Assembly (NCBI RefSeq): GCF_000020485.1
Contig: NC_011899.1
Coordinates: forward strand, 531,501 to 595,500
Reading direction: 5' to 3'
DNA from: Halothermothrix orenii H 168
GTDB lineage: Bacteria; Bacillota; Halanaerobiia; Halanaerobiales; Halothermotrichaceae
DNA: 64,000 bases
Shown: positions 1-64,000 of the stretch, piece after piece
Position numbering within the stretch: the first letter of the stretch is position 1
How the letters are laid out: each line of letters opens with the position of its first letter
Translations under genes and position numbers: made by a program
Notes under the pieces: model-generated
Databases searched by the model: none
Told to the model about the DNA's origin: nothing
Seen by the model: the letters and a program-made list of their open reading frames with translations, nothing else

Positions 1-13
1 AGGTTTTCATTTA

Positions 14-1819
14 ATGAGTAAGAGAGTAGGTGTTTTATTACTTACACTTCTGTTAGTTTTTTCTGTTTTTGGTGTTGTTGATGCTGTAAATAATCCAGAT
101 ACTTATGTCCATGTAACTATCGGTGACCAGTCAACTCTTGACCCACATTATTCATATGATACCGGTAGTAGTGAATTAATATATCAGGTATACGAAACTT
201 TAATCGACTATAAAGGTTCCAGTGTAACTGAATTTAAACCTTTACTGTCTACCAAAGTGCCTTCTGTTGAAAATGGTTTAATTAAAGATGGTGGTAAAAC
301 CTACATCTTCCCAATTCGTCAGGGTGTTAAATTTAGCAATGGTAACCCCTTAACACCTGAAGATGTTGAGTACAGTTTTGAAAGGGCTTTAATTTTAGAC
401 CGTGCTTACGGTCCTATCTGGATGTTCTATGAACCATTATTTGGTCTTGGTTCCCTTTCTGATCTGACCAAGAAGGTTGTTGGTGTAGAAGATCCTAAAA
501 AATTAACTCCTGAACAGTCAGCTAAAGTATATGCTGAAATTGATAAGAAAATCGAAGTCGATGGTAATAACGTTGTTTTCCATCTGGAAAATCCCTATCC
601 TCCATTCTTAAATATCCTGGCCAAAGGTGCTTCCTGGGCCAGTATACTTGATAAAGAATGGTCTATTGAGCAGGGAGCATGGGATGGAAGTCCTGAAACC
701 ATTGCTAAATACCATGACCCTGTAAAAGAAGATGACCCACTCTTTAATAAGATGATGGGTACTGGTCCCTTTATTCTCGTTGAATGGGTGAATGGTGACC
801 ATGTTATCTTCAAACGTAATGATAATTACTGGCGTGAGCCTGCTAACTTCAAGACTGTAATTATCAAGAACGTTGATGAGCCTACCACCCGTATCTTAAT
901 GCTGAAACGTGGTGACGCTGATTCTATCTCCCTAGATTACCAGTACTTCAACCAGATCGAAGGTGTTGAAGGAATTAAGATTACCAGAGGTATTCCAGTT
1001 CTTCAGAACATGACCATGTTATTTAACTGGGATATCAATTCCAAGGGTAACGAATATATCGGAAGCGGTAAGCTCGATGGTAATGGTATACCTCCTGATT
1101 TCTTCACAGATGTCCATGTAAGAAGAGCTTTCAGCTACTGCTTCAATTATGAAGCATTCATTGAACAGGTAAGGGACGGCCAGTCCATGAAATTACGTGG
1201 TCCAATTGTTAGCCCCTTACTCGGTTATGACGAAAATTCACCTGTTTACAAACTTGACCTTGAAAAGGCTGAAGAAGAATTTAAGAAAGCCTGGGATGGT
1301 AAGGTCTGGGAAAAAGGATTTGAACTTACCATTACCTATAATGCTGGTAACATGGCCCGTAAGACAGCTGCAGATATATTCAAGACCTATATAGAACAGA
1401 TTAATCCCAAGTTTAAGGTTAATACCCAGGTTGTTCAGTGGTCAACATTCCTGGATCAGTCACACAGGGGTCTCCTGCCATTACAGATCGGTGGCTGGTT
1501 AGCTGACTTCCCTGATCCCCATAACTTTGTACAGCCCTTTATCCACTCACAAGGTTATTATGCCGGTAAACGTGGTGAAAATTACCAGAAATGGGCTGTT
1601 GAAGTTGGAATCGATGACCTCATTGAAAAGGGTATAACTACTCAGGATAAAGAAGAACGTGAAAAGATCTATAAGAAGTTACAGCAGATGTCCCACGACT
1701 ATGCTATCGATGTCTGGATTGACCAGCCATTAAGTGCCAGGATTGAAAGAAGCTGGGTTAAAGGCTGGTATCCTAACTCCATGCGTCCCGGACAGGACTT
1801 CTATATCCTGGATAAATAA
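14..1819 (+). CDS. Peptide ABC transporter substrate-binding protein (family 5)
   Basis: This is the extracytoplasmic receptor of an oligopeptide/dipeptide importer, 601 aa, in the usual range for family 5 binding proteins (SBP_bac_5). A hydrophobic signal peptide covers about residues 4-25 and ends in VVDA. There is no lipobox cysteine, so the mature protein should be free in a periplasm rather than lipid-anchored as in monoderm Firmicutes. The mature N-terminus (TLDPHYSYDTGSSELIYQVY) is typical of the family. The start codon is ATG at 14; an AGG at 1-3 may be the end of an SD cut by the window edge. Permease and ATPase genes follow, separated by a hairpin at 1876-1897. Peptide specificity is inferred from the whole cluster; nickel or another solute cannot be excluded. 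Confidence 0.93.
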   Translation: MSKRVGVLLLTLLLVFSVFGVVDAVNNPDTYVHVTIGDQSTLDPHYSYDTGSSELIYQVYETLIDYKGSSVTEFKPLLSTKVPSVENGLIKDGGKTYIFPIRQGVKFSNGNPLTPEDVEYSFERALILDRAYGPIWMFYEPLFGLGSLSDLTKKVVGVEDPKKLTPEQSAKVYAEIDKKIEVDGNNVVFHLENPYPPFLNILAKGASWASILDKEWSIEQGAWDGSPETIAKYHDPVKEDDPLFNKMMGTGPFILVEWVNGDHVIFKRNDNYWREPANFKTVIIKNVDEPTTRILMLKRGDADSISLDYQYFNQIEGVEGIKITRGIPVLQNMTMLFNWDINSKGNEYIGSGKLDGNGIPPDFFTDVHVRRAFSYCFNYEAFIEQVRDGQSMKLRGPIVSPLLGYDENSPVYKLDLEKAEEEFKKAWDGKVWEKGFELTITYNAGNMARKTAADIFKTYIEQINPKFKVNTQVVQWSTFLDQSHRGLLPLQIGGWLADFPDPHNFVQPFIHSQGYYAGKRGENYQKWAVEVGIDDLIEKGITTQDKEEREKIYKKLQQMSHDYAIDVWIDQPLSARIERSWVKGWYPNSMRPGQDFYILDK

Positions 1820-1875
1820 TATCCTTTTATCGAGTTTGATTTAGAAATGTAAAAGATATATCTACAGTAATTAAC

Positions 1876-1897
1876 GCCAGGGGGGTAACCCCCTGGC
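1876..1897 (+). terminator. Hairpin between binding-protein and permease genes
   Basis: A perfect 9-bp stem (GCCAGGGGG with CCCCCTGGC) closes a GTAA loop 56 bases after the binding-protein stop. The T-tract behind it is poor, so it probably acts as a partial terminator or 3' mRNA stabiliser, letting the receptor be made in excess over the permeases. The 227-base gap to the next gene holds nothing else clear. Confidence 0.7.
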
Positions 1898-2046
1898 AAT
1901 TCTATGAAAATAACTTTTTTATGAAATAATACCATTTATACGAAAAATGTATTAAATTGAATATGTATTAATATTTAATCTTGTTTAATTATGTTAAAGT
2001 ATTAATTGGTTGAAATAAATCCAGTAAAGAAAGGAGTTGTAGCAGA

Positions 2047-3078
2047 TTGACTAGTTATATTATAAGGCGTTTACTCATATTGCCTATTATTCTATTAGGG
2101 GTTACTCTTCTGATCTTTTCAATGATAATGTGCTTAAGTCCCTATCAGAGGGTAGCCAACTATGTTACTGATCCGACCCAGCTGAAGGGTGGGGATATAG
2201 ATTTACTTGTAAAGAAATATGGTCTTGATGATCCCTGGTATCAACAGTATGGAAGATGGCTGAATAATTTAATTCATGGTGATTTAGGCTGGTCTGAGGC
2301 TGCCGGTGCTCCGGTTACTCAGGCTATAAAAGAGAGATTTCCAGCTACAGTTGAACTGGCTATTCTGGCAGTAATTCCAGTTGTTATGGGGGGGATCTGG
2401 CTCGGGGTGTTCTCGGCGGTTCATCATAATGATATCTGGGACCATATTACCCGGGTCTTTGCGATTATAGGATGGTCATTTCCAACCTTTGTTTTTGGTC
2501 TATATATATTAATGTTTTTCTATGGTGTTCTCGGTTGGACTCCACCCGGCCGGTTAAGTAGCTGGGCTATGGAACTGGCTAATACTTCAGAGTTTGTAAG
2601 GTATACAGGTTTAAATATTCTGGATGGTATTCTTAATGGAAATCTGGCCTTTGTGTGGGATGCTGTCCGTCACCTCATTGCTCCAGTATTGACCCTGGCA
2701 GTTGTCTGGTGGGCTTATATCTTGAGGATTACCAGATCAAGTATGCTGGAAACATTAAGGAAGGATTATATCAGGACTGCCCGGGCTAAAGGTGTCAAGG
2801 AAAATGTTGTTATTCAAAAGCATGCCCGCAGGAATGCCTTGATACCGGTTGTTACTGTAGCAGGACCCATGGTTCTGGGATTACTGGGTGGTATTGTTAC
2901 TGTGGAGACAGTTTTTGGCTACCGGGGTTTAGGACTCCTTGCTTATGAAACTGCTACCAGGTTAGACCATACCGGGATTCTGGGTGTTGCTATGTACTTT
3001 GGTCTGTTACTTATTCTCATTAACCTAGCTGTCGATGTTTCTTATGCTATTATAGATCCAAGAATAAGATTGGAGTGA
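2047..3078 (+). CDS. oppB: Peptide ABC transporter permease, OppB/DppB type
   Basis: Inner-membrane permease of the peptide importer, 343 aa. It starts with a membrane helix (ILPIILLGVTLLIFSMIM) and carries the binding-protein-dependent permease loop around YIRTARAKGV, the cytoplasmic EAA region that contacts the ATPases. The start is TTG at 2047, ten bases after AAGGAG at 2031-2036. It ends six bases before oppC. Family assignment is firm; the symbol rests on gene order. Confidence 0.93.
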   Translation: MTSYIIRRLLILPIILLGVTLLIFSMIMCLSPYQRVANYVTDPTQLKGGDIDLLVKKYGLDDPWYQQYGRWLNNLIHGDLGWSEAAGAPVTQAIKERFPATVELAILAVIPVVMGGIWLGVFSAVHHNDIWDHITRVFAIIGWSFPTFVFGLYILMFFYGVLGWTPPGRLSSWAMELANTSEFVRYTGLNILDGILNGNLAFVWDAVRHLIAPVLTLAVVWWAYILRITRSSMLETLRKDYIRTARAKGVKENVVIQKHARRNALIPVVTVAGPMVLGLLGGIVTVETVFGYRGLGLLAYETATRLDHTGILGVAMYFGLLLILINLAVDVSYAIIDPRIRLE

Positions 3079-3084
3079 TGAAAG

Positions 3085-3963
3085 ATGACATGGCAAGAGC
3101 TCTTTAAGCGTTTATTAAAAAATAAATTATCTTTGTTTGGGTTAATCATTATAGTATTTTTTGCTCTGATTGCTATATTTGCTCCATTTATCGCCCCACC
3201 GGCTGATCCTGATGATCCGTATGCTATTCCCCGGAGTGGCTGGATTATGGAGCCAACCCCTCCTGATGAGGATAATATCTTCGGTACCACTGAAGGTTCC
3301 TATGATATATTCTATGGTATGATCTGGGGGACAAGGACCGCTTTTAGGATCGGTTTTATTGTAGTTGGTATCTCAACGATAATTGGTGTTATTATCGGGA
3401 CTATTTCAGCCTATTATGGTGGCTGGGTAGACGAGATAGTAATGAGGATAACCGATATCTTTATGTCAATACCATTTCTGGTGTCAGCCCTGGTATTGAC
3501 TGCTATCCTGGGTAAAGGACTGGATAATGTTATGATAGCTCTGATTGTCTTTGGCTGGATGGGTACAGCCCGTTTGATGCGTTCCCAGGTTTTAGAGATA
3601 AAAGCCGAAGAATTTGTTCAGGCTGCATCTGCTCTGGGGGCTGGCGATTTGAGGATTATATTCCGCCATGTTCTTTTAAACTGTATCTTCCCGGTAGTAA
3701 TTCAGGCTTCTATGAGAATGGGGTCTATGGTTATAACAGCTGCTACCCTGAGTTTCCTTGGTGTAGGAGCCCCTCCAGGGTATGCTGACTGGGGACAGAT
3801 GATATCCTTTGCCCGTAACTGGATTATCGGGGCCCAGGGTAATGCCCTGTCCTACTGGTATACCCTTGTTATCCCGGGAACTGCTATTACATTATTCTGT
3901 TTATCCTGGAATTTAATCGGTGATGCTTTCCGCGATATACTTGATCCAAAACTGCAAAATTAA
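3085..3963 (+). CDS. oppC: Peptide ABC transporter permease, OppC/DppC type
   Basis: Second membrane subunit of the importer, 292 aa. The N-terminus (LLKNKLSLFGLIIIVFFALI) is the OppC-specific extension with a first membrane helix. The EAA-type loop is FVQAASALGAGDLRIIFRHV. Its ATG lies six bases after oppB and the SD (GGAG, about 3072) is inside the end of oppB, so translation is likely coupled. Confidence 0.93.
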   Translation: MTWQELFKRLLKNKLSLFGLIIIVFFALIAIFAPFIAPPADPDDPYAIPRSGWIMEPTPPDEDNIFGTTEGSYDIFYGMIWGTRTAFRIGFIVVGISTIIGVIIGTISAYYGGWVDEIVMRITDIFMSIPFLVSALVLTAILGKGLDNVMIALIVFGWMGTARLMRSQVLEIKAEEFVQAASALGAGDLRIIFRHVLLNCIFPVVIQASMRMGSMVITAATLSFLGVGAPPGYADWGQMISFARNWIIGAQGNALSYWYTLVIPGTAITLFCLSWNLIGDAFRDILDPKLQN

Positions 3964-3984
3964 GATAAAGGTAGGTGAATATAG

Positions 3985-4992
3985 TTGGCCAGAGAAAAAC
4001 TTATTGACGTAAATAATCTAAAAACGTATTTCTACACCGAACAGGGTGTATCTAAGGCTGTAGACGGTGTAGATTTTGAGATATATCCTGGAGAAACACT
4101 CGGATTAGTTGGAGAATCAGGTTGTGGGAAGAGTGTAACTTCTCTCTCGATTATGGGGTTAATTCCTAACCCTCCGGGTAAAATTGTTGATGGTGAAATA
4201 TTATTTAATGGTAAGGACCTGACTAAATTAAGCTATGAGGAGTTAAGGCAGATCAGGGGTAATGACATATCCATGATCTTTCAGGAACCGATGACCTCAT
4301 TAAACCCGGTTTTCACGGTTGGTGACCAGATTTCAGAGGCTATTTTAATTCATGAAGATGTGACTAAAGAGGAAGCCATGGACCGGGCTGTAGAAATGCT
4401 TAGAAAAGTAGGTATACCATTACCGGAACAGCGGGTAAATGAATATCCTCATCAGCTCAGTGGTGGAATGAGGCAGAGGGTTATGATTGCTATGGCCCTG
4501 GCCTGTAATCCGAAGCTTTTAATTGCTGATGAGCCTACTACAGCCCTTGATGTTACAATCCAGGCCCAGATACTGGACCTGATTAACGAGTTAAAAGAAA
4601 AATATCAGATGTCTATTATGATGATTACCCATGATCTGGGTGTTATTGCAGAGATATCTGACCGGGTAGCCGTTATGTATGCCGGTAAAATTGTAGAATA
4701 TACAGATGTAAAAACCCTGTTTGAAGATCCAAAACATCCCTATACCTGGGGATTGATTAATTCAATTCCAAAGATGAATGAAGAGGTAGAACGACTGGTA
4801 ACTATACCCGGTATTGTACCCAGTCCTTATGATTTGCCGACTGGTTGTAGTTATAACACAAGGTGTCCTTTGGCTGACGAAAAATGCCGTAGTGAAGAAC
4901 CGGTTATGGAAGAAATCGCTGAAGGCCATAAGGTAAGATGCTGGCACTACGAGCGGGTAGCAGAATTGAAACAAAAAATTGAAACGGCTTAA
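3985..4992 (+). CDS. oppD: Peptide ABC transporter ATP-binding protein, OppD/DppD type
   Basis: Cytoplasmic ATPase that powers peptide import with OppF, 335 aa from a TTG start. Walker A GESGCGKS is at 43-50, the Q-loop Q at 100, the signature LSGGMRQR at 158-165, Walker B LLIADEP at 178-184 and the H-loop His at 216, so all catalytic elements are present. The C-terminal oligopeptide extension carries four cysteines (288, 294, 301, 319) in the pattern that holds a [4Fe-4S] cluster in studied OppD/DppD proteins. The cluster here is inferred. Confidence 0.95.
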
Positions 4993-5015
4993 TATATATT
5001 CTGGAGGTGAGTAGT

Positions 5016-5996
5016 TTGGCAGAAGCGGATAATGTATTACTGAAAGTTAGAAACCTTAAAAAATACTTCCCTGTAAAGGCCGGTGTTTTCAAAAAAACAG
5101 TAGGCTATGTTAAAGCAGTTGATGATATCAGCTTTGATATAAAAGAGGGCGAAACATTAGGTCTGGTTGGTGAATCCGGCTGTGGTAAATCCACAACCGG
5201 ACGGACCATTTTACGCTTACTGGAGGCTACATCAGGGAGAGTAGAGTTTGAAGGTAAGGATGTTCTTTCCCTGGACAGGAAAGAATTAAGGGAAATGAGA
5301 AAAGAAATGCAAATTATTTTCCAGGACCCTTATGCCTCTCTTAACCCGAGGATGAAGGTTGCTGACATTGTCGGTGAGCCTTTAGATATTCATAATCTTG
5401 CCACAGATAAAAACGAGAAGTATGAAAAGGTTAAAGAACTTTTATCCAATGTAGGATTAAATGAAGAACAGATGAATCGTTACCCTCACGAATTCAGTGG
5501 AGGACAGAGACAGCGTATCGGGGTGGCCCGGGCACTGGCTGTTAACCCCAGGTTAATAATCGCTGACGAGCCTGTATCTGCCCTTGATGTTTCTATTCAG
5601 GCCCAGGTTATTAACCTCCTGCAGGATTTACAGGAACAGTATGGGTTAACATACCTTTTTATAGCTCATGATTTAAGTGTTGTTAAACACATAAGTGACA
5701 GGGTAGCTGTTATGTATTTAGGTAAAATAGTGGAGCTAGCCAATAAAAAAGACATTTATGATAATCCGTTACACCCCTATACTCAGTCATTACTCTCGGC
5801 AATACCAATTCCTGATCCAAATTATGATAAGAAAAGGATAGTTCTAAAAGGTGATGTGCCCAGTCCGGTAGATCCACCTTCCGGTTGCCGCTTCCATCCA
5901 CGTTGTCCAAAAGCCATGGACATCTGTAGTCAGGTTGAACCTGAATTTAAAGATTACGGTAACGGGCATTTTGCTGCCTGTCACCTTTTAGATTAA
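5016..5996 (+). CDS. oppF: Peptide ABC transporter ATP-binding protein, OppF/DppF type
   Basis: Second ATPase of the importer, 326 aa. It has Walker A GESGCGKS near residue 52, a signature beginning FSGGQRQR and a Walker B (LIIADEP). The C-terminal extension again has four cysteines ([15 protein letters not shown] and CH near the end). The open frame extends to GTG at 5007, but that codon sits inside the SD (GGAGGTG 5003-5009). TTG at 5016 has proper spacing and is taken as the start. It is the last gene of the operon and is followed by a terminator. Confidence 0.94.
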
Positions 5997-6047
5997 AGCA
6001 AATGTATATTGTCAGGAGAGAGTAGGTGAGTAGAAATAAGCATAACA

Positions 6048-6077
6048 GACCCTGAATTTTATTCAGGGTCTTATTTT
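6048..6077 (+). terminator. Intrinsic terminator of the peptide transporter operon
   Basis: A perfect 10-bp inverted repeat (GACCCTGAAT / ATTCAGGGTC) with a TTT loop, followed by TTATTTT, 51 bases after oppF. It separates the transporter from the HTH regulators. Confidence 0.85.
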
Positions 6078-6095
6078 AAAGGGGATGACGCGTAG

Positions 6096-6821
6096 ATGAG
6101 TAATTTTGATTGGAAGACCAAGAAGGAAAAAATATTGGAAAATGCCAGGAGAGATCCCTTTCTTAAAATAGAGGAACTGGCTAAAAAAGCCAATACAACC
6201 CCACGTTATGTCAGGACGATTTTGTCTGAAGCCAATTTATCCCTGATGGAGTTACGGGAGCAGTATGCCCGTAAAATGGAAGATAAAAATACAAAAATAT
6301 CCGAAAAATTACTTCTGGGGCAGTTGTTGAATGTTGCTTTTTCTTCAAAAGTGAAACCATTATCAAAAGATGAATTGTTATTCAATAATCCACAGGATTT
6401 AGATAATTTATCAGGGGATTTAAATAGGGAATATTTTTACCAGTCATATCTACATTTGCTTAAAGAAACACCCTGGTCAGTCAGTACAATCATCTTTAAT
6501 AATGAGGCTTTTGAAGAAAAATTTCTCAAAGGCAAAGAAGATTTGTTTGCTAATGACCTGTATACTAAAATATGCAGGTGTCTGGAGTCCAGTAAAATAC
6601 AGGTTTCAGATATTATAATAGATGTGGAGATCTCTAATGCTCAGTTGGCTGCAACATTAAAATTACCGCCGCTTTCCCCTGTATTCAGGGTTAAACAAAT
6701 TTTAAAGGACAATGATGATGAAATAGCCCTGTTTCTGGCGTATTTCAATTCTAAACAGGTAACCCTTTCGTTTTCATATAATCGGGGCTTAATTATAGAT
6801 AGAAAGAACCTGGCAGGCTGA
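6096..6821 (+). CDS. HTH regulator with UTRA-like C-terminal domain
   Basis: Putative transcription regulator, 241 aa. Residues 8-60 form a helix-turn-helix-like region with the motif TTPRYVRTILSEAN, followed by a charged linker. The C-terminal part (DVEISNAQLAATLKLPPLSP then VFRVKQILKDNDDEIALFLA) resembles the effector-binding UTRA fold of GntR/HutC regulators, but the N-terminus is not a clear GntR winged helix. The next gene is a paralog sharing the HTH region. Position after the peptide transporter suggests control of that operon or response to its substrates; this is inference. ATG at 6096 follows AAAGGGGA. Confidence 0.65.
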   Translation: MSNFDWKTKKEKILENARRDPFLKIEELAKKANTTPRYVRTILSEANLSLMELREQYARKMEDKNTKISEKLLLGQLLNVAFSSKVKPLSKDELLFNNPQDLDNLSGDLNREYFYQSYLHLLKETPWSVSTIIFNNEAFEEKFLKGKEDLFANDLYTKICRCLESSKIQVSDIIIDVEISNAQLAATLKLPPLSPVFRVKQILKDNDDEIALFLAYFNSKQVTLSFSYNRGLIIDRKNLAG

Positions 6822-6837
6822 ATGAAGTTCAACCTTA

Positions 6838-6917
6838 CCTCAGTTTCATTTTTCATGTATAAATTTTAAACATTATGTCCATAATAGGATTAGAAATTGA
6901 TGAAAAATGAACTGAGG
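6838..6917 (+). promoter_or_regulatory. Long dyad that would hide the SD of the next gene
   Basis: CCTCAGTTTCATTTTTCAT at 6838-6856 is complementary to 6900-6917 (ATGAAAAATGAACTGAGG) apart from one bulged T, separated by 43 bases. The right arm ends inside the SD GAGGGGG (6914-6920) of the gene starting at 6928. As RNA this would form about 18 pairs and block initiation; as DNA it could be a widely spaced operator. Confidence 0.65.
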
Positions 6918-6927
6918 GGGTTTGAAA

Positions 6928-7608
6928 ATGCCTGTAGATGAGTTAACAAAAAAGGAACAGATAATTAACTTTGCCCAGAGTGATCCTTTCCTTAAAATAA
7001 GTGATATTGCTGAATATGTACAGACCACACCACGGTATGTTAGAACGATATTATCAGAAGCCAATATATCTTTGATGAAGTTAAGAGAGAAGTATGCCAG
7101 GAATATGGAGAAAAGGCTTGAAAATACAAATTATCAGGAGTTACAGGCAAAAGTTACATTAAGGGAAGAGTACAGCTACAATAATTTAAATTCAGGTAAA
7201 ATAATGGTTGAATCCGAGGATGAAAGCCGTTTCCCCGAGATAAAAAGGATAAAAGAGGGGGATGAGCTTATAAAGATATACCAGGTTCAGTATGTAGATG
7301 AGACACCTTATTGTCTCCATGAACTGGTTACCTTTATGGAGAAGGATATCAACCGGGAGAGGGTAAAAAACCTGGATTCAATTTATGATCTTCTGGGCCG
7401 AAAAGGAATTAATCGTTTACAATTTATGAATAATGTTATCACACTAGAAAAACCTGGTAAAACACTAAAGAATATTTTTGAAGATGAAGTAGACTTGATT
7501 GTCAGTAAAAGAACTGTTCTACTTAATAAGATACCTATTGGTATTGAAAAAGTATATCTCAGGGGTGACTTAACCAAAGTAGAATTTCCTGGCGAAATAG
7601 TTGTTTAA
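6928..7608 (+). CDS. HTH regulator with UTRA-like domain, paralog of preceding gene
   Basis: Second putative regulator, 226 aa. Its N-terminus is nearly a copy of the preceding protein (TTPRYVRTILSEANISLMKL, then REKYAR). The C-terminus is more diverged but keeps the UTRA-like rhythm (YQVQYVDETPYCLHELVTFM and a final VYLRGDLTKVEF). The frame opens at TTG 6922, but that is one base from the SD GAGGGGG; ATG at 6928 is seven bases away and is used. Its SD lies in the arm of a long dyad. The pair may have arisen by tandem duplication. Confidence 0.65.
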   Translation: MPVDELTKKEQIINFAQSDPFLKISDIAEYVQTTPRYVRTILSEANISLMKLREKYARNMEKRLENTNYQELQAKVTLREEYSYNNLNSGKIMVESEDESRFPEIKRIKEGDELIKIYQVQYVDETPYCLHELVTFMEKDINRERVKNLDSIYDLLGRKGINRLQFMNNVITLEKPGKTLKNIFEDEVDLIVSKRTVLLNKIPIGIEKVYLRGDLTKVEFPGEIVV

Positions 7609-7744
7609 TAATCCTGGAACAGGGTAGCGATGAAGTTGAATAAAGAGATTTAAGTTTTAAATGGGAAATAAAAAACTTAATTAAAAAATTAGATTTTAAA
7701 AAACTTATATTAAATCAGGTAGCAATAATAATTACCATATTAAG

Positions 7745-7776
7745 GCTGCGGCCTCACAGGGGCTGGCAGCTTTTTT
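7745..7776 (+). terminator. Intrinsic terminator after the HTH pair
   Basis: GCTGC pairs with GCAGC and the stem continues after one bulged G (GGCC / GGCT, with one G-T wobble), followed by six T. It lies about 140 bases after the second regulator. Confidence 0.75.
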
Positions 7777-7807
7777 ATTTTATTGGATTTTGTTTGTTAC
7801 ACAATTA

Positions 7808-7850
7808 AAAAGCGAACAATGAATAAAAAATATAAAAAACGTTCGTATTT
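7808..7850 (+). promoter_or_regulatory. PurBox-like inverted pair (candidate PurR operator)
   Basis: Two inverted motifs centred on CGAAC (7813-7817) and GTTCG (7841-7845). Written as 13-base boxes on the pattern AWWWCCGAACWWT, they occupy 7808-7820 and 7838-7850, leaving 17 bases between them, the spacing known for Bacillus PurR boxes. They sit just upstream of the pbuG -35. PurR control is inferred. Confidence 0.6.
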
Positions 7851-7854
7851 ATTC

Positions 7855-7883
7855 TTGACTTTTGTATGTTATTCTCTTATAAT
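7855..7883 (+). promoter_or_regulatory. Sigma-A-type promoter of the pbuG riboswitch transcript
   Basis: TTGACT at 7855-7860, a 17-base spacer, then a consensus TATAAT at 7878-7883. The predicted transcript starts near 7890, about 50 bases before the riboswitch aptamer. Confidence 0.8.
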
Positions 7884-7938
7884 ATTAGTGTCGAGTTAAC
7901 ATATTATATCAAAATTTGTTATATATCATTGTATTTTG

Positions 7939-8084
7939 CCTCGTATAATTGTGGAGATATGGTCCACGAGTTTCTACCGGACGGCCGTAAACTGTTCGAC
8001 TACGGGGGAAACACCTGGGATGAATGTATCCGGATAGGTGTATCCTTCGTGTGGGATCACTTATCCGGATTTTTATATTTTTTT
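7939..8084 (+). ncRNA. Guanine-class purine riboswitch with transcription terminator
   Basis: The aptamer (7939-8007) has P1 CCTCGTA/TACGGGG, P2 GTGGA/TCCAC, the invariant joining segment with GTTTCTACC, and P3 GGACGG/CTGTTC. The specificity base in GACTACG (position 8000) is C, so the ligand should be guanine or hypoxanthine, not adenine. The terminator stem pairs 8028-8040 with 8058-8070 and ends in a T-rich tract. Bases 8001-8016 can instead pair with 8036-8051 (15 of 16 positions, three of them G-T wobbles), which breaks both P1 and the terminator: a complete ligand-OFF switch for the permease downstream. Confidence 0.95.
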
Positions 8085-8124
8085 AATAAAAAAGGTATGA
8101 TAAAAAAGATAGGAGGTTCTATTA

Positions 8125-9426
8125 ATGTTAGAAAAGATGTTTAAGCTAAAGGAGAATAACACCAGTGTCTCCACAGAAGTTACCGCAGGTATTACCACAT
8201 TTATGACCATGGCCTATATTATTTTTGTAAACCCCTCAATTTTGCATAATGGAGCGGGGATGCCTTTTGATGGTGTATTTATTGCTACTATAGCCGGTAT
8301 TATCCTGGGTACATTATGTATGGCCTTTTTGACTAACTATCCCTTTGCTCTGGCTTCCGGGATGGGGTTAAATGCCTTTTTTGCTTTTGTCGTTGTTAAA
8401 GGTATGGGGGTTAGCTGGCAGGTAGCCCTTGGATTAATATTCCTGGAAGGTATTATTTTTATTGTGTTAAGTGTTTTACCTGTTAGAAAAATGATTGTAA
8501 ATTCTATCCCCATGGGACTAAAAACCGCCATCAGTGCCGGTATTGGACTTTTTATTGCCTTTATTGGTTTGCAGAATGCGGGAATAGTTGTCGATGATCC
8601 CAATACATTAGTAACCATTGGTAACATCTTTACAGGTCCGGCCCTTGTAGCCCTGGTTGGCATCATAGTTACCGGTATTTTGCACTCCAGGGGTGTTAAA
8701 GGGTCATTGCTAATCGGTATTATTGTGGCTACTGTCTTTGGACTTTTAAATGGAGTAACAACACCTCCGGAAGATATTATCGCTATGCCCAGAATGGCAG
8801 AATGGTCACAGGTATTATTTAAACTTGACATTGCCGGGGCCCTGAATTTTGGTATGATTGCAGTTTTATTAACCTTCCTGTTTGTAGATATGTTTGATAC
8901 AGCTGGAACCCTGGTCGGGGTTAGTCAGCAGGCCGGTTACCTCGATGAAGATGGTAACCTGCCCAAAGCAAGCCGGGCTTTACTGGCAGATGCTATTGGT
9001 ACCACCGGTGGTGCTATTTTTGGGACAAGTACTGTAACCACCTATGTCGAATCCGCTTCCGGTGTTGCTGAAGGTGGTCGGACCGGTCTAACCGGTGTTG
9101 TTGTTTCTATACTCTTCTTCCTGTGCCTTTTCTTTAAACCACTGGTTGCCATTGTTCCCGGTGCTGCCACTGCTTCCGCGTTAATTATTGTGGGAACAAT
9201 GATGATGTCCAATATAACCAAGTTAGACTGGGGAGATTTTACTGAAGTCTTACCGGCTTTTATTACCATGATTGCTATGCCCTTAACCTACTCCATTGCC
9301 AACGGTATTGCTCTGGGTTTTATTACCTATCCACTGATTAAATTATTTACCGGTAAAGAAAAAGAAGTACACTGGCTGGTTTATGTGCTCGGGGTTATCT
9401 TTATAGCATACTATGTCTGGGTTTAA
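8125..9426 (+). CDS. pbuG: NCS2-family guanine/hypoxanthine permease
   Basis: Membrane permease for purine bases, 433 aa, of the AzgA/PbuG branch of the NCS2 family. The N-terminus (TEVTAGITTFMTMAYIIFVN) and the inner motif FDTAGTLVGVSQQAG are characteristic, as is GTSTVTTYVESASGVAEGGR. About 12-14 membrane segments are expected. The start is ATG at 8125 after AGGAGG at 8111-8116. The upstream guanine riboswitch supports guanine/hypoxanthine as substrate: the gene should be off when purines are plentiful. Confidence 0.95.
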   Translation: MLEKMFKLKENNTSVSTEVTAGITTFMTMAYIIFVNPSILHNGAGMPFDGVFIATIAGIILGTLCMAFLTNYPFALASGMGLNAFFAFVVVKGMGVSWQVALGLIFLEGIIFIVLSVLPVRKMIVNSIPMGLKTAISAGIGLFIAFIGLQNAGIVVDDPNTLVTIGNIFTGPALVALVGIIVTGILHSRGVKGSLLIGIIVATVFGLLNGVTTPPEDIIAMPRMAEWSQVLFKLDIAGALNFGMIAVLLTFLFVDMFDTAGTLVGVSQQAGYLDEDGNLPKASRALLADAIGTTGGAIFGTSTVTTYVESASGVAEGGRTGLTGVVVSILFFLCLFFKPLVAIVPGAATASALIIVGTMMMSNITKLDWGDFTEVLPAFITMIAMPLTYSIANGIALGFITYPLIKLFTGKEKEVHWLVYVLGVIFIAYYVWV

Positions 9427-9622
9427 GTAAATTATTTAAGTAAAATATCTAAAATATATCTGAAATTGGGATAATCGTGAGTTATGGTAATTGAATAGAT
9501 TAAATAGATTATAGTTAAGATTATTATAAAAACAATACAAAAGCAAAATATAATAGCACAATGGAAAAGCAAAATGTAAAAGTACATTCTATAAGATATG
9601 ATGCAGAAAAACAAAATGCAAG

Positions 9623-9651
9623 ACCGGGGTTTTGAAAAACCCCGGTTTTTT
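9623..9651 (+). terminator. Intrinsic terminator of pbuG
   Basis: ACCGGGGTTTT pairs with AAAACCCCGGT (up to 11 bp), followed by five or more T. The 307-base gap 9427-9733 otherwise holds only AT-rich DNA with a few short AAAAGCAAAAT-like repeats. Confidence 0.88.
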
Positions 9652-9733
9652 CTTTTATTGAATTCCTGTATCAGGTGTTTTCAATAAAAACCAGAAATTA
9701 TTTATTTTCAATGAGAGGTAGAAGATTTGTAAA

Positions 9734-10708
9734 TTAAAAGTTTTTGGGAGTGCCGGAATCGGTCCGGGCAATTAGTTCTTCGGGAAAGGGGGCAAAGTAA
9801 GTCTGTTTGAGTAAATAATCATCTTTATACTTTATAGCCCAGGATCTGATAATATTCTGGGGGACACTGAGGGGCACTTTTTTGTTTCTGAATTTCTGGA
9901 GAGTGTCCAGGAAAAAGGCTTTTTCTTCAGTTGTCAATTCATCGGAAAAATACCCCAGCCCGTGCATCAGAACATTGATATTAGAGTTATATCTGGGAGG
10001 GCGGGATAGTAATTTATTAAGGTGTTTTTCATATTTTTTAAAGACCTCAGATACCGGTAGTTTTTCATTATTGGCTGCTATCTTTCCCAGAATTCTCATT
10101 TCTTTCTGGTTATAGGCCATAAAAAGGAATTTATTAATGGTTTGGAAGTTTACTAACCCCCCCATTGTTTGTTGTTTTTTTGTCTCGCGGAAACGGGCAA
10201 GGGTAAAGAGTCTGGTTAAAAAATGTTCTCTGATCCTGAGGTTGGTTAATCTCCCCTCACTCTCAATAGCTGTATCAGGAAAGGTTGCAAGCACAGCTCC
10301 GGCAAAGAGACCGGAAGTCTTTTTTCCAGTAACATTGTTGATCTCTTTATGATAAATTTTTATATCTTTCAAACCACAGGAAGGAGACCTTTCTTTTAAA
10401 ATGAAACCCTCAACATCATTGAGTGAATTTAAAAAATCATGGCTGAAAGACAGCATGTCCCCGGTCAGGTCCCTGTCTTCGGCAGGTTGAACCAGTCTGA
10501 CCTCATCTCCATCGGCGATGAGGCGTAATGATTGACGTGGGGATGGTAGGCCAATGGCCGTTTCTGGGCAGACAGGGATAAAATTAACGAATTGTTTAAG
10601 CATGGATATAAATTTATTATTAAACTGGTGACCGTTATAATTACAGGCCTCAAAACCGAGGCATTTACTGACAACTACATTTGGTTTAGGAAATTGATTA
10701 TCCAACAT
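9734..10708 (-). CDS. YbgA-like protein (DUF523 + DUF1722)
   Basis: Protein of unknown biochemical role, 324 aa. The N-terminal DUF523 domain has conserved cysteines (SKCLGFEACNYNG, VCPETAIGLPSPRQSLRL, KERSPSCGLKD). The C-terminal DUF1722 half begins near FLFMAYNQKEMRILGKIAAN. DUF1722 is the E. coli YbgA domain, and ybgA is also next to photolyase in E. coli, so the pairing is an old genomic association. The frame opens at TTG 10723, but GAGGAGG sits just inside it; ATG at 10708 is correctly spaced and overlaps the photolyase stop by 11 bases. A link to light-dependent repair is inferred from context only. Confidence 0.85.
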   Translation of the reverse strand: MLDNQFPKPNVVVSKCLGFEACNYNGHQFNNKFISMLKQFVNFIPVCPETAIGLPSPRQSLRLIADGDEVRLVQPAEDRDLTGDMLSFSHDFLNSLNDVEGFILKERSPSCGLKDIKIYHKEINNVTGKKTSGLFAGAVLATFPDTAIESEGRLTNLRIREHFLTRLFTLARFRETKKQQTMGGLVNFQTINKFLFMAYNQKEMRILGKIAANNEKLPVSEVFKKYEKHLNKLLSRPPRYNSNINVLMHGLGYFSDELTTEEKAFFLDTLQKFRNKKVPLSVPQNIIRSWAIKYKDDYLLKQTYFAPFPEELIARTDSGTPKNF

Positions 10709-12098
10709 GTGATGCCTCCTCAAGGTTATGTATTCTTTTTAAATATAAGTCTATTTTAAATTTTCTTTTAAGACCACCGGAACTCATATACCTTACCTTT
10801 CCAAATATATTACACCCGGGCCAGGGACGGTCATGCTTACCAAAACACCAGGCTACCCCGGCAAACCCATTGGGGTCACGACCATCAAGGGCATATTTGT
10901 TATTTAAGTACAGGGCATATTTATAGGCAAGGTCAGGTGAGGAAGTCCATTCCAGTATTTTTTTGCCCCAGTACATTCTCATATACCCATGGATTTTACC
11001 TGTCAGTAAAAGTTCTTTCTGGGCAGCATTCCAGTAAGGGTCATGGGTTTTAGCATCTTCCAATTCCTGAAGTGAATAGCTAAATTCCCGGGTGTCATTT
11101 TCATGTTCTTTCAGAGTTTTTTTAGCCCAGTCCGGGAGAGATTTAATAGAATCATAATCAGGGTTATAATATACAAAATTAAAAGATAGCTCCCTCCTGA
11201 TTACAAGCTCCTCAAAAAATTCTTTAAAGCCTTTATCTATTTCATGTTTTTTACAATAGTTATTCCCCTTAATAATTAGGTGCAGGGGTGAGACCTGTCC
11301 AAAATGGAGGTAGGGGCTCATGTTGGAAATCCAGTTTTTAACAGGATCATTCCGGTATTCATGGTAGTCTTTAATTTTATTATGTAAAAAATCGTTATAT
11401 AAAGCCAGAGCACGGGTAGTGCCACCCCGGTATAAGTTAACTTCCGGTACAGTATTGTCAACTTTTAATCTATCAAGGCACAGGGTAACATTATCAAGGG
11501 GAATATCCTTATAGTTTATAAATGATAGCTTCAGGTCAAGGGAGCTTACCCTGATGGTCCTGGTATGTAAGGGATGGAGGAATTCAGGCAACTTACGGTA
11601 TAGTTTTTTTCTGATGGTATAGGCAGCATATTCTTCTTTAGAAGAGGCCACTTCAACAGGAACTATTACATTGCTTTCAACCTGGATCAGTGGACAGTCA
11701 ATCTGTTGGCTCACATTATTTCGCCAGGTTCGTTCGATTTTAAGATAACCCCTGTCTACTACCAGGAGAGAGGCATACTCTGCAAACTTTAAAATATCCT
11801 TGTCGGGGGGAACGGATTCAATAATCATTTTTATTCCCCGGTTATAGAGGGATTTCTTTACTTCCTGTAACCCTTCCAGCATAAATTGATAATGGCGTCG
11901 ATTAGCCTCCGGGAATGAGGTATCAATCCCGAAATAGACAAGCAGTGGTTTATTGGATTTATTGGCCTCGATGATGGCATACTCCAGGGCATGGTTGTAC
12001 TCTGTTCTCTGGGAGGCCTGCATCCAGTATAGAATATATTCCCCGCGTGGATTTATATTCTTTTTATTAAGGGGTTTTATTCTACTATTATGTATCAT
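10698..12098 (-). CDS. phr: Deoxyribodipyrimidine photolyase, class II
   Basis: Flavoprotein that uses light to split cyclobutane pyrimidine dimers, 466 aa. The N-terminal block YILYWMQASQRTEYNHALEY and the C-terminal blocks MYWGKKILEW, NNKYALDGRDPNGFAGVAWC and FGKHDRPW are hallmarks of class II enzymes rather than the class I type of E. coli. An in-frame GTG at 12107 overlaps the SD; ATG at 12098 lies eight bases after AAAGG and is preferred. It is translated just before the YbgA-like gene and lies 150 bases after the TIGR03915-type gene. Confidence 0.95.
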   Translation of the reverse strand: MIHNSRIKPLNKKNINPRGEYILYWMQASQRTEYNHALEYAIIEANKSNKPLLVYFGIDTSFPEANRRHYQFMLEGLQEVKKSLYNRGIKMIIESVPPDKDILKFAEYASLLVVDRGYLKIERTWRNNVSQQIDCPLIQVESNVIVPVEVASSKEEYAAYTIRKKLYRKLPEFLHPLHTRTIRVSSLDLKLSFINYKDIPLDNVTLCLDRLKVDNTVPEVNLYRGGTTRALALYNDFLHNKIKDYHEYRNDPVKNWISNMSPYLHFGQVSPLHLIIKGNNYCKKHEIDKGFKEFFEELVIRRELSFNFVYYNPDYDSIKSLPDWAKKTLKEHENDTREFSYSLQELEDAKTHDPYWNAAQKELLLTGKIHGYMRMYWGKKILEWTSSPDLAYKYALYLNNKYALDGRDPNGFAGVAWCFGKHDRPWPGCNIFGKVRYMSSGGLKRKFKIDLYLKRIHNLEEASHVG

Positions 12099-12248
12099 AT
12101 TATTCACCTTTGAACTATGTAAGAGAATTTTTTAAAAAGAGAACCAGTTATTTTTTTATAATAAACTGAAGGACAGGGATACGGAAGTTACTGTGCAGTT
12201 TTCAAATCAGAAAAACCAGTTGCGAAAATATATATATAAGACGATATA

Positions 12249-12992
12249 TTAGCTCTCAGGATTCTCAATGAGATATTCCCGGTATTTTTTAGGCATAAAT
12301 TGTCTCTGAAGTTTTTTATTTTTCCTGTTGGGTATAGCAACACTTTTAAAGTACTCCTGCCACATCTTTTGAAAGGCAAGTTCTTCGTTATCTGGTTGAA
12401 TTTTAAGGTCAGAAGAAAGATCCCCGATTAACCATTCTGTTTTATTATAAATAGCGGCCAGTTCCCTTTTTTTATCATGAATAACCCATTTCTGGGACGG
12501 AAGCCTCCGGGCAAAGTGGGGAGCAAGAATAGTCAGTATATTAAAATCGGGTTTGATGGGGGCATAATATATATCTTCTGGGAGGTTTCTAAACCTGATT
12601 AAACCAAGCATACGATGTGATTCTCTGCTTACCTTTCTGGCCATTTTTTTTACTTCCAATACCCACTCATCAGTCAGGACATTATGAATATCCTTCCCTT
12701 TAACAAGACCAAGTTTAATATAGTGGTATATATTTTTTTCAACATTGGGTTTTTCAGATAGAAAGCTGTAATAAATCTCTTTTAAAGCCCGTTGTCCCAG
12801 TCTGATTTTAAGTTCTGTAGATAGCTTAAGGGATAATTCCTGATCTGTTTTAATATAAACAGGTTTAGAAAATAAACTATTGTTATAAGAGTTTTTTCTG
12901 ACAATCCGGTCCGGTTCAATATTATTTTCAAGGGCATGATTAATTGCTGTCATTAAGCCCTCAAAGGAACCATCATAAAGGTAAATAACCAC
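12249..12992 (-). CDS. TIGR03915-type (DUF4130) DNA-metabolism protein
   Basis: Protein of 247 aa starting with the family-like VIYLYDGSFEGLMTAI. The middle has basic helices (KKMARKVSRESHRMLGLIRF) and the end has a conserved block (ILAPHFARRLPSQKWVIHDK). It resembles the family described as a probable DNA metabolism protein, usually encoded beside a radical SAM partner, as here. GTG at 12992 is seven bases after AAGGAGG; an ATG closer to the SD is out of frame. The reaction is not known. A role in DNA repair or modification follows from the partner and the photolyase next door. Confidence 0.8.
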   Translation of the reverse strand: MVIYLYDGSFEGLMTAINHALENNIEPDRIVRKNSYNNSLFSKPVYIKTDQELSLKLSTELKIRLGQRALKEIYYSFLSEKPNVEKNIYHYIKLGLVKGKDIHNVLTDEWVLEVKKMARKVSRESHRMLGLIRFRNLPEDIYYAPIKPDFNILTILAPHFARRLPSQKWVIHDKKRELAAIYNKTEWLIGDLSSDLKIQPDNEELAFQKMWQEYFKSVAIPNRKNKKLQRQFMPKKYREYLIENPES

Positions 12993-13091
12993 CGGGCATC
13001 CTCCTTTATCAGTTTAAAAAAATACTTTAAATAGTCAAAGGGAGTTTTGATTTGTAGTAAACTGAAAGTATATATCGAAATCAATAAGAGA

Positions 13092-14339
13092 TTATGGGCC
13101 AGAGGTAAAAAGAGATAGCTGCACGGAAGTACTGGATAAATCATTACCTGAAAGTCTGTCCATTATTAAGTCCTTCTCAAAAGGAATACCTCCGTAATAT
13201 TTACCCTTACATGTTATAAAAAAGCGGGCCCGTTTGAGGACTACTCCAAGTTTAGATAGATTAAAGTAGTTCAGGTGGGCTTCCTTTCTTGCCTTAACAA
13301 TTCTCCGGGCTGATTTAAGGCCAATTCCAGGCACCCGCAGGAGAGTTTCGTAGGGGGCAGTATTGATCTCAACCGGAAAGAGATAGAAATGATTCAGGGC
13401 CCAGTTTACTTTAGGGTCAAACCTGGTATCAAGATTTGGTTTTTCCGGTGTCAGTAATTCCCTGGAGGTAAAACCATAAAAACGGATTAGCCAGTCAGCC
13501 TGATACAGGCGGTGCTCCCTCAGTAAAGGTGGTTTCTTAAGGGCCGGAAGCCGGGGATGTTTAGCTACTGGAATATAGGCAGAGTAGTAGACTCTTTTTA
13601 AGTAATATTTTTTATAAAGATTTTCAGATAGTTTTAATATAGTGTAATCTGGTTCAGGACTGGCCCCTACTATCAGCTGAGTACTTTGACCCGCCGGGAC
13701 AAAGGAGGGGGCATTTCTGAACTTTTTTCTTTCATATTTGTTGGTTTTGATATTTTTTCCAATAAACTTCATGGGGGTGACAATATTTTCAACTTTTTTC
13801 TGTGGGGCTAATTTCTTAAGGGTTTTCCGGGTTGGTAATTCTATATTGACACTTAATCTATCAGCATAGTGACCGGCTTCGTTGATTAATTGTAGATCAG
13901 CACCGGGAATAGCCTTGAGATGAATGTATCCATTAAATTTATAATCTTTCCTTAAAAGTCTGGCTGTTTTAACCAGTCTTTCCATAGTGTAATCAGGGTT
14001 TTTATGAACAGCAGAACTTAAAAACAGGCCTTCAATGTAATTTCGTTTATAAAAATTTACAGTGATTCTGGCCACTTCTTCAGGTGTAAATGAGGCCCGG
14101 GGTATGTCATTTGAAATCCTGTTTATACAGTAAGCACAATCATAGATACAGTAATTGGTGAATAATATTTTGAGAAGGGAGATGCAGCGTCCGTCATCTG
14201 ACCAGCTATGACAGATTCCACCTGAGGCAGTATTTCCCATGCCGTCAGGAGAGTTTCTTCTCCTGCTACCACTTGAAGAACAGGAGACATCGTATCTGGC
14301 AGCTGCTGATAGAATTTTAATTTTTTGCAAAATTTCCAT
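13092..14339 (-). CDS. Radical SAM DNA modification/repair protein (TIGR03916 type)
   Basis: Putative DNA-acting radical SAM enzyme, 415 aa. The [4Fe-4S] motif CxxxCxxC is CIYDCAYC at residues 64-71, with the N-terminal block typical of the family (LSAAARYDVSCSSSGSRRR). A helix-hairpin-helix DNA-binding motif lies near the C-terminus (INTAPYETLLRVPGIGLKSA). This combination defines the family annotated as putative DNA modification/repair radical SAM protein. ATG at 14339 follows GGGGTGG. The partner protein starts 99 bases after its stop. The lesion or modification it acts on is unknown. Confidence 0.9.
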   Translation of the reverse strand: MEILQKIKILSAAARYDVSCSSSGSRRRNSPDGMGNTASGGICHSWSDDGRCISLLKILFTNYCIYDCAYCINRISNDIPRASFTPEEVARITVNFYKRNYIEGLFLSSAVHKNPDYTMERLVKTARLLRKDYKFNGYIHLKAIPGADLQLINEAGHYADRLSVNIELPTRKTLKKLAPQKKVENIVTPMKFIGKNIKTNKYERKKFRNAPSFVPAGQSTQLIVGASPEPDYTILKLSENLYKKYYLKRVYYSAYIPVAKHPRLPALKKPPLLREHRLYQADWLIRFYGFTSRELLTPEKPNLDTRFDPKVNWALNHFYLFPVEINTAPYETLLRVPGIGLKSARRIVKARKEAHLNYFNLSKLGVVLKRARFFITCKGKYYGGIPFEKDLIMDRLSGNDLSSTSVQLSLFTSGP

Positions 14340-14489
14340 ATAACCACCCCATCAAAGCTAATTATAACATACATTTGTTTAGGTAGCAATTAGTTAATTA
14401 TCAGTCATATTCAATCAGTTAGTATCATTTATATATTGTATTGTAACCTGTTTAATACATAAATTGTTCTGTTAAAAACATTAATTTTT

Positions 14490-14518
14490 TTGACATAAAT
14501 TAAAAATAGTGTTAAAAT
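14490..14518 (+). promoter_or_regulatory. Sigma-A promoter of the TetR/RND operon
   Basis: TTGACA (14490-14495), a 17-base spacer and TAAAAT (14513-14518). The predicted start of transcription falls at the edge of the operator just downstream. Confidence 0.82.
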
Positions 14519-14525
14519 AATAATT

Positions 14526-14541
14526 GACTGACCGGTAGGTC
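14526..14541 (+). promoter_or_regulatory. Candidate TetR operator
   Basis: GACTGACCGGTAGGTC has a perfect palindromic core ACCGGT and matching GAC/GTC ends, the style of many TetR-family efflux operators. It covers the predicted transcription start, between the promoter and the tetR gene, so autorepression of the whole efflux operon is likely. Confidence 0.7.
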
Positions 14542-14568
14542 GAGAAGAATATACCAGGAGGAGATAGC

Positions 14569-15153
14569 ATGAAAGGGCAGGAAGCATTAACTACCAGAGA
14601 TGAAATATTGAAGGCTGCCAGGAATTTATTTGCCGAGAGGGGGTTCCATGAGGCTTCCATGTCCAGTATTGCTAAAGAAGCCGGAGTAGGCAAAGGGACC
14701 CTGTACTGGTATTTTGACAGTAAACAGGAACTATTTAAGGAATTAATAAAAACCGGTGGTAAAATTATTGAAGACAAGATACATAAATGGGTAAAAGAGG
14801 AGACTTCACCTGAAGAATTTATAAAAATGTTTATTGAAACAGGACTGAAACATCTTTCCAATAATAAAAGAATAATCAGGGCATTATTCTCCAGTGATGA
14901 ACTGGGAAGAGAGTTTAAGCGAGAATTATTTGAAACCAGGTACAGAATTATTAACAGTCTGGAAATGGTGATACAGCAGGGGATAAATGAAGGGAAATTT
15001 AGAGAGGTTTCAACCAGACACGCTGCTGCCGCTATTATAGGTATAATAAATGGTATGACTCCAGCTTTATTATGTGATACTGAAGATGATATAGAGGAGC
15101 TGCTCGGTTTCAGTTTTGATTTTATTATGAAAGGATTGGGGAAGGGGGATTAA
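14569..15153 (+). CDS. TetR-family transcriptional regulator of efflux operon
   Basis: Repressor of 194 aa. The N-terminal TetR helix-turn-helix is complete (residues about 9-55, ending AGVGKGTLYWYFDSKQELF) and a variable ligand-binding domain follows. ATG at 14569 is preceded by AGGAGGAG. It is the first gene of an operon with a TolC-like channel, a periplasmic adaptor and an RND pump, so it probably senses a pump substrate and represses from the dyad at 14526-14541. Confidence 0.93.
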   Translation: MKGQEALTTRDEILKAARNLFAERGFHEASMSSIAKEAGVGKGTLYWYFDSKQELFKELIKTGGKIIEDKIHKWVKEETSPEEFIKMFIETGLKHLSNNKRIIRALFSSDELGREFKRELFETRYRIINSLEMVIQQGINEGKFREVSTRHAAAAIIGIINGMTPALLCDTEDDIEELLGFSFDFIMKGLGKGD

Positions 15154-15159
15154 AAAAGA

Positions 15160-16575
15160 ATGTTTTTAAATAAAAGGTATATTTATTTTATTGTCATTTT
15201 AATGATGTTCAGTATTTTGGTACCTCTGGATAAAATATATGCTGAAGAAGTACTTACATTAACTGAAGTATTACAGGCAGGACTAAAGGAAAACCCGGAT
15301 ATTAAGAATACAAGACTGGATCTGGAAAATGCCAGGTTAGATTTGAGCATTTCCTGGCGTAACCTTTTACCTGAAGTAAACCTGCAGTCGGCCTATACCA
15401 GGTTAGGGGAGCCACCACAGGTCCCGGGTTTTCAGTATCAACGTGTAGAGACCGGTATCCCGGGAGAATATCCCGACAGTGATATTGTATACTTATATCC
15501 TGAAATGATTGAAGGTCCTCAGGATAATTATACAACTACTATCACCTTAAACCAGCCCCTGTTTATGGGAGGGAGGTTGCTTCTGGGGATAGATCAGGCC
15601 AGAAAGGGTGTTGAACTGGCTAGAAGTGTCCTGGAGCAGAAAAAGGAAGATACCCTGTACCAGCTCATTAACACCTATTATAATACCTTGCTGTTATCAG
15701 ACCGGCTACAGGTTGAAGAAGAGGGCCTGGACCTGATCAGGGAGCAAAAAGAGGTAATCAGGGCCGGTATTGAAGCCGGAACTATTTTAAAGACAGATCT
15801 TCTCCAGGTGGAGATTGAAGAAAATAAAGCCTGGCAGCGTCTCCAGAAGGTAAAAAATCAGTATAAACTTGCCCTGAAACAATTATATGTAATGTCCGGG
15901 CTGGATAAAAGTGTTTTGAAGGAGCAAGAGGTTATACTTAAGAAGCCTCAGTTTAAACCTGAAGTAAATATAAATGATCTGTCCAGTCTCATAAAATTAG
16001 CTAAAGAGAACAGGCCTGATTTAAAAATGTTATCCATCAATGAAGAGATGATAAAAAACAATATAACTATGGAAAAAAGAAGCAACTGGCCCAGTTTTAT
16101 GGTCAGTGGAAACTATTCCTGGCAGGGTGAGGAGTTAAAATTTGAAGACCCTGAATGGACAGTTACCATAAGTGGGAGTCTACCCCTGTTTCAGGGTGGT
16201 AAATCGGGAAAGAGACTCAAAAAGATTAATAATGAATTTGATAAGATCAGAGAGAAAAAGCAATATGTTTCAGAAATGGTTGAGGTTGAAGTAACAAATG
16301 TTTTTAACAAAATAAATGAACTTGAAGAAAATGTTGTTATTCAAGACCAGAATTTAAACAAGGCGCAGGAAAATTTAAGACTGGTTAATAGCAGGTATAA
16401 AGTAGGAATGGTCACCAATCTTGATGTTATGAATGCCCGGTTGTTGTATCGGCAGAGTAAACTGGGACTCCTTCAGGCTGAGTTTAATTATAAACTGGCC
16501 ATGTATGAACTGTTATATAAAACCGGAAGACTTGGAGAGTTTGTTGAGGAGGTAGTTAACAATGAAACCAAATAA
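15160..16575 (+). CDS. TolC-family outer-membrane efflux channel
   Basis: Outer-membrane factor of a tripartite efflux pump, 471 aa. A signal peptide occupies about residues 1-28 (ending IYAEE). The mature protein has the two TolC-type repeats, each starting with an LxxALxxNPxL-like helix (LTEVLQAGLKENPDIKNTRL near the N-terminus, LIKLAKENRPDLKML in the middle) and long coiled-coil helices. A TolC channel makes sense only with an outer membrane, so this gene is strong evidence for a diderm envelope. It starts six bases after tetR, and the adaptor gene overlaps its end. Confidence 0.93.
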   Translation: MFLNKRYIYFIVILMMFSILVPLDKIYAEEVLTLTEVLQAGLKENPDIKNTRLDLENARLDLSISWRNLLPEVNLQSAYTRLGEPPQVPGFQYQRVETGIPGEYPDSDIVYLYPEMIEGPQDNYTTTITLNQPLFMGGRLLLGIDQARKGVELARSVLEQKKEDTLYQLINTYYNTLLLSDRLQVEEEGLDLIREQKEVIRAGIEAGTILKTDLLQVEIEENKAWQRLQKVKNQYKLALKQLYVMSGLDKSVLKEQEVILKKPQFKPEVNINDLSSLIKLAKENRPDLKMLSINEEMIKNNITMEKRSNWPSFMVSGNYSWQGEELKFEDPEWTVTISGSLPLFQGGKSGKRLKKINNEFDKIREKKQYVSEMVEVEVTNVFNKINELEENVVIQDQNLNKAQENLRLVNSRYKVGMVTNLDVMNARLLYRQSKLGLLQAEFNYKLAMYELLYKTGRLGEFVEEVVNNETK

Positions 16576-18091
16576 ACCAGTAATAGTTACTTTAATGTTT
16601 TTAATGTTAGTTACGTTATTAAGCGGGCAGGTATTTGGTGAGACTCAAATACCGGTTAGTGTTATTGAGCCCGGGGTTAAAAGTATCAGGGTTGAGGAAT
16701 CTGTTACCGGGGTTATAAAACCCTATCAGGTGGTTAATTTATCAACAAAAACAGGCGGAATAGTTGATGAGATTCTGGTTGAGGTTGGTCAAAGGGTTGA
16801 AGCAGGTGAACCCCTGTTAAAGCTTGAACAGGAAGAATTAAAGGCCCAGGTAAAGCAGGCCAGAGCTCAACTTGCCATGGCAAGGGCTTCTTTCAAAAAA
16901 ATAAAGGATGGAGCCAGTCCAGAAGATGTTGAAAAAGTTCGTGGTGCCTATAACCAGGCCCTTGCTTCATATAATGGAGCCAGAAAAGCCTTGAATATAA
17001 TAAAAGATATGTATGAGGATAAAACAAGTCAGGAACAGCAGCTTACAGCAGCCAGGACAAAGCTGGACACTGCCTCTAAAAAGCTGGAACTGGCCCGGGA
17101 GCAACTGAAGCAGACTGAAGTAAGTTATGAACAGGCGGAAAAGAGTTATAAGAGGATGGAGTACCTCTATGAAGAGGGAGTAATTACTGAAAGTGAATTT
17201 GATAAAGTTAAAACCCAGTATGAAAATGCAAAATCTGCTCTCAAGTCGGCTGAACTGGGACTGGAACAGGCTAAGGTCAATTATGAGGGGGCCCTTAAAG
17301 GGTATAATCTGGTTAAAGAAATCTATGAAAACCCCCGGTCCCTGGAACAGCAGCTTTTAAATGCTGAAACCCAGTATGAAGTGGCCAAAGCCAACCTCCA
17401 GATTGCTAAAGCCAACCTGGACCAGGTTCTAATGGGGGCTGAAGAGGAGGATTTACAGTCAGCCCGGGCCCAGGTGGAACAGGCTGAAGTTGCCCTGGAA
17501 TTGGCCAACATTAGACTCAGGGATAGTGTCTTAGAAAGCCCGTTTCCGGGACTTATTGCTGCTGTTAATATTAATGAAGGTGAGATGGCCCCTCCAGGAA
17601 ATCCTGTTATCAAGGTTGTTAACCTTGATAAAGTGTATGCTGAAATTGAGGTATCAGCCAGTACAGTAACCAGTTTAGAGACAGGTGATCTAGTAAGAGT
17701 AGAGATCCTTCCACTGGCTAATATGTCTATGACAGGTAAAATAGAGACAATTGCTCCTGATGTAGATCCGCGGAGCAGAGCCTATCCTGTTAAGGTAGTT
17801 ATCCCCAATTCGAAAAATATGATTAAAGGGGGAATGTATTGTCGGGTTTACCTTACGTTAAAAGAGTCAAATCGTGGGGTAGTTGTCCCGGTAGATTCTG
17901 TTCTTGACCTGGAAGAAAAACCCTATATATTTGTAGTTAATAACGGTAAGGCTGAAAAGAGATTTATTGAGACGGGCTTAATTAACGATACAGAAGTTCA
18001 GGTCATTGATGGTTTGAATCCTGATGAAAGAGTTGTAGTCAAGGGCCAGTATAAACTTACCGATGGGGCTCCGGTTAAGGTGGTGAACTAA
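16562..18091 (+). CDS. RND efflux periplasmic adaptor (HlyD/MFP family)
   Basis: Membrane-fusion protein linking the inner-membrane pump to the TolC-like channel, 509 aa, longer than usual because of an extended coiled-coil hairpin (residues about 85-310, rich in E, Q, A and K heptads). It has a signal peptide, the lipoyl-like half GGIVDEILVEVGQRVEAGEP, the matching half ESPFPGLIAAVNINEGEMAP, then beta-barrel and membrane-proximal domains. ATG at 16562 overlaps the channel gene by 14 bases, indicating coupled translation. Confidence 0.92.
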   Translation: MKPNKPVIVTLMFLMLVTLLSGQVFGETQIPVSVIEPGVKSIRVEESVTGVIKPYQVVNLSTKTGGIVDEILVEVGQRVEAGEPLLKLEQEELKAQVKQARAQLAMARASFKKIKDGASPEDVEKVRGAYNQALASYNGARKALNIIKDMYEDKTSQEQQLTAARTKLDTASKKLELAREQLKQTEVSYEQAEKSYKRMEYLYEEGVITESEFDKVKTQYENAKSALKSAELGLEQAKVNYEGALKGYNLVKEIYENPRSLEQQLLNAETQYEVAKANLQIAKANLDQVLMGAEEEDLQSARAQVEQAEVALELANIRLRDSVLESPFPGLIAAVNINEGEMAPPGNPVIKVVNLDKVYAEIEVSASTVTSLETGDLVRVEILPLANMSMTGKIETIAPDVDPRSRAYPVKVVIPNSKNMIKGGMYCRVYLTLKESNRGVVVPVDSVLDLEEKPYIFVVNNGKAEKRFIETGLINDTEVQVIDGLNPDERVVVKGQYKLTDGAPVKVVN

Positions 18092-18092
18092 A

Positions 18093-21000
18093 ATGAAATT
18101 ACCTGATCTGGCAATAAAAAGACCGGTTACAACAACAATGATAGTTTTACTTGCAGTCCTGCTGGGTTTTATCTCCCTGACAAGGGTAAACCTTGATCTT
18201 TTTCCCGATATGTCTTTTCCCATTGCTGCAGTTATAACAGAATATGAAGGTGCTGGACCTCATGAGGTAGAGAATATGGTTACTAAACCACTGGAGCAGG
18301 CCCTTGCTTCTGTGACCAATATTAAAACTGTATCCTCAACGTCGGGTAAGAACCAGTCAACAGTTTTAGTGGAGTTTGACTGGGGGACAGATATGGATAA
18401 AGCCACTATGAATATGAGGGAAAAAATAGACCTGATGGAGGATTATTTACCCGATGAGGCCAGTAATCCCCTTATTTTCAAGTTTGATCCCTCGTTGATG
18501 CCGGTTATGGAACTTGGGGTTTCCGGTGAAATGGATCTGGCTTCTTTAAAGAAATATATTGATGACAATATCGCACCCCGTCTGGAGAGATTACAGGGGG
18601 TTGCTTCAGTTGAATTAATCGGGGGAAAAGAACGGATTATACTGGTATCCCTTGACAGGGATAAGATGAAAAATTATAATGTCGCTTTTACCAGTGTTGT
18701 TAATAGTCTTTTAATGGAAAATATAAACCTGTCTGGAGGTTCGGTCAGGAGAGGAAACAGGGAACTCCTTGTCAGGACTACCGGTAAGTTTAAATCCCTT
18801 GATGACATTAAAAATATTCTTATTCCTACTTCCAGTGGGAGTGTTCCTTTGAAGGATATAGCCACTGTTAAAGATACCTTCAAAAAGGTCGATAGTAAAG
18901 CCAGAATGAATAAAGAACCGGGTGTGGTTTTATTAATTCAAAAACAGACAGATGCCAATACGGTAAAGGTGTCCAGCAGAATAAAAAAGGAATTAGCATC
19001 CCTGAAGGAAGAAACCAATGGTAGTCTAACCATAATTCCAATTATGGATCAGGCAGATTATATCGAGAGGTCTATCGGTAATGTGGGATTAAATGCTATA
19101 ATTGGTGGGATACTGGCGGTGTTAATACTATTCTATTTCTTAAGGAATTTTAGCAGTACTTTAATCATTGCCACTGCTATTCCGGTTTCAGTAATTACCA
19201 CCTTTTTGTTGATTTACTTTGGGGGTTTAACCCTGAATATGATGACCCTGGGTGGTCTGGCCCTTGGTATCGGTATGCTTGTAGATAATGCCATTGTAGT
19301 CCTGGAGAATATATTCAGATATCACCAGGCAGGCCTGGGAAAGGTTAAAGCAGCCAGCCGGGGGAGTACTGAAGTAGGTATGGCCATTACTGCTTCAACC
19401 CTGACGACGATTATAGTCTTTTTGCCGATTGTTTATGTAGAGGGGATAGCTTCCCAGTTGTTTAAGGAACTGGCCCTGACTGTAACCTTTTCCTTACTGG
19501 CTTCCCTGGCAGTAGCTTTAACCCTGATTCCTATGTTATCATCAAAGATTATAGCATCAGCAAACAACAAAGAAGTATCACGGTTTGAAAAATTCCTTGA
19601 AAAAACCAGAGATAAATACCGGGATATGTTAAGGTGGTGCCTGGGGAATAAAAAGAAAGTAGTTCTGGGATTGGTCATTGTCTTTGTGGCCAGTCTAACC
19701 TTAATTCCCCTGATCGGGGCCGAATTTATTCCGGAGATGGATCAGGGACAGTTTACCATTACGGCAGAATTACCTCTGGGGACCAGCCTGGACATAACAG
19801 ATAAGGTTTCAGCAAGAATTGAAGAAGAAGTATTGAAAATTCCTGAAGTCAAGACAATTCTGGCCAGTATAGGAACATCCGGGCAGATGATCACAAGCCC
19901 CAGTCCAGAAACTACCTCTATTTATGTCCAGCTAAAGGACCTTTCAAGACGGGAACGCTCTACATCAGAGGTTATGGAGGAATTAAGGGAAAAGCTTGTT
20001 TACCCCGGGGTTGATATTAAAATTGAAGCTCTGGATTATATGGCTGCTGGAATGGGTAATAAACCAATATCCATTATGGTTAAGGGTGATGACTTAAACC
20101 AGCTTGAAAGACTGGTGAAGCAAATAAAAGAGCAGATGAAGACGGTTCCTGGTGTCAGGGAAATAGAGGATAGTATTACCCGGGGTCGGCCAGAACTCCA
20201 TATTAATGTAGACCGGGTTCTGGCAGCCCGTTACGGACTACGGGTAAGTCAAGTGGCAACTGCTGTAAAGACTGCAGTTGATGGAAGAACTGTGACCCGG
20301 TATGAAGTCGGGGGAGAAGAATTTGATATCAGGGTTAAATTAAAGGATGATGAACTGACAACACCGGAGGAATTAGAAGATTTATTAATTACCTCTTCTG
20401 CTGGTTTTAAGGTTCCCCTTAAAGATATAGCCAGTCTGGATATTGAAAAGGGACCTGTTGAAATATTACGGGATGATCAGGTCCGGTATGCCAGTATAAC
20501 TGCCTCCCTTTTTGGGGTTGATCTGGGTACAACAATGGAAAGAATCCAGAAAAAAATCTCTAATAATGTCAGGTTGCCTGACGGTTATGAAATAGAGTAT
20601 GGTGGTCAGTTTAAAGAGATGATGAGTTCTTTTGATAGCCTTGCATTTGCTTTTATTCTGGCAGTCGTTTTAGTATATATGGTTCTGGCAGCCCAGTTTG
20701 AATCATTTTTATATCCCCTGGTTATAATGTTTACCGTACCCATGTCTATAATCGGGGTAGTGCTTGGACTATTTATAACCCGGAATCATATTTCTGTACC
20801 AGCTATAATCGGGGTTATCATGCTGGCTGGAATTGTTGTCAATAACGCTATAGTTCTTGTTGATTATATCAATACCCTGAGGAAGAGAGGGCACTCCCTC
20901 AAAGAAGCGATACTGGAAGCAGGACCCGTCAGGTTAAGGCCGGTCTTAATGACAGCTTCAACTACTATCTTAGGATTATTACCACTGGCCCTGGGAATTG

Positions 21001-21128
21001 GAGAAGGTACTGAAGTTCAGGAACCCATGGCAGTAGTGGTTATTGGGGGTCTTGCTGTATCCACAATTTTAACCCTGTTTATCGTTCCGGTACTCTATTC
21101 AGTATTTACTGTGGAAAAAGAAGCATAA
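18093..21128 (+). CDS. RND-family efflux pump, inner-membrane transporter
   Basis: Proton-driven exporter of the AcrB/HAE-1-like RND family, 1011 aa. It begins LPDLAIKRPVTTTMIVLLAV, has two sets of six membrane segments and two large periplasmic loops. The TM4 motif reads GMLVDNAIVVLENI, with D-N where AcrB has D-D; the same substitution is known in Firmicute SwrC/YerP-like members. ATG at 18093 is one base after the adaptor stop. Likely substrates are drugs, detergents or lipids; none can be named from sequence. Confidence 0.94.
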   Translation: MKLPDLAIKRPVTTTMIVLLAVLLGFISLTRVNLDLFPDMSFPIAAVITEYEGAGPHEVENMVTKPLEQALASVTNIKTVSSTSGKNQSTVLVEFDWGTDMDKATMNMREKIDLMEDYLPDEASNPLIFKFDPSLMPVMELGVSGEMDLASLKKYIDDNIAPRLERLQGVASVELIGGKERIILVSLDRDKMKNYNVAFTSVVNSLLMENINLSGGSVRRGNRELLVRTTGKFKSLDDIKNILIPTSSGSVPLKDIATVKDTFKKVDSKARMNKEPGVVLLIQKQTDANTVKVSSRIKKELASLKEETNGSLTIIPIMDQADYIERSIGNVGLNAIIGGILAVLILFYFLRNFSSTLIIATAIPVSVITTFLLIYFGGLTLNMMTLGGLALGIGMLVDNAIVVLENIFRYHQAGLGKVKAASRGSTEVGMAITASTLTTIIVFLPIVYVEGIASQLFKELALTVTFSLLASLAVALTLIPMLSSKIIASANNKEVSRFEKFLEKTRDKYRDMLRWCLGNKKKVVLGLVIVFVASLTLIPLIGAEFIPEMDQGQFTITAELPLGTSLDITDKVSARIEEEVLKIPEVKTILASIGTSGQMITSPSPETTSIYVQLKDLSRRERSTSEVMEELREKLVYPGVDIKIEALDYMAAGMGNKPISIMVKGDDLNQLERLVKQIKEQMKTVPGVREIEDSITRGRPELHINVDRVLAARYGLRVSQVATAVKTAVDGRTVTRYEVGGEEFDIRVKLKDDELTTPEELEDLLITSSAGFKVPLKDIASLDIEKGPVEILRDDQVRYASITASLFGVDLGTTMERIQKKISNNVRLPDGYEIEYGGQFKEMMSSFDSLAFAFILAVVLVYMVLAAQFESFLYPLVIMFTVPMSIIGVVLGLFITRNHISVPAIIGVIMLAGIVVNNAIVLVDYINTLRKRGHSLKEAILEAGPVRLRPVLMTASTTILGLLPLALGIGEGTEVQEPMAVVVIGGLAVSTILTLFIVPVLYSVFTVEKEA

Positions 21129-21133
21129 TTGTG

Positions 21134-21173
21134 GCCCTATCCTGTTACTTGTTACAGGATAGGGCTTTTTTTT
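21134..21173 (+). terminator. Intrinsic terminator of the RND operon
   Basis: A perfect 12-bp stem (GCCCTATCCTGT / ACAGGATAGGGC) with an 8-base loop, followed by eight T, directly after the pump gene. Confidence 0.93.
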
Positions 21174-21180
21174 ATTTTAA

Positions 21181-21209
21181 TTGCATTTTTAAATATATTG
21201 TGGTATCAT
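21181..21209 (+). promoter_or_regulatory. Candidate promoter of feoAB
   Basis: TTGCAT (21181-21186), a 17-base spacer and TATCAT (21204-21209). Moderate match; it would place the Fur-like box in the 5' leader. Confidence 0.5.
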
Positions 21210-21250
21210 ACTTTAAAAGGAGAACTAATTAGTTAAATTATAAATTTAAA

Positions 21251-21265
21251 TGATATTCATTCTCA
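21251..21265 (+). promoter_or_regulatory. Fur-box-like site upstream of feoA
   Basis: TGATATTCATTCTCA matches the 7-1-7 Fur consensus TGATAATCATTATCA at 13 of 15 positions. It lies inside the extended reading frame of feoA but upstream of the true start, consistent with iron repression of ferrous iron uptake. Confidence 0.65.
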
Positions 21266-21285
21266 TTTACAGGGAGTGGTTAAAG

Positions 21286-21528
21286 TTGTCGACAAAGAAA
21301 GTATCCTTGAATAAGTTAAAACAGGGAGAAACAGGAACAGTTGTCCGGTTAATTGGAGGACATAGTTTTAAATCAAAACTGGACGCTCTGGGGATTAGAG
21401 AAGGGAAAAAGATAACCAAAATTGGTGGAATGATTATGAAGGGGCCGGTGACAGTTAAGGTAGGAAATACCAGGATTGCTATCGGAAATGGTATGGCTGA
21501 TAAGATTATTGTTGAGATTCCTGAATAA
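21286..21528 (+). CDS. feoA: Ferrous iron transport protein A
   Basis: Small SH3-like cytoplasmic partner of FeoB, 80 aa, with the family motifs LGIREGKKITKIGG and VKVGNTRIAIGNGMADKI. The frame is open from ATG 21250, but the SD GGGAGTGG (21272-21279) points to TTG at 21286, giving the usual FeoA length and leaving a Fur-like box upstream. It is followed by feoB. Confidence 0.92.
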   Translation: MSTKKVSLNKLKQGETGTVVRLIGGHSFKSKLDALGIREGKKITKIGGMIMKGPVTVKVGNTRIAIGNGMADKIIVEIPE

Positions 21529-21566
21529 TAAAGACAATGAAATAAGTCAGGATGGAGGAAGCAGAT

Positions 21567-23390
21567 ATGAATGTACTATTAGTAGGTAATCCCAATGTTG
21601 GGAAAAGCATAATTTTTTCCAGGTTAACTGGAACCAGGGTGACATCATCAAATTATCCCAATACCACGGTTGAATTTACTGAAGGTTACATTAAATGGCA
21701 GGAAAAGATGGTTAAGATAATTGATGTTCCTGGAACTTATTCCCTTAAACCCAACAACAGGGCTGAAGAAGTAGCAGTGGACATGCTTGAAAAAGGTGAT
21801 TTGATAATCAATGTAGTTGATGCCACAAACCTGGAAAGAAACTTAAACCTGACATTACAGCTGCTCGAAAGGGATATTCCAGTTATAGTTGCCTTAAATC
21901 TGTTTGAAGAGGCCCGACACAAGGGTATAACAATAGATGTTGATAAACTGCAAAAACTACTCGGGGTTCCGGTTATCCCCACTGAAGCCATCAAAGGAAA
22001 TGGAATTCGTGATTTAATAAAATACTTTGATTACCGGGAAGTGTCGCAAAGAACCCCCCTTACAAAAGGGGAACGCTGGAAGGAGATTGGAAGGATAGTA
22101 GAACAGGTTCAACAGATCCACCATCGTCATCATACCTGGCTTGATTGGTTTGATGAACTATCAATTAGACCCTTAAGTGGGATTCCAATAGCTTTTATAA
22201 TTTTGTCAGTTTTATTTTTTATTATAAGGTTTATTGGTGAAGGATTGATAACTTATGTTACTGAACCATTTTTTGAAATTATATATAAACCGGTAGTGAT
22301 TTACATTGGTAATTTACTTAATGAAGGTAGTTTTTTATATAATATCCTGATAGGACAGACAATAAATGGGCAAATAGATTTTGAACAGTCTTTTGGGCTG
22401 TTGACGACAGCCCTGTTTATTCCCCTGGGGGCTGTTTTACCCTATATTGTATCTTTTTATCTGGTACTCGGTTTATTAGAGGATTCCGGTTATTTACCCC
22501 GTCTGGCAGTTCTTACTGATAATGTTATGCACCGGGTCGGTTTGCACGGTTTTTCGGTTATTCCCATGGTGCTTGCCTTTGGCTGTAATGTCCCTGCTGC
22601 CCTTGCTATCCGTTCCCTTGAAAGCAGACGGGAAAAATTTATTACAGCAACACTGATGAGTATTGCTATTCCCTGTATGTCCCAGAATGCCATGATAGTT
22701 AGCCTTCTGGGCAGGTACGGGAACAGGTATATATTTACAGTATTCGGGATGTTATTTATTGTCTGGATGATGGTTGGTTTAATATTAAATAAAATAACGC
22801 CAGGGTTCAGTACGGATTTATTACTGGAGATACCCCCTCTGAGAATGCCGGGACCGGCAACTACACTTAAAAAGTTGTGGATGCGTTTTATTAGCTTTTT
22901 AAGGGAGGCTGTTCCTTATGTTCTGTTAGGGGTTTTTCTGGTAAATATCCTGTACTTTTCCAGGGGTTTTGAAATAATAACTGGATTGTTTGGGGGATTA
23001 TTTAATACCATATTTGGTGTCCCTGACGAGGCGGTTATAGCCCTCCTGCTGGGTTTTTTAAGAAAGGATCTGGCTGTTGGAATGCTGATCCCCCTTGGTC
23101 TTTCTGTTAAACAGCTGGTTATTGCCAGTACTGTTTTAGTTATTTATTTTCCCTGTGCTGCAACCTTTTTTGTCCTGATCAGGGAACTGGGAATTATTGA
23201 TATGCTTAAGTCAAGCATGATTATGATATTTACTACTTTAGTTGTCGGAGGCTTTTTAAACCTGTTTTATCATAATGGTGGAATTTCAATAACAGGCTGG
23301 TCTTTAATTTTAATAACATTTTTCCTTATTTACAGGTATTTACCTCAATCGGGAGGTAATAATATTAAAGAGGATAGTTTTAAAGGATAA
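21567..23390 (+). CDS. feoB: Ferrous iron transporter B
   Basis: GTPase-fused Fe(II) importer, 607 aa. The G domain has G1 GNPNVGKS, G2 around NYPNTTVE and G3 DVPG. The G4 motif reads NLFE, with Glu where FeoB proteins normally have NxxD (Asp contacts the guanine base). The membrane part has the two gate regions (EDSGYLPRLAVLTDNVMHRV; GFLRKDLAVGMLIPLG). An ATG at 21552 overlaps GGAGG; ATG at 21567 has an eight-base spacer and is used. It is shorter than the ~770 aa E. coli protein. Confidence 0.93.
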   Translation: MNVLLVGNPNVGKSIIFSRLTGTRVTSSNYPNTTVEFTEGYIKWQEKMVKIIDVPGTYSLKPNNRAEEVAVDMLEKGDLIINVVDATNLERNLNLTLQLLERDIPVIVALNLFEEARHKGITIDVDKLQKLLGVPVIPTEAIKGNGIRDLIKYFDYREVSQRTPLTKGERWKEIGRIVEQVQQIHHRHHTWLDWFDELSIRPLSGIPIAFIILSVLFFIIRFIGEGLITYVTEPFFEIIYKPVVIYIGNLLNEGSFLYNILIGQTINGQIDFEQSFGLLTTALFIPLGAVLPYIVSFYLVLGLLEDSGYLPRLAVLTDNVMHRVGLHGFSVIPMVLAFGCNVPAALAIRSLESRREKFITATLMSIAIPCMSQNAMIVSLLGRYGNRYIFTVFGMLFIVWMMVGLILNKITPGFSTDLLLEIPPLRMPGPATTLKKLWMRFISFLREAVPYVLLGVFLVNILYFSRGFEIITGLFGGLFNTIFGVPDEAVIALLLGFLRKDLAVGMLIPLGLSVKQLVIASTVLVIYFPCAATFFVLIRELGIIDMLKSSMIMIFTTLVVGGFLNLFYHNGGISITGWSLILITFFLIYRYLPQSGGNNIKEDSFKG

Positions 23391-23405
23391 GGAAGGGAGT
23401 CAGGT

Positions 23406-24404
23406 ATGGAGTTTAAACCAGAGATAATCTATTCACAATCATTTAATCCCTGGTATAATCTGGCCCTTGAGGAATATCTCCTAAATGGGGTTAGTGACAA
23501 TGAGGTCATTCTTTACCTCTGGCAGAATGATAATACGGTTGTAGTTGGCCGTAATCAGAATGCCTGGAAGGAATGTCGTTGTAAACTATTAGAAGAAGAG
23601 GGGGGTAAACTGGCCCGCCGGCTGTCCGGTGGTGGGGCTGTTTATCATGACCTGGGGAATTTAAATTTTACATTTTTAATGAAAGACAGCTTATATGACC
23701 TTAAACACCAGTTAAATGTTATCTTAAATGCAGTCAAGATGGCCGGTATTGAGGCAGAATTTTCGGGCCGGAATGACCTCGTTGTTCAGGGGAAGAAATT
23801 TTCAGGTAATGCTTTTTATAAAGCTAAAGGCTCTTCATATCACCATGGTACAATTCTGGTAAATTCTGATTTTAGTAAACTGATGAGGTATCTTCAGGTT
23901 TCCAGTGACAAGATAAGATCCAAAGGAGTTGATTCTGTAAGGGCCCGGGTAATTAATCTAAAGGAAGTAAACCCCGATATAAATATTGAAAAAATGAAAA
24001 AATTAATGGAAGAAAGTTTTATAAAGGCCTATGGTGACAATATAGAAACCAGTCCGGAGGAGATAAACCCTGAAAAGCTACCAGAACTGGATAAGTTATA
24101 CCAGAAGTATTCTTCCTGGGAATGGAGGTATGGAAGAACCCCGGAATTTGATATAAAATTGGTCAACAGGTTTGACTGGGGAGGTATTGAACTGAACCTT
24201 GCCCTTAAAAATGGTGTCATAACGGAGTCAACTATTTATTCAGATGCTATGGAGTCTGACCTTATTCGCAAAATTGCTTCATCACTAAAGGGAGTTCCCT
24301 TCAGGTTTGGCGATATAAATAATAGGTTAACAGGACTAAAGGAAGAAGAAGGAAAAAATATTATTGATGATTTATTAACATGGCTTAAAAATAAGATTAG
24401 TTAA
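23406..24404 (+). CDS. lplA: Lipoate-protein ligase A
   Basis: Enzyme that activates lipoate and attaches it to E2/GcvH proteins, 332 aa. Family motifs are clear: WQNDNTVVVGRNQNAWKEC, RRLSGGGAVYHDLGNLNFTF, GRNDLVVQGKKFSGNAFY with the catalytic Lys, and YHHGTILVNSD. A C-terminal accessory domain is present. It starts 15 bases after feoB and appears to share its transcript, an unexpected pairing with iron uptake; no functional link is claimed. Confidence 0.92.
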   Translation: MEFKPEIIYSQSFNPWYNLALEEYLLNGVSDNEVILYLWQNDNTVVVGRNQNAWKECRCKLLEEEGGKLARRLSGGGAVYHDLGNLNFTFLMKDSLYDLKHQLNVILNAVKMAGIEAEFSGRNDLVVQGKKFSGNAFYKAKGSSYHHGTILVNSDFSKLMRYLQVSSDKIRSKGVDSVRARVINLKEVNPDINIEKMKKLMEESFIKAYGDNIETSPEEINPEKLPELDKLYQKYSSWEWRYGRTPEFDIKLVNRFDWGGIELNLALKNGVITESTIYSDAMESDLIRKIASSLKGVPFRFGDINNRLTGLKEEEGKNIIDDLLTWLKNKIS

Positions 24405-24427
24405 GCAGGCAGGACTAATATTGGTTA

Positions 24428-24463
24428 AACAGGCAGGATTGTTAATACCCTGCCTGTTTTTTT
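24428..24463 (+). terminator. Intrinsic terminator of feoAB-lplA
   Basis: AACAGGCAGG pairs with CCTGCCTGTT (10 bp), then seven T. The left arm is part of a near-repeat of 24400-24414 (GTTAAGCAGGCAGGA, 14 of 15 bases), so CCTGCCTG could pair with either copy. Confidence 0.88.
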
Positions 24464-24476
24464 ACAGCAGGTTGTT

Positions 24477-24932
24477 TTAAAAGTTTAAAAAGTTCCGGGT
24501 ATATAGGTAATCATAAAGGTCGGCATGACGTAATTCATCTGTTATTATTTCAAAGAGTTTATCCCGGTGCTCCCGGGTTCTAAGTCCATAATAAATCTGT
24601 CGGTATTTGGCTGCTGTTTCTATTTCTCCAAGTTTGGCTTCTTCAATTCCGGCCAGATAGTTTTCTGGTTCTTCAAATTCATCATCACCCAGGGGAACGG
24701 GATTTCTACCGGTTATATCCCTGTAAATCTGACGGAAAAGTTCATAATGCCTTAATTCATCCTCCCTGATCCCGGAAATAATCGCCCTTTCCTTTTCATT
24801 GGGGGCAGCATTTAATAGGTATCGATAAAATCTCCTGTCAGTGGTTTCTCCGGCAACAGCCCGACTGATTAATTCCAGGGTTATTTCCAGAGGGGGGTTA
24901 AAGACCTGTTGTGGTTCAAAGTTACTATTCAT
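24477..24932 (-). CDS. Ferritin-like (rubrerythrin-superfamily) protein
   Basis: Four-helix-bundle protein of 151 aa. Two paired helices carry the di-metal ligand pattern: E in ISRAVAGETTDRRFY with EDELRHYELF, and E in KLGEIETAAKYRQIYY with TDELRHADLY. No rubredoxin tail is present, so this is a short ferritin-like protein, perhaps for peroxide or iron handling. ATG at 24932 follows AGGAGGTG. It lies convergent with feoAB-lplA. Confidence 0.8.
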   Translation of the reverse strand: MNSNFEPQQVFNPPLEITLELISRAVAGETTDRRFYRYLLNAAPNEKERAIISGIREDELRHYELFRQIYRDITGRNPVPLGDDEFEEPENYLAGIEEAKLGEIETAAKYRQIYYGLRTREHRDKLFEIITDELRHADLYDYLYTRNFLNF

Positions 24933-25031
24933 GGTGTCACCTCCTAAAAATAGTAGAAAATATATTTAAAATAATATTTTATAATAGTATACTGTTAATA
25001 GGTGTTATTTGTTCAAAGGGAGGGATACAAT

Positions 25032-25535
25032 ATGGATAAAACTATTGTAGAAAAGGCTGCCCGGATTAATTTGATAATCACAGATGTTGATGGAGTTTTA
25101 ACCGATGGGAGGATTGTTCTCGGTAACAATGGTGAAGAATTTAAATTTTTTCATGTTCAGGATGGACAGGGTATAAAAAGGGCCCAGAAGGCCGGGCTTA
25201 AAGTTGCCATTATTACCGGAAGGATATCTAAAGCTGTAGACAGGCGGGCCAAGGAGCTTAACATCGGTGAGGTTTATCAGGGAGTAAATGATAAATTAAT
25301 TATTTATAAAAAGCTGTGTAACAAATATAACTTAAAGAATGAAGAGGTTGCTTACATAGGCGATGATATTGCGGACCTGGATGTCTTAAAAGAAGTCGGT
25401 TTTGCCTGTTCAGTGAAAAATGGGGTCAGTGCAGTAAAAGAAATGGTAGATTATGTTACTGACAGGGAAGGGGGCCGCGGGGCTGTCCGTGAAGTTATTG
25501 ACCTTATCCTGGAAGCCAGATCAAATCCTGTCTGA
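25032..25535 (+). CDS. kdsC: 3-deoxy-D-manno-octulosonate 8-phosphate phosphatase (KdsC-type HAD)
   Basis: HAD-family phosphatase that makes free KDO for lipopolysaccharide, 167 aa. Motif I is DVDGVLTDG (nucleophile D18, acid D20), motif II IITGR, and the late motif GDDIADLDVL. The short C0-type length and lack of a cap are typical of KdsC. The frame opens at TTG 25002, but GGGAGGG precedes ATG 25032. If it acts on KDO-8-P, the cell makes LPS-like glycolipid, in keeping with the TolC system. A different sugar acid phosphatase role is possible. Confidence 0.88.
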   Translation: MDKTIVEKAARINLIITDVDGVLTDGRIVLGNNGEEFKFFHVQDGQGIKRAQKAGLKVAIITGRISKAVDRRAKELNIGEVYQGVNDKLIIYKKLCNKYNLKNEEVAYIGDDIADLDVLKEVGFACSVKNGVSAVKEMVDYVTDREGGRGAVREVIDLILEARSNPV

Positions 25536-25573
25536 GTTTTATAACTGGTTTCAGGATGGTCGTTTAAAGATGG

Positions 25574-26734
25574 CTATGGATTAAGACGGCCACGGGCTGT
25601 ATTACAGTAATCAGGTGAGATATCAATCCCCAGATAATTCCTTTTAAGTCTGTGGGCGACTGCTGTAGTGGTTCCTGTTCCGTTAAAGGGATCGAGGATA
25701 ACGTCACCCTTATAACTGAATAACTTCAGGACTCTATAAACCAGTTCCTCGGGGAATACTGCCGGGTGCTGGTATTTTTTCATATTACGGACCGGGGCAA
25801 TCGACCACCTGGCCGAAACCCATTCTTTAAATTCCTCTCCTGTAATATCAATATTTTTTTTATCTCCTTTTTTCTTTAAACTACCCTTTGCAAAGATCTC
25901 TAAAAACTCCCAGGTGTATTTTAAATAAGGACTTGAGGGGCTTTTCCAGCTACCCCAGGCTGTATATTTGCAGTTGTAGTTATTTTTTTCCCAGAGGATT
26001 TCTCCCTTCCAGATCATCTTATTTTTTATAAAAAAGTTGCTGATCAGGTGGTGGGTGGGGATATAATCTGAAAAGAGGGGCTGGACGTTGATGATTATCC
26101 GGCCGCCATATTTGAGAATTCTGATACATTCCTTAAAAATGGAAAACAACTTACTAAAATAACTTTTCCAGTAATAGCCATCCCGTGAATCTTTGTAATC
26201 AAGTCCAAAGTTATATGGCGGGGAAGTAAGAATGAGATCTATACTGTTATCAGGTATTTCTTTAAGTATTTGTTCACTGTCACCACAGATAATTTTATTT
26301 ATATATTTTTCAGGTAATGGTTGATTAATGACATTAAAATTATGATTTCTGGCATAAAAATATTTTTGCCTGTTTCTTTCCTTTTTCTTTCTGTTTTTAA
26401 CTTTTTTTTCTCTGTTATAGTCTACATAAACCCTTTTGTTATTTTCAATGACATAGCTTTTTATATTTTTTATAGTACGGTATATTTTGAGAAGAAAAGG
26501 ACTGGTATCGTTTATTTCTTTAATTAACCGACCCAGCTTTTTCATGTCGAGTTTTTTTAAATAAATCTTTACGGAGCCGGGATTTACCTCAATGTAGAAG
26601 TTATCCTGGTTAAAGAATTTATTTATATAGTCAATGGCTTTAATTTCTGAAGAGTGCAAATTAGATTTATGTTTTAACCTGATTATTTTATAATTGTTAA
26701 TATTATTGTCATTACAGGTACTACTGTCATTCAT
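25574..26734 (-). CDS. Orphan DNA methyltransferase, N4-cytosine/N6-adenine type
   Basis: SAM-dependent DNA methylase, 386 aa. The catalytic motif TSPPYN (170-175) comes before the SAM-binding motif DPFNGTGTT (348-356) and GIDIS (369-373), the beta-class order. SPPY favours N4-cytosine over N6-adenine. Residues 1-130 form a lysine-rich N-terminal extension (KKVKNRKKKERNRQK near 110) not typical of the class. No restriction gene is adjacent. ATG 26734 follows GGGGGG; it overlaps the permease end by eight bases. Confidence 0.85.
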   Translation of the reverse strand: MNDSSTCNDNNINNYKIIRLKHKSNLHSSEIKAIDYINKFFNQDNFYIEVNPGSVKIYLKKLDMKKLGRLIKEINDTSPFLLKIYRTIKNIKSYVIENNKRVYVDYNREKKVKNRKKKERNRQKYFYARNHNFNVINQPLPEKYINKIICGDSEQILKEIPDNSIDLILTSPPYNFGLDYKDSRDGYYWKSYFSKLFSIFKECIRILKYGGRIIINVQPLFSDYIPTHHLISNFFIKNKMIWKGEILWEKNNYNCKYTAWGSWKSPSSPYLKYTWEFLEIFAKGSLKKKGDKKNIDITGEEFKEWVSARWSIAPVRNMKKYQHPAVFPEELVYRVLKLFSYKGDVILDPFNGTGTTTAVAHRLKRNYLGIDISPDYCNTARGRLNP

Positions 26735-28181
26735 TGTTTTTCCCCCCGCTATCTTCCTTCCCATTTAATTTATCTTCAGGTATTATTTCATCTGAGAACT
26801 CAGTCAATACATTTTTATGTGATAAGTTTAAGTTAATTCCGGTAAAAAACTGTCGGGCCTTCTCAGGCTCTTTTATTATATATATTCCTGTATATACGGA
26901 AACAAGAATCAGCCCGGCATATAATCCTGAGCCCTGCCCCGGGATTAAAGGCATGCTTAGTATGATTAATAAAAGTCCTATCGAGGAGGTAATAGTAGTG
27001 TAAGGGTAAGCGGGTACACGGCATTTACCTTCATCGGGACATCCGTATATTTTCCTGAATTTATAGTGGGTAGCCAGAATAACCAGGTAGACAAAGAGGA
27101 AGGCAAATCCACCCGAACTGACAAGAAAGAGGTAAATCCTCCGGGGCAGAATAAAACCTAAAACCAGGGCTGTTAGCATAGAAAGCCCGGAAAAGATAAT
27201 CCCACGGTAAGGGATATCACCCTTATCCCTTAAAAAACCAGGGGCATGGCCTTCATCGGCCAGTGAACGAAGCATCCTTGCAATACCGAAGGTAGCAGCT
27301 AACATAGTTGATAAAATAGCTGTTATGAGGACGATATTTATAACATCACCGGCCCATCCCAGGCCACTTCTTGTCAGGGCTGCGACCAGGGGGCTTACTT
27401 CTTCCGATAACCGGGCAGTGGGAATAAGGGGGAGCAAAAAGATTATGGCCAGGGTATATAAACCGACCAGTCCTGCTACGGTATATGTTATCGCCCTGGG
27501 AATTGTTTTATGGGGATTTATGGTCTCACTGGAAGCAAGTCCAATAATTTCAAATCTAGCATAGGTAAATATGACTATGAGCATACTACCAGCAATTCCG
27601 GCCAGCCCCCGGGGAAACAGGGGTTCATTGAGTAATTCTCCGGCCCCGATGGGGGAACGGCCGGGTAATAAACCGGCAACCAGAAATAAGGCCAGGACAA
27701 TGAAACCGACAATAGCCAGCAACTTAACAACAGCGAGGCCACTTTCCAGGGTGCTCAGTTTTTCAACTCCGAGTAAATTTATAATGGTAACTGCGATAAT
27801 AGTTACTGCTCCTAAAGCAGGGAGGGATACCTGGGGAAACCATTTTTTTAAAAAAGCCGAAACAGCAATGGCTTCGCTGGACATGGCCAGAACGAGACCT
27901 GTCCAGTATAACCAGCCTACTACAAACCCAGCCATGGGTCCATACATATTCTCACAGTAGTTTCGGAAGGAACCGGCTGTGGGATCACTGGTAGTCATTT
28001 CAGACAGGGAATATAAAATTACATAGACCAGGGCGCCACCCAGAAGGTAGGAGATTATGATTGAGGGTCCTGCATTTTTAATGGCAATAGCTGACCCCAG
28101 AAAAAAGGAGCCCCCGACTACTGTTCCCAGAGCAAGCAGGGTTAGCCGGGAAGATGTTAGTCCGTGTTTATTTTCGGGCAT
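26727..28181 (-). CDS. APC-superfamily amino acid permease
   Basis: Secondary transporter of 484 aa with about 12 membrane helices. The first helix has the APC substrate-backbone motif (LALGTVVGGSFFLGSAIAIK), and TM1-TM2 region motifs (AGPSIIISYLLGGALVY) agree. The C-terminal tail is hydrophilic. Substrate cannot be told from sequence. It appears co-transcribed with the methyltransferase downstream. Confidence 0.85.
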   Translation of the reverse strand: MPENKHGLTSSRLTLLALGTVVGGSFFLGSAIAIKNAGPSIIISYLLGGALVYVILYSLSEMTTSDPTAGSFRNYCENMYGPMAGFVVGWLYWTGLVLAMSSEAIAVSAFLKKWFPQVSLPALGAVTIIAVTIINLLGVEKLSTLESGLAVVKLLAIVGFIVLALFLVAGLLPGRSPIGAGELLNEPLFPRGLAGIAGSMLIVIFTYARFEIIGLASSETINPHKTIPRAITYTVAGLVGLYTLAIIFLLPLIPTARLSEEVSPLVAALTRSGLGWAGDVINIVLITAILSTMLAATFGIARMLRSLADEGHAPGFLRDKGDIPYRGIIFSGLSMLTALVLGFILPRRIYLFLVSSGGFAFLFVYLVILATHYKFRKIYGCPDEGKCRVPAYPYTTITSSIGLLLIILSMPLIPGQGSGLYAGLILVSVYTGIYIIKEPEKARQFFTGINLNLSHKNVLTEFSDEIIPEDKLNGKEDSGGKNNE

Positions 28182-28429
28182 AGTTTGTATCCTCCTCTAT
28201 AATTAAAGGGCTATATAATAAAGGGGCTATTAGTATTATTTAAGATATTGACAATTTTATTCAAAATAATTTAAGACTGGTTCAGGGACCTTTCATATTT
28301 GATTTTTAGTGATGTTATTTACTTATAATATAAATATAATCTAAATTTTTCATGTTATAATTTATGTTTGTAAATTCAATAATGAATTAAGCCCATTAAT
28401 AGAGTTTATAATAAGACGGGGTGATAGAC

Positions 28430-29544
28430 GTGTTAAAAGGTAATGAAATAAAGGGAGTAGATGTAAAGACAAATGATGGAGAGACCACGGGGGGAGGTTT
28501 ACTACCTTTCAGATTGCGGCAACCTATATCGGGACAGTGGTCGGAGCCGGTTTTGCTTCAGGTCAGGAGGTCCTTCAGTTTTTTGGTTTTTATGGTCTCG
28601 GGGGATTTGGCGGCCTGGTTTTAACGATTATGTTATTTGTTATTTATGGATATATCATCTTAAGCCTGGGCAGGGAATACAGGGCCCGTTCTCATCTTGA
28701 GGTGATTCGTTATGCCGGGGGCCGGTGGTTGAGTAAAGTTATTGATGGGGTTATTACTTTTTTTCTCTTTGGTGCTTTAACAGCAATGGTGGCCGGGTCA
28801 GGGGCTATTTTCCTGGAGCAGTTTGGTATTCCTTCCCTGTGGGGGAATATTGCTATGATCGGAGCCTCAATACTGACAACTTTATTCGGAATTGGCGGAG
28901 TTATTTCTGCCATTAGTTTTGTAGTTCCCCTGCTTTTAACAGGTGTTTTTCTGGCTACCATAGCATCAGTTATAGGGGCTTTACCGGTAAACATAGCTGA
29001 CCTCCATCAGGCTCTTCCGGGGAGGGCTCCGGTGCCACACTGGGCTTTATCCTCAGTTGTTTATGCATCCTATAATATTGTACTTGCTGTAGCAGTTCTG
29101 GCTCCCCTCGGGAGCAGGGTAAATGATAAGAGAAAGCTAAAGTATGGTGCTATTTTTGGTGGAGTGGGTTTAGGACTGGGGGCCATGTTTATCCTTTTAG
29201 CGATACTGCTTAATATACCCCGGGTATTGGAATATGAGATTCCCATGATTTATGTAGCCGGTAATTTTGCTCCCTGGTTTCAGCTCGTTTACAGTGGTAT
29301 CTTACTGGCAGAGATTTATACTACTGCGGTAGGTAACCTTTATGGTTTTGTAGCCCGCCTTACCGATCCAGAAGGTAAGAAATACCGGACATACATTATT
29401 TTAACCGGGGTTGCTGCATTTATAACCAGTCAGCTTGGTTTTTCCAACCTGGTACGCTACCTCTACCCGGCAGTAGGTTATGCTGGTTTACTCCTGCTGG
29501 GAGGTTTAACACTGGGGATGTACCGGCGGGTCCGGAACAGATAA
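28430..29544 (+). CDS. YkvI-type membrane protein with N-terminal frameshift
   Basis: Membrane protein of the YkvI family, roughly 370 aa if the frame is restored, with about ten hydrophobic segments. The conserved start of the family (FQIAATYIGTVVGAGFASGQ) is only partly inside the long open frame, which has no start before an in-frame stop at 28474-28476 other than GTG 28537 inside the conserved helix. A GTG at 28430 with SD GGGGTG opens the neighbouring frame, and the two frames meet at the six-G run 28489-28494. One extra G, or a -1 slip at GGGGGGA, joins them. Frameshift mutation, sequence error or recoding remain possible. Transport role inferred from the family. Confidence 0.75.
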
Positions 29545-29664
29545 GTTTGGTGGGAAAATAATCAAAATTTTATAGTTTAAACTTTTTTTATCAAAAAAAT
29601 ATCTTACTATCAAAAATATTTTACTATACAAATAATATAGTAGTTATTATGAGAGAAAATCAAA

Positions 29665-29690
29665 AATACGGGGGCCCGGGCCCCCGTATT
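29665..29690 (+). terminator. Perfect 26-base palindrome between convergent genes
   Basis: Arms AATACGGGGGCCC and GGGCCCCCGTATT abut without a loop, so a few central bases must open. It lies between two convergent genes without a long T-tract and probably serves as a bidirectional transcription or decay barrier. Confidence 0.65.
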
Positions 29691-29801
29691 TGTATGGACT
29701 TTTAGAATTGTGTTTATTATTATAAACCGTAGTTGCTTTTTTAAAAAAGTGCCAGGAGAGAATTAATATTAACGGTGGTGTAAGGTTACACTTGGCCTTC
29801 A

Positions 29802-30578
29802 TTACTGAGGACGGCTTATAAACATCTGGGTAAATATATAACCATACTTATCACTTGGTTTTATACCAACCCCAACATGGGTGAAGTTGGGATTAAGGAT
29901 ATTTCTGCGGTGCCCGCTTGACCTCATAAGTGATTCATGGGCATCATCTACGGAGCGATTGGCAGCAATGTTTTCAGCAGCGTGTAAGTATTCAATCCCA
30001 AATCTGTCCATCATATCAAAGGGGCTGCCATAGGTTGGCGAATAATGGCTAAAGTAATTATTGTCAACCATGTCCTGGGATTTTATCCGGGCTACCTCTG
30101 TTAATTTCATATGGACTTCCAGGGGCTTAAGGTTATTCTTACGCCGTTCCTGGTTAATAAGATTTACCATTCGTTGTTCCATGGAAGTAAGGCTTTTTGC
30201 CGGGGCGACATCGTCTTTGGCTTCAGGAGCGGGTTCTGGTTCGACAATTCGCCGTTGTTTTTCCGGTTCACCGCCATCTCTGACAACAGGAGTGGCATCT
30301 GTGGTATTAATACACCCGACCTGGTTATTGTCGAGTCTGACTACATACCAGTTCCCCATTTCCCCCATAACCTTTACTATATCACCTTTATTCAGGGTAG
30401 CAATATTGGGGAAGGTGTTACCAGCCCCGGCTTTAACATTAACATTGTCATCTGTAACCCTGCAGTATTCAACTTCACCAATCTGAAATATTGAAGATTC
30501 CTGGGTAGGGGACTCATTGGCACAGGAGACAAGTAACACTGCCAGAATTAAAGGAATAAGGATTTTTAATTTTCTCAT
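29802..30578 (-). CDS. Lipoprotein with SH3b and CAP (SCP/YkwD-like) domains
   Basis: Exported protein of 258 aa. The signal ends in a lipobox (LLVSC), so it is membrane-anchored. Residues about 35-90 form a bacterial SH3 domain (VTDDNVNVKAGAGNTFPNIA), usually wall- or ligand-binding. After a proline-rich linker, residues 133-258 are a CAP domain (MVNLINQERRKNNLKPLEVH; SHYSPTYGSPFDMM; HAAENIAANRSVDDAHESLM; SSGHRRNILNPNFTHVGVGI). YkwD-like CAP proteins are common in spore formers; their activity is not settled. Confidence 0.9.
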   Translation of the reverse strand: MRKLKILIPLILAVLLVSCANESPTQESSIFQIGEVEYCRVTDDNVNVKAGAGNTFPNIATLNKGDIVKVMGEMGNWYVVRLDNNQVGCINTTDATPVVRDGGEPEKQRRIVEPEPAPEAKDDVAPAKSLTSMEQRMVNLINQERRKNNLKPLEVHMKLTEVARIKSQDMVDNNYFSHYSPTYGSPFDMMDRFGIEYLHAAENIAANRSVDDAHESLMRSSGHRRNILNPNFTHVGVGIKPSDKYGYIFTQMFISRPQ

Positions 30579-30758
30579 ATTTGATTCCTCCAGTATTTAA
30601 TATTTTATATAATTCTATTATTTGTAAATTGTAAAAAAATATTAATATAAATCAAGATTACACCAGGTTAACTGAAGTAAATATTGGGTAATATGTATTT
30701 AAATGGAAGACTGAGGGTCGCTAAAAATTCCTAATAAACTAAAAAGGCCAGGGAGATG

Positions 30759-31157
30759 TTAATCTACCTGACCTCGTTTTGAATTACAGATTTCAAACCA
30801 GCGACAATTACCACAGATTTTTTTTAAATCCAGTTTTGGCAATAATAAATCAACCCTCTTTTTATATAAACCTGCTGTTATTAGCTGGTGTTCTTCAAAA
30901 CCAAAATAAGATAATACAGCTTTATCCCTTTCAACCAGTTTTAATTCTTCTGAAGGGGATGAAATTGTACAGGTATATTCATTATGCCAGGGGCAGGCCT
31001 GGCATAGGTAGTCACAGGAAGTTGTAAGTAATATCCGTGTTGAAGGCTCTTCAATCTTCTTTAATAATTCATACATTTTTTGAATAAACTCCTTACTATA
31101 ACCCAGACCCTGAAAAAACTGGACACATAATAAATGGTGTCCCCTTAATTGAACCAT
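30759..31157 (-). CDS. DUF1284 protein
   Basis: Small cytoplasmic protein of 132 aa starting with the family motif RGHHLLCVQFFQGLGYSKEF. Seven or so cysteines include CDYLCQACPWHNEYTC and a final CGNCRWFEIC, suggesting a metal or Fe-S site. Function is unknown. It lies 22 bases after bioY and probably shares the biotin-controlled transcript. Confidence 0.75.
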   Translation of the reverse strand: MVQLRGHHLLCVQFFQGLGYSKEFIQKMYELLKKIEEPSTRILLTTSCDYLCQACPWHNEYTCTISSPSEELKLVERDKAVLSYFGFEEHQLITAGLYKKRVDLLLPKLDLKKICGNCRWFEICNSKRGQVD

Positions 31158-31179
31158 ATTTACCCCCTTTTATTTCATT

Positions 31180-31734
31180 TTACCTATTAGTCCTGAAGGC
31201 AGAGATTAATCCTTTTTGGGATATCAGTGTTACTATAAAGATTTTAAAAAGATCACCCGGTAAAAAGGGTAGCATTCCGGACACAATTGCTTCGGTTAAA
31301 GACATTTTGGTGACAATAATAAGTTGGGTTATCCCGAATAAGTAGACAACCACGATTCCTCCTGTTACTAGAAAGAAAAACTTAACAATATAATTACTGT
31401 TATTAAAACTTTCAAAAAGCCTTCCGATGATATAGGCACCAAAGAGAAAACCCCAGATATAGCCACCACTGGGACCAAAAAGGCTACCTATTCCCGAGGA
31501 TCCTCCTGCAAATACTGGGAGTCCGATTACTCCCAGTAAAATATAAGCAATCTGGCTTAAAAACCCCCGGTAACTCCCAAGCAGCAGGCCGGCTAACATA
31601 ACACCAAGGGTTTGCCCACTGACAGGTACCGGGCTGAAAGGAAGGGGAAAGGATATATAGGCCAGAATCCCGGTCAGGGCTGCAAAAAAGGCTATCCTGG
31701 TTAAATCGTGGATACTGAGTTTATAACCTGACAT
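31180..31734 (-). CDS. bioY: Biotin ECF transporter substrate-binding protein
   Basis: Integral membrane S component for biotin uptake, 184 aa with six predicted helices. Family motifs are PLPFSPVPVSGQTLGVMLAG, LLLGSYRGFLSQIAYILLGV, and GLPVFAGGSSGIGSLFGPSG. No energising EcfA/T genes are adjacent, so it would use the shared ECF module or act alone. The upstream BirA box, which overlaps the -35, independently supports biotin as substrate. Confidence 0.94.
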   Translation of the reverse strand: MSGYKLSIHDLTRIAFFAALTGILAYISFPLPFSPVPVSGQTLGVMLAGLLLGSYRGFLSQIAYILLGVIGLPVFAGGSSGIGSLFGPSGGYIWGFLFGAYIIGRLFESFNNSNYIVKFFFLVTGGIVVVYLFGITQLIIVTKMSLTEAIVSGMLPFLPGDLFKIFIVTLISQKGLISAFRTNR

Positions 31735-31778
31735 AATAATCCTCCTATCATTTGCAATATATAGCCGTCCTGATTAAT

Positions 31779-31807
31779 ATTATGACTTATATTGATATAA
31801 TTGTCAA
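31779..31807 (-). promoter_or_regulatory. Promoter of bioY
   Basis: On the minus strand TTGACA (31802-31807), a 17-base spacer and CATAAT (31779-31784). The -35 lies inside the right arm of the BirA box. Confidence 0.82.
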
Positions 31808-31832
31808 CCATAAATTAAAACAGGTTAACAAT
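31800..31832 (-). promoter_or_regulatory. BirA operator (biotin box)
   Basis: ATTGTCAACC and GGTTAACAAT are inverted arms (9 of 10 complementary) separated by 13 bases, matching the Firmicute biotin repressor site. Binding would cover the bioY -35. Confidence 0.88.
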
Positions 31833-32080
31833 AAACCATTCTAATGGAATACTTTTTCCCGTATAAGTCTTTTAACCTTTCCGGGCTATTAGAATATATT
31901 AATAAAGAATATAGGTGTTTACTTGTATTCGGAGTTAACATTGGTTACTGCATAAAATACTGGAATGCGATGGGCCGGTAGTCTTATTATTTATAAAATA
32001 AGAACAATATTTATATAAAATAAGGAGGGATACAGGAAGGATTTGACGAAATAAAATATATACAGAACTTACATAATACT

Positions 32081-32110
32081 TATGACAGTTTTTTTATATT
32101 TACTGTCGTA
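32081..32110 (+). promoter_or_regulatory. Inverted repeat upstream of subtilase gene
   Basis: TATGACAGT and ACTGTCGTA (8 of 9 complementary) are separated by 12 T-rich bases, 54 bases before the subtilase start. It could be an operator for an unknown regulator. The rest of the 429-base gap 31735-32163 holds the bioY control region and AT-rich DNA. Confidence 0.4.
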
Positions 32111-32163
32111 TAAAGTCAATTTACTGGTCGATAAATGTATTTTCAAGGAGAGGAGATATTTAT

Positions 32164-34125
32164 ATGGATTCAAAAAAATATAAAGTACTATTAACAGCAT
32201 TTATTGTAATCGGGATATTATTATTTTTACCTGCCTGCTCACCGGAGCCGGATACGGGGTATAAGTATTATGATATTTACGGATGGGTTACTGAATACAA
32301 TAGTGGTGATCCAATTAAAGATGCTTTTGTTTACATAGCAGGGCAGACAGCCTATACAGACGAAACAGGATATTATCATATATCTAATATACCTGAAGGA
32401 GTTCATACCTGGAGAGTAAGTGCTGATGGTTATCAGGGATATTCAGAAACAATTGAGGTTAGTAGTGATTTGAAGGTTAGTATTAAATTGTTCCCCATTG
32501 GTGATGGTAATGTTTCAGGAAAGGTTACTGTTAATAACAATACCGGATATCAGAGGGTAGATGTTAGTACAGCTTCTACCAGTAATAATGGTTCTGCCGT
32601 TATATTTAATAAGTCCAGTGATGGAATACAATATAAAGAAAACGAAATTCTGGTGAAATATAAAAATGAAGTATCTACCCTTTCTACAAATAGCCTGGAA
32701 AACAATAATGGAGTTCAAATCATGGGAACAAGAGAGCTTCCAGATGGGAAGGTTAAGCATTACAGGATACCTGAAGATAAGACAGTTAGTGAAATGGTAG
32801 ATTATTATAACAATCTCCCTGAAGTTGAATGGGCCCAGCCCAATTATATCTATCATATCAGTGCCATTCCTGATGATGAATACTATATTTATGAACAGCG
32901 GGGGCATATAATAACCAACCTGGAGGCAGCCTGGGATGTGGAAAAAGGTGATAACAGTGTAACAGTGGCTGTAGTCGATTCAGGGATTATTCCCGATCAC
33001 CCTGACCTTGCAGGCAATTTAGTGCCAGGTCATGATTTTGTCGATGATGATAATGATCCAACTGATAAAACCCCTGAATCTAATTCTGGTAGCCACGGTA
33101 CCCATGTAGCCGGTATTATTGGAGCCGTTACTAACAATGGTACCGGGGTAGCCGGGGTAAACTGGGATGTTAACATTTTGCCGGTCAGGGTTATGGGAAC
33201 AGATGGCTCAGGGTTTACAGATGTTATTGCAGATGGAATAAGGTATGCTGTGAATAATAATGTTGATATAATTAATCTAAGTTTGGGTGTAGATCCGTCA
33301 AGACTTGAAAACGGAAGTGACCCATATATGGATGATGCAATTAATTATGCAGTAAATAACGGGGTTATTGTAATAGCAGCAGCCGGCAATGGGGGAAGTG
33401 ATAGCATTGGAGATAGTTATGTGGATTACCCGGCAAACATGGATAGTACAATTGCTGTAGGGGCTGTAGATTTTAATAAAGATATTGCTAGTTTTTCGAA
33501 CTATGGACAGAATCTGGACCTGGTTGCTCCTGGTGTTGGTATATACAGTACCTGGGGATACTATGATGGGTATAATTATGAGACTATATCTGATTATTAT
33601 AATATGAGTGGAACATCAATGGCAACCCCCTATGTTAGTGGAATAGCAGCTCTTTTACTCGCCAATGGTGTTCCTTCATATGAAGTAAGGAATCGTTTAA
33701 CCTCTACAGCTGTTGACCTTGGGGGTACGGGATGGGATCAGTATTATGGATATGGGTTGGTTGACGCCTATGGTGCCCTGCTTGGTAAAAAGTTATCAAA
33801 GCCATATGTAATGGCCGCAGAATTTGATGAAACTACAAATACAGTTTACCCCAGGAGTGAGATTGTTCAGGTAAATGATGATGGAACCTATTCTTTACAG
33901 AATGTAACACCGGGGGAATGGTATATAATTGCCTACCGGGATGTTGATGATAATGGTTATATAGATGCTGGAGATTACTATGGTGAAACCAGTAATACTT
34001 ATTCTATTAATACAGATACAAGTTTAAAAGATATAAATGTTAATATGTATTATGTGACTGGATACAATACTTCAACAAGTTTAAAAATTAACGGGATTGC
34101 AGAAATTGAAGAGGTAAATAATTAA
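32164..34125 (+). CDS. Subtilisin-like serine protease, lipoprotein (S8 family)
   Basis: Exported protease of 653 aa. A lipoprotein signal ends at Cys25 (LPAC). Residues about 36-110 are a carboxypeptidase-regulatory-like beta domain and 158-232 look like a fervidolysin-type propeptide. The catalytic triad is complete: Asp272 (VVDSGI), His311 (SHGTHVAGI) and Ser485 (SGTSMATP), with oxyanion Asn409 (AAAGNG). The C-terminal part (about 545-653) has another beta-rich domain with an EF-hand-like DVDDNGYID loop. The next gene encodes a BsuPI-like inhibitor domain. Substrate unknown; probably acts at the cell surface or periplasm. Confidence 0.94.
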   Translation: MDSKKYKVLLTAFIVIGILLFLPACSPEPDTGYKYYDIYGWVTEYNSGDPIKDAFVYIAGQTAYTDETGYYHISNIPEGVHTWRVSADGYQGYSETIEVSSDLKVSIKLFPIGDGNVSGKVTVNNNTGYQRVDVSTASTSNNGSAVIFNKSSDGIQYKENEILVKYKNEVSTLSTNSLENNNGVQIMGTRELPDGKVKHYRIPEDKTVSEMVDYYNNLPEVEWAQPNYIYHISAIPDDEYYIYEQRGHIITNLEAAWDVEKGDNSVTVAVVDSGIIPDHPDLAGNLVPGHDFVDDDNDPTDKTPESNSGSHGTHVAGIIGAVTNNGTGVAGVNWDVNILPVRVMGTDGSGFTDVIADGIRYAVNNNVDIINLSLGVDPSRLENGSDPYMDDAINYAVNNGVIVIAAAGNGGSDSIGDSYVDYPANMDSTIAVGAVDFNKDIASFSNYGQNLDLVAPGVGIYSTWGYYDGYNYETISDYYNMSGTSMATPYVSGIAALLLANGVPSYEVRNRLTSTAVDLGGTGWDQYYGYGLVDAYGALLGKKLSKPYVMAAEFDETTNTVYPRSEIVQVNDDGTYSLQNVTPGEWYIIAYRDVDDNGYIDAGDYYGETSNTYSINTDTSLKDINVNMYYVTGYNTSTSLKINGIAEIEEVNN

Positions 34126-34188
34126 TAATAAATCCAGGGTAATTAATAAGACATAAATCATTAAAACCATTAAGAAAGGAAGGGTATT

Positions 34189-34962
34189 ATGAAAAAAAGG
34201 TTTATCAATATATTGGTATTATCACTGGTGCTAGTAGTACTGGCCGGGGGTACTGCCCTGGCAGATATAAATATTGATGGGGACAATGTGGAATTTGATA
34301 TTTCCCCAGATAGATTGACCGAGGATAGCCTGGTACCCTTAGACCAGTTTAAAGATATGGTACCAATGGAAATTGTGGAAATGGATAATGGGGATAGATT
34401 AATTTATTTTGAAGGGGATTATTTTATTATAGAGATTGGTAAGGTAGAGGTTGAAACAAACCGGGGTGTCAGGTATCTGGATACAGAACCTATATATATA
34501 AATGGCCACACTCTTGTACCAGTTGAGTTTATAACAGATTTTCTGGGCATTGATATTGAGGATTTTGGAGATCTTCAGCCCCTCCCACCAGTTAAAATCG
34601 GGAATAGCTTAAAGGCCAGGTTGATTGTTGGAAAACAGGTTTATAGTAGGAATCAAAGTATTAGAGTGTATATTTTACTAGAAAATGAAGGAAAACACAG
34701 AGAGGTATTACAGTTCACATCCGGTAAAAAATATGATGTGTATGTTAAGGATAAATTTGATAGGATTGTCCAGAAGTGGTCTGACAATAAGATGTTTGCC
34801 CAGATTATGCAGGAATTAGTCCTTGAACCTGAAGAGAGTGTTTTATATGAACTTAAGCTTAAGTTCAGGGGTTTGTCCGAAGGGACATATTACCTCCAGG
34901 GGGTTATTGAGAGTAAAGATAATAAAGTATATACTGATGAGACCAGAATTATTTTAAAATAA
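34189..34962 (+). CDS. Secreted protein with CuAO-N-like and BsuPI inhibitor-like domains
   Basis: Exported protein of 257 aa with a signal peptide (cleavage after about residue 24, ALA). Residues about 27-125 resemble the copper amine oxidase N-terminal repeat often found on surface proteins (YINGHTLVPVEFITDFLGID). Residues 140-257 resemble the BsuPI intracellular proteinase inhibitor domain (VLQFTSGKKYDVYVKDKFDR; VQKWSDNKMFAQ; GLSEGTYYLQGV). It begins 63 bases after the subtilase gene, so it may inhibit or modulate that protease. This pairing is inference; BsuPI-like domains also occur away from proteases. Confidence 0.75.
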   Translation: MKKRFINILVLSLVLVVLAGGTALADINIDGDNVEFDISPDRLTEDSLVPLDQFKDMVPMEIVEMDNGDRLIYFEGDYFIIEIGKVEVETNRGVRYLDTEPIYINGHTLVPVEFITDFLGIDIEDFGDLQPLPPVKIGNSLKARLIVGKQVYSRNQSIRVYILLENEGKHREVLQFTSGKKYDVYVKDKFDRIVQKWSDNKMFAQIMQELVLEPEESVLYELKLKFRGLSEGTYYLQGVIESKDNKVYTDETRIILK

Positions 34963-35028
34963 GATATAATTATTTTTAAATGTATTTGCTGATATAATGA
35001 GCAATTTTTAAAAAGTAAATTTAATTTT

Positions 35029-35060
35029 AACAAAGGTGCCTCGCCAGAGGCACCTTTGTT
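35029..35060 (+). terminator. Hairpin after the subtilase/inhibitor pair
   Basis: A perfect 14-bp stem (AACAAAGGTGCCTC / GAGGCACCTTTGTT) with a GCCA loop, 66 bases after the inhibitor gene. The T-tract is weak but stem stability is high. Confidence 0.8.
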
Positions 35061-35064
35061 GTAG

Positions 35065-35211
35065 CCATCGGGCTTCCTTTGAGACAAATTATGTAGATGG
35101 TCACCGACACTATATTACCGGTTTTGTGGTACCCACCCGTATGAGGAAAAGGAGATAATCCTTTAAATAAACTGATAAGCTTTTTAAATATCAACGGACA
35201 GCTTCAGGGCT
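35065..35211 (+). other. Possible structured leader before the MATE gene
   Basis: In the 442 bases without a gene before the MATE exporter, CATCGGG (35065-35071) can pair with CCCGTATG (35137-35144, one bulged T) and enclose an ACCG/CGGT helix. A GACAGC/GCTGTC hairpin follows at about 35197-35214. I could not match this to a known riboswitch class; the guanidine-I motifs often found before such exporters are absent. Structure may be chance. Confidence 0.25.
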
Positions 35212-35404
35212 GTCAATTTGTAATAATATAACGTTATAAAATAGACTTAAATTATTTTATGATTAAAAAATTGAGTTAACAACTATATTTAGGTATAATA
35301 AACCACAGAGTGGTTAAATAAAAACTAAGATATAATATGGTAATGGAAACATACCAGTAACATATATGATAAAATAATTAAACCAGGATGGGAGATGAAT
35401 ATGA

Positions 35405-36769
35405 GTGGAACATAAGAAAAGAGATAAATTCAGTTACATAACCGAAGGGCCAATACTGGGGTCTTTAGTTAAACTGGCTTTACCTATTATGTTAAGCCAG
35501 TTGATGCAGACATTATATAACCCGGTAGATACTATCTGGGTTGGCAGGGTAGGAGCCAACGCAGTGGCTGCTATTTCTATAAGTTTTCCGGTGGTAATGC
35601 TTATGGTGGCTCTCGGAGCCGGATTAACCATAGCCGGAACCGCATTAATAGCCCAGCATAAAGGAGCCGGTAACCAACAGGAAATAAACAAAATACTGGG
35701 TCAGCTTTTTAGTTTTATTGGGTCCTTTTCAGTTATAATTGCCATTGTAGGGTATCTTTTATCCAGAAAAATGGTTGTCTGGATGGGGGCAGATCCTTCA
35801 ATAGTAAATGATGCTGCTCAATATTTAAAAATAATATTTTCTGGTATTCCCTTTATGTTTGGATTTTTTATCTTTTCTTCAACCCTGAGGGGGATAGGGG
35901 ATACGCTAACACCCGCAGTTATGATGTTTTCTTCGGTTATTTTAAATATGGTATTAGACCCTCTTTTTATCTTTGGAATCTGGATTTTTCCTGAATTAGG
36001 GGTGGGGGGTGCTGCACTGGCAACCATTTTATCCAGGGGAATTGTGGCTATCTGGGCTCTTTTTATGTTGCTTGGAGGTAATAAAGGCCTCAAACTGATA
36101 AAAGTTAATATGATTCCTGATTTTAGCATAATAAAAAAGATAATTAAGATAGGAATACCGTCTTCTGTGGAACAATCCATGATATCTCTGGGACAGCTAT
36201 TTATGACAAAACTGGTTGCTTCTTTTGGGACTATGACGCTGGCTGCTTATGGTATCGTAAACAGGGTTGTAAGCCTACCGGTAATTCTGGCCTTCGGTGT
36301 AGCAGCGGCTGCAACTACCATGGTTGGGCAGAATGTGGGGGCTGAAAAAAAGGAGCGAGCTGAGAAAACAGCTCTGGTCAGTAATCTAACCATTTTCATC
36401 AGTTTAACGGTAATTGGATTTTTAATGATGGTTAAACCTGCACTGGTTATCAGTGTTTTTAATAAAGCCCCGGAGGTTTTAAAATACGGAAGTGACTATT
36501 TGAATATTATCGCCCTTACCTTTGGATTTACTGGAATTATGATTGTCTCCAATGGTATTTTTAAAGGTGCCGGGCGGACAGTCCCGCCAATGGTCATTTC
36601 AATTATATCACAATGGGGTTTTAGACTATGGCTTGGCTTTTATCTATCCCGGGACCTGGGCCTGGAGCAGGCTGGTTTATGGTGGGCCATTGCCATAGCC
36701 AATATAGGGGGTGCCGTTATAGGTGTTACCTGGTTAAAATTAACTGACTGGAGTACCGGGCGTTATTAA
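35405..36769 (+). CDS. MATE-family multidrug/Na+ antiporter
   Basis: Exporter of 454 aa with 12 predicted helices. It starts with the MATE pattern GPILGSLVKLALPIMLSQLM and QTLYNPVDTIWVGRVGANAV, and repeats it in the second half (IIKIGIPSSVEQSMISLGQL). GTG at 35405 follows GGGAG; a six-codon frame (ATG 35395, stop 35413) overlaps the start in another frame and might tune translation. Substrate not known. Confidence 0.92.
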   Translation: MEHKKRDKFSYITEGPILGSLVKLALPIMLSQLMQTLYNPVDTIWVGRVGANAVAAISISFPVVMLMVALGAGLTIAGTALIAQHKGAGNQQEINKILGQLFSFIGSFSVIIAIVGYLLSRKMVVWMGADPSIVNDAAQYLKIIFSGIPFMFGFFIFSSTLRGIGDTLTPAVMMFSSVILNMVLDPLFIFGIWIFPELGVGGAALATILSRGIVAIWALFMLLGGNKGLKLIKVNMIPDFSIIKKIIKIGIPSSVEQSMISLGQLFMTKLVASFGTMTLAAYGIVNRVVSLPVILAFGVAAAATTMVGQNVGAEKKERAEKTALVSNLTIFISLTVIGFLMMVKPALVISVFNKAPEVLKYGSDYLNIIALTFGFTGIMIVSNGIFKGAGRTVPPMVISIISQWGFRLWLGFYLSRDLGLEQAGLWWAIAIANIGGAVIGVTWLKLTDWSTGRY

Positions 36770-36870
36770 AGATGATAACCTTGAGCTGGAATTGAATGAG
36801 GCCTGAGGTTTTTATCTTGTGATTTGTAATTTATGTTAATGTTGTTAAATAAAGGGTAGGGGTGGTAAAA

Positions 36871-37512
36871 TTGAGAATGCGTAACAAACCTCATCTCGAA
36901 GAAAAGTTTAAAAAACATCCTCTCGTTATATACAAACTTGAGGACAAAGTTAACTGGGTTAATTTTTTTGGGAATAATCATCCTATCCATCTGGAAATAG
37001 GTACTGGCCGGTCTGATTTCATTTTAAAACTGGCCCGGGAAAATCACGATATAAACTTTATTGGGATGGATAAGGTGAAAGAGGCTCTTAATTACCCTGT
37101 CAGTAAGGCTAAAGAAGAAGGGCTGCCCAACATTGGCTTTATTTACGGTGATGCCCGGAATTTAAGGGAATATTTTGATGATGATAGGGTATCACGTATT
37201 TATCTCAATTTTTCTGACCCCTGGACCAAACGAAAACACATTAAAAGGAGGTTGACCCATAAAGATTTCCTGGAATTGTACAAAAAAATATTGATTGAGG
37301 GTGGGGAAATCCATTTAAAAACAGATGACTATAATTTTTTTAAATTTTCCCTGGAGAGTTTGTCCCAGAATGGTTTTCTGTTGAGAAATATTACTTTTGA
37401 CCTTCATCATAGTAAATTTGCTGAGGATAATATTATGACCGGGTATGAAAAAAGATGGCTTTCCGAAGGTAAGGGGATTTTTCGTTTGGAGGGAGTTTTT
37501 AAGACCGAATAG
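36871..37512 (+). CDS. trmB: tRNA (guanine-N7)-methyltransferase
   Basis: SAM-dependent enzyme methylating G46 of tRNA, 213 aa. The SAM motif is LEIGTGRSDFI and the active-site block is NFSDPWTKRKHIKRRLTHKD. The conserved N-terminus MRxRNKP fits a TTG start at 36871, spaced after AGGGGTGG; the more upstream GTG at 36862 overlaps that SD. It ends in TAG, showing that TAG is an ordinary stop here. Confidence 0.94.
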   Translation: MRMRNKPHLEEKFKKHPLVIYKLEDKVNWVNFFGNNHPIHLEIGTGRSDFILKLARENHDINFIGMDKVKEALNYPVSKAKEEGLPNIGFIYGDARNLREYFDDDRVSRIYLNFSDPWTKRKHIKRRLTHKDFLELYKKILIEGGEIHLKTDDYNFFKFSLESLSQNGFLLRNITFDLHHSKFAEDNIMTGYEKRWLSEGKGIFRLEGVFKTE

Positions 37513-37611
37513 TTAAAAATATTATTAAGAAAATAACACATTGTAAATAATCAAAGATGGTGAAGATTAAGGTTTAATATAATAAAATAGACAAGGTTCA
37601 GGGTAAGGAAA

Positions 37612-37633
37612 AGGGAGGTTATATAACCTCCCT
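37612..37633 (-). terminator. Terminator of the DUF4397 gene
   Basis: A perfect 22-base palindrome (AGGGAGGTTAT / ATAACCTCCCT), followed on the minus strand by TTTT. It lies between convergent genes and may work both ways. Confidence 0.78.
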
Positions 37634-37641
37634 GATTTAAT

Positions 37642-38274
37642 TTAGACAACAAGTTCATAAATTCTATCAATTACAGTAATTACTTCCAGTGGAACATTAC
37701 CGTCAACCAGCCCCAGTATATAAGATGTATAATAAAAACCGGGCTGTAAAACCAGGTTGCGGTTTCTAACAACCCTCTGGTTAGTTTGAGCATTAAATAT
37801 ACTTAAAGTATAAGTTCCGGGGTCCAGGGGAACATAACGGGTTATATCCTGATAACTAATGTTTCTTGCCAGGATTCTATTATCTATACGGGCATTAACA
37901 GCTGGGGCATTAGGTGACAGGTGGACAACTCTGAGATAAGTTGTATCCTGGCGTGGTCGTGAGTTCGTGTCAGGTATTACTAACAGGTCAAAATTTTCTC
38001 CGACCTGCCCAGTGGCAGCAACGGTTGAAATAGACCCGGGTGGTACATATATACGTTCTCGATAAACAGGGTTTCGCCTTGAACCAGCTGGATAGACTAT
38101 CACATTATATTGTCCGGGTCTAACCCTTATATAACTGGTTAAATTCCTGTAGCTTAAATTAGAAGCAATCTTGATATTATCGGCATATACATCAACAGCC
38201 GGAGCTCCCGGTGAAGCGTGTAAAACCCTTATATAGCTCTGATTTCTGAAAAAGGGAAAGTCCAATTGTTTCAC
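37642..38274 (-). CDS. Protein with two DUF4397 repeats
   Basis: Protein of 210 aa made of two homologous halves. Each contains the DUF4397 core: YIRVLHASPGAPAVDVYADN in the first and YLRVVHLSPNAPAVNARIDN in the second, followed by PGQYNVIVY or PGTYTLSIF. DUF4397 is a beta-sandwich often seen in surface proteins. No signal peptide is visible, so secretion would be non-classical or it is internal, perhaps spore-associated. Function unknown. Confidence 0.82.
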   Translation of the reverse strand: MKQLDFPFFRNQSYIRVLHASPGAPAVDVYADNIKIASNLSYRNLTSYIRVRPGQYNVIVYPAGSRRNPVYRERIYVPPGSISTVAATGQVGENFDLLVIPDTNSRPRQDTTYLRVVHLSPNAPAVNARIDNRILARNISYQDITRYVPLDPGTYTLSIFNAQTNQRVVRNRNLVLQPGFYYTSYILGLVDGNVPLEVITVIDRIYELVV

Positions 38275-38344
38275 CTCACTTTGTCAGTTTTAGTATATAT
38301 TATTTAGTAAAGTTGATTTTTGTCACTTTAAGTTTTTTAAGTAT

Positions 38345-38370
38345 AAAAAATGGCAGGATATCCTGCCATT
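38345..38370 (-). terminator. Terminator of the GGDEF gene
   Basis: A perfect palindrome (AATGGCAGGAT / ATCCTGCCATT, 38349-38370) followed on the minus strand by a run of T (38345-38350). Confidence 0.88.
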
Positions 38371-38390
38371 AAATAATTAGTATTACATTA

Positions 38391-39899
38391 TTATCTCCAG
38401 AGGATAAAATCTAATTTTTGTTTTTTAGCCTGATACATGGCGTTATCGGCCTGCTTTAAAAGAGAGTCCAGATTTTTACCATTATCAGGGTAGATGCTGA
38501 TACCTATACTGGGGTGGATTGTAAGTTTATTACCATCTAGAATAAATGGTTTTTTGAAGTCTTCACTTAAATCTGAGGCAAATTTAATCACATCTTCCCT
38601 TGTTCTAATACTGGTCAGGAGTAAAGTGAATTCATCCCCACCCAGTCTTGATAAGGTATCTGATGGTTTAAGGTTCTTTTTTAATCGTTTGGCTACCTGA
38701 ATAAGCAGTTTATCACCGATAGCATGTCCCAGGGTATCGTTGACATTTTTAAAGTCATCGAGATCAAGGAAAAGGACTGCCATCTTGTTAAGGTTTATTG
38801 TATTATTTTTAAGTTTATTAAAGTATCTTTCAAATAAAGCCCGGTTGGGAAGTTTGGTAAGGTGATCATGATAAGCCATATATTTTGTTTCTTTCAGGAG
38901 ATATTCTATTACTAAAACAAATAAAACAAATACAATGGTTATTATCGTCATGTTTATAATAAATACATGTTTATAATGATTTAATTCTTCTAACATAAAC
39001 TCATTATTATATTTAATTCCGATTACGGAAGAATCCCACCAGTAGGGATCCTCTGGATTCTGGGTAAGACAGGGGATAAACCTGACTGAATAATATCTAT
39101 TTTGTGAGTTTGATTTTATTTTGCTGGAAACTACCTGACTGGTACTGGCACACTTTTTTACAAGTGACTTAATTTTGTCAGGAATATCGGTATGTAGAAG
39201 TGATTCAGAGAGTGTTATTGATTCTGTAACTATATTTCCCTGTTGAGTAATTCTATAAAAATTTATTTCTTCAATAGTGGGATACTCTGATTTTAAACGT
39301 TCTGTCAGTGAAATAAGGTTAATACTATCTATCTGGGGGAAAATCTCCTTGAGGTTGATGCTTAATTCGATAAGATATTTATGATCTGGAGTGGGCATAT
39401 AACTGTATTTCTTAAGCTGGCCAGATTTAATTGATATATCCATCCGGTCAACAATGAAATTATCTCCTTCAAGTCTTTTTCTTAAGACCTTACTGAATAA
39501 AGGATATTTATTGAAATCAAGCCCTAAATCTTTTTTGTAGGTAGTATGAATTATTTTTAAGTTATTATCAATAATATAAATATTAACATATTTATGTGTT
39601 TGTTTGATTTTTTCTAAATCCCAGGTCAGCACATCTGGATTATCTCTGTATTTAGATATTAATTGACGTGATAATTTCTCCATTTTATCATTAAGTAGTT
39701 TTTCTGCTATCTGGTAGGCGTAGTTGGTATTATTTATGGAATTAATAATACTTTTTTCAATCAGGGTTTGATGGGTTATATATTTGGATTTAATAATGTT
39801 TGTGGTATTCTGATAGCTGTTATAAGATAAAAAGATGATGATTAAAAAAACAGCTATTATAATATAATATTTATGTTTTTCTATAACATTATTCATCAT
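38391..39899 (-). CDS. Membrane diguanylate cyclase (GGDEF) with extracytoplasmic sensor
   Basis: Enzyme that makes c-di-GMP, 502 aa. Membrane helices at about 10-26 and 311-335 flank a large extracytoplasmic region that is probably a Cache-like sensor. The cytoplasmic GGDEF domain (from YHDHLTKLPNRALFERYF) has an intact active-site loop GGDEF at 420-424, so activity is expected. The product-inhibition site RxxD that normally precedes it reads KPSD (411-414), so feedback control may be weakened. No EAL domain. Start ATG at 39899 or the adjacent ATG. Confidence 0.92.
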   Translation of the reverse strand: MMNNVIEKHKYYIIIAVFLIIIFLSYNSYQNTTNIIKSKYITHQTLIEKSIINSINNTNYAYQIAEKLLNDKMEKLSRQLISKYRDNPDVLTWDLEKIKQTHKYVNIYIIDNNLKIIHTTYKKDLGLDFNKYPLFSKVLRKRLEGDNFIVDRMDISIKSGQLKKYSYMPTPDHKYLIELSINLKEIFPQIDSINLISLTERLKSEYPTIEEINFYRITQQGNIVTESITLSESLLHTDIPDKIKSLVKKCASTSQVVSSKIKSNSQNRYYSVRFIPCLTQNPEDPYWWDSSVIGIKYNNEFMLEELNHYKHVFIINMTIITIVFVLFVLVIEYLLKETKYMAYHDHLTKLPNRALFERYFNKLKNNTINLNKMAVLFLDLDDFKNVNDTLGHAIGDKLLIQVAKRLKKNLKPSDTLSRLGGDEFTLLLTSIRTREDVIKFASDLSEDFKKPFILDGNKLTIHPSIGISIYPDNGKNLDSLLKQADNAMYQAKKQKLDFILWR

Positions 39900-40021
39900 A
39901 AACCCTCATTTCTCAACAAAGTCCGACACTTTATAATATAGTTCTAGATTGATTGTATACTTTCCTTTATTTATTTGTTTTAAAATTATACAAAAAAATT
40001 TATTAATATGCAATATTCTTA

Positions 40022-40054
40022 TAAAAAAAACTGGGGCAAAATTTTTGCCCCAGT
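40022..40054 (-). terminator. Terminator of the 76-aa gene
   Basis: ACTGGGGCAAAA pairs with TTTTGCCCCAGT (12 bp), followed on the minus strand by eight T. It lies just below the stop at 40062. Confidence 0.9.
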
Positions 40055-40061
40055 ATAGTAA

Positions 40062-40292
40062 CTATTGCTTTTTACCTGTGATAAAAAATTCGTCTTCATG
40101 GCCTCCTTTAGTTTGATAATCAATATTATTTTCTTCCAGGATTTTAAGGATATTTTTAGCCTGGTGGGCATCGGTCCTTTCAAGAATGATTGATATATGT
40201 TCCCCTGTTTTTAATTCTCCGGCCGTTTCTTTCAATTTATTTATCTTTTTCGGAGTAATCTCAGGTCTGAAATCGAGAGAAGTATTTTCCAT
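40062..40292 (-). CDS. Hypothetical small protein
   Basis: Protein of 76 aa that I do not recognise. It is charged, with an alpha-beta pattern (ISIILERTDAHQAKNILKIL then NNIDYQTKGGHEDEFFITGK) reminiscent of small two-layer folds. It has its own strong terminator and an SD (AGGTGG) before ATG 40292, so it is likely expressed. Confidence 0.6.
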   Translation of the reverse strand: MENTSLDFRPEITPKKINKLKETAGELKTGEHISIILERTDAHQAKNILKILEENNIDYQTKGGHEDEFFITGKKQ

Positions 40293-40367
40293 ATAACACC
40301 ACCTGAAGTCTTTTTTAATATTATAGTGTTTTAAGATAATAAATATTCAAGTCAAATAAATAAAAAA

Positions 40368-40778
40368 CTATGCATAGTGTATTCTGGTTAGAGTATCATG
40401 TAATTTTTCAAAGAGCAAACCAGCTATAAACCAGGCAGGTGCATAGTCTAAACGAATAAAGCCTTTAATAGAATAACGACTTTTGCTGTAATCCCAGGGA
40501 CAGGTCCCTATTATATTCTCTAAAAACCAGCCTGAACTGTATTCTATAGTAAAAATAATTAGAGTATAGACACCTCCCCTTATTATAGCAGGCCAGTTCC
40601 TTATCTGATTGTGAACTGGTTCCATTAATAAAGCCATACCATAAATTGGGAACATCCAGAGATAAGTCCATCCCCTTAAGTTAATGTCTCCCCTTAAAAA
40701 GGAGCCCAGGCCTGTCCACACTATTTCAAGACACCATCCACTTAATCCGTAAATTATAAATCTGTATATGTAAGTCAT
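40368..40778 (-). CDS. TMEM229/CmpB-type membrane protein (PF06541-like)
   Basis: Integral membrane protein of 136 aa with four predicted helices. The order of motifs (RFIIYGLSGWCLEIVWTG; LRGWTYLWMFPIYGMALLME; RGGVYTLIIFTIEYSSGWFL; CPWDYSKSRYSIKGF; LDYAPAWFIAGLLFE) matches the family called putative ABC permease CmpB in bacteria and TMEM229 in animals. ATG 40778 fits the family's start; an in-frame GTG at 40835 would add 19 residues. Neither has a clear SD. Function unknown. Confidence 0.75.
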   Translation of the reverse strand: MTYIYRFIIYGLSGWCLEIVWTGLGSFLRGDINLRGWTYLWMFPIYGMALLMEPVHNQIRNWPAIIRGGVYTLIIFTIEYSSGWFLENIIGTCPWDYSKSRYSIKGFIRLDYAPAWFIAGLLFEKLHDTLTRIHYA

Positions 40779-40992
40779 ACAAATATTTTTTGTATATTTG
40801 TAAAAATTATTAAAAAGGAAACTTATAAATATCACAATGTCATGGTTTTCTTCATAATATAAAATGTTATAACCAGGAACATTTTTTTGTATTTATTTGT
40901 TAATTTGTCATTTTATCTTTACCTATTTTGGGACATAATGAATATAGAAATGAATTTAAAAGATGAAATATTTATTGAATAGGAGGGTGGTT

Positions 40993-41847
40993 ATGAAAGA
41001 AAAGATAGCCCTTGTTACAGACAGCACATGTGACCTACCCCAGCAAACATTAGATAATAGTATAATAAGTTGTTTGCCTTTGAAAATAATATATGGTGAT
41101 AAAGAATACCGAGACCGTTTGGATATTAAACCAGGGGAAATTTATGATAAAATAGAGGATAAAATCCCAACTACCTCTATGCCAGGACCTGATGATATCC
41201 AGAAGGAATTATTGAAATTAAAGGACAGGGGATTCACACATGTTCTTGCTATTCACATTTCCAGTGGTTTAAGTAGTACATATGAGATAAGTAATATGGT
41301 AGGCAAACAAATAGAGGGGTTGACTGTAGAAGTAATTGACTCTAAATTAATATCAATGGGGTTAGGAAGACTTGTCCTTTATGCAAAAGAATTGATTGAA
41401 GCCCGGAAGTTTGATTTTAATGAAATAGTTAATAAAGTAAGAGCTAAGATTAATGATGTTGAGTTGTATTTTGTGGTAAAAACTTTGAAATACCTTATTC
41501 ATGGGGGTAGAATAGGAAAGGTAAAGGGAACTATTGGTGAATTATTAAATTTAAAACCTATTATATCTATGGACAGTGAAGGTGAATACTACACTTTCAA
41601 GAAGGTTCGCAGTCGTAAAAGGTCCCTGGGGCAGCTATTTAAAATTGTTAGAGAAAAAATAAAAGAAGGAATTTGTTATGTTGACGTAATGCATGCTAAT
41701 GCAGAACAGGAAGCTCGGGAATTACTTGATAAATTAAAAAAACTGGAAAATGTTAAGGATACATATTTTGGTGAAATAAGTCCGGCTATGGTTGTTCATT
41801 CAGGCCCGGGATTAATCGGGGTTTGTGTTACCAGGGCTACTGATTAA
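40993..41847 (+). CDS. DegV-family fatty-acid-binding protein
   Basis: Protein of 284 aa of the DegV (FakB-like) family, which binds a fatty acid for phosphorylation by FakA. The ligand motifs are TDSTCDLP at the N-terminus, HISSGLSSTYE in the middle and a late HSGPGLIGV. ATG 40993 follows GGAGGGTGG; the frame is open 30 bases further up. Its end overlaps the convergent mechanosensitive channel gene by 36 bases. Confidence 0.9.
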   Translation: MKEKIALVTDSTCDLPQQTLDNSIISCLPLKIIYGDKEYRDRLDIKPGEIYDKIEDKIPTTSMPGPDDIQKELLKLKDRGFTHVLAIHISSGLSSTYEISNMVGKQIEGLTVEVIDSKLISMGLGRLVLYAKELIEARKFDFNEIVNKVRAKINDVELYFVVKTLKYLIHGGRIGKVKGTIGELLNLKPIISMDSEGEYYTFKKVRSRKRSLGQLFKIVREKIKEGICYVDVMHANAEQEARELLDKLKKLENVKDTYFGEISPAMVVHSGPGLIGVCVTRATD

Positions 41848-42345
41848 AATATAGTTGTTATCAACCTTCCTGTTAGGGATTATATGAATATTATTATGGG
41901 AGTCTTTTATTTTTGTTTTCCGTATATTTATAGTTAATACTTCTCCTTCCACTTTATTAACCCTGACCCGGTAACCGGTGTTAAAATCATCATCCAGTAT
42001 TAAAAATACACCTGCTATTAAATCCCTTAATATACTGCTAAGGGTTTGAGCCGAAACAAAACCAAATACGGCCACTACCCCTCCGAGGGTAATGGCCAGT
42101 TCTTTAAACCCTAAAATAATTAGCACTATTCCAATAGATAGGATCCATAAAATAAATTTTATTAAATTAATTATTACAGGTAAATAAACCGGTGTCAGTT
42201 TTTCTTTTTTCATTATTTTATTAAAAAAGTTTTCTATTATAAAAACAATAATGTTGGTAAATAAAACCACAAAGGTTATTGTAACCAATTTATAAAAATA
42301 AATTTTAACAAAATCAATTGAAAGCAACATAAATATATCTTTCAT
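41812..42345 (-). CDS. Small MscS-family mechanosensitive channel
   Basis: Channel of 177 aa, much shorter than MscS (286 aa). It has two N-terminal helices, the pore helix (LGGVVAVFGFVSAQTLSSIL then RDLIAGVFLILDD) and a beta domain (VEGEVLTINIRKTKIKDSHN with IIPNRKV). The C-terminal vestibule part is missing. It may release solutes on osmotic downshock. ATG 42345 is preceded by AAAGG. Its stop lies inside the degV end. Confidence 0.85.
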   Translation of the reverse strand: MKDIFMLLSIDFVKIYFYKLVTITFVVLFTNIIVFIIENFFNKIMKKEKLTPVYLPVIINLIKFILWILSIGIVLIILGFKELAITLGGVVAVFGFVSAQTLSSILRDLIAGVFLILDDDFNTGYRVRVNKVEGEVLTINIRKTKIKDSHNNIHIIPNRKVDNNYILISSPGNTNPD

Positions 42346-42514
42346 TTGCTTAACCTTTCTGGATAAAAGTTATTTATTTATATGTTTTAAGGGCTTATAT
42401 AAGAACGTGAATTATGGTAATATCCATAAATAATAAGCATATCTTTACTAAGGAGAGAGAAAACAGTTTATAATTATTTTAATTAAGATTTATAAGGAAG
42501 GAGAGGATAAATAT

Positions 42515-43303
42515 TTGAAAAGTGATGATATTTTTCAGGAAAGAATAAATTTGATATTCTGGTTACGTATTTTTAAAGAACATGCCTTATTTATTAAAAA
42601 GGGATTAACCTATGATGAAGATGAGTTAATTGCCAGGGCCCATGACTTTTATAATTTGTTCGATAAACTCCAGAACAGGGCCAGAAGAATAATGGGGACT
42701 CCACCAGGACATAATTCTGAATTAATTGAAGAAAGTATAAATGCTGTTGGGGAATTACTTGAATTTAAAAAAACACTTTTAAGATTAATTGTTCAGTGTG
42801 AGTCTACCTTTAATCTCTATCCACTTTTGATAACACACACTGTCAGAGAGGCAGATGAATTTTTAGAAATTGTTTCAGAATACCAGGGACAGAAAAAACA
42901 AATATCCCTTCCCCGGGATTTACTCGGTGATGTTACCTTCTGGTTGAGGGGGATGAAGGAACACACAGCTTTCTTACATCATTTAATAGATCCTTCAGAG
43001 AGGATATTACTGGACAAATTGAGGGATTATAATCAGAGATTTAATTATTTGTTTGTACGTGCACTGGATCTGGAATCTATGCTTAAGTCAGAGCCTGATA
43101 ATTTTCCGGCAGTTTCTAATTTTATCCTCGAATTAATATTAAATTTAAAGGACTTAAATCAATTTCAGGATAGAGTTAAAACATTACTGGCTGATTGTAA
43201 ACTATTATCAATTACTGGTCCGCTCTTTGCCAACCATCTTATCAGGGAGACAGAATACTTTGAGAATCTTATTAACCAGATGAAAGCCTATTTTAAATTA
43301 TAA
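42515..43303 (+). CDS. DUF2935 helical protein
   Basis: Protein of 262 aa built of two alike halves: FWLRIFKEHALFI and FWLRGMKEHTAFL, then LLITHTVREADEFLEIV and LFANHLIRETEYFENLI. Conserved E-H pairs in helices suggest a metal-binding bundle. The biochemical role is not established. TTG 42515 follows AAGGAGAGG. An inverted repeat TTATGG/CCATAA at 42412-42429 lies upstream. Confidence 0.8.
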   Translation: MKSDDIFQERINLIFWLRIFKEHALFIKKGLTYDEDELIARAHDFYNLFDKLQNRARRIMGTPPGHNSELIEESINAVGELLEFKKTLLRLIVQCESTFNLYPLLITHTVREADEFLEIVSEYQGQKKQISLPRDLLGDVTFWLRGMKEHTAFLHHLIDPSERILLDKLRDYNQRFNYLFVRALDLESMLKSEPDNFPAVSNFILELILNLKDLNQFQDRVKTLLADCKLLSITGPLFANHLIRETEYFENLINQMKAYFKL

Positions 43304-43345
43304 AAAATAGTCAAAGATAATTTTAAAGTTATAAATTAACAAATG

Positions 43346-43368
43346 AGCCGGGTGCAGACCGGCTTTTT
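43346..43368 (+). terminator. Terminator of the DUF2935 gene
   Basis: AGCCGG and CCGGCT form a 6-bp stem with a 7-base loop followed by TTTTT, 42 bases after the stop. Confidence 0.75.
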
Positions 43369-43435
43369 ATCATTTTAAATATAAATAAGGTAAAATTGTT
43401 AACATAAAATTAATATATAAAAATATAATTAACGA

Positions 43436-43464
43436 TTGACAATACAGAAAATTTATAATAAAAT
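43436..43464 (+). promoter_or_regulatory. Promoter of korAB
   Basis: TTGACA (43436-43441), a 17-base spacer and TAAAAT (43459-43464), 56 bases before the korA start. Confidence 0.82.
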
Positions 43465-43519
43465 GTAAGTATTAATAGAAATCATTATTATTTTCAAAAA
43501 GACTAAAGGAGGTCTAGTT

Positions 43520-45205
43520 TTGAACCTTAATTTGTTAATCGGAGGGGAAGCCGGTCAGGGTTTGAATACCGTATCCAGGATTCTGGGTAAGACTTTGTTC
43601 AGATCAGGTTTTTTTGTTTATAGTTCAAAGGATTATATGTCAAGAATCAGGGGTGGTCATAATTTTATAAGAATAAGGTTTGGAAATGAAGAAATCCTGG
43701 GACCGGCTGAAAGGATAGATATTTTAGTAGCTCTAAATTCAGAAACGATAAAACGTCATTATAATTATTTAAATGACGAAGGGATAATTATATCTGGAAA
43801 AAAGGTAGATGTTTATGGAAAATACTTAACGATTGACGCCCGCCAGTTAGCTAAAGATGTTAATTTGAAAGCACTTAACATGGTTTATATCGGGGCTGTC
43901 CTCAGGGTACTGGGGTTGGAAACAAAGGTCTGCGAAGGGGTTATAGAGGACTTTTTCGATAATGAAAATATTATAAAAGCTAACATCAAATTGTTAAGAA
44001 GGGGGTATGAAGAGAGCCAGCAATTATTTAAAGTTAATATTAGTAAACCAGCCAGGGATAAGTTATTTATAAATGGAAATCAGGCGATTGGATTAGGTGC
44101 GGTTATGGCCGGAGTAAAATTTTATTCAGCATATCCCATGTCTCCTTCAACAGGGATAATGAGTTACATAGCCGCCAAACAGAAGGAACTGGGAATTGTG
44201 GTAGAACAGGCAGAAGATGAGATTGCAGCGATTAATATGGCCCTTGGTGCTTCTTTTGGTGGTATCAGAGCCATGACCGGAACATCCGGGGGCGGGTTTT
44301 CCCTGATGGCAGAAACAGTGGGGTTAGCGGGTATAACAGAAACCCCTGTAGTTATTGCCGAAGTACAAAGACCAGGTCCAGCAACCGGGTTACCTACCAG
44401 GACAGAACAGGGCGACCTCTTATTTGCTATTAATGTTTCCCAGGGCGAATTTCCCCTTATGGTTATAAGTCCACGTTGTCAGGAAGATGCCTTTTATCAG
44501 TCCTTCAGGGCTTTTAATTTAGCCGACAAGTATCAAATTCCGGTAATATTATTAAGTGACCAGTATCTGGCTGATTCGAGCCGGACTGTTAACGATTTTA
44601 ATCTTGATAGTTTAAAAATTAAACGATACCTGGTTTCACCTGCTGAAACAGATAAAAATGAAGGATACCGACGTTATAAGCTTACTGATGATGGTATCTC
44701 TCCCCGGGCTTACCCTGGTCAGAATGATGAAGAACTTGTCGTGGTTGACAGTGATGAACATAACGAATGGGGTCATATTATTGAAGATGCTGAGACCAGA
44801 AAAGCTATGGTAGAGAAAAGAATGAGAAAGGAAACGAAACTAAAAGAAACAGATCTTTTAGAGCCCCTTTATACCGGGGAAGAAGAGATTGACTATTTGA
44901 TTATTGGATGGGGTTCTACCTATGGTCCCATCAGAGAAGCCTTATCACTTTTTCGTAAAGATGGAATTAAGGTTGGTTTTCTTTCTTTTTCTGATGTCTG
45001 GCCCTTACCACAAAAAAGTTTGAGGAGATGGGCGTCACAGGACATTGAAATGGTAGCTGTAGAAAATAATGCTACTGCCCAGTTTGCCAGGTTAATCAGA
45101 AGTGAAACGGGGATTTCAATTGACCATAAAATCTTGAAATATGATGGTCGCCCCTTTAACGCCCGGGAGATATACCGGTGTTTTATGAAAGAGGTGGTTA
45201 AATAA
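43520..45205 (+). CDS. korA: 2-oxoacid:ferredoxin oxidoreductase, fused gamma-alpha subunit
   Basis: Subunit of an anaerobic enzyme that decarboxylates a 2-oxoacid (probably 2-oxoglutarate) to acyl-CoA and reduces ferredoxin, 561 aa. Residues 1-180 are the gamma domain (GGEAGQGLNTVSRILGKTLF; RIRGGHNFIRIRFGNEEI). The alpha domain follows (AYPMSPSTGIMSYIAAKQKE; EQAEDEIAAINMALGASFGG; TGTSGGGFSLMAETVGLAGI). The two-gene KorAB layout without a separate ferredoxin subunit favours the 2-oxoglutarate type. TTG start after AAAGGAGG. Confidence 0.92.
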   Translation: MNLNLLIGGEAGQGLNTVSRILGKTLFRSGFFVYSSKDYMSRIRGGHNFIRIRFGNEEILGPAERIDILVALNSETIKRHYNYLNDEGIIISGKKVDVYGKYLTIDARQLAKDVNLKALNMVYIGAVLRVLGLETKVCEGVIEDFFDNENIIKANIKLLRRGYEESQQLFKVNISKPARDKLFINGNQAIGLGAVMAGVKFYSAYPMSPSTGIMSYIAAKQKELGIVVEQAEDEIAAINMALGASFGGIRAMTGTSGGGFSLMAETVGLAGITETPVVIAEVQRPGPATGLPTRTEQGDLLFAINVSQGEFPLMVISPRCQEDAFYQSFRAFNLADKYQIPVILLSDQYLADSSRTVNDFNLDSLKIKRYLVSPAETDKNEGYRRYKLTDDGISPRAYPGQNDEELVVVDSDEHNEWGHIIEDAETRKAMVEKRMRKETKLKETDLLEPLYTGEEEIDYLIIGWGSTYGPIREALSLFRKDGIKVGFLSFSDVWPLPQKSLRRWASQDIEMVAVENNATAQFARLIRSETGISIDHKILKYDGRPFNAREIYRCFMKEVVK

Positions 45206-46059
45206 TGATAGATAATAGTAGGTTTTATGAAACTAAAGAAACTGCCTGGTGCCCCGGTTGTGGTAATTTTGCCCTCAGGAAGTCACTCGTTAAAGCGTTG
45301 AATGAATTAAAGCTTAAACCACATCAGGTAGTGATGTTTACCGGAATTGGGCAGGCAGCTAAAATGCCCCATTATATTAATGTTAATACCTTCAATGGCC
45401 TCCATGGTAGGTCCTTACCACCGGCAATAGGTATGAGAGTAGCCAACCACACGTTAACAGTAATTGTAGAGTCAGGGGATGGGTGTTCCTATGGTGAAGG
45501 GGGGAATCATTTTATTCATAATATCAGAAGAAATCCTGATATAATTCACCTTGTCCACGATAATCAAATTTATGGATTAACTAAAGGTCAGGCCTCACCG
45601 ACGACTGGAATGGGTATGAAAACCAGGGTTCAGACTGATGGGGTTAAGTCAGAACCCCTCAACCCATTAAGTATGGCCCTTGGAATGGGGGTAGGTTTCG
45701 TGGCCAGGGGCTTTGTTGGCGAAGGTGATCATTTAAAAGAACTAATAAAGTCTGCCTTTGATTATAAGGGTTATGCTTTAATTGATATTCTACAACCCTG
45801 TGTCTCTTTTAATAAAATAAATACCTTTAAATGGTACCGGGAGAGGGTATATAAACTGGATGAAAACTATGATGAAACCGACCTGGAACTTGCCTTTAAA
45901 AAAGCAAGGGAATGGGAAGATAGGATACCGATTGGAATTATATATCGGGCCGAAAAGGTAACATTCAGGGAAAGGTATGGTTATCTCGAAGATAGTCCCC
46001 TGGTTAATGAAGTTGGTAAGCCATCTGAAATGTCCTTTTTGCTTGATGATTTTAGATGA
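45205..46059 (+). CDS. korB: 2-oxoacid:ferredoxin oxidoreductase, beta subunit
   Basis: TPP-binding beta subunit, 284 aa. The N-terminus has CPGCGNFALRKSL, and the TPP/Mg motif spans GDGCSYGEGGNHFIHNIRRN to HDNQIYGLTKGQASPTT. Three or more conserved cysteines should hold a [4Fe-4S] cluster. Its ATG shares one base with the korA stop (TAATG), giving tight coupling. Works with KorA to feed reduced ferredoxin. Confidence 0.93.
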   Translation: MIDNSRFYETKETAWCPGCGNFALRKSLVKALNELKLKPHQVVMFTGIGQAAKMPHYINVNTFNGLHGRSLPPAIGMRVANHTLTVIVESGDGCSYGEGGNHFIHNIRRNPDIIHLVHDNQIYGLTKGQASPTTGMGMKTRVQTDGVKSEPLNPLSMALGMGVGFVARGFVGEGDHLKELIKSAFDYKGYALIDILQPCVSFNKINTFKWYRERVYKLDENYDETDLELAFKKAREWEDRIPIGIIYRAEKVTFRERYGYLEDSPLVNEVGKPSEMSFLLDDFR

Positions 46060-46149
46060 TATTGCAAAGAAAAAAGCATTGTTCAGCTTATGACTATAAA
46101 AGTTTAGTTACCCATTAAATTATGAATTTAAAAAAGAAGGAGGTATAAT

Positions 46150-46635
46150 ATGTCTGTTTTTGAATTTGCCCTTGAACTGGAACAGGAGCATTATGATTTT
46201 TATCTCAGTGAAGCTAATATAGCGGAAGATGAACGTTTAAAGAAGGTTTTTATGGAACTGGCAGATGAAGAAAAGAAACATAAAGAAATTGTAAAAAAGC
46301 TGGCTGAAGATAAAGAGATAGGAACCATTTAGTCTGATATTTTACCCCATGCCAAAGAAGCTTTTGAAGAAATTTCTTCTAACCTACCTGAAAGTGTTCT
46401 GCCTACCCAGCAGGTTGATATATATAAAAAGGCTGAGGAAATGGAAAAGAGGAGCTATGAATTCTATAAATCAAAGGCTAATGAAACTGAGGAGGAATAT
46501 TTAAAAGATGCTTTGATGAAACTTGCAAAAGAGGAGAAGAAGCACGAAACAATTATGAGAAATCTGGTCGAGTTTGTTAATAGACCCAATACATGGCTTG
46601 ATACTGCTGAGTGGTATCACCATGAGGAGTATTAG
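46150..46635 (+). pseudogene. Ferritin-like (rubrerythrin-family) gene with in-frame TAG
   Basis: Two alike ferritin-like repeats in one frame, 161 codons in all, are split by TAG at codon 61 (46330-46332). The first half has FEFALELEQEHYDFYLSEA and ELADEEKKHKEIV, the second EEMEKRSYEFYKSKANETEE and KLAKEEKKHETIMRN. The linker after the stop (SDILPHAKEAFEEI) reads as normal protein. A CAG to TAG change would explain it. Each half has an E...EKKH pair, so a homodimer of the first half could conceivably still work. It precedes superoxide reductase, fitting an oxidative-stress role. Confidence 0.8.
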
Positions 46636-46684
46636 CAAGCTTATTAAAAGATAACTTTTTAATTAAATAAGGAGGAATATATTA

Positions 46685-47068
46685 ATGACTAAATTAAGAG
46701 AGGTTTATAAGTGTGAAATTTGTGGTAATGTTGTTGAGGTTGTTCATGAAGGGGCCCCTGCTCTGGTTTGTTGTGGGGAGGACATGAAAAAATTATCCCC
46801 TAAAACTACTGACACCGGTAATGAAAAACATGTTCCAGTAGTAGAGGAAAAGGTTAATGGTGTCCTTATTAAAGTAGGGGATGTGGAACACCCCATGGAA
46901 GAAAAACATTATATTAAATTTATTGAAGTTATGACTGACGATAAGGTTCTGAGAGCTGAATTGAAACCGGGCCAGAAGCCACAGGCTGAATTTAATGTAC
47001 CTCTTAAAAACATTAAAGCTGTCAGAGAATATTGTACAGTCCATGACCTGTGGGAAAATAATTTGTAA
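46685..47068 (+). CDS. dfx: Desulfoferrodoxin (superoxide reductase)
   Basis: Two-iron superoxide reductase of 127 aa, converting superoxide to peroxide in anaerobes. The N-terminal desulforedoxin site has Cys10, Cys13, Cys29 and Cys30. The catalytic iron has His49 (EKHVPV), His69, His75, Cys117 and His120, all present. ATG after AAGGAGG. It lies between the interrupted ferritin-like gene and the CrtI-like gene, with a terminator behind. Confidence 0.95.
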   Translation: MTKLREVYKCEICGNVVEVVHEGAPALVCCGEDMKKLSPKTTDTGNEKHVPVVEEKVNGVLIKVGDVEHPMEEKHYIKFIEVMTDDKVLRAELKPGQKPQAEFNVPLKNIKAVREYCTVHDLWENNL

Positions 47069-47091
47069 AATAAATAAGGTAAAATAATTAT

Positions 47092-47116
47092 GGGCCAGCT
47101 TGAGGCTGGCCCTTTT
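47092..47116 (+). terminator. Terminator of dfx
   Basis: GGGCCAGC and GCTGGCCC form an 8-bp stem with a TTGAG loop, followed by TTTT, 24 bases after the dfx stop. Confidence 0.85.
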
Positions 47117-47133
47117 AAATAAGGAGGAATAAG

Positions 47134-48665
47134 ATGGCTAAGGTAGGTATTATTGGGGCAGGACCGGGTGGTCTGGCTGCTGCTTTATTACTGGCAAACA
47201 GGGGTTTTGAGGTAGAGGTTTTTGAAAAAGAAAATAAAATTGGGGGAAGAAACAGTTATATTAAAGAGGAGGGTTATACTTTTGATATTGGTCCTACCTT
47301 TTTTATGATGCCCTTTATTCTGGAAAGAATATTTCAGGAAACAGGTCGTAACTTAAACGATTATGTGGATTTGAAATTACTGGAACCTTACTATCAACTT
47401 GTTTTTAAAGATGGCAAAAGATTTTATCCATCCAGAAATAGAGATCGGGTAAAGGATTCTATTGCAAAAATAAGTCCTGATGATGCATCTGGGTTTGATT
47501 TATATATGAAGGATAACAAAAAAAAGATGGACAGGACCCTGCCTGCCCTCCAGCGTGGTTATCATAAATTTTATCACCTTTTAAGTAAAGAAGTCCTTAA
47601 CCTTCTACCGGTACTGAGGCCCTGGGAAAGCCTCTGGGATAATTTAAATAAGTATTTTTCTGATGACAGGGTCAAGCTGGGTTTTACTTTTCAATCTAAG
47701 TATCTTGGTATGTCACCATATAATTGTCCTTCTTTGTTTAGTATTTTACCCTATACAGAATATAAATGGGGTGTTTACCATGTTATGGGGGGATTACATA
47801 AATTAACTAAAGCTATGGCTGACGTAACCCGGGAGTTGGGTGGGAAAATTAAACTAAATAAAGAAGTAGCTGAGATAGATATTGTTAATAAAAAGCCCAT
47901 GGTTTGCATTTTAAAGATGGGGATTATAAAAAGTTCGACGAGATAGTTATGAATGCTGATTTTGCCTGGGGTTTGCAAAACCTGATTCCTGATCAAAAGA
48001 GGCAAAAATATAATAATCAAAAGCTGGAAGGAAAAAAATATTCCTGTTCTACCTTTATGTTATATCTTGGCCTGGATAAAAAATATGATCACCTCCTTCA
48101 TAATAATGTATTTATATCCGGTGATTATAAAAATAATTTTATGGAGATAGAGGAAAGTAAGGTTTTATCAAGGGATCCATCATTTTATGTCCAAAATGCT
48201 TCTGTAACCGATCCTTCCCTTGCCCCTGATGGGCATTCAGCCTTATATGTTCTTGTGCCAGTTCCCAATCTCAGATCAAATATTGACTGGTCCCGGAAAA
48301 CCGGTAGTTTCCGTAATACTGTAATTAAGCTCCTGGAAGATAGAGCAGGATTAACTGATATAAAAGACCATATTAAATATGAAAAAATGATTACTCCCCT
48401 TGATTGGAAGGAAGAATTACATGTGGGGTTTGGAGCTACATTTAATCTGGCCCATAACCTCAACCAGATGCTTTATTTTAGACCCCATAATAAGTTCGAA
48501 GAATTTGATAATATGTGGCTGGTTGGTGGGGGAACCAATCCGGGAAGTGGCTTGCCTACTATTTATGAATCAGGACGGATTACAGCCAATATTATGTGTA
48601 ATAAATATAAACTCAACTATAAAGAGGTAAATATTCAACATAATACATATTCCCTGCAGGGTTAA
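47134..48665 (+). pseudogene. Phytoene desaturase-like (CrtI) gene with frameshift
   Basis: FAD-dependent carotenoid desaturase-like protein of about 510 aa, split over two frames. The first frame has the FAD motif [20 protein letters not shown] and runs to 47946. The second carries [13 protein letters not shown] and the C-terminal [20 protein letters not shown]. They join at a five-A run (47890-47894): six A would give [20 protein letters not shown], which fits the family, while the present frame leaves it. No other carotenoid gene is near. Frameshift mutation or sequence error. Confidence 0.85.
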
Positions 48666-48692
48666 TATTAAATATATATTTTTTAAAATATG

Positions 48693-48721
48693 TTGACATA
48701 TAAAAAAAATAATAATAAAAT
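48693..48721 (+). promoter_or_regulatory. Promoter in a gene-free region
   Basis: TTGACA (48693-48698), 17 bases, TAAAAT (48716-48721). No large gene follows before a terminator, so it may drive a small RNA. Confidence 0.72.
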
Positions 48722-48727
48722 TAATAT

Positions 48728-48920
48728 TAATAAAAACTGAGGAGAATCCTGGATGATAATACCTGTTCTTCACTGAAATTAATTTAATAAGTGGGTTATC
48801 TGATTAGTATTACCATATTTATCAAGATATCCAGTAAACAATTAAGAACAACGGTTTTTTATTATTATTTTAAATTTTAATTATTTGTTATTTAACCGTG
48901 CTTAACAGCATGGTTTTTTT
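48728..48920 (+). ncRNA. Candidate small RNA with possible 7-codon frame
   Basis: In the 443-base gap after the CrtI-like gene, a strong promoter predicts a start near 48728 and an intrinsic terminator ends at 48920, giving about 190 nt. GAGGAG (48739-48744) stands eight bases before ATG at 48753, which opens a seven-codon frame (MIIPVLH). It could be a small RNA or a tiny mRNA. The 5' end is a prediction. Confidence 0.45.
48894..48920 (+). terminator. Intrinsic terminator
   Basis: AACCGTGCT pairs with AGCATGGTT (one G-T), loop TAAC, then a run of seven T including the end of the stem. Confidence 0.82.
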
Positions 48921-48964
48921 ATTATTAATTGAACTTCTTTAAATATTTATCAAGTAATTAAAAA

Positions 48965-49004
48965 CCGGCTAAAAGGATCAATTGTTCTTTTGGTCGGATT
49001 TTTT
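48965..49004 (+). terminator. Second intrinsic terminator
   Basis: CCGGCTAAAAGGA pairs with TTCTTTTGGTCGG at all 13 positions (three G-T wobbles), loop of seven, then ATTTTTT. It lies 45 bases after the first terminator and just before the GNAT gene. Confidence 0.78.
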
Positions 49005-49108
49005 AATGCCCAGGAAATTAGATACACATGTGATTTTGGAGGGGAGGTATTGTTTGTAAAAAATTTGTAAATATATCAAAAAATAAAAGGGTTAGGAAGG
49101 TGAAGTGT

Positions 49109-50023
49109 ATGACAGTTAAATTTAGAAGATATAAACATGAAGATGATTTTATTAAAGTAAGGGATTTTTTAATATCAACATACAATAAATTTAAGCGGCC
49201 TTTTAACTGGACAATAGAACGCTGGAATTTTGCGGTAATGGCCTGAACAATGAATGGGATATCTCTGGAGGAATGGCAAAAAACAATAGGCATCTGGGAA
49301 AAGGATGGAAACATTCTTGGGGTTGTTAATTCAGAAGGTGAAGGTGAGGGGGAGATCTTTTTCCAACTAGCTGAAATTGATATACCTGAAATGATACTGG
49401 AAGAGATGTTTGATTTTGCTGAAGAGAATACCGGGGGTAATAGAGGCAATAAGAGATATATACAAATGAGGATTCCAGCAGGGGATTCTAAAAGAGAGGC
49501 AATAGCTATTAAAAGAGGTTACAGAAAAGCTAACTGGGAAGAATGGGTTTCTGAAATTCCGGTCTCGAGAAAAGTAGATATAACTCTACCAGAAGGTTTT
49601 TCAATAGTAGATGGTTCAAATTTAACTGATTTTGAAAAGGGTAGAGCTCATGCCAGGGCATTTGAGTATATAAATAAACCAATTTATAAAAACAGGGCTA
49701 TAGAGGCCTATAAATTATTGCGGCAGACTCCAGACTATCGTTTTGATTTAGATCTTTACATTATATCAGATACAGGTGACGTAGTTTCCTTTACCACTAT
49801 ATGGTATGACAGTGTTAATAAAATTGGTATCCTGGAGCCTGTTGGAACTGTTCCTGAATATAGAAGACGGGGTCTGGCCAGTTCTGTCATAGGTGAATGT
49901 ATCAGGAGAATTGAAAAAGAAGGTGCTGAAAAGACTTATGTATGGACTAACAAGGAGTTTTATTTATCAATAGGATTTGAACAGAAGTATAAAATGAATG
50001 TCTGGGAAAAAGAAATAGTCTAA
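49109..50023 (+). pseudogene. GNAT acetyltransferase gene with in-frame TGA
   Basis: A 304-codon frame with TGA at codon 46 (49244-49246). Upstream, ATG 49109 with SD AGGAAGG encodes KFRRYKHEDDFIKVRDFLIS and ends FNWTIERWNFAVMA. Downstream the same frame continues TMNGISLEEWQKTIGIWEKD and holds the acetyl-CoA motif PEYRRRGLASSVIGECIRRI plus KEFYLSIGFEQKYKMN. The two parts together read as one N-acetyltransferase. A restart at ATG 49250 could make a shortened enzyme. A CGA or TGG to TGA change is likely. Confidence 0.8.
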
Positions 50024-50138
50024 CAGGAATAAATGAGGATGTGATTGATAAAACTAATGTATAAACCAATTAAACTTATAAACCTGTTTATAAACAAATT
50101 CAAATAGGTTATGATCAATTAAATGAGGTGGCTGAGAA

Positions 50139-50867
50139 ATGCCTTTCTGGGAATCACAGCAAAGTTTAAATGTGTTTCAGTGGATAGCCCGGACAGGAGT
50201 AACCTTTGTCTGGCTTTTTCTTATGACAAAAATAATGGGTCAAAGGGAAGTTGGTAGGCTTACCCTATTTGATTTTATTATTGCCATTACTATAGGGACT
50301 GTGGCTGCTTCTTCCCTCAGTAATAGCAGAACTAGTTTATTAAGTTCACTTATAAATGTAGGATTTTTGGCTGTTCTAGATATTGTTCTTGCCATTATTG
50401 CACTAAAAAATGCAAAAGTAAGAAGGATCGTTCAGGGTGAACCAATGGTCTTAATACAGAATGGTAAGCTGCTCGAAGACAGCATGAGGAAATCAAGAAT
50501 GAATCTGGATGATTTATTAATGGGATTACGCCAGAAAAAAATATCAAACCTTTCTGATGTGGAATTTGCTATTTTAGAACCCAACGGGAAAATCAGTGTT
50601 ATTCCCAGGTCTCAATCAAGGGCCGTAAGGCCAAAAGATCTAAAAATAAACACAGGTTATGAAGGTTTACCGGTTATTGTCATTGAAGATGGTAATATTT
50701 TAGAAGATAACCTTAAGGAAAATAACCTTGATAAAAACTGGCTTAAGAACCAGTTAAAACAACAGGGTATAGATAACGTAGAAGAGGTTCTGGTAGGTAT
50801 GCTTGACACACAGGGTAGGCTATATATAAGTAAAAAAGGTCAGAAAAATGAAGATATTGTTCATTAA
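50139..50867 (+). CDS. YetF-like membrane protein (DUF421)
   Basis: Protein of 242 aa with three N-terminal membrane helices (residues about 16-90) and a C-terminal soluble DUF421 domain. Conserved segments include KIMGQREVGRLTLFDFIIAI, GEPMVLIQNGKLLEDSMRKS, RMNLDDLLMGLRQK, and SDVEFAILEPNGKISVI. YetF-type proteins are linked to envelope/spore biology in Bacillus, mechanism unclear. ATG 50139 follows GAGGTGG. A paralog lies at 58810-59544. Confidence 0.88.
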   Translation: MPFWESQQSLNVFQWIARTGVTFVWLFLMTKIMGQREVGRLTLFDFIIAITIGTVAASSLSNSRTSLLSSLINVGFLAVLDIVLAIIALKNAKVRRIVQGEPMVLIQNGKLLEDSMRKSRMNLDDLLMGLRQKKISNLSDVEFAILEPNGKISVIPRSQSRAVRPKDLKINTGYEGLPVIVIEDGNILEDNLKENNLDKNWLKNQLKQQGIDNVEEVLVGMLDTQGRLYISKKGQKNEDIVH

Positions 50868-50897
50868 AAATTATTAAAACCTTGAAAGGAGAAATAT

Positions 50898-51188
50898 ATG
50901 AAGACCAAAAATTACTTGAAAAAACATGTTAAAAGAAAGGACCTCTATATATATTTAATGAACAATCTTGAAGAATTTGCTGAAGAATACCTCGAAAACT
51001 GGCAGGATAGGTATCAGGCTAAAGATAATAGACCAAAGAAAGAAAAAGTGAAAGAAGATCTTTTAAATTACCATAACCCGGCCAGAGAGTATGAAAGAAT
51101 AGAACAAGCATTAAACAGAAAATTAACTGACGAAGAAATAGATGTAATATATAGAGCCTTCAATGAAGAGGTTTTAAAAAAAGTATAA
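50898..51188 (+). CDS. Hypothetical charged protein
   Basis: Protein of 96 aa that I do not recognise. It is highly charged and helical (NNLEEFAEEYLENWQDRYQA; NRKLTDEEIDVIYRAFNEEV). ATG follows AAAGGAG and starts 30 bases after the YetF-like gene, so they are probably co-transcribed. A bidirectional terminator follows. Confidence 0.6.
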   Translation: MKTKNYLKKHVKRKDLYIYLMNNLEEFAEEYLENWQDRYQAKDNRPKKEKVKEDLLNYHNPAREYERIEQALNRKLTDEEIDVIYRAFNEEVLKKV

Positions 51189-51265
51189 AGTCTTATGTTA
51201 AGTCAGAATAAATTAGTTCTATCCAGGTTCACGATATCGCTACAGATAAGCTTAGAGATAAATTA

Positions 51266-51301
51266 GATAAAAAAAGAGGGGGCTGCCCTCTTTTTTTTAT
51301 C
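51266..51301. terminator. Bidirectional terminator
   Basis: GATAAAAAAAGAGGG and CCCTCTTTTTTTTATC flank a GGCTG loop, giving T-runs on both strands between convergent units. Confidence 0.9.
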
Positions 51302-51304
51302 AAC

Positions 51305-51796
51305 TTATATAAAAAAATATTTTTTTACTGAAGCTGTTATAGCTTCTGCTTTTTCATTTCTTTCCCGGCTTAACGAATATGATATACTTCCCAGGGTTTC
51401 AACTACTACCTGGTATATCCGACTTGTCATTGGCATTGGTTTACAATAACGGCCATTTTTTTAGAGGTTTAAAATTTTGCGGTTTTGATTGAATAATAAC
51501 TGTACCTACAGCAATACCCTCTTTTTGTTTCAGGGATGCCACCAGATTGCCATAAGAATCCCAGGTATGTGGTACCAATCCAGGCCTGATAGGTTTTTGA
51601 CATTTGTTTTAGCCACCTTACGGTTGGGCCGTTAGCAGGTTCGGCATAATCACAGCATTTTCTATCTACCAGGTAACCTGAAGGCATAAAAGTTCTGGCA
51701 ACAATATTAACTTTGCCCCCTCTTTTATACCCTTTTAATAAGATTTTCGGCGTGTTGAAAGTTGTCTTGTACTCTGCCAATTTTAGAAGGGTTTTT
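51305..51796 (-). pseudogene. Nitrilase-family (carbon-nitrogen hydrolase) remnant
   Basis: Fragments of a nitrilase-like protein in several frames. One frame gives NPSKIGRVQDNFQHAENLIK (N-terminal helix of the family), another FMPSGYLVDRKCCDYAEPAN and GPTVRWLKQMSKTYQAWIG, then a jump to the C-terminal YGNLVASLKQKEGIAVGTVI. A further frame has RIYQVVVETLGSISYSLSRE. Over 100 residues with the catalytic Lys and Cys are missing and there are several frameshifts. The 5' edge abuts the MMPL stop codon. A clear dead gene; original substrate unknown. Confidence 0.75.
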
Positions 51797-51797
51797 G

Positions 51798-53981
51798 TTA
51801 ATTATTTCCTAAACTTTTTAAGATGGTTGGTAGGAAAGAAAGACTTAAAAAGACTCCAGATATCATGGCAACCCACATCAGAACAGATACATATAAATGA
51901 ATTCTTAAAGGAGATAATGTCAGGGCGCTGAGCCCGATAGCCAGGCCAAAGGCATTAGCAATGATAGGTCTGGCTGTATATTTGTATGATTTATTAGTAG
52001 CCTCTTTTGCTGTATAACCCCGTTTCCGGAAAGTCATCCATACTGAGGTGAAATGAACAGCATAATCTATACCAACCCCAATGGTTATACTGAAGATAGT
52101 TGCTGTAAATAGGTTAAGAGATATGCCTGACAGTCCCATAAATCCAAAGATAATTAAGGTTGTAAAGGCGATAGGAAGCAATGAAATAACAGAGGGCTTA
52201 ATTTTTCTAATAGAAATGTAAAGTAGTATAAAAATTAAACTAAAGGCCAGTAAAATTGACTGGGTTTGATTTGAAATCATACTATTACTTAATTCCCTCA
52301 TAAGGTATTGTACTCCTGTTACCTCTATTGTTAGATCAGGGTATTTTTTATCATAATCTGTTACGATTTTGTTAATTCTATCAAGGATTTTATTTTTTAG
52401 ATTAGCTGGAAATACCAACATCCGGGTTGCGTTATTGTCCCTGTTGATTAAATGTGATGTAGGGTTATTACTTTCAGCTGTTATTAAATTATTAACAAAA
52501 GCAACCTTGTTTTTATTTTCAGGATATTGTGGGCTGCTCAATCCCTGTATGGCTGAATAGATTAAGGAATATGCGTCATAAACACTGACAGTTTTGGTAA
52601 CACAATCAGACTGTGTTAATTTACTTCCAAGCTCTATCATTCTTTTCCCATTAATTGGGCTTAACGGATCATTCTCAGTTTTTACATAAAGATAAACCGG
52701 AATACTCCCTTCATTTACTTCCATTATTTTATCAAAACTTTTATAAACATCAGTGAAATTCCGATAAATTAATAACTGGTTGAACTCTGTTGATAAATAC
52801 TGACCTCCTATAATTGATATTGTTATGAGGAAGAATAGTATTATGATGCTGGGCACTCCCCATAATCTTCTGATACGAGAAGCCAGGAAGCTTCGTTTAT
52901 GGCTATGTTTTTTTAACCTAACATTGCCTGTTAGAATAAGGGGGAGTATGTACCAGGTGGCTACCCCTGCCAGAAAAATTCCCAGAGATGCGAAAAGAGC
53001 AAGGTCATGAATCGCATCAGTATTCATTACAAGCAGAGCAAGAAAACCTGCCATTGAGGTTACGGTGGTTATTATCATGGGAATACCAACCATTTTAAGG
53101 GTTTCAACAATACTTTTGATTTTATCTTTACCTTCAGCACGGGTATCCTGAACATGGGAAACGAAGTGGAGACCGTCAGCACTTCCAATAACTATTGTAA
53201 AAATAGGGGCAAGGACAGTAATTACAGAGACTGGTTTTCCAATCCATCCAATTATTCCCATGGTCCATAGAGCTGCAATTCCTGCTGGAAGTATTGATAA
53301 AAAAGTAGCTTTTAATGTACCCATCTGTGTTCTGAAAACAGTTAGTATTAGTAGGAGAGCGGTTGGTGGTAAAAAGAGTAGTATCATATATATGTAGTCA
53401 ATAATTTTGTGTTGCATGTACATGTCTCCGGTTAAATAATAATTCAAACCATTTTTTTGAAGATAACTTTCAATATTTTTGAGGTCATTGCTGCTGAAAT
53501 TTTCGCCCGGAAATATTGTAAATATACCATAAAGTTTCCCATTTTTCCTGGTAACAGTAGATAGTTTTCCCATACCCTTAAAGTGTTCTTTGAGAAACTT
53601 TAATCCTAATTCATTTATAGGTTTTTCAAGGTCTAATGTAAAATTACCAAAGGATATAGATCTGGGAGCAGGTCCGTTAATATAGCTAATACTATTAATT
53701 TTTTCCAGATGTTTTTGAAAAGACCTGAATTTGTGGATTGTGTCAGGGTTTATTTCTTTGTTTTCGGTTTCAATAAGAATAATAGTTTGTTCAGTGGTAT
53801 TAAAAGTTTGGTTCATGTCATCTAAAACTTTTTTATAATGTGAATCTCTAAGCATAAAAATATCAAAATCTGGATTAATTTTTAACTTAAAAAGGCCAAT
53901 AAGGGAGAGAATATTAAGCATAATAAAAATTATTGTAAAGACTCTTTTATTGTTATTTATTAGTCTAACATAATTGTCCAT
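51798..53981 (-). CDS. MMPL/RND-superfamily transporter
   Basis: Inner-membrane exporter of 727 aa with the RND plan: one N-terminal helix, an external loop, five helices, and a repeat of the same. Key TM4-type motifs are GSADGLHFVSHVQDTR in the first half and GVGIDYAVHFTSVW in the second. It is smaller than AcrB and lacks adaptor and channel genes, so it is of the MMPL/HpnN-like type that often moves lipids or hopanoids. The TetR gene lies 19 bases upstream in the same operon. Confidence 0.9.
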   Translation of the reverse strand: MDNYVRLINNNKRVFTIIFIMLNILSLIGLFKLKINPDFDIFMLRDSHYKKVLDDMNQTFNTTEQTIILIETENKEINPDTIHKFRSFQKHLEKINSISYINGPAPRSISFGNFTLDLEKPINELGLKFLKEHFKGMGKLSTVTRKNGKLYGIFTIFPGENFSSNDLKNIESYLQKNGLNYYLTGDMYMQHKIIDYIYMILLFLPPTALLLILTVFRTQMGTLKATFLSILPAGIAALWTMGIIGWIGKPVSVITVLAPIFTIVIGSADGLHFVSHVQDTRAEGKDKIKSIVETLKMVGIPMIITTVTSMAGFLALLVMNTDAIHDLALFASLGIFLAGVATWYILPLILTGNVRLKKHSHKRSFLASRIRRLWGVPSIIILFFLITISIIGGQYLSTEFNQLLIYRNFTDVYKSFDKIMEVNEGSIPVYLYVKTENDPLSPINGKRMIELGSKLTQSDCVTKTVSVYDAYSLIYSAIQGLSSPQYPENKNKVAFVNNLITAESNNPTSHLINRDNNATRMLVFPANLKNKILDRINKIVTDYDKKYPDLTIEVTGVQYLMRELSNSMISNQTQSILLAFSLIFILLYISIRKIKPSVISLLPIAFTTLIIFGFMGLSGISLNLFTATIFSITIGVGIDYAVHFTSVWMTFRKRGYTAKEATNKSYKYTARPIIANAFGLAIGLSALTLSPLRIHLYVSVLMWVAMISGVFLSLSFLPTILKSLGNN

Positions 53982-54000
53982 CTTTTCATTCCTCCATATT

Positions 54001-54618
54001 TTACTTATCGTTTTTAATTCCTTTAAAGATGATATCTAATATAGCCCGGGCCTGTTCTTCACTGTTATATTTGTTCTTATTATCCAGTTCGAGTACTTCT
54101 TCAAAAAATACGGTATAAAATATCATTCCAAAGAGAGCTTTTTTTATAAAGTAATTATCAATGTTTCTAATTAAACCCTGCTTTTTACCCTTAATAATAA
54201 TTGAGGTTTCCAGTTCATCCATTTTAGTCCAGACTTTATTTTTGAAAAACTCTCTAACTTCCTTATTTACCATTGTTTCCTGAAAAATAACCTGAATAGC
54301 CTTTGAATTTTCTTTAAAAAACTGAAATCTTTCTGTTAAAAGTTCCTGAAGTAAGTAATCTATTGATTTATTTTTGTTAGCTTCAAACACTTCTGGAAGG
54401 GACTTGTTTAGCGAGTATTTAAAAAAATCATTTATAGTTTTACTTACAATTTTTTTAAGAAGCTGGTCCTTATTTTTATAATATTTAAAGATGGTTGCTT
54501 CGGAAACACCAGCATTTTTAGCTATTTCCCTGGTAGATGTAGAAGCATATCCCTTATCCGCTACTAATTCTATAGCACTTTTTAATATTTTTTTTTTGGT
54601 TTCCTCTGATTTTGACAT
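54001..54618 (-). CDS. TetR-family regulator of the MMPL transporter
   Basis: Repressor of 205 aa with a clear TetR HTH (KILKSAIELVADKGYASTST; NAGVSEATIFKYYKNKDQLL). It starts from a consensus promoter overlapped downstream by a perfect palindrome, so it likely represses itself and the transporter after it. ATG 54618 follows GGGAGTG. Confidence 0.93.
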   Translation of the reverse strand: MSKSEETKKKILKSAIELVADKGYASTSTREIAKNAGVSEATIFKYYKNKDQLLKKIVSKTINDFFKYSLNKSLPEVFEANKNKSIDYLLQELLTERFQFFKENSKAIQVIFQETMVNKEVREFFKNKVWTKMDELETSIIIKGKKQGLIRNIDNYFIKKALFGMIFYTVFFEEVLELDNKNKYNSEEQARAILDIIFKGIKNDK

Positions 54619-54639
54619 AAAATCACTCCCTTTATAGTA

Positions 54640-54653
54640 AGTGAGTACTCACT
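54640..54653 (-). promoter_or_regulatory. TetR operator palindrome
   Basis: AGTGAGTACTCACT is a perfect 14-base palindrome; the dyad extends to AGTAAGTGAGT/ACTCACTCACC with 9 of 11 matches. It lies between the promoter and the tetR start. Confidence 0.82.
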
Positions 54654-54661
54654 CACCACTT

Positions 54662-54690
54662 ATTATAAAACTCTTCTTTTGATTTGTCAA
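54662..54690 (-). promoter_or_regulatory. Consensus promoter of tetR-MMPL operon
   Basis: On the minus strand TTGACA (54685-54690), 17 bases, TATAAT (54662-54667): a perfect sigma-A match. Confidence 0.92.
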
Positions 54691-54770
54691 TAGAAGTTAT
54701 TAAAATAAATAATATGCCTTTAATAATAAACTAAATTAATGCAAAGAGAGTAGTAGTCAAGAATATAAAA

Positions 54771-54798
54771 GGGTCAGGGAAAGCTGACCCTTTTTTTT
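54771..54798. terminator. Terminator after the coat gene
   Basis: GGGTCAG and CTGACCC form a 7-bp stem, with eight T on the plus side and TTTT on the minus side, so it can stop the minus-strand coat transcript. Confidence 0.8.
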
Positions 54799-54804
54799 GC
54801 TATT

Positions 54805-55107
54805 TTATTTTTCGTTTGTTTCAACTACCAGTTTGGATTTGTCTAACATGTCAAGTAATTGTTTTTCCGGAGAGTCATAGGGGCTCTCCCAGCCCTGGTC
54901 TATTACTAATTTTGAAAGTTGAGAATGGCCAGCAAGTATCTGCTGCAGGCTTTCCTCACACATGGCTCTAAGTTCTGGGGTGGGACTGATTAGAGCTGCA
55001 TTAAGGTAAGCATTGGCAGCTGCTTTTGCGGATGAGAGCATATTACTGGCAATAACTTCATCAGAGATATCTGTTCTTTCCTTGACCTGGTTACCCAGAA
55101 ATGACAA
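54805..55107 (-). CDS. CotF-like spore coat protein
   Basis: Protein of 100 aa related to the Coat_F family: an all-helical, ferritin-like pattern (DISDEVIASNMLSSAKAAAN; TPELRAMCEESLQQILAGHS). TTG 55107 is the start, nine bases after AAGGAGG. It suggests the organism or its ancestor forms spores. It follows a small frameshifted gene in the same transcript. Confidence 0.75.
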   Translation of the reverse strand: MSFLGNQVKERTDISDEVIASNMLSSAKAAANAYLNAALISPTPELRAMCEESLQQILAGHSQLSKLVIDQGWESPYDSPEKQLLDMLDKSKLVVETNEK

Positions 55108-55109
55108 TA

Positions 55110-55326
55110 TTATTCTACCTCCTTACCTGTAACTTTATTTTCGGTTATAAATTGCTGAATACCTTTGACCCTTCCTTCTGCCGCCATTATGCTTGATTCA
55201 ACCTGTTTTTTTAGACCTTCGTCAGAAACAATATTTTTCATACTTCTTGTTAAGGCTAGACCATCTTTTTACCATTTTCAGTAATCCGGAGAGGGCCAGT
55301 ACTTCACTCTCTGAAAGTTCTCTCAT
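55110..55326 (-). pseudogene. Small coat-associated gene with frameshift
   Basis: ATG 55326 with GGAGG seven bases before it encodes MRELSESEVLALSGLLKMVK, then leaves frame at the five-A run 55266-55270. With one A less it reads KDGLALTRSMKNIVSDEGLK and on to a stop at 55110-55112, 71 aa, just before the CotF-like start. As it stands it makes a 34-aa product. Small helical proteins beside CotF-like genes are common in Clostridia-like genomes. Mutation or sequence error. Confidence 0.65.
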
Positions 55327-55529
55327 ATAAAAACCTCCATTTTTCAAGATTTATATTTATTATTTACTAGAAGGAAAAAACTATTTATATATTTTTTGTA
55401 TTACCATTAAAAAAGTCTGGAATTTTTTTATTGACAATAACAATATAGTGTGATAAGCTTATAATCAATGGGTATTAAAATTTAATGAGTACTTACCCAT
55501 GGTAAAAATTTTAAGGAGGAATTTATTTA

Positions 55530-55733
55530 ATGGTTTACACAGGAAAAGTAAAATGGTTTGATGCAAAAAAAGGTTATGGATTTATCGAAAGAGAAGATGG
55601 AGATGACGTATTTGTACATTTTTCCGCTATTCAGGCTGATGGATTTAAGAGCCTTGAAGATGGAGAAGAAGTAGAATTCGAAATTATCGAAGGTGATCGT
55701 GGACCACAGGCCGCCAATGTTGTTACTTTATAA
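55530..55733 (+). CDS. csp: Cold shock protein, CspA family
   Basis: Single OB-fold RNA-binding protein of 67 aa with RNP1 KGYGFI and RNP2 VFVHF. It acts as an RNA chaperone. ATG follows AAGGAGG. TTGACA at 55431-55436 may be its -35, but the -10 is weak; the 5' leader would then be about 70 bases. Two hairpins follow. Confidence 0.95.
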
Positions 55734-55748
55734 TATAAAGTAAACAAT

Positions 55749-55783
55749 CCCTGGTTTCTTTAATTAAAGAAACCAGGGTTTTT
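55749..55783 (+). terminator. Terminator of csp
   Basis: A perfect 30-base palindrome (left arm CCCTGGTTTCTTTAA) followed by five T, 16 bases after the csp stop. Confidence 0.92.
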
Positions 55784-55824
55784 AAATTTGAATATATTAT
55801 AAATTTAAATATAACCATATATTT

Positions 55825-55856
55825 AAGGGACAGCTGTTTAAGCTGTCCCTTTTTTT
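55825..55856. terminator. Second hairpin between csp and the symporter gene
   Basis: AAGGGACAGCT and AGCTGTCCCTT pair perfectly around GTTTA, with seven T on the plus side. It probably also serves the minus-strand symporter gene ending at 55898. Confidence 0.82.
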
Positions 55857-55897
55857 GAATATATATGTGTATGTTTGTTACCTGGTACATTATAAAT

Positions 55898-57526
55898 TTA
55901 ATTGCCGGTTCTTTCAGTGATAAAACTATAAATAAGGAAGACAACTGATAAAACCAGTAATACTACAGTAGTTATAATGAAATACGGCCACATGGCGTAG
56001 TTGTTCATACTTATAACCCATCCAAAATAGAGAAGAGCAATAGCTATAACTGCGAGCCATCCTTTTGATGAAATATCATTAGCAAAAGAAAAAATACTGC
56101 CTTTTTCTGTATTTTCTTTGGTAAATAAGCTGCCAGTTATCGTTCCTAAAACTGCCATAATAATTCCAAATATGACAGGATCCAGGTTGACAACGGGGTG
56201 AATAATATTAATAACAACAGCCATACCTCCAAGAATTTCACCCAGTAAAGCCCCGAAAGCATTGGCTCTTTTCCAGTAAAGACCGATAAGTACAGGGGCA
56301 AAAGTAGCTCCGGCAAATATCTTCATTGTTATCAGTAGTAGGCTCATTATAGAAGGAGTGAATAGAGCAGCTATAGTACTAATTACACCAATAATAACAA
56401 TGGTTACCCGACTGATAAATAAAATACGCTTTTCATCAACAGACTTATTCTTATATCTCATGTACCGTTCATATAGGTCACGGGTGACATGCATGGCGGA
56501 ACCGAGAAGGTTTGAATCTACTGTAGACATAGCAGCTCCCATAATTCCCGTTACAATTAAAATACCTAATGCAGGGTTGATAACTTTCATGCTCATCTGG
56601 GGGAAGACTGCCTCAGCATTTTTTAAACCGGGTAAAGCAACTCTTCCAAGAATTCCGATAAAGGCTAAACCGAAAGTGAGGACCATAGCTACAAAAATAA
56701 TCATTAGTAAACTGACACCACGAATAGTCTTTACATTTTTTGCTGCATAAACCCTCTGGATCTGGGTCTGAGAGATAGTATTAAGGGGCATAAAGGTAAT
56801 GGTCCAGGCCAGAGCCATAAAAAAGGTTAAACCGGCAAAGGGGCTAACCAGTTCTGTTCCTAATTGTTGTTTTAATACATTTACTATTTCGAAGGCACCA
56901 TTGACAAATGATTGTCCCGGTGTTACAGAGGTTATCCCAAATACTATACAGACTGCTACACCAGCAATCATAATAATAGATTGAATCCAGTCTGTCAGGG
57001 ATACTCCCCATAAACCTCCAAGACAGGTATAAATGATAGTAATAATGGAAGTAACAATTATAGCAGTAGTGGTGGGTATTCCCAGTAAAGAATTAAGTAT
57101 AACTCCTAAACCGAGAAGACCACCTCCGATACCTCCAACTAGCCCAATAAGGGAAAAGAAAGTAGTTAGTAGGGCAACAGGATTAGAATATCTAAGCTCT
57201 ACCAGGTCAGGAAGAGTGAATACTTCGTATTTTGTGGCTATTTTCCTTATTTTACCTGATATAAAGAAGAGGATAAAATAAGCAAGACCGGCACCACTGA
57301 GCATCCACATAAAATGAAGTCCACCATTATAAATCAAGCCACTAAAACCCATATATGTATTTGCGCCAACCACTGTGGACATAACTGTAGCAAAGAGGAC
57401 TGATCCATCCATTTTATTTGAGGCAACATAAAAATCTGACCGGGTTTCCTGTCTTTTAGCTATAACAAAACCAACAACCAGTAGTAAAAATAAATAGACT
57501 AACGGAATAAGATAGTACCATTCCAT
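55898..57526 (-). CDS. Sodium:solute symporter (SSS family)
   Basis: Na+-coupled transporter of 542 aa with about 13 helices. The N-terminus (FVIAKRQETRSDFYVASNKM; ATVMSTVVGANTYMGFSGLI) and the Na+-site region (GAAMSTVDSNLLGSAMHVTR) are typical of SSS. The substrate could be a carboxylate, amino acid or sugar and is not clear. ATG 57526 after GGAGGG. It starts just 28 bases downstream of the M42 peptidase gene's original stop, suggesting they were one operon, perhaps for peptide or amino acid use. Confidence 0.88.
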   Translation of the reverse strand: MEWYYLIPLVYLFLLLVVGFVIAKRQETRSDFYVASNKMDGSVLFATVMSTVVGANTYMGFSGLIYNGGLHFMWMLSGAGLAYFILFFISGKIRKIATKYEVFTLPDLVELRYSNPVALLTTFFSLIGLVGGIGGGLLGLGVILNSLLGIPTTTAIIVTSIITIIYTCLGGLWGVSLTDWIQSIIMIAGVAVCIVFGITSVTPGQSFVNGAFEIVNVLKQQLGTELVSPFAGLTFFMALAWTITFMPLNTISQTQIQRVYAAKNVKTIRGVSLLMIIFVAMVLTFGLAFIGILGRVALPGLKNAEAVFPQMSMKVINPALGILIVTGIMGAAMSTVDSNLLGSAMHVTRDLYERYMRYKNKSVDEKRILFISRVTIVIIGVISTIAALFTPSIMSLLLITMKIFAGATFAPVLIGLYWKRANAFGALLGEILGGMAVVINIIHPVVNLDPVIFGIIMAVLGTITGSLFTKENTEKGSIFSFANDISSKGWLAVIAIALLYFGWVISMNNYAMWPYFIITTVVLLVLSVVFLIYSFITERTGN

Positions 57527-57554
57527 AAAAGATTCTCCCTCCTAGATTCTCATG

Positions 57555-58643
57555 TTATATTTCATCATTTATATGTTTAATATATCGATAAATTAACTCA
57601 ATAGCCTTTACAGTATCGTCAATAGAAACAACTTCATGGGCATGTACATATCTTGTAGGTACGCAAATGCCACCACTGGGGATGCCCCCTCTTTCCAGGT
57701 GTACTGCAGAAGCATCTGTCGAACCAGCAGTATAAACTTCGAGCTGATAGTTTAAGTCAGCCTTTCAGGCAACTTTCTTCAGTTTATTGACTATCTTTTG
57801 TGATGCAATTAAGCCTAACATAGCCCTGGGAACCAGATCCATAACCTTAATAACTGGTCCTTTATCAAGTTCGGTAATTATTTTCCGGTCTGGTGTACCG
57901 GGAATGTCATTGGCAATTGATATGTCAAGGGCGAGACACTCATCAGGATTTAGACTATATGCTGAAGTTTTAGCACCCCTGAGACCAACTTCTTCCTGAG
58001 TGGTAAAAACTGCATGAACATCAGGTATATCTTTATCGTCTTTTAATAATTTTAAGACTTCAATTAGCATAAAAACAAATAATCTGTCATCAAGGGCTTT
58101 CCCGGCAATTTTATTTTTTCCCAGGCTCATAAAGTCATATTGAATGGAGACAGGATTACCTACTTCTATTCCCATTTCTTTGACTTCTTCTTTACTTCTA
58201 GCTCCTACATCGATGAAAAAGTCCTGAATTTCAGGTAAATCTTTAATCATTTCAGGACGACCGGGTTTTAAGTGGTTTATTATTCCTTTAACATAACCAT
58301 TGTCGGTTTTAATAACAACAGGCCTTGAAAAAAGCACCTGAGGAAAAACTCCACCGACCGGTTCAAACCATAGAAAACCGTTTTTATCAATCCGCTTAAT
58401 CAAAAGACCTATTTCATCCAGGTGAGCTGCTATCATTAAAGAATATTTACTGTTTCCTCTTCTGGTTGCAATTAAATTACCCAGCGCATCTACTTTGATG
58501 TCATCGACATAATCCCTGATTTGTTCTTTTACTACGTTTCTTACATCATTTTCAAACCCGGCTACTCCGTGGGACTGACATAAGACCTCCAAATTTTCCT
58601 TTAATGATTCTTTAATTTTTTGAGGATTGATTTCCTTTTGCAA
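57555..58643 (-). pseudogene. M42-family metallo-aminopeptidase gene with in-frame TGA
   Basis: Frame of 362 codons with TGA at codon 293 (57765-57767). Metal-site motifs AAHLDEIG, ALDDR, TTQEEVGLRG and LDIS come before the stop. The last required part (YTAGSTDASAVHLERGGIPS; VPTRYVHAHEVV with the final metal-binding His) comes after it, so the truncated 292-aa product should be inactive. The sequence around the stop (KKVA, stop, KADLNYQLEV) is otherwise normal, suggesting a single base change such as CGA to TGA. Confidence 0.85.
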
Positions 58644-58809
58644 ATTTCAACCTCCTTTATATTGTATTGTTGTTAAAATAATTAAGTAGATAATTATAAA
58701 ACATATTATACTTTTTTGTCGAAAATCCTTTTTACACTGAAAAAATTCTAATTTTGATATAAATCATAAATATTCGACAAATAAGTGGGTTTATATGACA
58801 AAAATCTTT

Positions 58810-59544
58810 TTATATCATAGAATCATCATCTTCTATTTCCTGAATATATGAATGGTTATCATTTTTAACATCAATATATAGGTTGCCATCAGTAGAAAGA
58901 GTGGCGAGAACAATATTTCTTATATTTTTTATATTTTGTTTAGCCAGTTCATTATATAACCATTCATGGGTTAGATTGTTTTGTTTCAGGTTTTGTTCAA
59001 CAATTTGTCCATCTCTAATTATTTCAGAAGACAGGCCTACGTACCTGGTATTTATATTTAAATCCCTGGGTTTTACTGGTTGGTATTGACTTTTCTTTAA
59101 AACACTGAGTTTGCCATCAGTTTCAAGGATTGCAAATTCAACTTCACTCAGGTCAAAGACCCCCTGTTCCCGTAATTGCATCATAAGATCATCAAGGTTA
59201 TATCTTAATTTTTTCATGTTTTTTTCATATATTTTACCATTCTGGATTATGACAAGGGGTTCACCTTCTATTAGTTTTCTGGCAGGTGTACTTTTCAGGG
59301 TCAGGTAACCGGTCAGGACAACCAGAATAGCCAGGATTACCGGGCTCAGTAAAATATAGAACCCTTCAATCTGGGTAGTTACAAAGGCCCCACCAATTGT
59401 TCCAATAGTAATACCGGTAACAAAATCAAAAAAAGTCAATTGTGATAAAAATTTTTTTCCTATCAGACGGGTTAATATTATTAGTAAAAAAAATACAATT
59501 AGAGAATAACCTAATACCTGTAAGATTTCATTGTAATCAATAAT
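58810..59544 (-). CDS. YetF-like membrane protein (DUF421) with apparent ATT start
   Basis: Paralog of the gene at 50139 with a full-length family match of 244 aa: three helices (LGYSLIVFFLLIILTRLIG; LTFFDFVTGITIGTIGGAF) then the DUF421 domain (GEPLVIIQNGKIYEKNMKKL; YNLDDLMMQLREQ). The frame has no ATG, GTG or TTG before residue 37 (TTG 59436-ish region) other than ATT at 59544, which is five bases after SD GAGGTG, and a stop lies just upstream. So the start is ATT, or the gene lost its ATG. A short product from an internal start would lack the first helix. Confidence 0.75.
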   Translation of the reverse strand: MIDYNEILQVLGYSLIVFFLLIILTRLIGKKFLSQLTFFDFVTGITIGTIGGAFVTTQIEGFYILLSPVILAILVVLTGYLTLKSTPARKLIEGEPLVIIQNGKIYEKNMKKLRYNLDDLMMQLREQGVFDLSEVEFAILETDGKLSVLKKSQYQPVKPRDLNINTRYVGLSSEIIRDGQIVEQNLKQNNLTHEWLYNELAKQNIKNIRNIVLATLSTDGNLYIDVKNDNHSYIQEIEDDDSMI

Positions 59545-59770
59545 GGTATCACCTCATGTATTAATGGGTTTCATAAGAACTTGAATTTATCCCGGACCTT
59601 TATTATACCGATAAAATAATAAATTTTTAAACTATTTTAACTGTGATGTCCATAATTCCACAATAATGAAACATTTTAATACTTTAGCGTTATTTATTAT
59701 TAAAATTCCCCCTGTTTAATATTCAACAATGATAAATTTGTTATTTTAAAAACATAGTATTAAATAAATC

Positions 59771-59799
59771 TTGATATTAAAGACCGGTTATAATATAAT
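59771..59799 (+). promoter_or_regulatory. Promoter of the metG T-box leader
   Basis: TTGATA (59771-59776), 17 bases, TATAAT (59794-59799). Confidence 0.75.
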
Positions 59800-59819
59800 T
59801 ATAAAAAATAATATTTTAA

Positions 59820-60116
59820 AAAGTGATGATGGGAGAGAGTAGACCAGTCTGACTGATACAGAGAACCCCGGTAGCTGAGAAGGGGAAAGGGATGCTGGTT
59901 GAAGATGGTCCCTGAGCTTTCCAGTTGAAACCTGTTAAGAAGGGAGTAAACAGGAACGGGTTCCTCGCGCACCCGTTAACGTGCTAGAGTATAATCAGAT
60001 TTGCTGCCGTACTCGATGAGGTCGGTGCTGTGAGGTACCGGTAAAAAGAGGTGGTACCACGGGAATTTTACTCTCGTCCTCCTGCAATTTATTTGCTGGG
60101 TGGCGGGAGTTTTTTT
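59820..60116 (+). ncRNA. T-box leader with methionine specifier
   Basis: tRNA-sensing leader of metG. Stem I has an AG-rich bulge (CAGAGAA), a GCTGAGA loop and the specifier loop with ATG at 59905-59907 between CTGGT and TCCC, which pair with ACCAG and GGGA on the left side. The antiterminator has GAGGTGGTACCACG, whose variable T after TGG would pair with discriminator A of tRNA-Met. The terminator (60070-60087 with 60093-60110, two mismatches) ends in a T-run. Uncharged tRNA-Met should allow read-through into metG. Confidence 0.96.
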
Positions 60117-60232
60117 ATTGCTGTCAAATAATTTAACTGTCTTAATCGGAGTGTTTATTATGTAAAATCTTCAATCTATAAGAGGGTTAAGTGTAATATT
60201 ATAAGATATATTAAAGGGGGAGTGTTAGACAA

Positions 60233-61855
60233 ATGAATGTATTTATTGGTGGGGCCTGGCCCTATGCTAACGGTTCTTTACATCTGGGTCATATAGCCAG
60301 TCTTTTGCCCGGTGACATTCTGGCCAGATATTTTCGACTTAAGGGGGAAAAAGTCCTGTATGTGTCAGGGAGTGATTGTCATGGAACCCCGATTGCCCTT
60401 AGGGCAAAAAGGGAAGGGGAGAGTCCCCGGATTATAGCTGAAAGATATCATCAGGAGTTTAAAAAAACCTTTACAAAGCTGGGTTTTTCTTACGATAATT
60501 ATACGAAGACTGATAACCCCTTTCATCACCAGGTGGTACAGAGTATAATAAAAAAACTATTTGAAAAGGGGTACATTTATAAAAAGCAAACCAAACAGCT
60601 TTATTGTAGTAAATGTCAACAGTTTTTACCTGATAGGTATGTGGAAGGAATTTGCCCTGTATGTGGCAAAGTCGTCCGAGGTGATCAATGCGATTACTGT
60701 TCCAGTTTAATTGAGCCCACTGATCTGGAAGAAAAGAGATGTAAAATATGTGGGAGTAGTCCAGTCATTAAAAATACAGAGCACTTCTATCTGGCCCTGT
60801 CAGAATTTAGTGATGAATTAAAGAGGTTACTTGATAATAATCGGGGGTGGAGAGATAATGCAATTAAGCTCAGTACCAGGTATATAGAGGAAGGTCTACA
60901 GGACAGGGCCATAACCAGGGACCTCAACTGGGGTGTTTCTATACCTTTTGAAGGCTATGAAGAGAAAAGAATATATGTCTGGATTGATGCTGTGTTAGGT
61001 TATCTGTCTGCCAGTAAGGAATGGTCCCGGCATACAGGGGAACCCTGGCAAAATTTTTGGAGTGAGGATACAAAAACATATTATGTTCATGGAAAAGATA
61101 ATATACCTTTTCACACCCTGATACTACCTGCGTTACTCCGGGGTGCTGGAATTAAACAAATTCCAGAAAAAATAGTTTCCAGTGAATACCTTACAATTGA
61201 GGGGAAGAAATTGTCAACCAGTCGTAATTGGGCTGTCTGGCTTCCTGATATGTTAAAAAATTACCAGCCTGATTCTATTCGTTACTTTTTGATAATAAAT
61301 GGTCCCGAGAAGAAAGACAGTAATTTTTCCTGGGAAGAGTTTATTCACAGCCATAATGGGGAACTTTTGGGGGCATATGGTAATTTTGTTAACCGGACTC
61401 TTGTTTTTATTGAAAAATATTACAATGGTTTAATACCTGATGGTAAACTAAATGAAAAAATTAAGGAAAAAATTGAGACCCTCTACCATAGGGTGGGCAA
61501 TAAGATAGAGAAGACGAATTTAAAAAATGCCCTGGAGGTTATATTTAATTTTGTACGTGAAGCTAATAAGTATTTTGATAGTGAGGAGCCATGGATTACT
61601 GTTAAAGAAGACAAAGGTACCTGTAAAGATACAATCTATACGTGTGTTCAAATAATTGCAAATTTAACAAATTTATTGTCCCCATTCCTCCCTTTTTCCA
61701 GCAAAAAAGTCAGGGGTTTTTTAAACATTGATAAACCTGACTGGAAATATATAGAGGTTTTGCCTGCAACAAAGTTAGAAAAAGTAGAAATTCTTTTCCC
61801 GAGAATTAACAAAAACCTAATTAAGGAGGAACGGGAAAAGTTAGGGGTTAATTAG
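60233..61855 (+). CDS. metG: Methionyl-tRNA synthetase
   Basis: Class I synthetase, 540 aa. HLGH motif ([13 protein letters not shown]), a doubled zinc knuckle ([38 protein letters not shown]), and a KMSKS-type motif that reads KLSTS. It ends without the C-terminal tRNA-binding domain found in the long Bacillus enzyme. The KLSTSRNW signature and zinc arrangement resemble the MetRS1 type known in some Firmicutes. ATG after AAAGGGGG. Controlled by the T-box upstream. It ends in TAG. Confidence 0.95.
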
Positions 61856-61901
61856 TAATAAAACGGTTTATGGGAAAATAGTCAAAAAAGAAATGTGGAT
61901 T

Positions 61902-62792
61902 TTAGGACTTGCAAATATTTGTGTATATATGGTTAACAAAATTATTAAAGAGTTGAGAACGGTATTTATCTTTGTGGTAGATGATACTGAATTTTCTTTT
62001 AAATTCAATTCCCTGAATATCTACTTTAACTAATAAACCTTTCTTTAGTTCTTCTTTAACGCAGATTTCGGGTAAGATTGAAACCCCCAGGTTAGAAATT
62101 ATTGCTCTTTTAATCGCTTCAATATTGTTAAAGACATGGGTAACATGATATTTTATGCTGTGTTTTCTCATTATATTTTCAATAGTTTCTCTGGTACCAC
62201 TGCCTTTTTCCCTTATAATAAAATCTTCACCTTTGAGTTCTTCTGAATTAATTTTTCTTTTATGACTCCAACTGTGTTTTGACGAACACATTAAATAAAG
62301 TTGATCATCGAAGAAATGTTCTACTAAAATGTCCTTACAATAAATAGGACCTTCTACCAGAGCCAGATCAAGTTTATTATCCAGGATCATATCTTCAATT
62401 ACTTTGGTGTTGTCAATGGTAAAGGGTAGGTGAATTTTGTTATATTTATTTAAAAACCCTTCTATTATTTGTGGTAAAAGATAGGTACCAATAGTCATAC
62501 TGGCCCCTATACGTAATTTTCCCTGATTCATATTGACTATATCCTTTATTATATTTTCAGTTTCATCAACAAGATTTAAAATCCTTTTACTATTTCGTAA
62601 AAGGATTTTTCCGGCATAGGTTAATTTTAACCTTTTTTTAATCCGGTCAAAGAGTTTTATGTTTAAATCTTCTTCAAGTTCTGAGATAGTTTGACTGATA
62701 GCGGGTTGGGACATATATAGTTTTTTAGCTGCTTTTGACATATTTTTTGTTTTGCAAACCATGACAAATATTTTAAGCTGTCTTAAATTCAT
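61902..62792 (-). CDS. LysR-family transcriptional regulator
   Basis: Regulator of 296 aa. The N-terminal HTH is typical (MNLRQLKIFVMVCKTKNMSK; AAKKLYMSQPAISQTISELE; LFDRIKKRLKLTYAG) and a periplasmic-binding-like effector domain follows. It is divergent from a YeiH-type transporter gene, the arrangement of YeiE/YeiH in other bacteria, so it probably controls that gene in response to a sulfur compound such as sulfite. The 119-base gap is AT-rich with weak dyads. Confidence 0.92.
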   Translation of the reverse strand: MNLRQLKIFVMVCKTKNMSKAAKKLYMSQPAISQTISELEEDLNIKLFDRIKKRLKLTYAGKILLRNSKRILNLVDETENIIKDIVNMNQGKLRIGASMTIGTYLLPQIIEGFLNKYNKIHLPFTIDNTKVIEDMILDNKLDLALVEGPIYCKDILVEHFFDDQLYLMCSSKHSWSHKRKINSEELKGEDFIIREKGSGTRETIENIMRKHSIKYHVTHVFNNIEAIKRAIISNLGVSILPEICVKEELKKGLLVKVDIQGIEFKRKFSIIYHKDKYRSQLFNNFVNHIYTNICKS

Positions 62793-62911
62793 AAAAGCTC
62801 CTCCATAAGTAAAAGGTTATATATATTATAATAACATATTATTTTACTAATAAAAAATATACTATTACAATGTTTATATATAAATTAACTATAATAGGAG
62901 ATGGTGTATAA

Positions 62912-63892
62912 ATGAAAGCATTTAAAGAAAAAATTCCTGGAATATTGTTGGCTGTTTTCGTTGGAATAACCGGGAGATTGGTAGGCAATTTTGTACCAAA
63001 TATAGGAGGAGTTACCATAGCAATTATCCTGGGTTTTCTGGCTGGGAACATTTTTCGTCTGGATAGCAACTATGCTAAAGGTATTAAATTTGTGGAAAAG
63101 AAAATCCTGTCTCTTGCTATAATGTTGATGGGGTTAAAGTTGCAGATGGATGTTTTGGCTGAACTTGGAATTTCCTCTATTGTAATAATAATTATCATGG
63201 TGACATTAACTGTCTTTGTAGGTTCTTTGATTGGGAGGTTATGTGGTCTTTCAAATTCTTTCAGTATTTTACTGGGAATAGGAAATGGAATCTGTGGCTC
63301 TTCAGCTATTGCAGCAGCTGCTCCAATAGTTAGTAATAATGAAGAGGAGATCGGACTTTCTGTAAGTGTTGTTAATTTACTGGGTACATTTGGTATTTTC
63401 ATTTTGCCAGTTATAACTGGTTTATTGAAATTAAATGAAACAACCAGTGGTTTGATGATTGGAAGTACTTTGCAGGCCACCGGTCAGGTAGTTGCTGCGG
63501 GTTTTTCTATAAGTGACTTAACAGGAGAAGTTGCTACTATAGTAAAAATGGCCAGGATACTAATGTTAGGACCTGTTGTCCTTTTGTTAAGCTTCTTATT
63601 TGGTAAAAAAGATAATAGTTTAGATAATAATGTTAGTATTCCACCATTTATTATTGGATTTTTTATTTTTAGTATTATTGGTACTTTGCAAATATTACCT
63701 GTGGGTGTTGTACAATCCTTAAAGTATACGGGTAAGTTGCTGTTAACTGTAGCCATGGCTGGTATTGGTTTAAGGATTAGAATTTCAAGTCTTATTAATC
63801 AGGGACCAAAGGCGTTGCTGGTGGGACTTCTTATATTTGTAGTTCAGCTCGTTTCTATTACTGGTTTAATATATTTTTTTCTTTTAAAATAA
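62912..63892 (+). CDS. YeiH/UPF0324-family putative sulfate/sulfur-compound exporter
   Basis: Membrane protein of 326 aa with about ten helices. Family motifs are present: GITIAIILGFLAGNIF-like (VTIAIILGFLAGNIFRL), KILSLAIMLMGLKLQMDVL, LLGIGNGICGSSAIAAAAPI, and a final VAMAGIGLRIRISSLINQGP. YeiH proteins are annotated as putative sulfate exporters; the true substrate is not settled. ATG 62912 after AGGAG. Divergent LysR regulator. Confidence 0.9.
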   Translation: MKAFKEKIPGILLAVFVGITGRLVGNFVPNIGGVTIAIILGFLAGNIFRLDSNYAKGIKFVEKKILSLAIMLMGLKLQMDVLAELGISSIVIIIIMVTLTVFVGSLIGRLCGLSNSFSILLGIGNGICGSSAIAAAAPIVSNNEEEIGLSVSVVNLLGTFGIFILPVITGLLKLNETTSGLMIGSTLQATGQVVAAGFSISDLTGEVATIVKMARILMLGPVVLLLSFLFGKKDNSLDNNVSIPPFIIGFFIFSIIGTLQILPVGVVQSLKYTGKLLLTVAMAGIGLRIRISSLINQGPKALLVGLLIFVVQLVSITGLIYFFLLK

Positions 63893-63914
63893 ATTATATA
63901 AATTTACATTTCAT

Positions 63915-63943
63915 TTGACTTTTTCTGACAAAGTATATAAAAT
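63915..63943 (+). promoter_or_regulatory. Promoter of the next gene
   Basis: TTGACT (63915-63920), 17 bases, TAAAAT (63938-63943), upstream of an SD near the window end. Confidence 0.7.
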
Positions 63944-63995
63944 ATACTCTAAATCTAGGACGCCCAAGATGACTCAGGAAGGAGGTGAACTTACA

Positions 63996-64000
63996 TTGGA
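63996..64000 (+). CDS. Start of a gene cut by the window edge
   Basis: A strong SD (GGAAGGAGGTG, 63978-63988) is followed by TTG at 63996, a likely start codon in this organism. Only two codons are inside the window, so the product cannot be named. Confidence 0.45.

Follow-up and report, generated by a model that had tools for sequence, protein, structure and literature searches.

The gene for an S8 subtilase of Halothermothrix orenii H 168 is directly followed, on the same strand, by a gene for a protein with a BsuPI domain, and the question raised by this locus is whether the two products form a protease-inhibitor pair that works outside the cytoplasm. The window analyzed was a stretch of 64,000 nucleotides (NC_011899.1, positions 531,501 to 595,500, forward strand), to which the coordinates below refer. 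Both genes were found as open reading frames where a preliminary description of the window had placed them, and the following features were recognized in and around them:

32164-34125, + strand: S8 subtilase gene, 653 aa, probable lipoprotein (ORF call, Pfam, comparison with solved structures)
32236-32238, + strand: Cys25 of a lipobox-like LPAC, with a non-canonical Pro at -2 (sequence, paired homologues)
32275-32484, + strand: CarboxypepD_reg-like domain, residues 38-107 (Pfam CarbopepD_reg_2, E 4.2e-11)
32611-32844, + strand: fervidolysin-type prodomain, residues 150-227 (PF22148 Fervidolysin_NPro-like, E 4.8e-10)
32953-33756, + strand: S8 catalytic domain, residues 264-531 (Pfam Peptidase_S8, E 2.8e-65)
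32977-32979, 33094-33096 and 33616-33618, + strand: catalytic triad D272, H311 and S485 (alignment)
33388-33390, + strand: oxyanion N409 (alignment)
33781-34122, + strand: C-terminal region with the RDVDDNGYIDAGDYYG motif (GDYYG) (alignment, comparison of C-termini)
34126-34188, + strand: 63-bp spacer with a ribosome-binding-like GGAAGG (sequence, terminator scan)
34189-34962, + strand: BsuPI-domain gene, 257 aa (ORF call, Pfam)
34189-34263, + strand: signal peptide with a hydrophobic core (residues 8-25) and an ALA site assigned by eye (sequence)
34273-34560, + strand: Cu_amine_oxidN1-like domain, residues 29-124 (Pfam, E 1.2e-7)
34624-34917, + strand: BsuPI domain, residues 146-243 (PF12690, E 4.2e-27; fold comparison)
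34777-34806, + strand: WSDNKMFAQI, aligned with the edge of IPI for which insertion into the protease cleft has been proposed (alignment)
35197-35214, + strand: weak terminator-like hairpin 3' of the pair (4 such sites in the region, against 2.1 expected in shuffled sequences)

Between the S8 and BsuPI genes the scan detected no site resembling a terminator. Two other genes of the window, both on the - strand, encode a CAP-domain protein that also has SH3_3 and an export-like stretch at its N-terminus (29802-30578) and a DUF4397 protein with two matched stretches (37642-38274, E 1.1e-50).

By its sequence the upstream protein is a member of Peptidase S8, and proteolytic activity is predicted. 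The PF00082 profile scored 220.9 bits (curated cut-off 21.8), the nearest solved chains to the catalytic domain in sequence were AK.1 protease (1.8e-59) and thermitase (8.3e-54), and the model superposed on thermitase with Z 44.5 and rmsd 1.3 over 271 residues, which indicates a subtilisin fold. The intact triad of the preliminary description was confirmed, and N409 was added to it; these residues were kept in 20 of the 21 S8 proteins found paired with BsuPI, the exception, L046, being cut there by a contig end. The called S8 frames of L040 and L048 also lacked a normal N-terminus. The C-terminal region gave a weak DUF2141 match (Pfam, E 0.054), and a motif like its GDYYG was aligned in several paired S8 proteins of the distant family f58. 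Two other identities were considered and rejected: mycosin of type VII secretion (TIGR03921), the best NCBIfam match at 231.8 bits, fell below its equivalog cut-off of 278.75, and the anti-phage S8 peptidase IteS also scored below its cut-off.

A lipobox had been claimed for this protease, but its LPAC fails the strict pattern. Among the eight paired S8 proteins of the order Halanaerobiales with a complete N-terminus, the window included, five carried a strict lipobox (LSAC, LTAC, LTGC, LVGC and LTGC), the failures being the window LPAC, the IPAC of L039 and L042. All ten paired S8 proteins outside the order carried one, although in L079 (residue 183), L087 (residue 202) and L083 (residue 80) this holds only if the called start lies too far upstream. 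Lipidation of the window subtilase is thus likely by homology. H. orenii possesses an outer membrane, according to the portion of PMC2626281 used here, and a "surface" location may therefore mean a periplasmic one.

For the second gene a signal peptide had been described, together with a domain like the Bacillus intracellular protease inhibitor joined to a CuAO-N-like domain, and each of these parts was recovered. The PF12690 profile scored 94.5 bits (curated cut-off 22.9), and the BsuPI fold was present in the protein model (mean pLDDT 85.5, pTM 0.51), whose best structural match was B. subtilis IPI, 3isy (Z 15.0, rmsd 2.5, 114 residues, 22% identity; Foldseek E 1.1e-8, TMt 0.80). The next nearest folds were those of Spo0M (Z 12.4) and RbmA (Z 12.0). 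The IPI edge matching WSDNKMFAQI corresponds, by our own count, to chain residues 62-68, EKMFTQA; its centre reads K-M-F-A-Q in the window, with Ala in place of the conserved Thr. The signal-peptide core departs from the cytoplasmic location expected of the IPI type, and such a core was found in 10 of the 11 paired BsuPI proteins of the order, the exception, L044, having escaped the pattern. The partner in families f58, f109 and f110 is 157-234 aa as called and consists of an export or membrane segment and BsuPI with little else (Pfam on 3 of 10). In all eight f58 pairs the S8 and BsuPI proteins alike carry a lipobox, which for some of them presupposes that the start was called too far upstream; the BsuPI protein of L088 has one and that of L087 does not. 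A single 396-residue protein with three BsuPI domains was also recorded (L059:5942-7132, G009:C26).

The survey of S8-BsuPI neighbors bore out the pairing. Profile searches with PF12690 and PF00082 in 38 genomes of the order, followed by comparison of coordinates, detected BsuPI in 29 (41 domain matches, counted as 39 genes) and S8 in 35. In 11 of the 38, belonging to four families, S8 immediately preceded BsuPI in the same orientation, with gaps of 2-63 bp between the ORF calls. With genes treated as independent, about 0.07 BsuPI genes were expected to have a co-directional S8 gene in the 3 kb upstream, against the 11 seen, and adjacency by chance was ruled out. Of 299 genomes sampled evenly across the phylum, 96 carried BsuPI, five of them in the order; the other 91 were searched for S8, with matches taken down to E of about 5e-45, and at least ten were paired (eight in f58, one each in f109 and f110). 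Six of these ten pairs overlap by 4 bp and one by 17 bp, and the remaining gaps are 3, 30 and 42 bp. In all 21 pairs found, from 21 genomes and seven families, S8 was upstream on the same strand. Three near misses were left out of the count: G029, whose S8 lies 2.5 kb downstream of BsuPI, and G114 and G105, with distances of about 5.6 kb and about 8.5 kb, respectively. Hence, the two genes form an adjacent, co-directional and conserved pair.

Two further results speak for a dedicated pair. In the reverse control, BsuPI was absent from all 80 loci picked by S8 similarity to the paired S8 proteins (DNA up to 4 kb on each side), and the count for any other flanking gene family did not exceed 7 of the 21 paired loci. 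Within the order, 28 of the 39 BsuPI genes had no adjoining S8, some of them lying near contig ends, and 16 of the 91 BsuPI-bearing genomes outside it had no S8 match among the matches listed; BsuPI therefore has other uses, which weighs against the inhibitor reading. The H. orenii genome itself (one contig, 2,578,146 bases) contains four S8 and two BsuPI genes, of which only those of the window adjoin; the second BsuPI gene, an open frame of 246 residues, had no S8 in the surrounding 13 kb.

These observations contradict a published statement. In the sections of Rigden 2013 (PMC3901451) drawn on here, no complete genome was said to have BsuPI and subtilisin genes close together. The same sections report signal peptides on many BsuPI proteins and a possible one, and hence maybe a secreted form, for B. 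subtilis IPI, and Cu-amine-oxidase N1 stands among the domains joined to BsuPI in the legend of figure 4. Since signal peptides are so frequent, possibly even on B. subtilis IPI, export is common in the BsuPI family. The preliminary description had seen in the locus a protease-inhibitor pair moved outside the cell. The exported partners, the BsuPI fold and the conserved pairing speak for an exported pair; the move as a new step, implying an intracellular ancestor, has to be given up, because both BsuPI export and the CuAO-N1 partner were already in those sections of PMC3901451. What is new is the conserved S8-BsuPI gene pair; BsuPI export and the joining to CuAO-N were known. No earlier report of the pairing was found in the literature searched, from which subscription journals were mostly absent; the passages of PMC3403918 that were considered do not deal with BsuPI.

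A partnership between the two proteins is well supported, because gene order is conserved, spacing is tight and export signals are present on both. As to its nature, we favor, with a probability of roughly one half, an operon of an envelope protease and a dedicated BsuPI partner that acts as a reversible, cleft-blocking inhibitor. The two genes would be co-transcribed; the subtilase would be exported, lose its prodomain on maturation and probably be held by a lipid anchor. The co-expressed BsuPI protein, exported as well, would meet the protease in the same compartment, where the edge of its Ig fold would reversibly plug the cleft, and the protease would thereby be kept in check within the double-membrane envelope.

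Inhibition is the most likely role of the partner by analogy with IPI, given the Ki of IPI on Isp1 and the fold and edge that the two proteins have in common. In the sections of PMC3901451 used, that Ki is cited as about 1e-9 M, IPI is cited as inhibiting several subtilisin homologues in assays, and a docked model places its edge inside the protease cleft. The same source questions whether IPI is an inhibitor, leaves the matter unsettled and records that MEROPS removed the BsuPI family. The presence of a prodomain of its own in the window S8 protein also tells against the inhibitor. A model of the joined pair, with the S8 catalytic part and BsuPI in one read-through chain, was uninformative on contact (pTM 0.66, linker disordered); the alignment behind it had put the CuAO halves from five BsuPI sequences, and shorter stretches of others, in the wrong part.

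The edge motif gave a mixed answer when the 21 paired BsuPI domains were compared with 34 unpaired ones. W197 and K201 of the edge were somewhat better conserved in the paired copies (0.86 versus 0.74 and 0.81 versus 0.62, respectively) and its centre was less so (F203 0.57 versus 0.88; column 204 0.29 versus 0.62; column 206 0.33 versus 0.71), so that the comparison, as evidence for inhibition from sequence, is against it at the centre; tuned inhibitors, too, would be compatible with variation at contact residues. The variable centre also speaks for a partner that binds without inhibiting and that, as an Ig-type adaptor, a folding helper or a tether, would position the protease or bring it substrates. 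This is a possibility of clearly lower standing, to which the resemblance to Spo0M and RbmA and the fusion of BsuPI to CuAO-N in the order lend some weight, and binding without inhibition is itself raised for BsuPI in PMC3901451. Against it stand the IPI assays cited there and the partners of f58, f109 and f110, which have hardly more than the export or membrane segment and BsuPI.

A third explanation makes the BsuPI protein a substrate of the adjoining protease, which would release or activate it by cleavage. A hint in this direction comes from PMC3901451, in whose relevant passage casein "repressed" the inhibition of Isp2 and Isp3, suggesting competing substrates. The aligned BsuPI proteins, however, have no conserved cleavage site or activation segment visible by eye, and we regard this explanation as improbable.

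The history of the pairing was followed on two trees. Removal of short fragments left 55 domains for the BsuPI tree, in which six loci (L089-L094) represented the unpaired ones from outside the order; the paired label changed eight times in the best tree, and at least four changes were forced by well-supported branches. The S8 tree comprised 69 domains, namely most of the best 30 loci of the order, other loci and 19 of the 80 S8-similarity loci; left out were seven loci that duplicated paired ones, L196, which dropped out at the profile step, and L099 (fragments). On it the paired label changed seven times, at least two of these forced, and all 21 paired sequences fell within one subfamily of 46 (SH-aLRT 90). 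As read from these sampled trees, pairing is clustered but does not form a single clade; the pair may have been gained several times, or it may be old and have been lost many times, and both histories fit. That the two genes merely share regulation, or adjoin by vertical inheritance, with no physical interaction of their products is hardly probable: pairs do cluster in relatives, eight of the ten outside the order in one family, and on both trees, but paired BsuPI domains fall in several lineages of the sampled tree, with the label changes counted above, and always in the same gene order.

Additionally, the pair was considered in the context of the double-membrane envelope. LptF/G, a marker of that envelope, was found throughout the order (38 of 38 genomes) and in each of the ten paired genomes from elsewhere, and these ten, which were searched for Omp85 as well, all had it. 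Among the unpaired BsuPI genomes outside the order, LptF/G was above the cut-off in 26 of 81 (25/79 and 1/2). With kinship ignored, the difference between paired and unpaired gave a Fisher p of 4e-5 by genome and of 0.037 by family (3/3 versus 11/37). Coordinates, edges and lptF/G were analyzed together in the order with the best 73 of 103 S8 matches, and among these an S8 gene lay within 5 kb of a long lptF/G gene in 14 of the 19 genomes that possess the latter, divergently in eight and co-directionally in six. BsuPI was in the cluster at five of the six co-directional loci, in three of them directly between S8 and lptF/G. The window pair is not at an lptF/G locus; a different H. orenii S8 gene is. 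In diderm Firmicutes the S8-BsuPI pair might thus be a protease and cognate-inhibitor module that belongs to the outer-membrane envelope and is linked with lipopolysaccharide transport, in which S8 would act on outer-membrane or periplasmic clients and BsuPI would set its activity; we offer this wider role as tentative.

The long gene of H. orenii (L008:923-4045, minus strand, an open frame of more than 1000 aa) belongs to a set of similar long genes in 19 of the 38 genomes, and S8 genes near members of this set were recorded at loci L004, L179, L192, L199, L040, L047, L048, L041 and L042. Its product shows LptF/G at residues of about 1-360, a junction resembling a signal peptide (SPASA|GSL, by eye) and about 650 LptD-looking residues. 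The C-terminal parts matched LptD_N in two of four proteins (E 0.0079 and 0.071), the other two being without a match, and LptA TIGR03002 in one of two (4e-4); hhalign against E. coli LptD gave a probability of 3.6%, and no match was found in the PDB. The gene is a weak candidate for an LptF/G-LptD fusion, and no clear LptD/E had been found in this order in the part of PMC5007114 used. Other arrangements were seen at G186:C1:2552473-2554056, where lptF/G and an unpaired BsuPI gene converge, their domain matches being about 235 bp apart; at L068:4809-5936 (G035:C107), where a fragment of the second G035 BsuPI gene lies just 5' of lptF/G with no S8 detected at the locus; and at L139:1784-5053, an Elusimicrobia contig with an S8 frame directly after two LptF/G-like frames.

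Whether BsuPI proteins inhibit proteases at all is in dispute: MEROPS removed the family and, with no gene reported close to a subtilisin gene, no natural pair had been at hand until now. H. orenii, whose genome has been complete since 2009, is a counterexample to the published statement, and at least 20 further draft genomes carry the pair, several with overlapping frames. A doubtful inhibitor family thereby becomes a set of natural cognate pairs for direct testing of binding and inhibition, and the association with double membranes and lptF/G suggests that the pair serves in the outer membrane of Firmicutes, which has been little studied.

Among known systems, AprA-AprI of Pseudomonas likewise places the gene of an exported protease beside that of a small envelope (periplasmic) inhibitor; the likeness to the window pair is a functional analogy only, as AprA is a metalloprotease and the inhibitor fold is unrelated. 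The catalytic domain of the window protease resembles those of thermitase and AK.1-like proteases, and its prodomain is of the fervidolysin type. Unlike thermitase and AK.1, it adds an N-terminal CarboxypepD_reg domain, a probable lipid anchor, the C-terminal GDYYG region and a BsuPI neighbor. The BsuPI protein has the same domains as those with a signal peptide and Cu-amine-oxidase N1 in the sections of Rigden 2013 used here, but is paired with S8. With B. subtilis IPI (PF12690, 3isy) it shares the fold, the W/Y-S-x-x-K-M-F-x-Q edge and the S8 class of the partner. Unlike IPI and the intracellular subtilisin Isp1, both proteins encoded here carry export signals and their genes adjoin.
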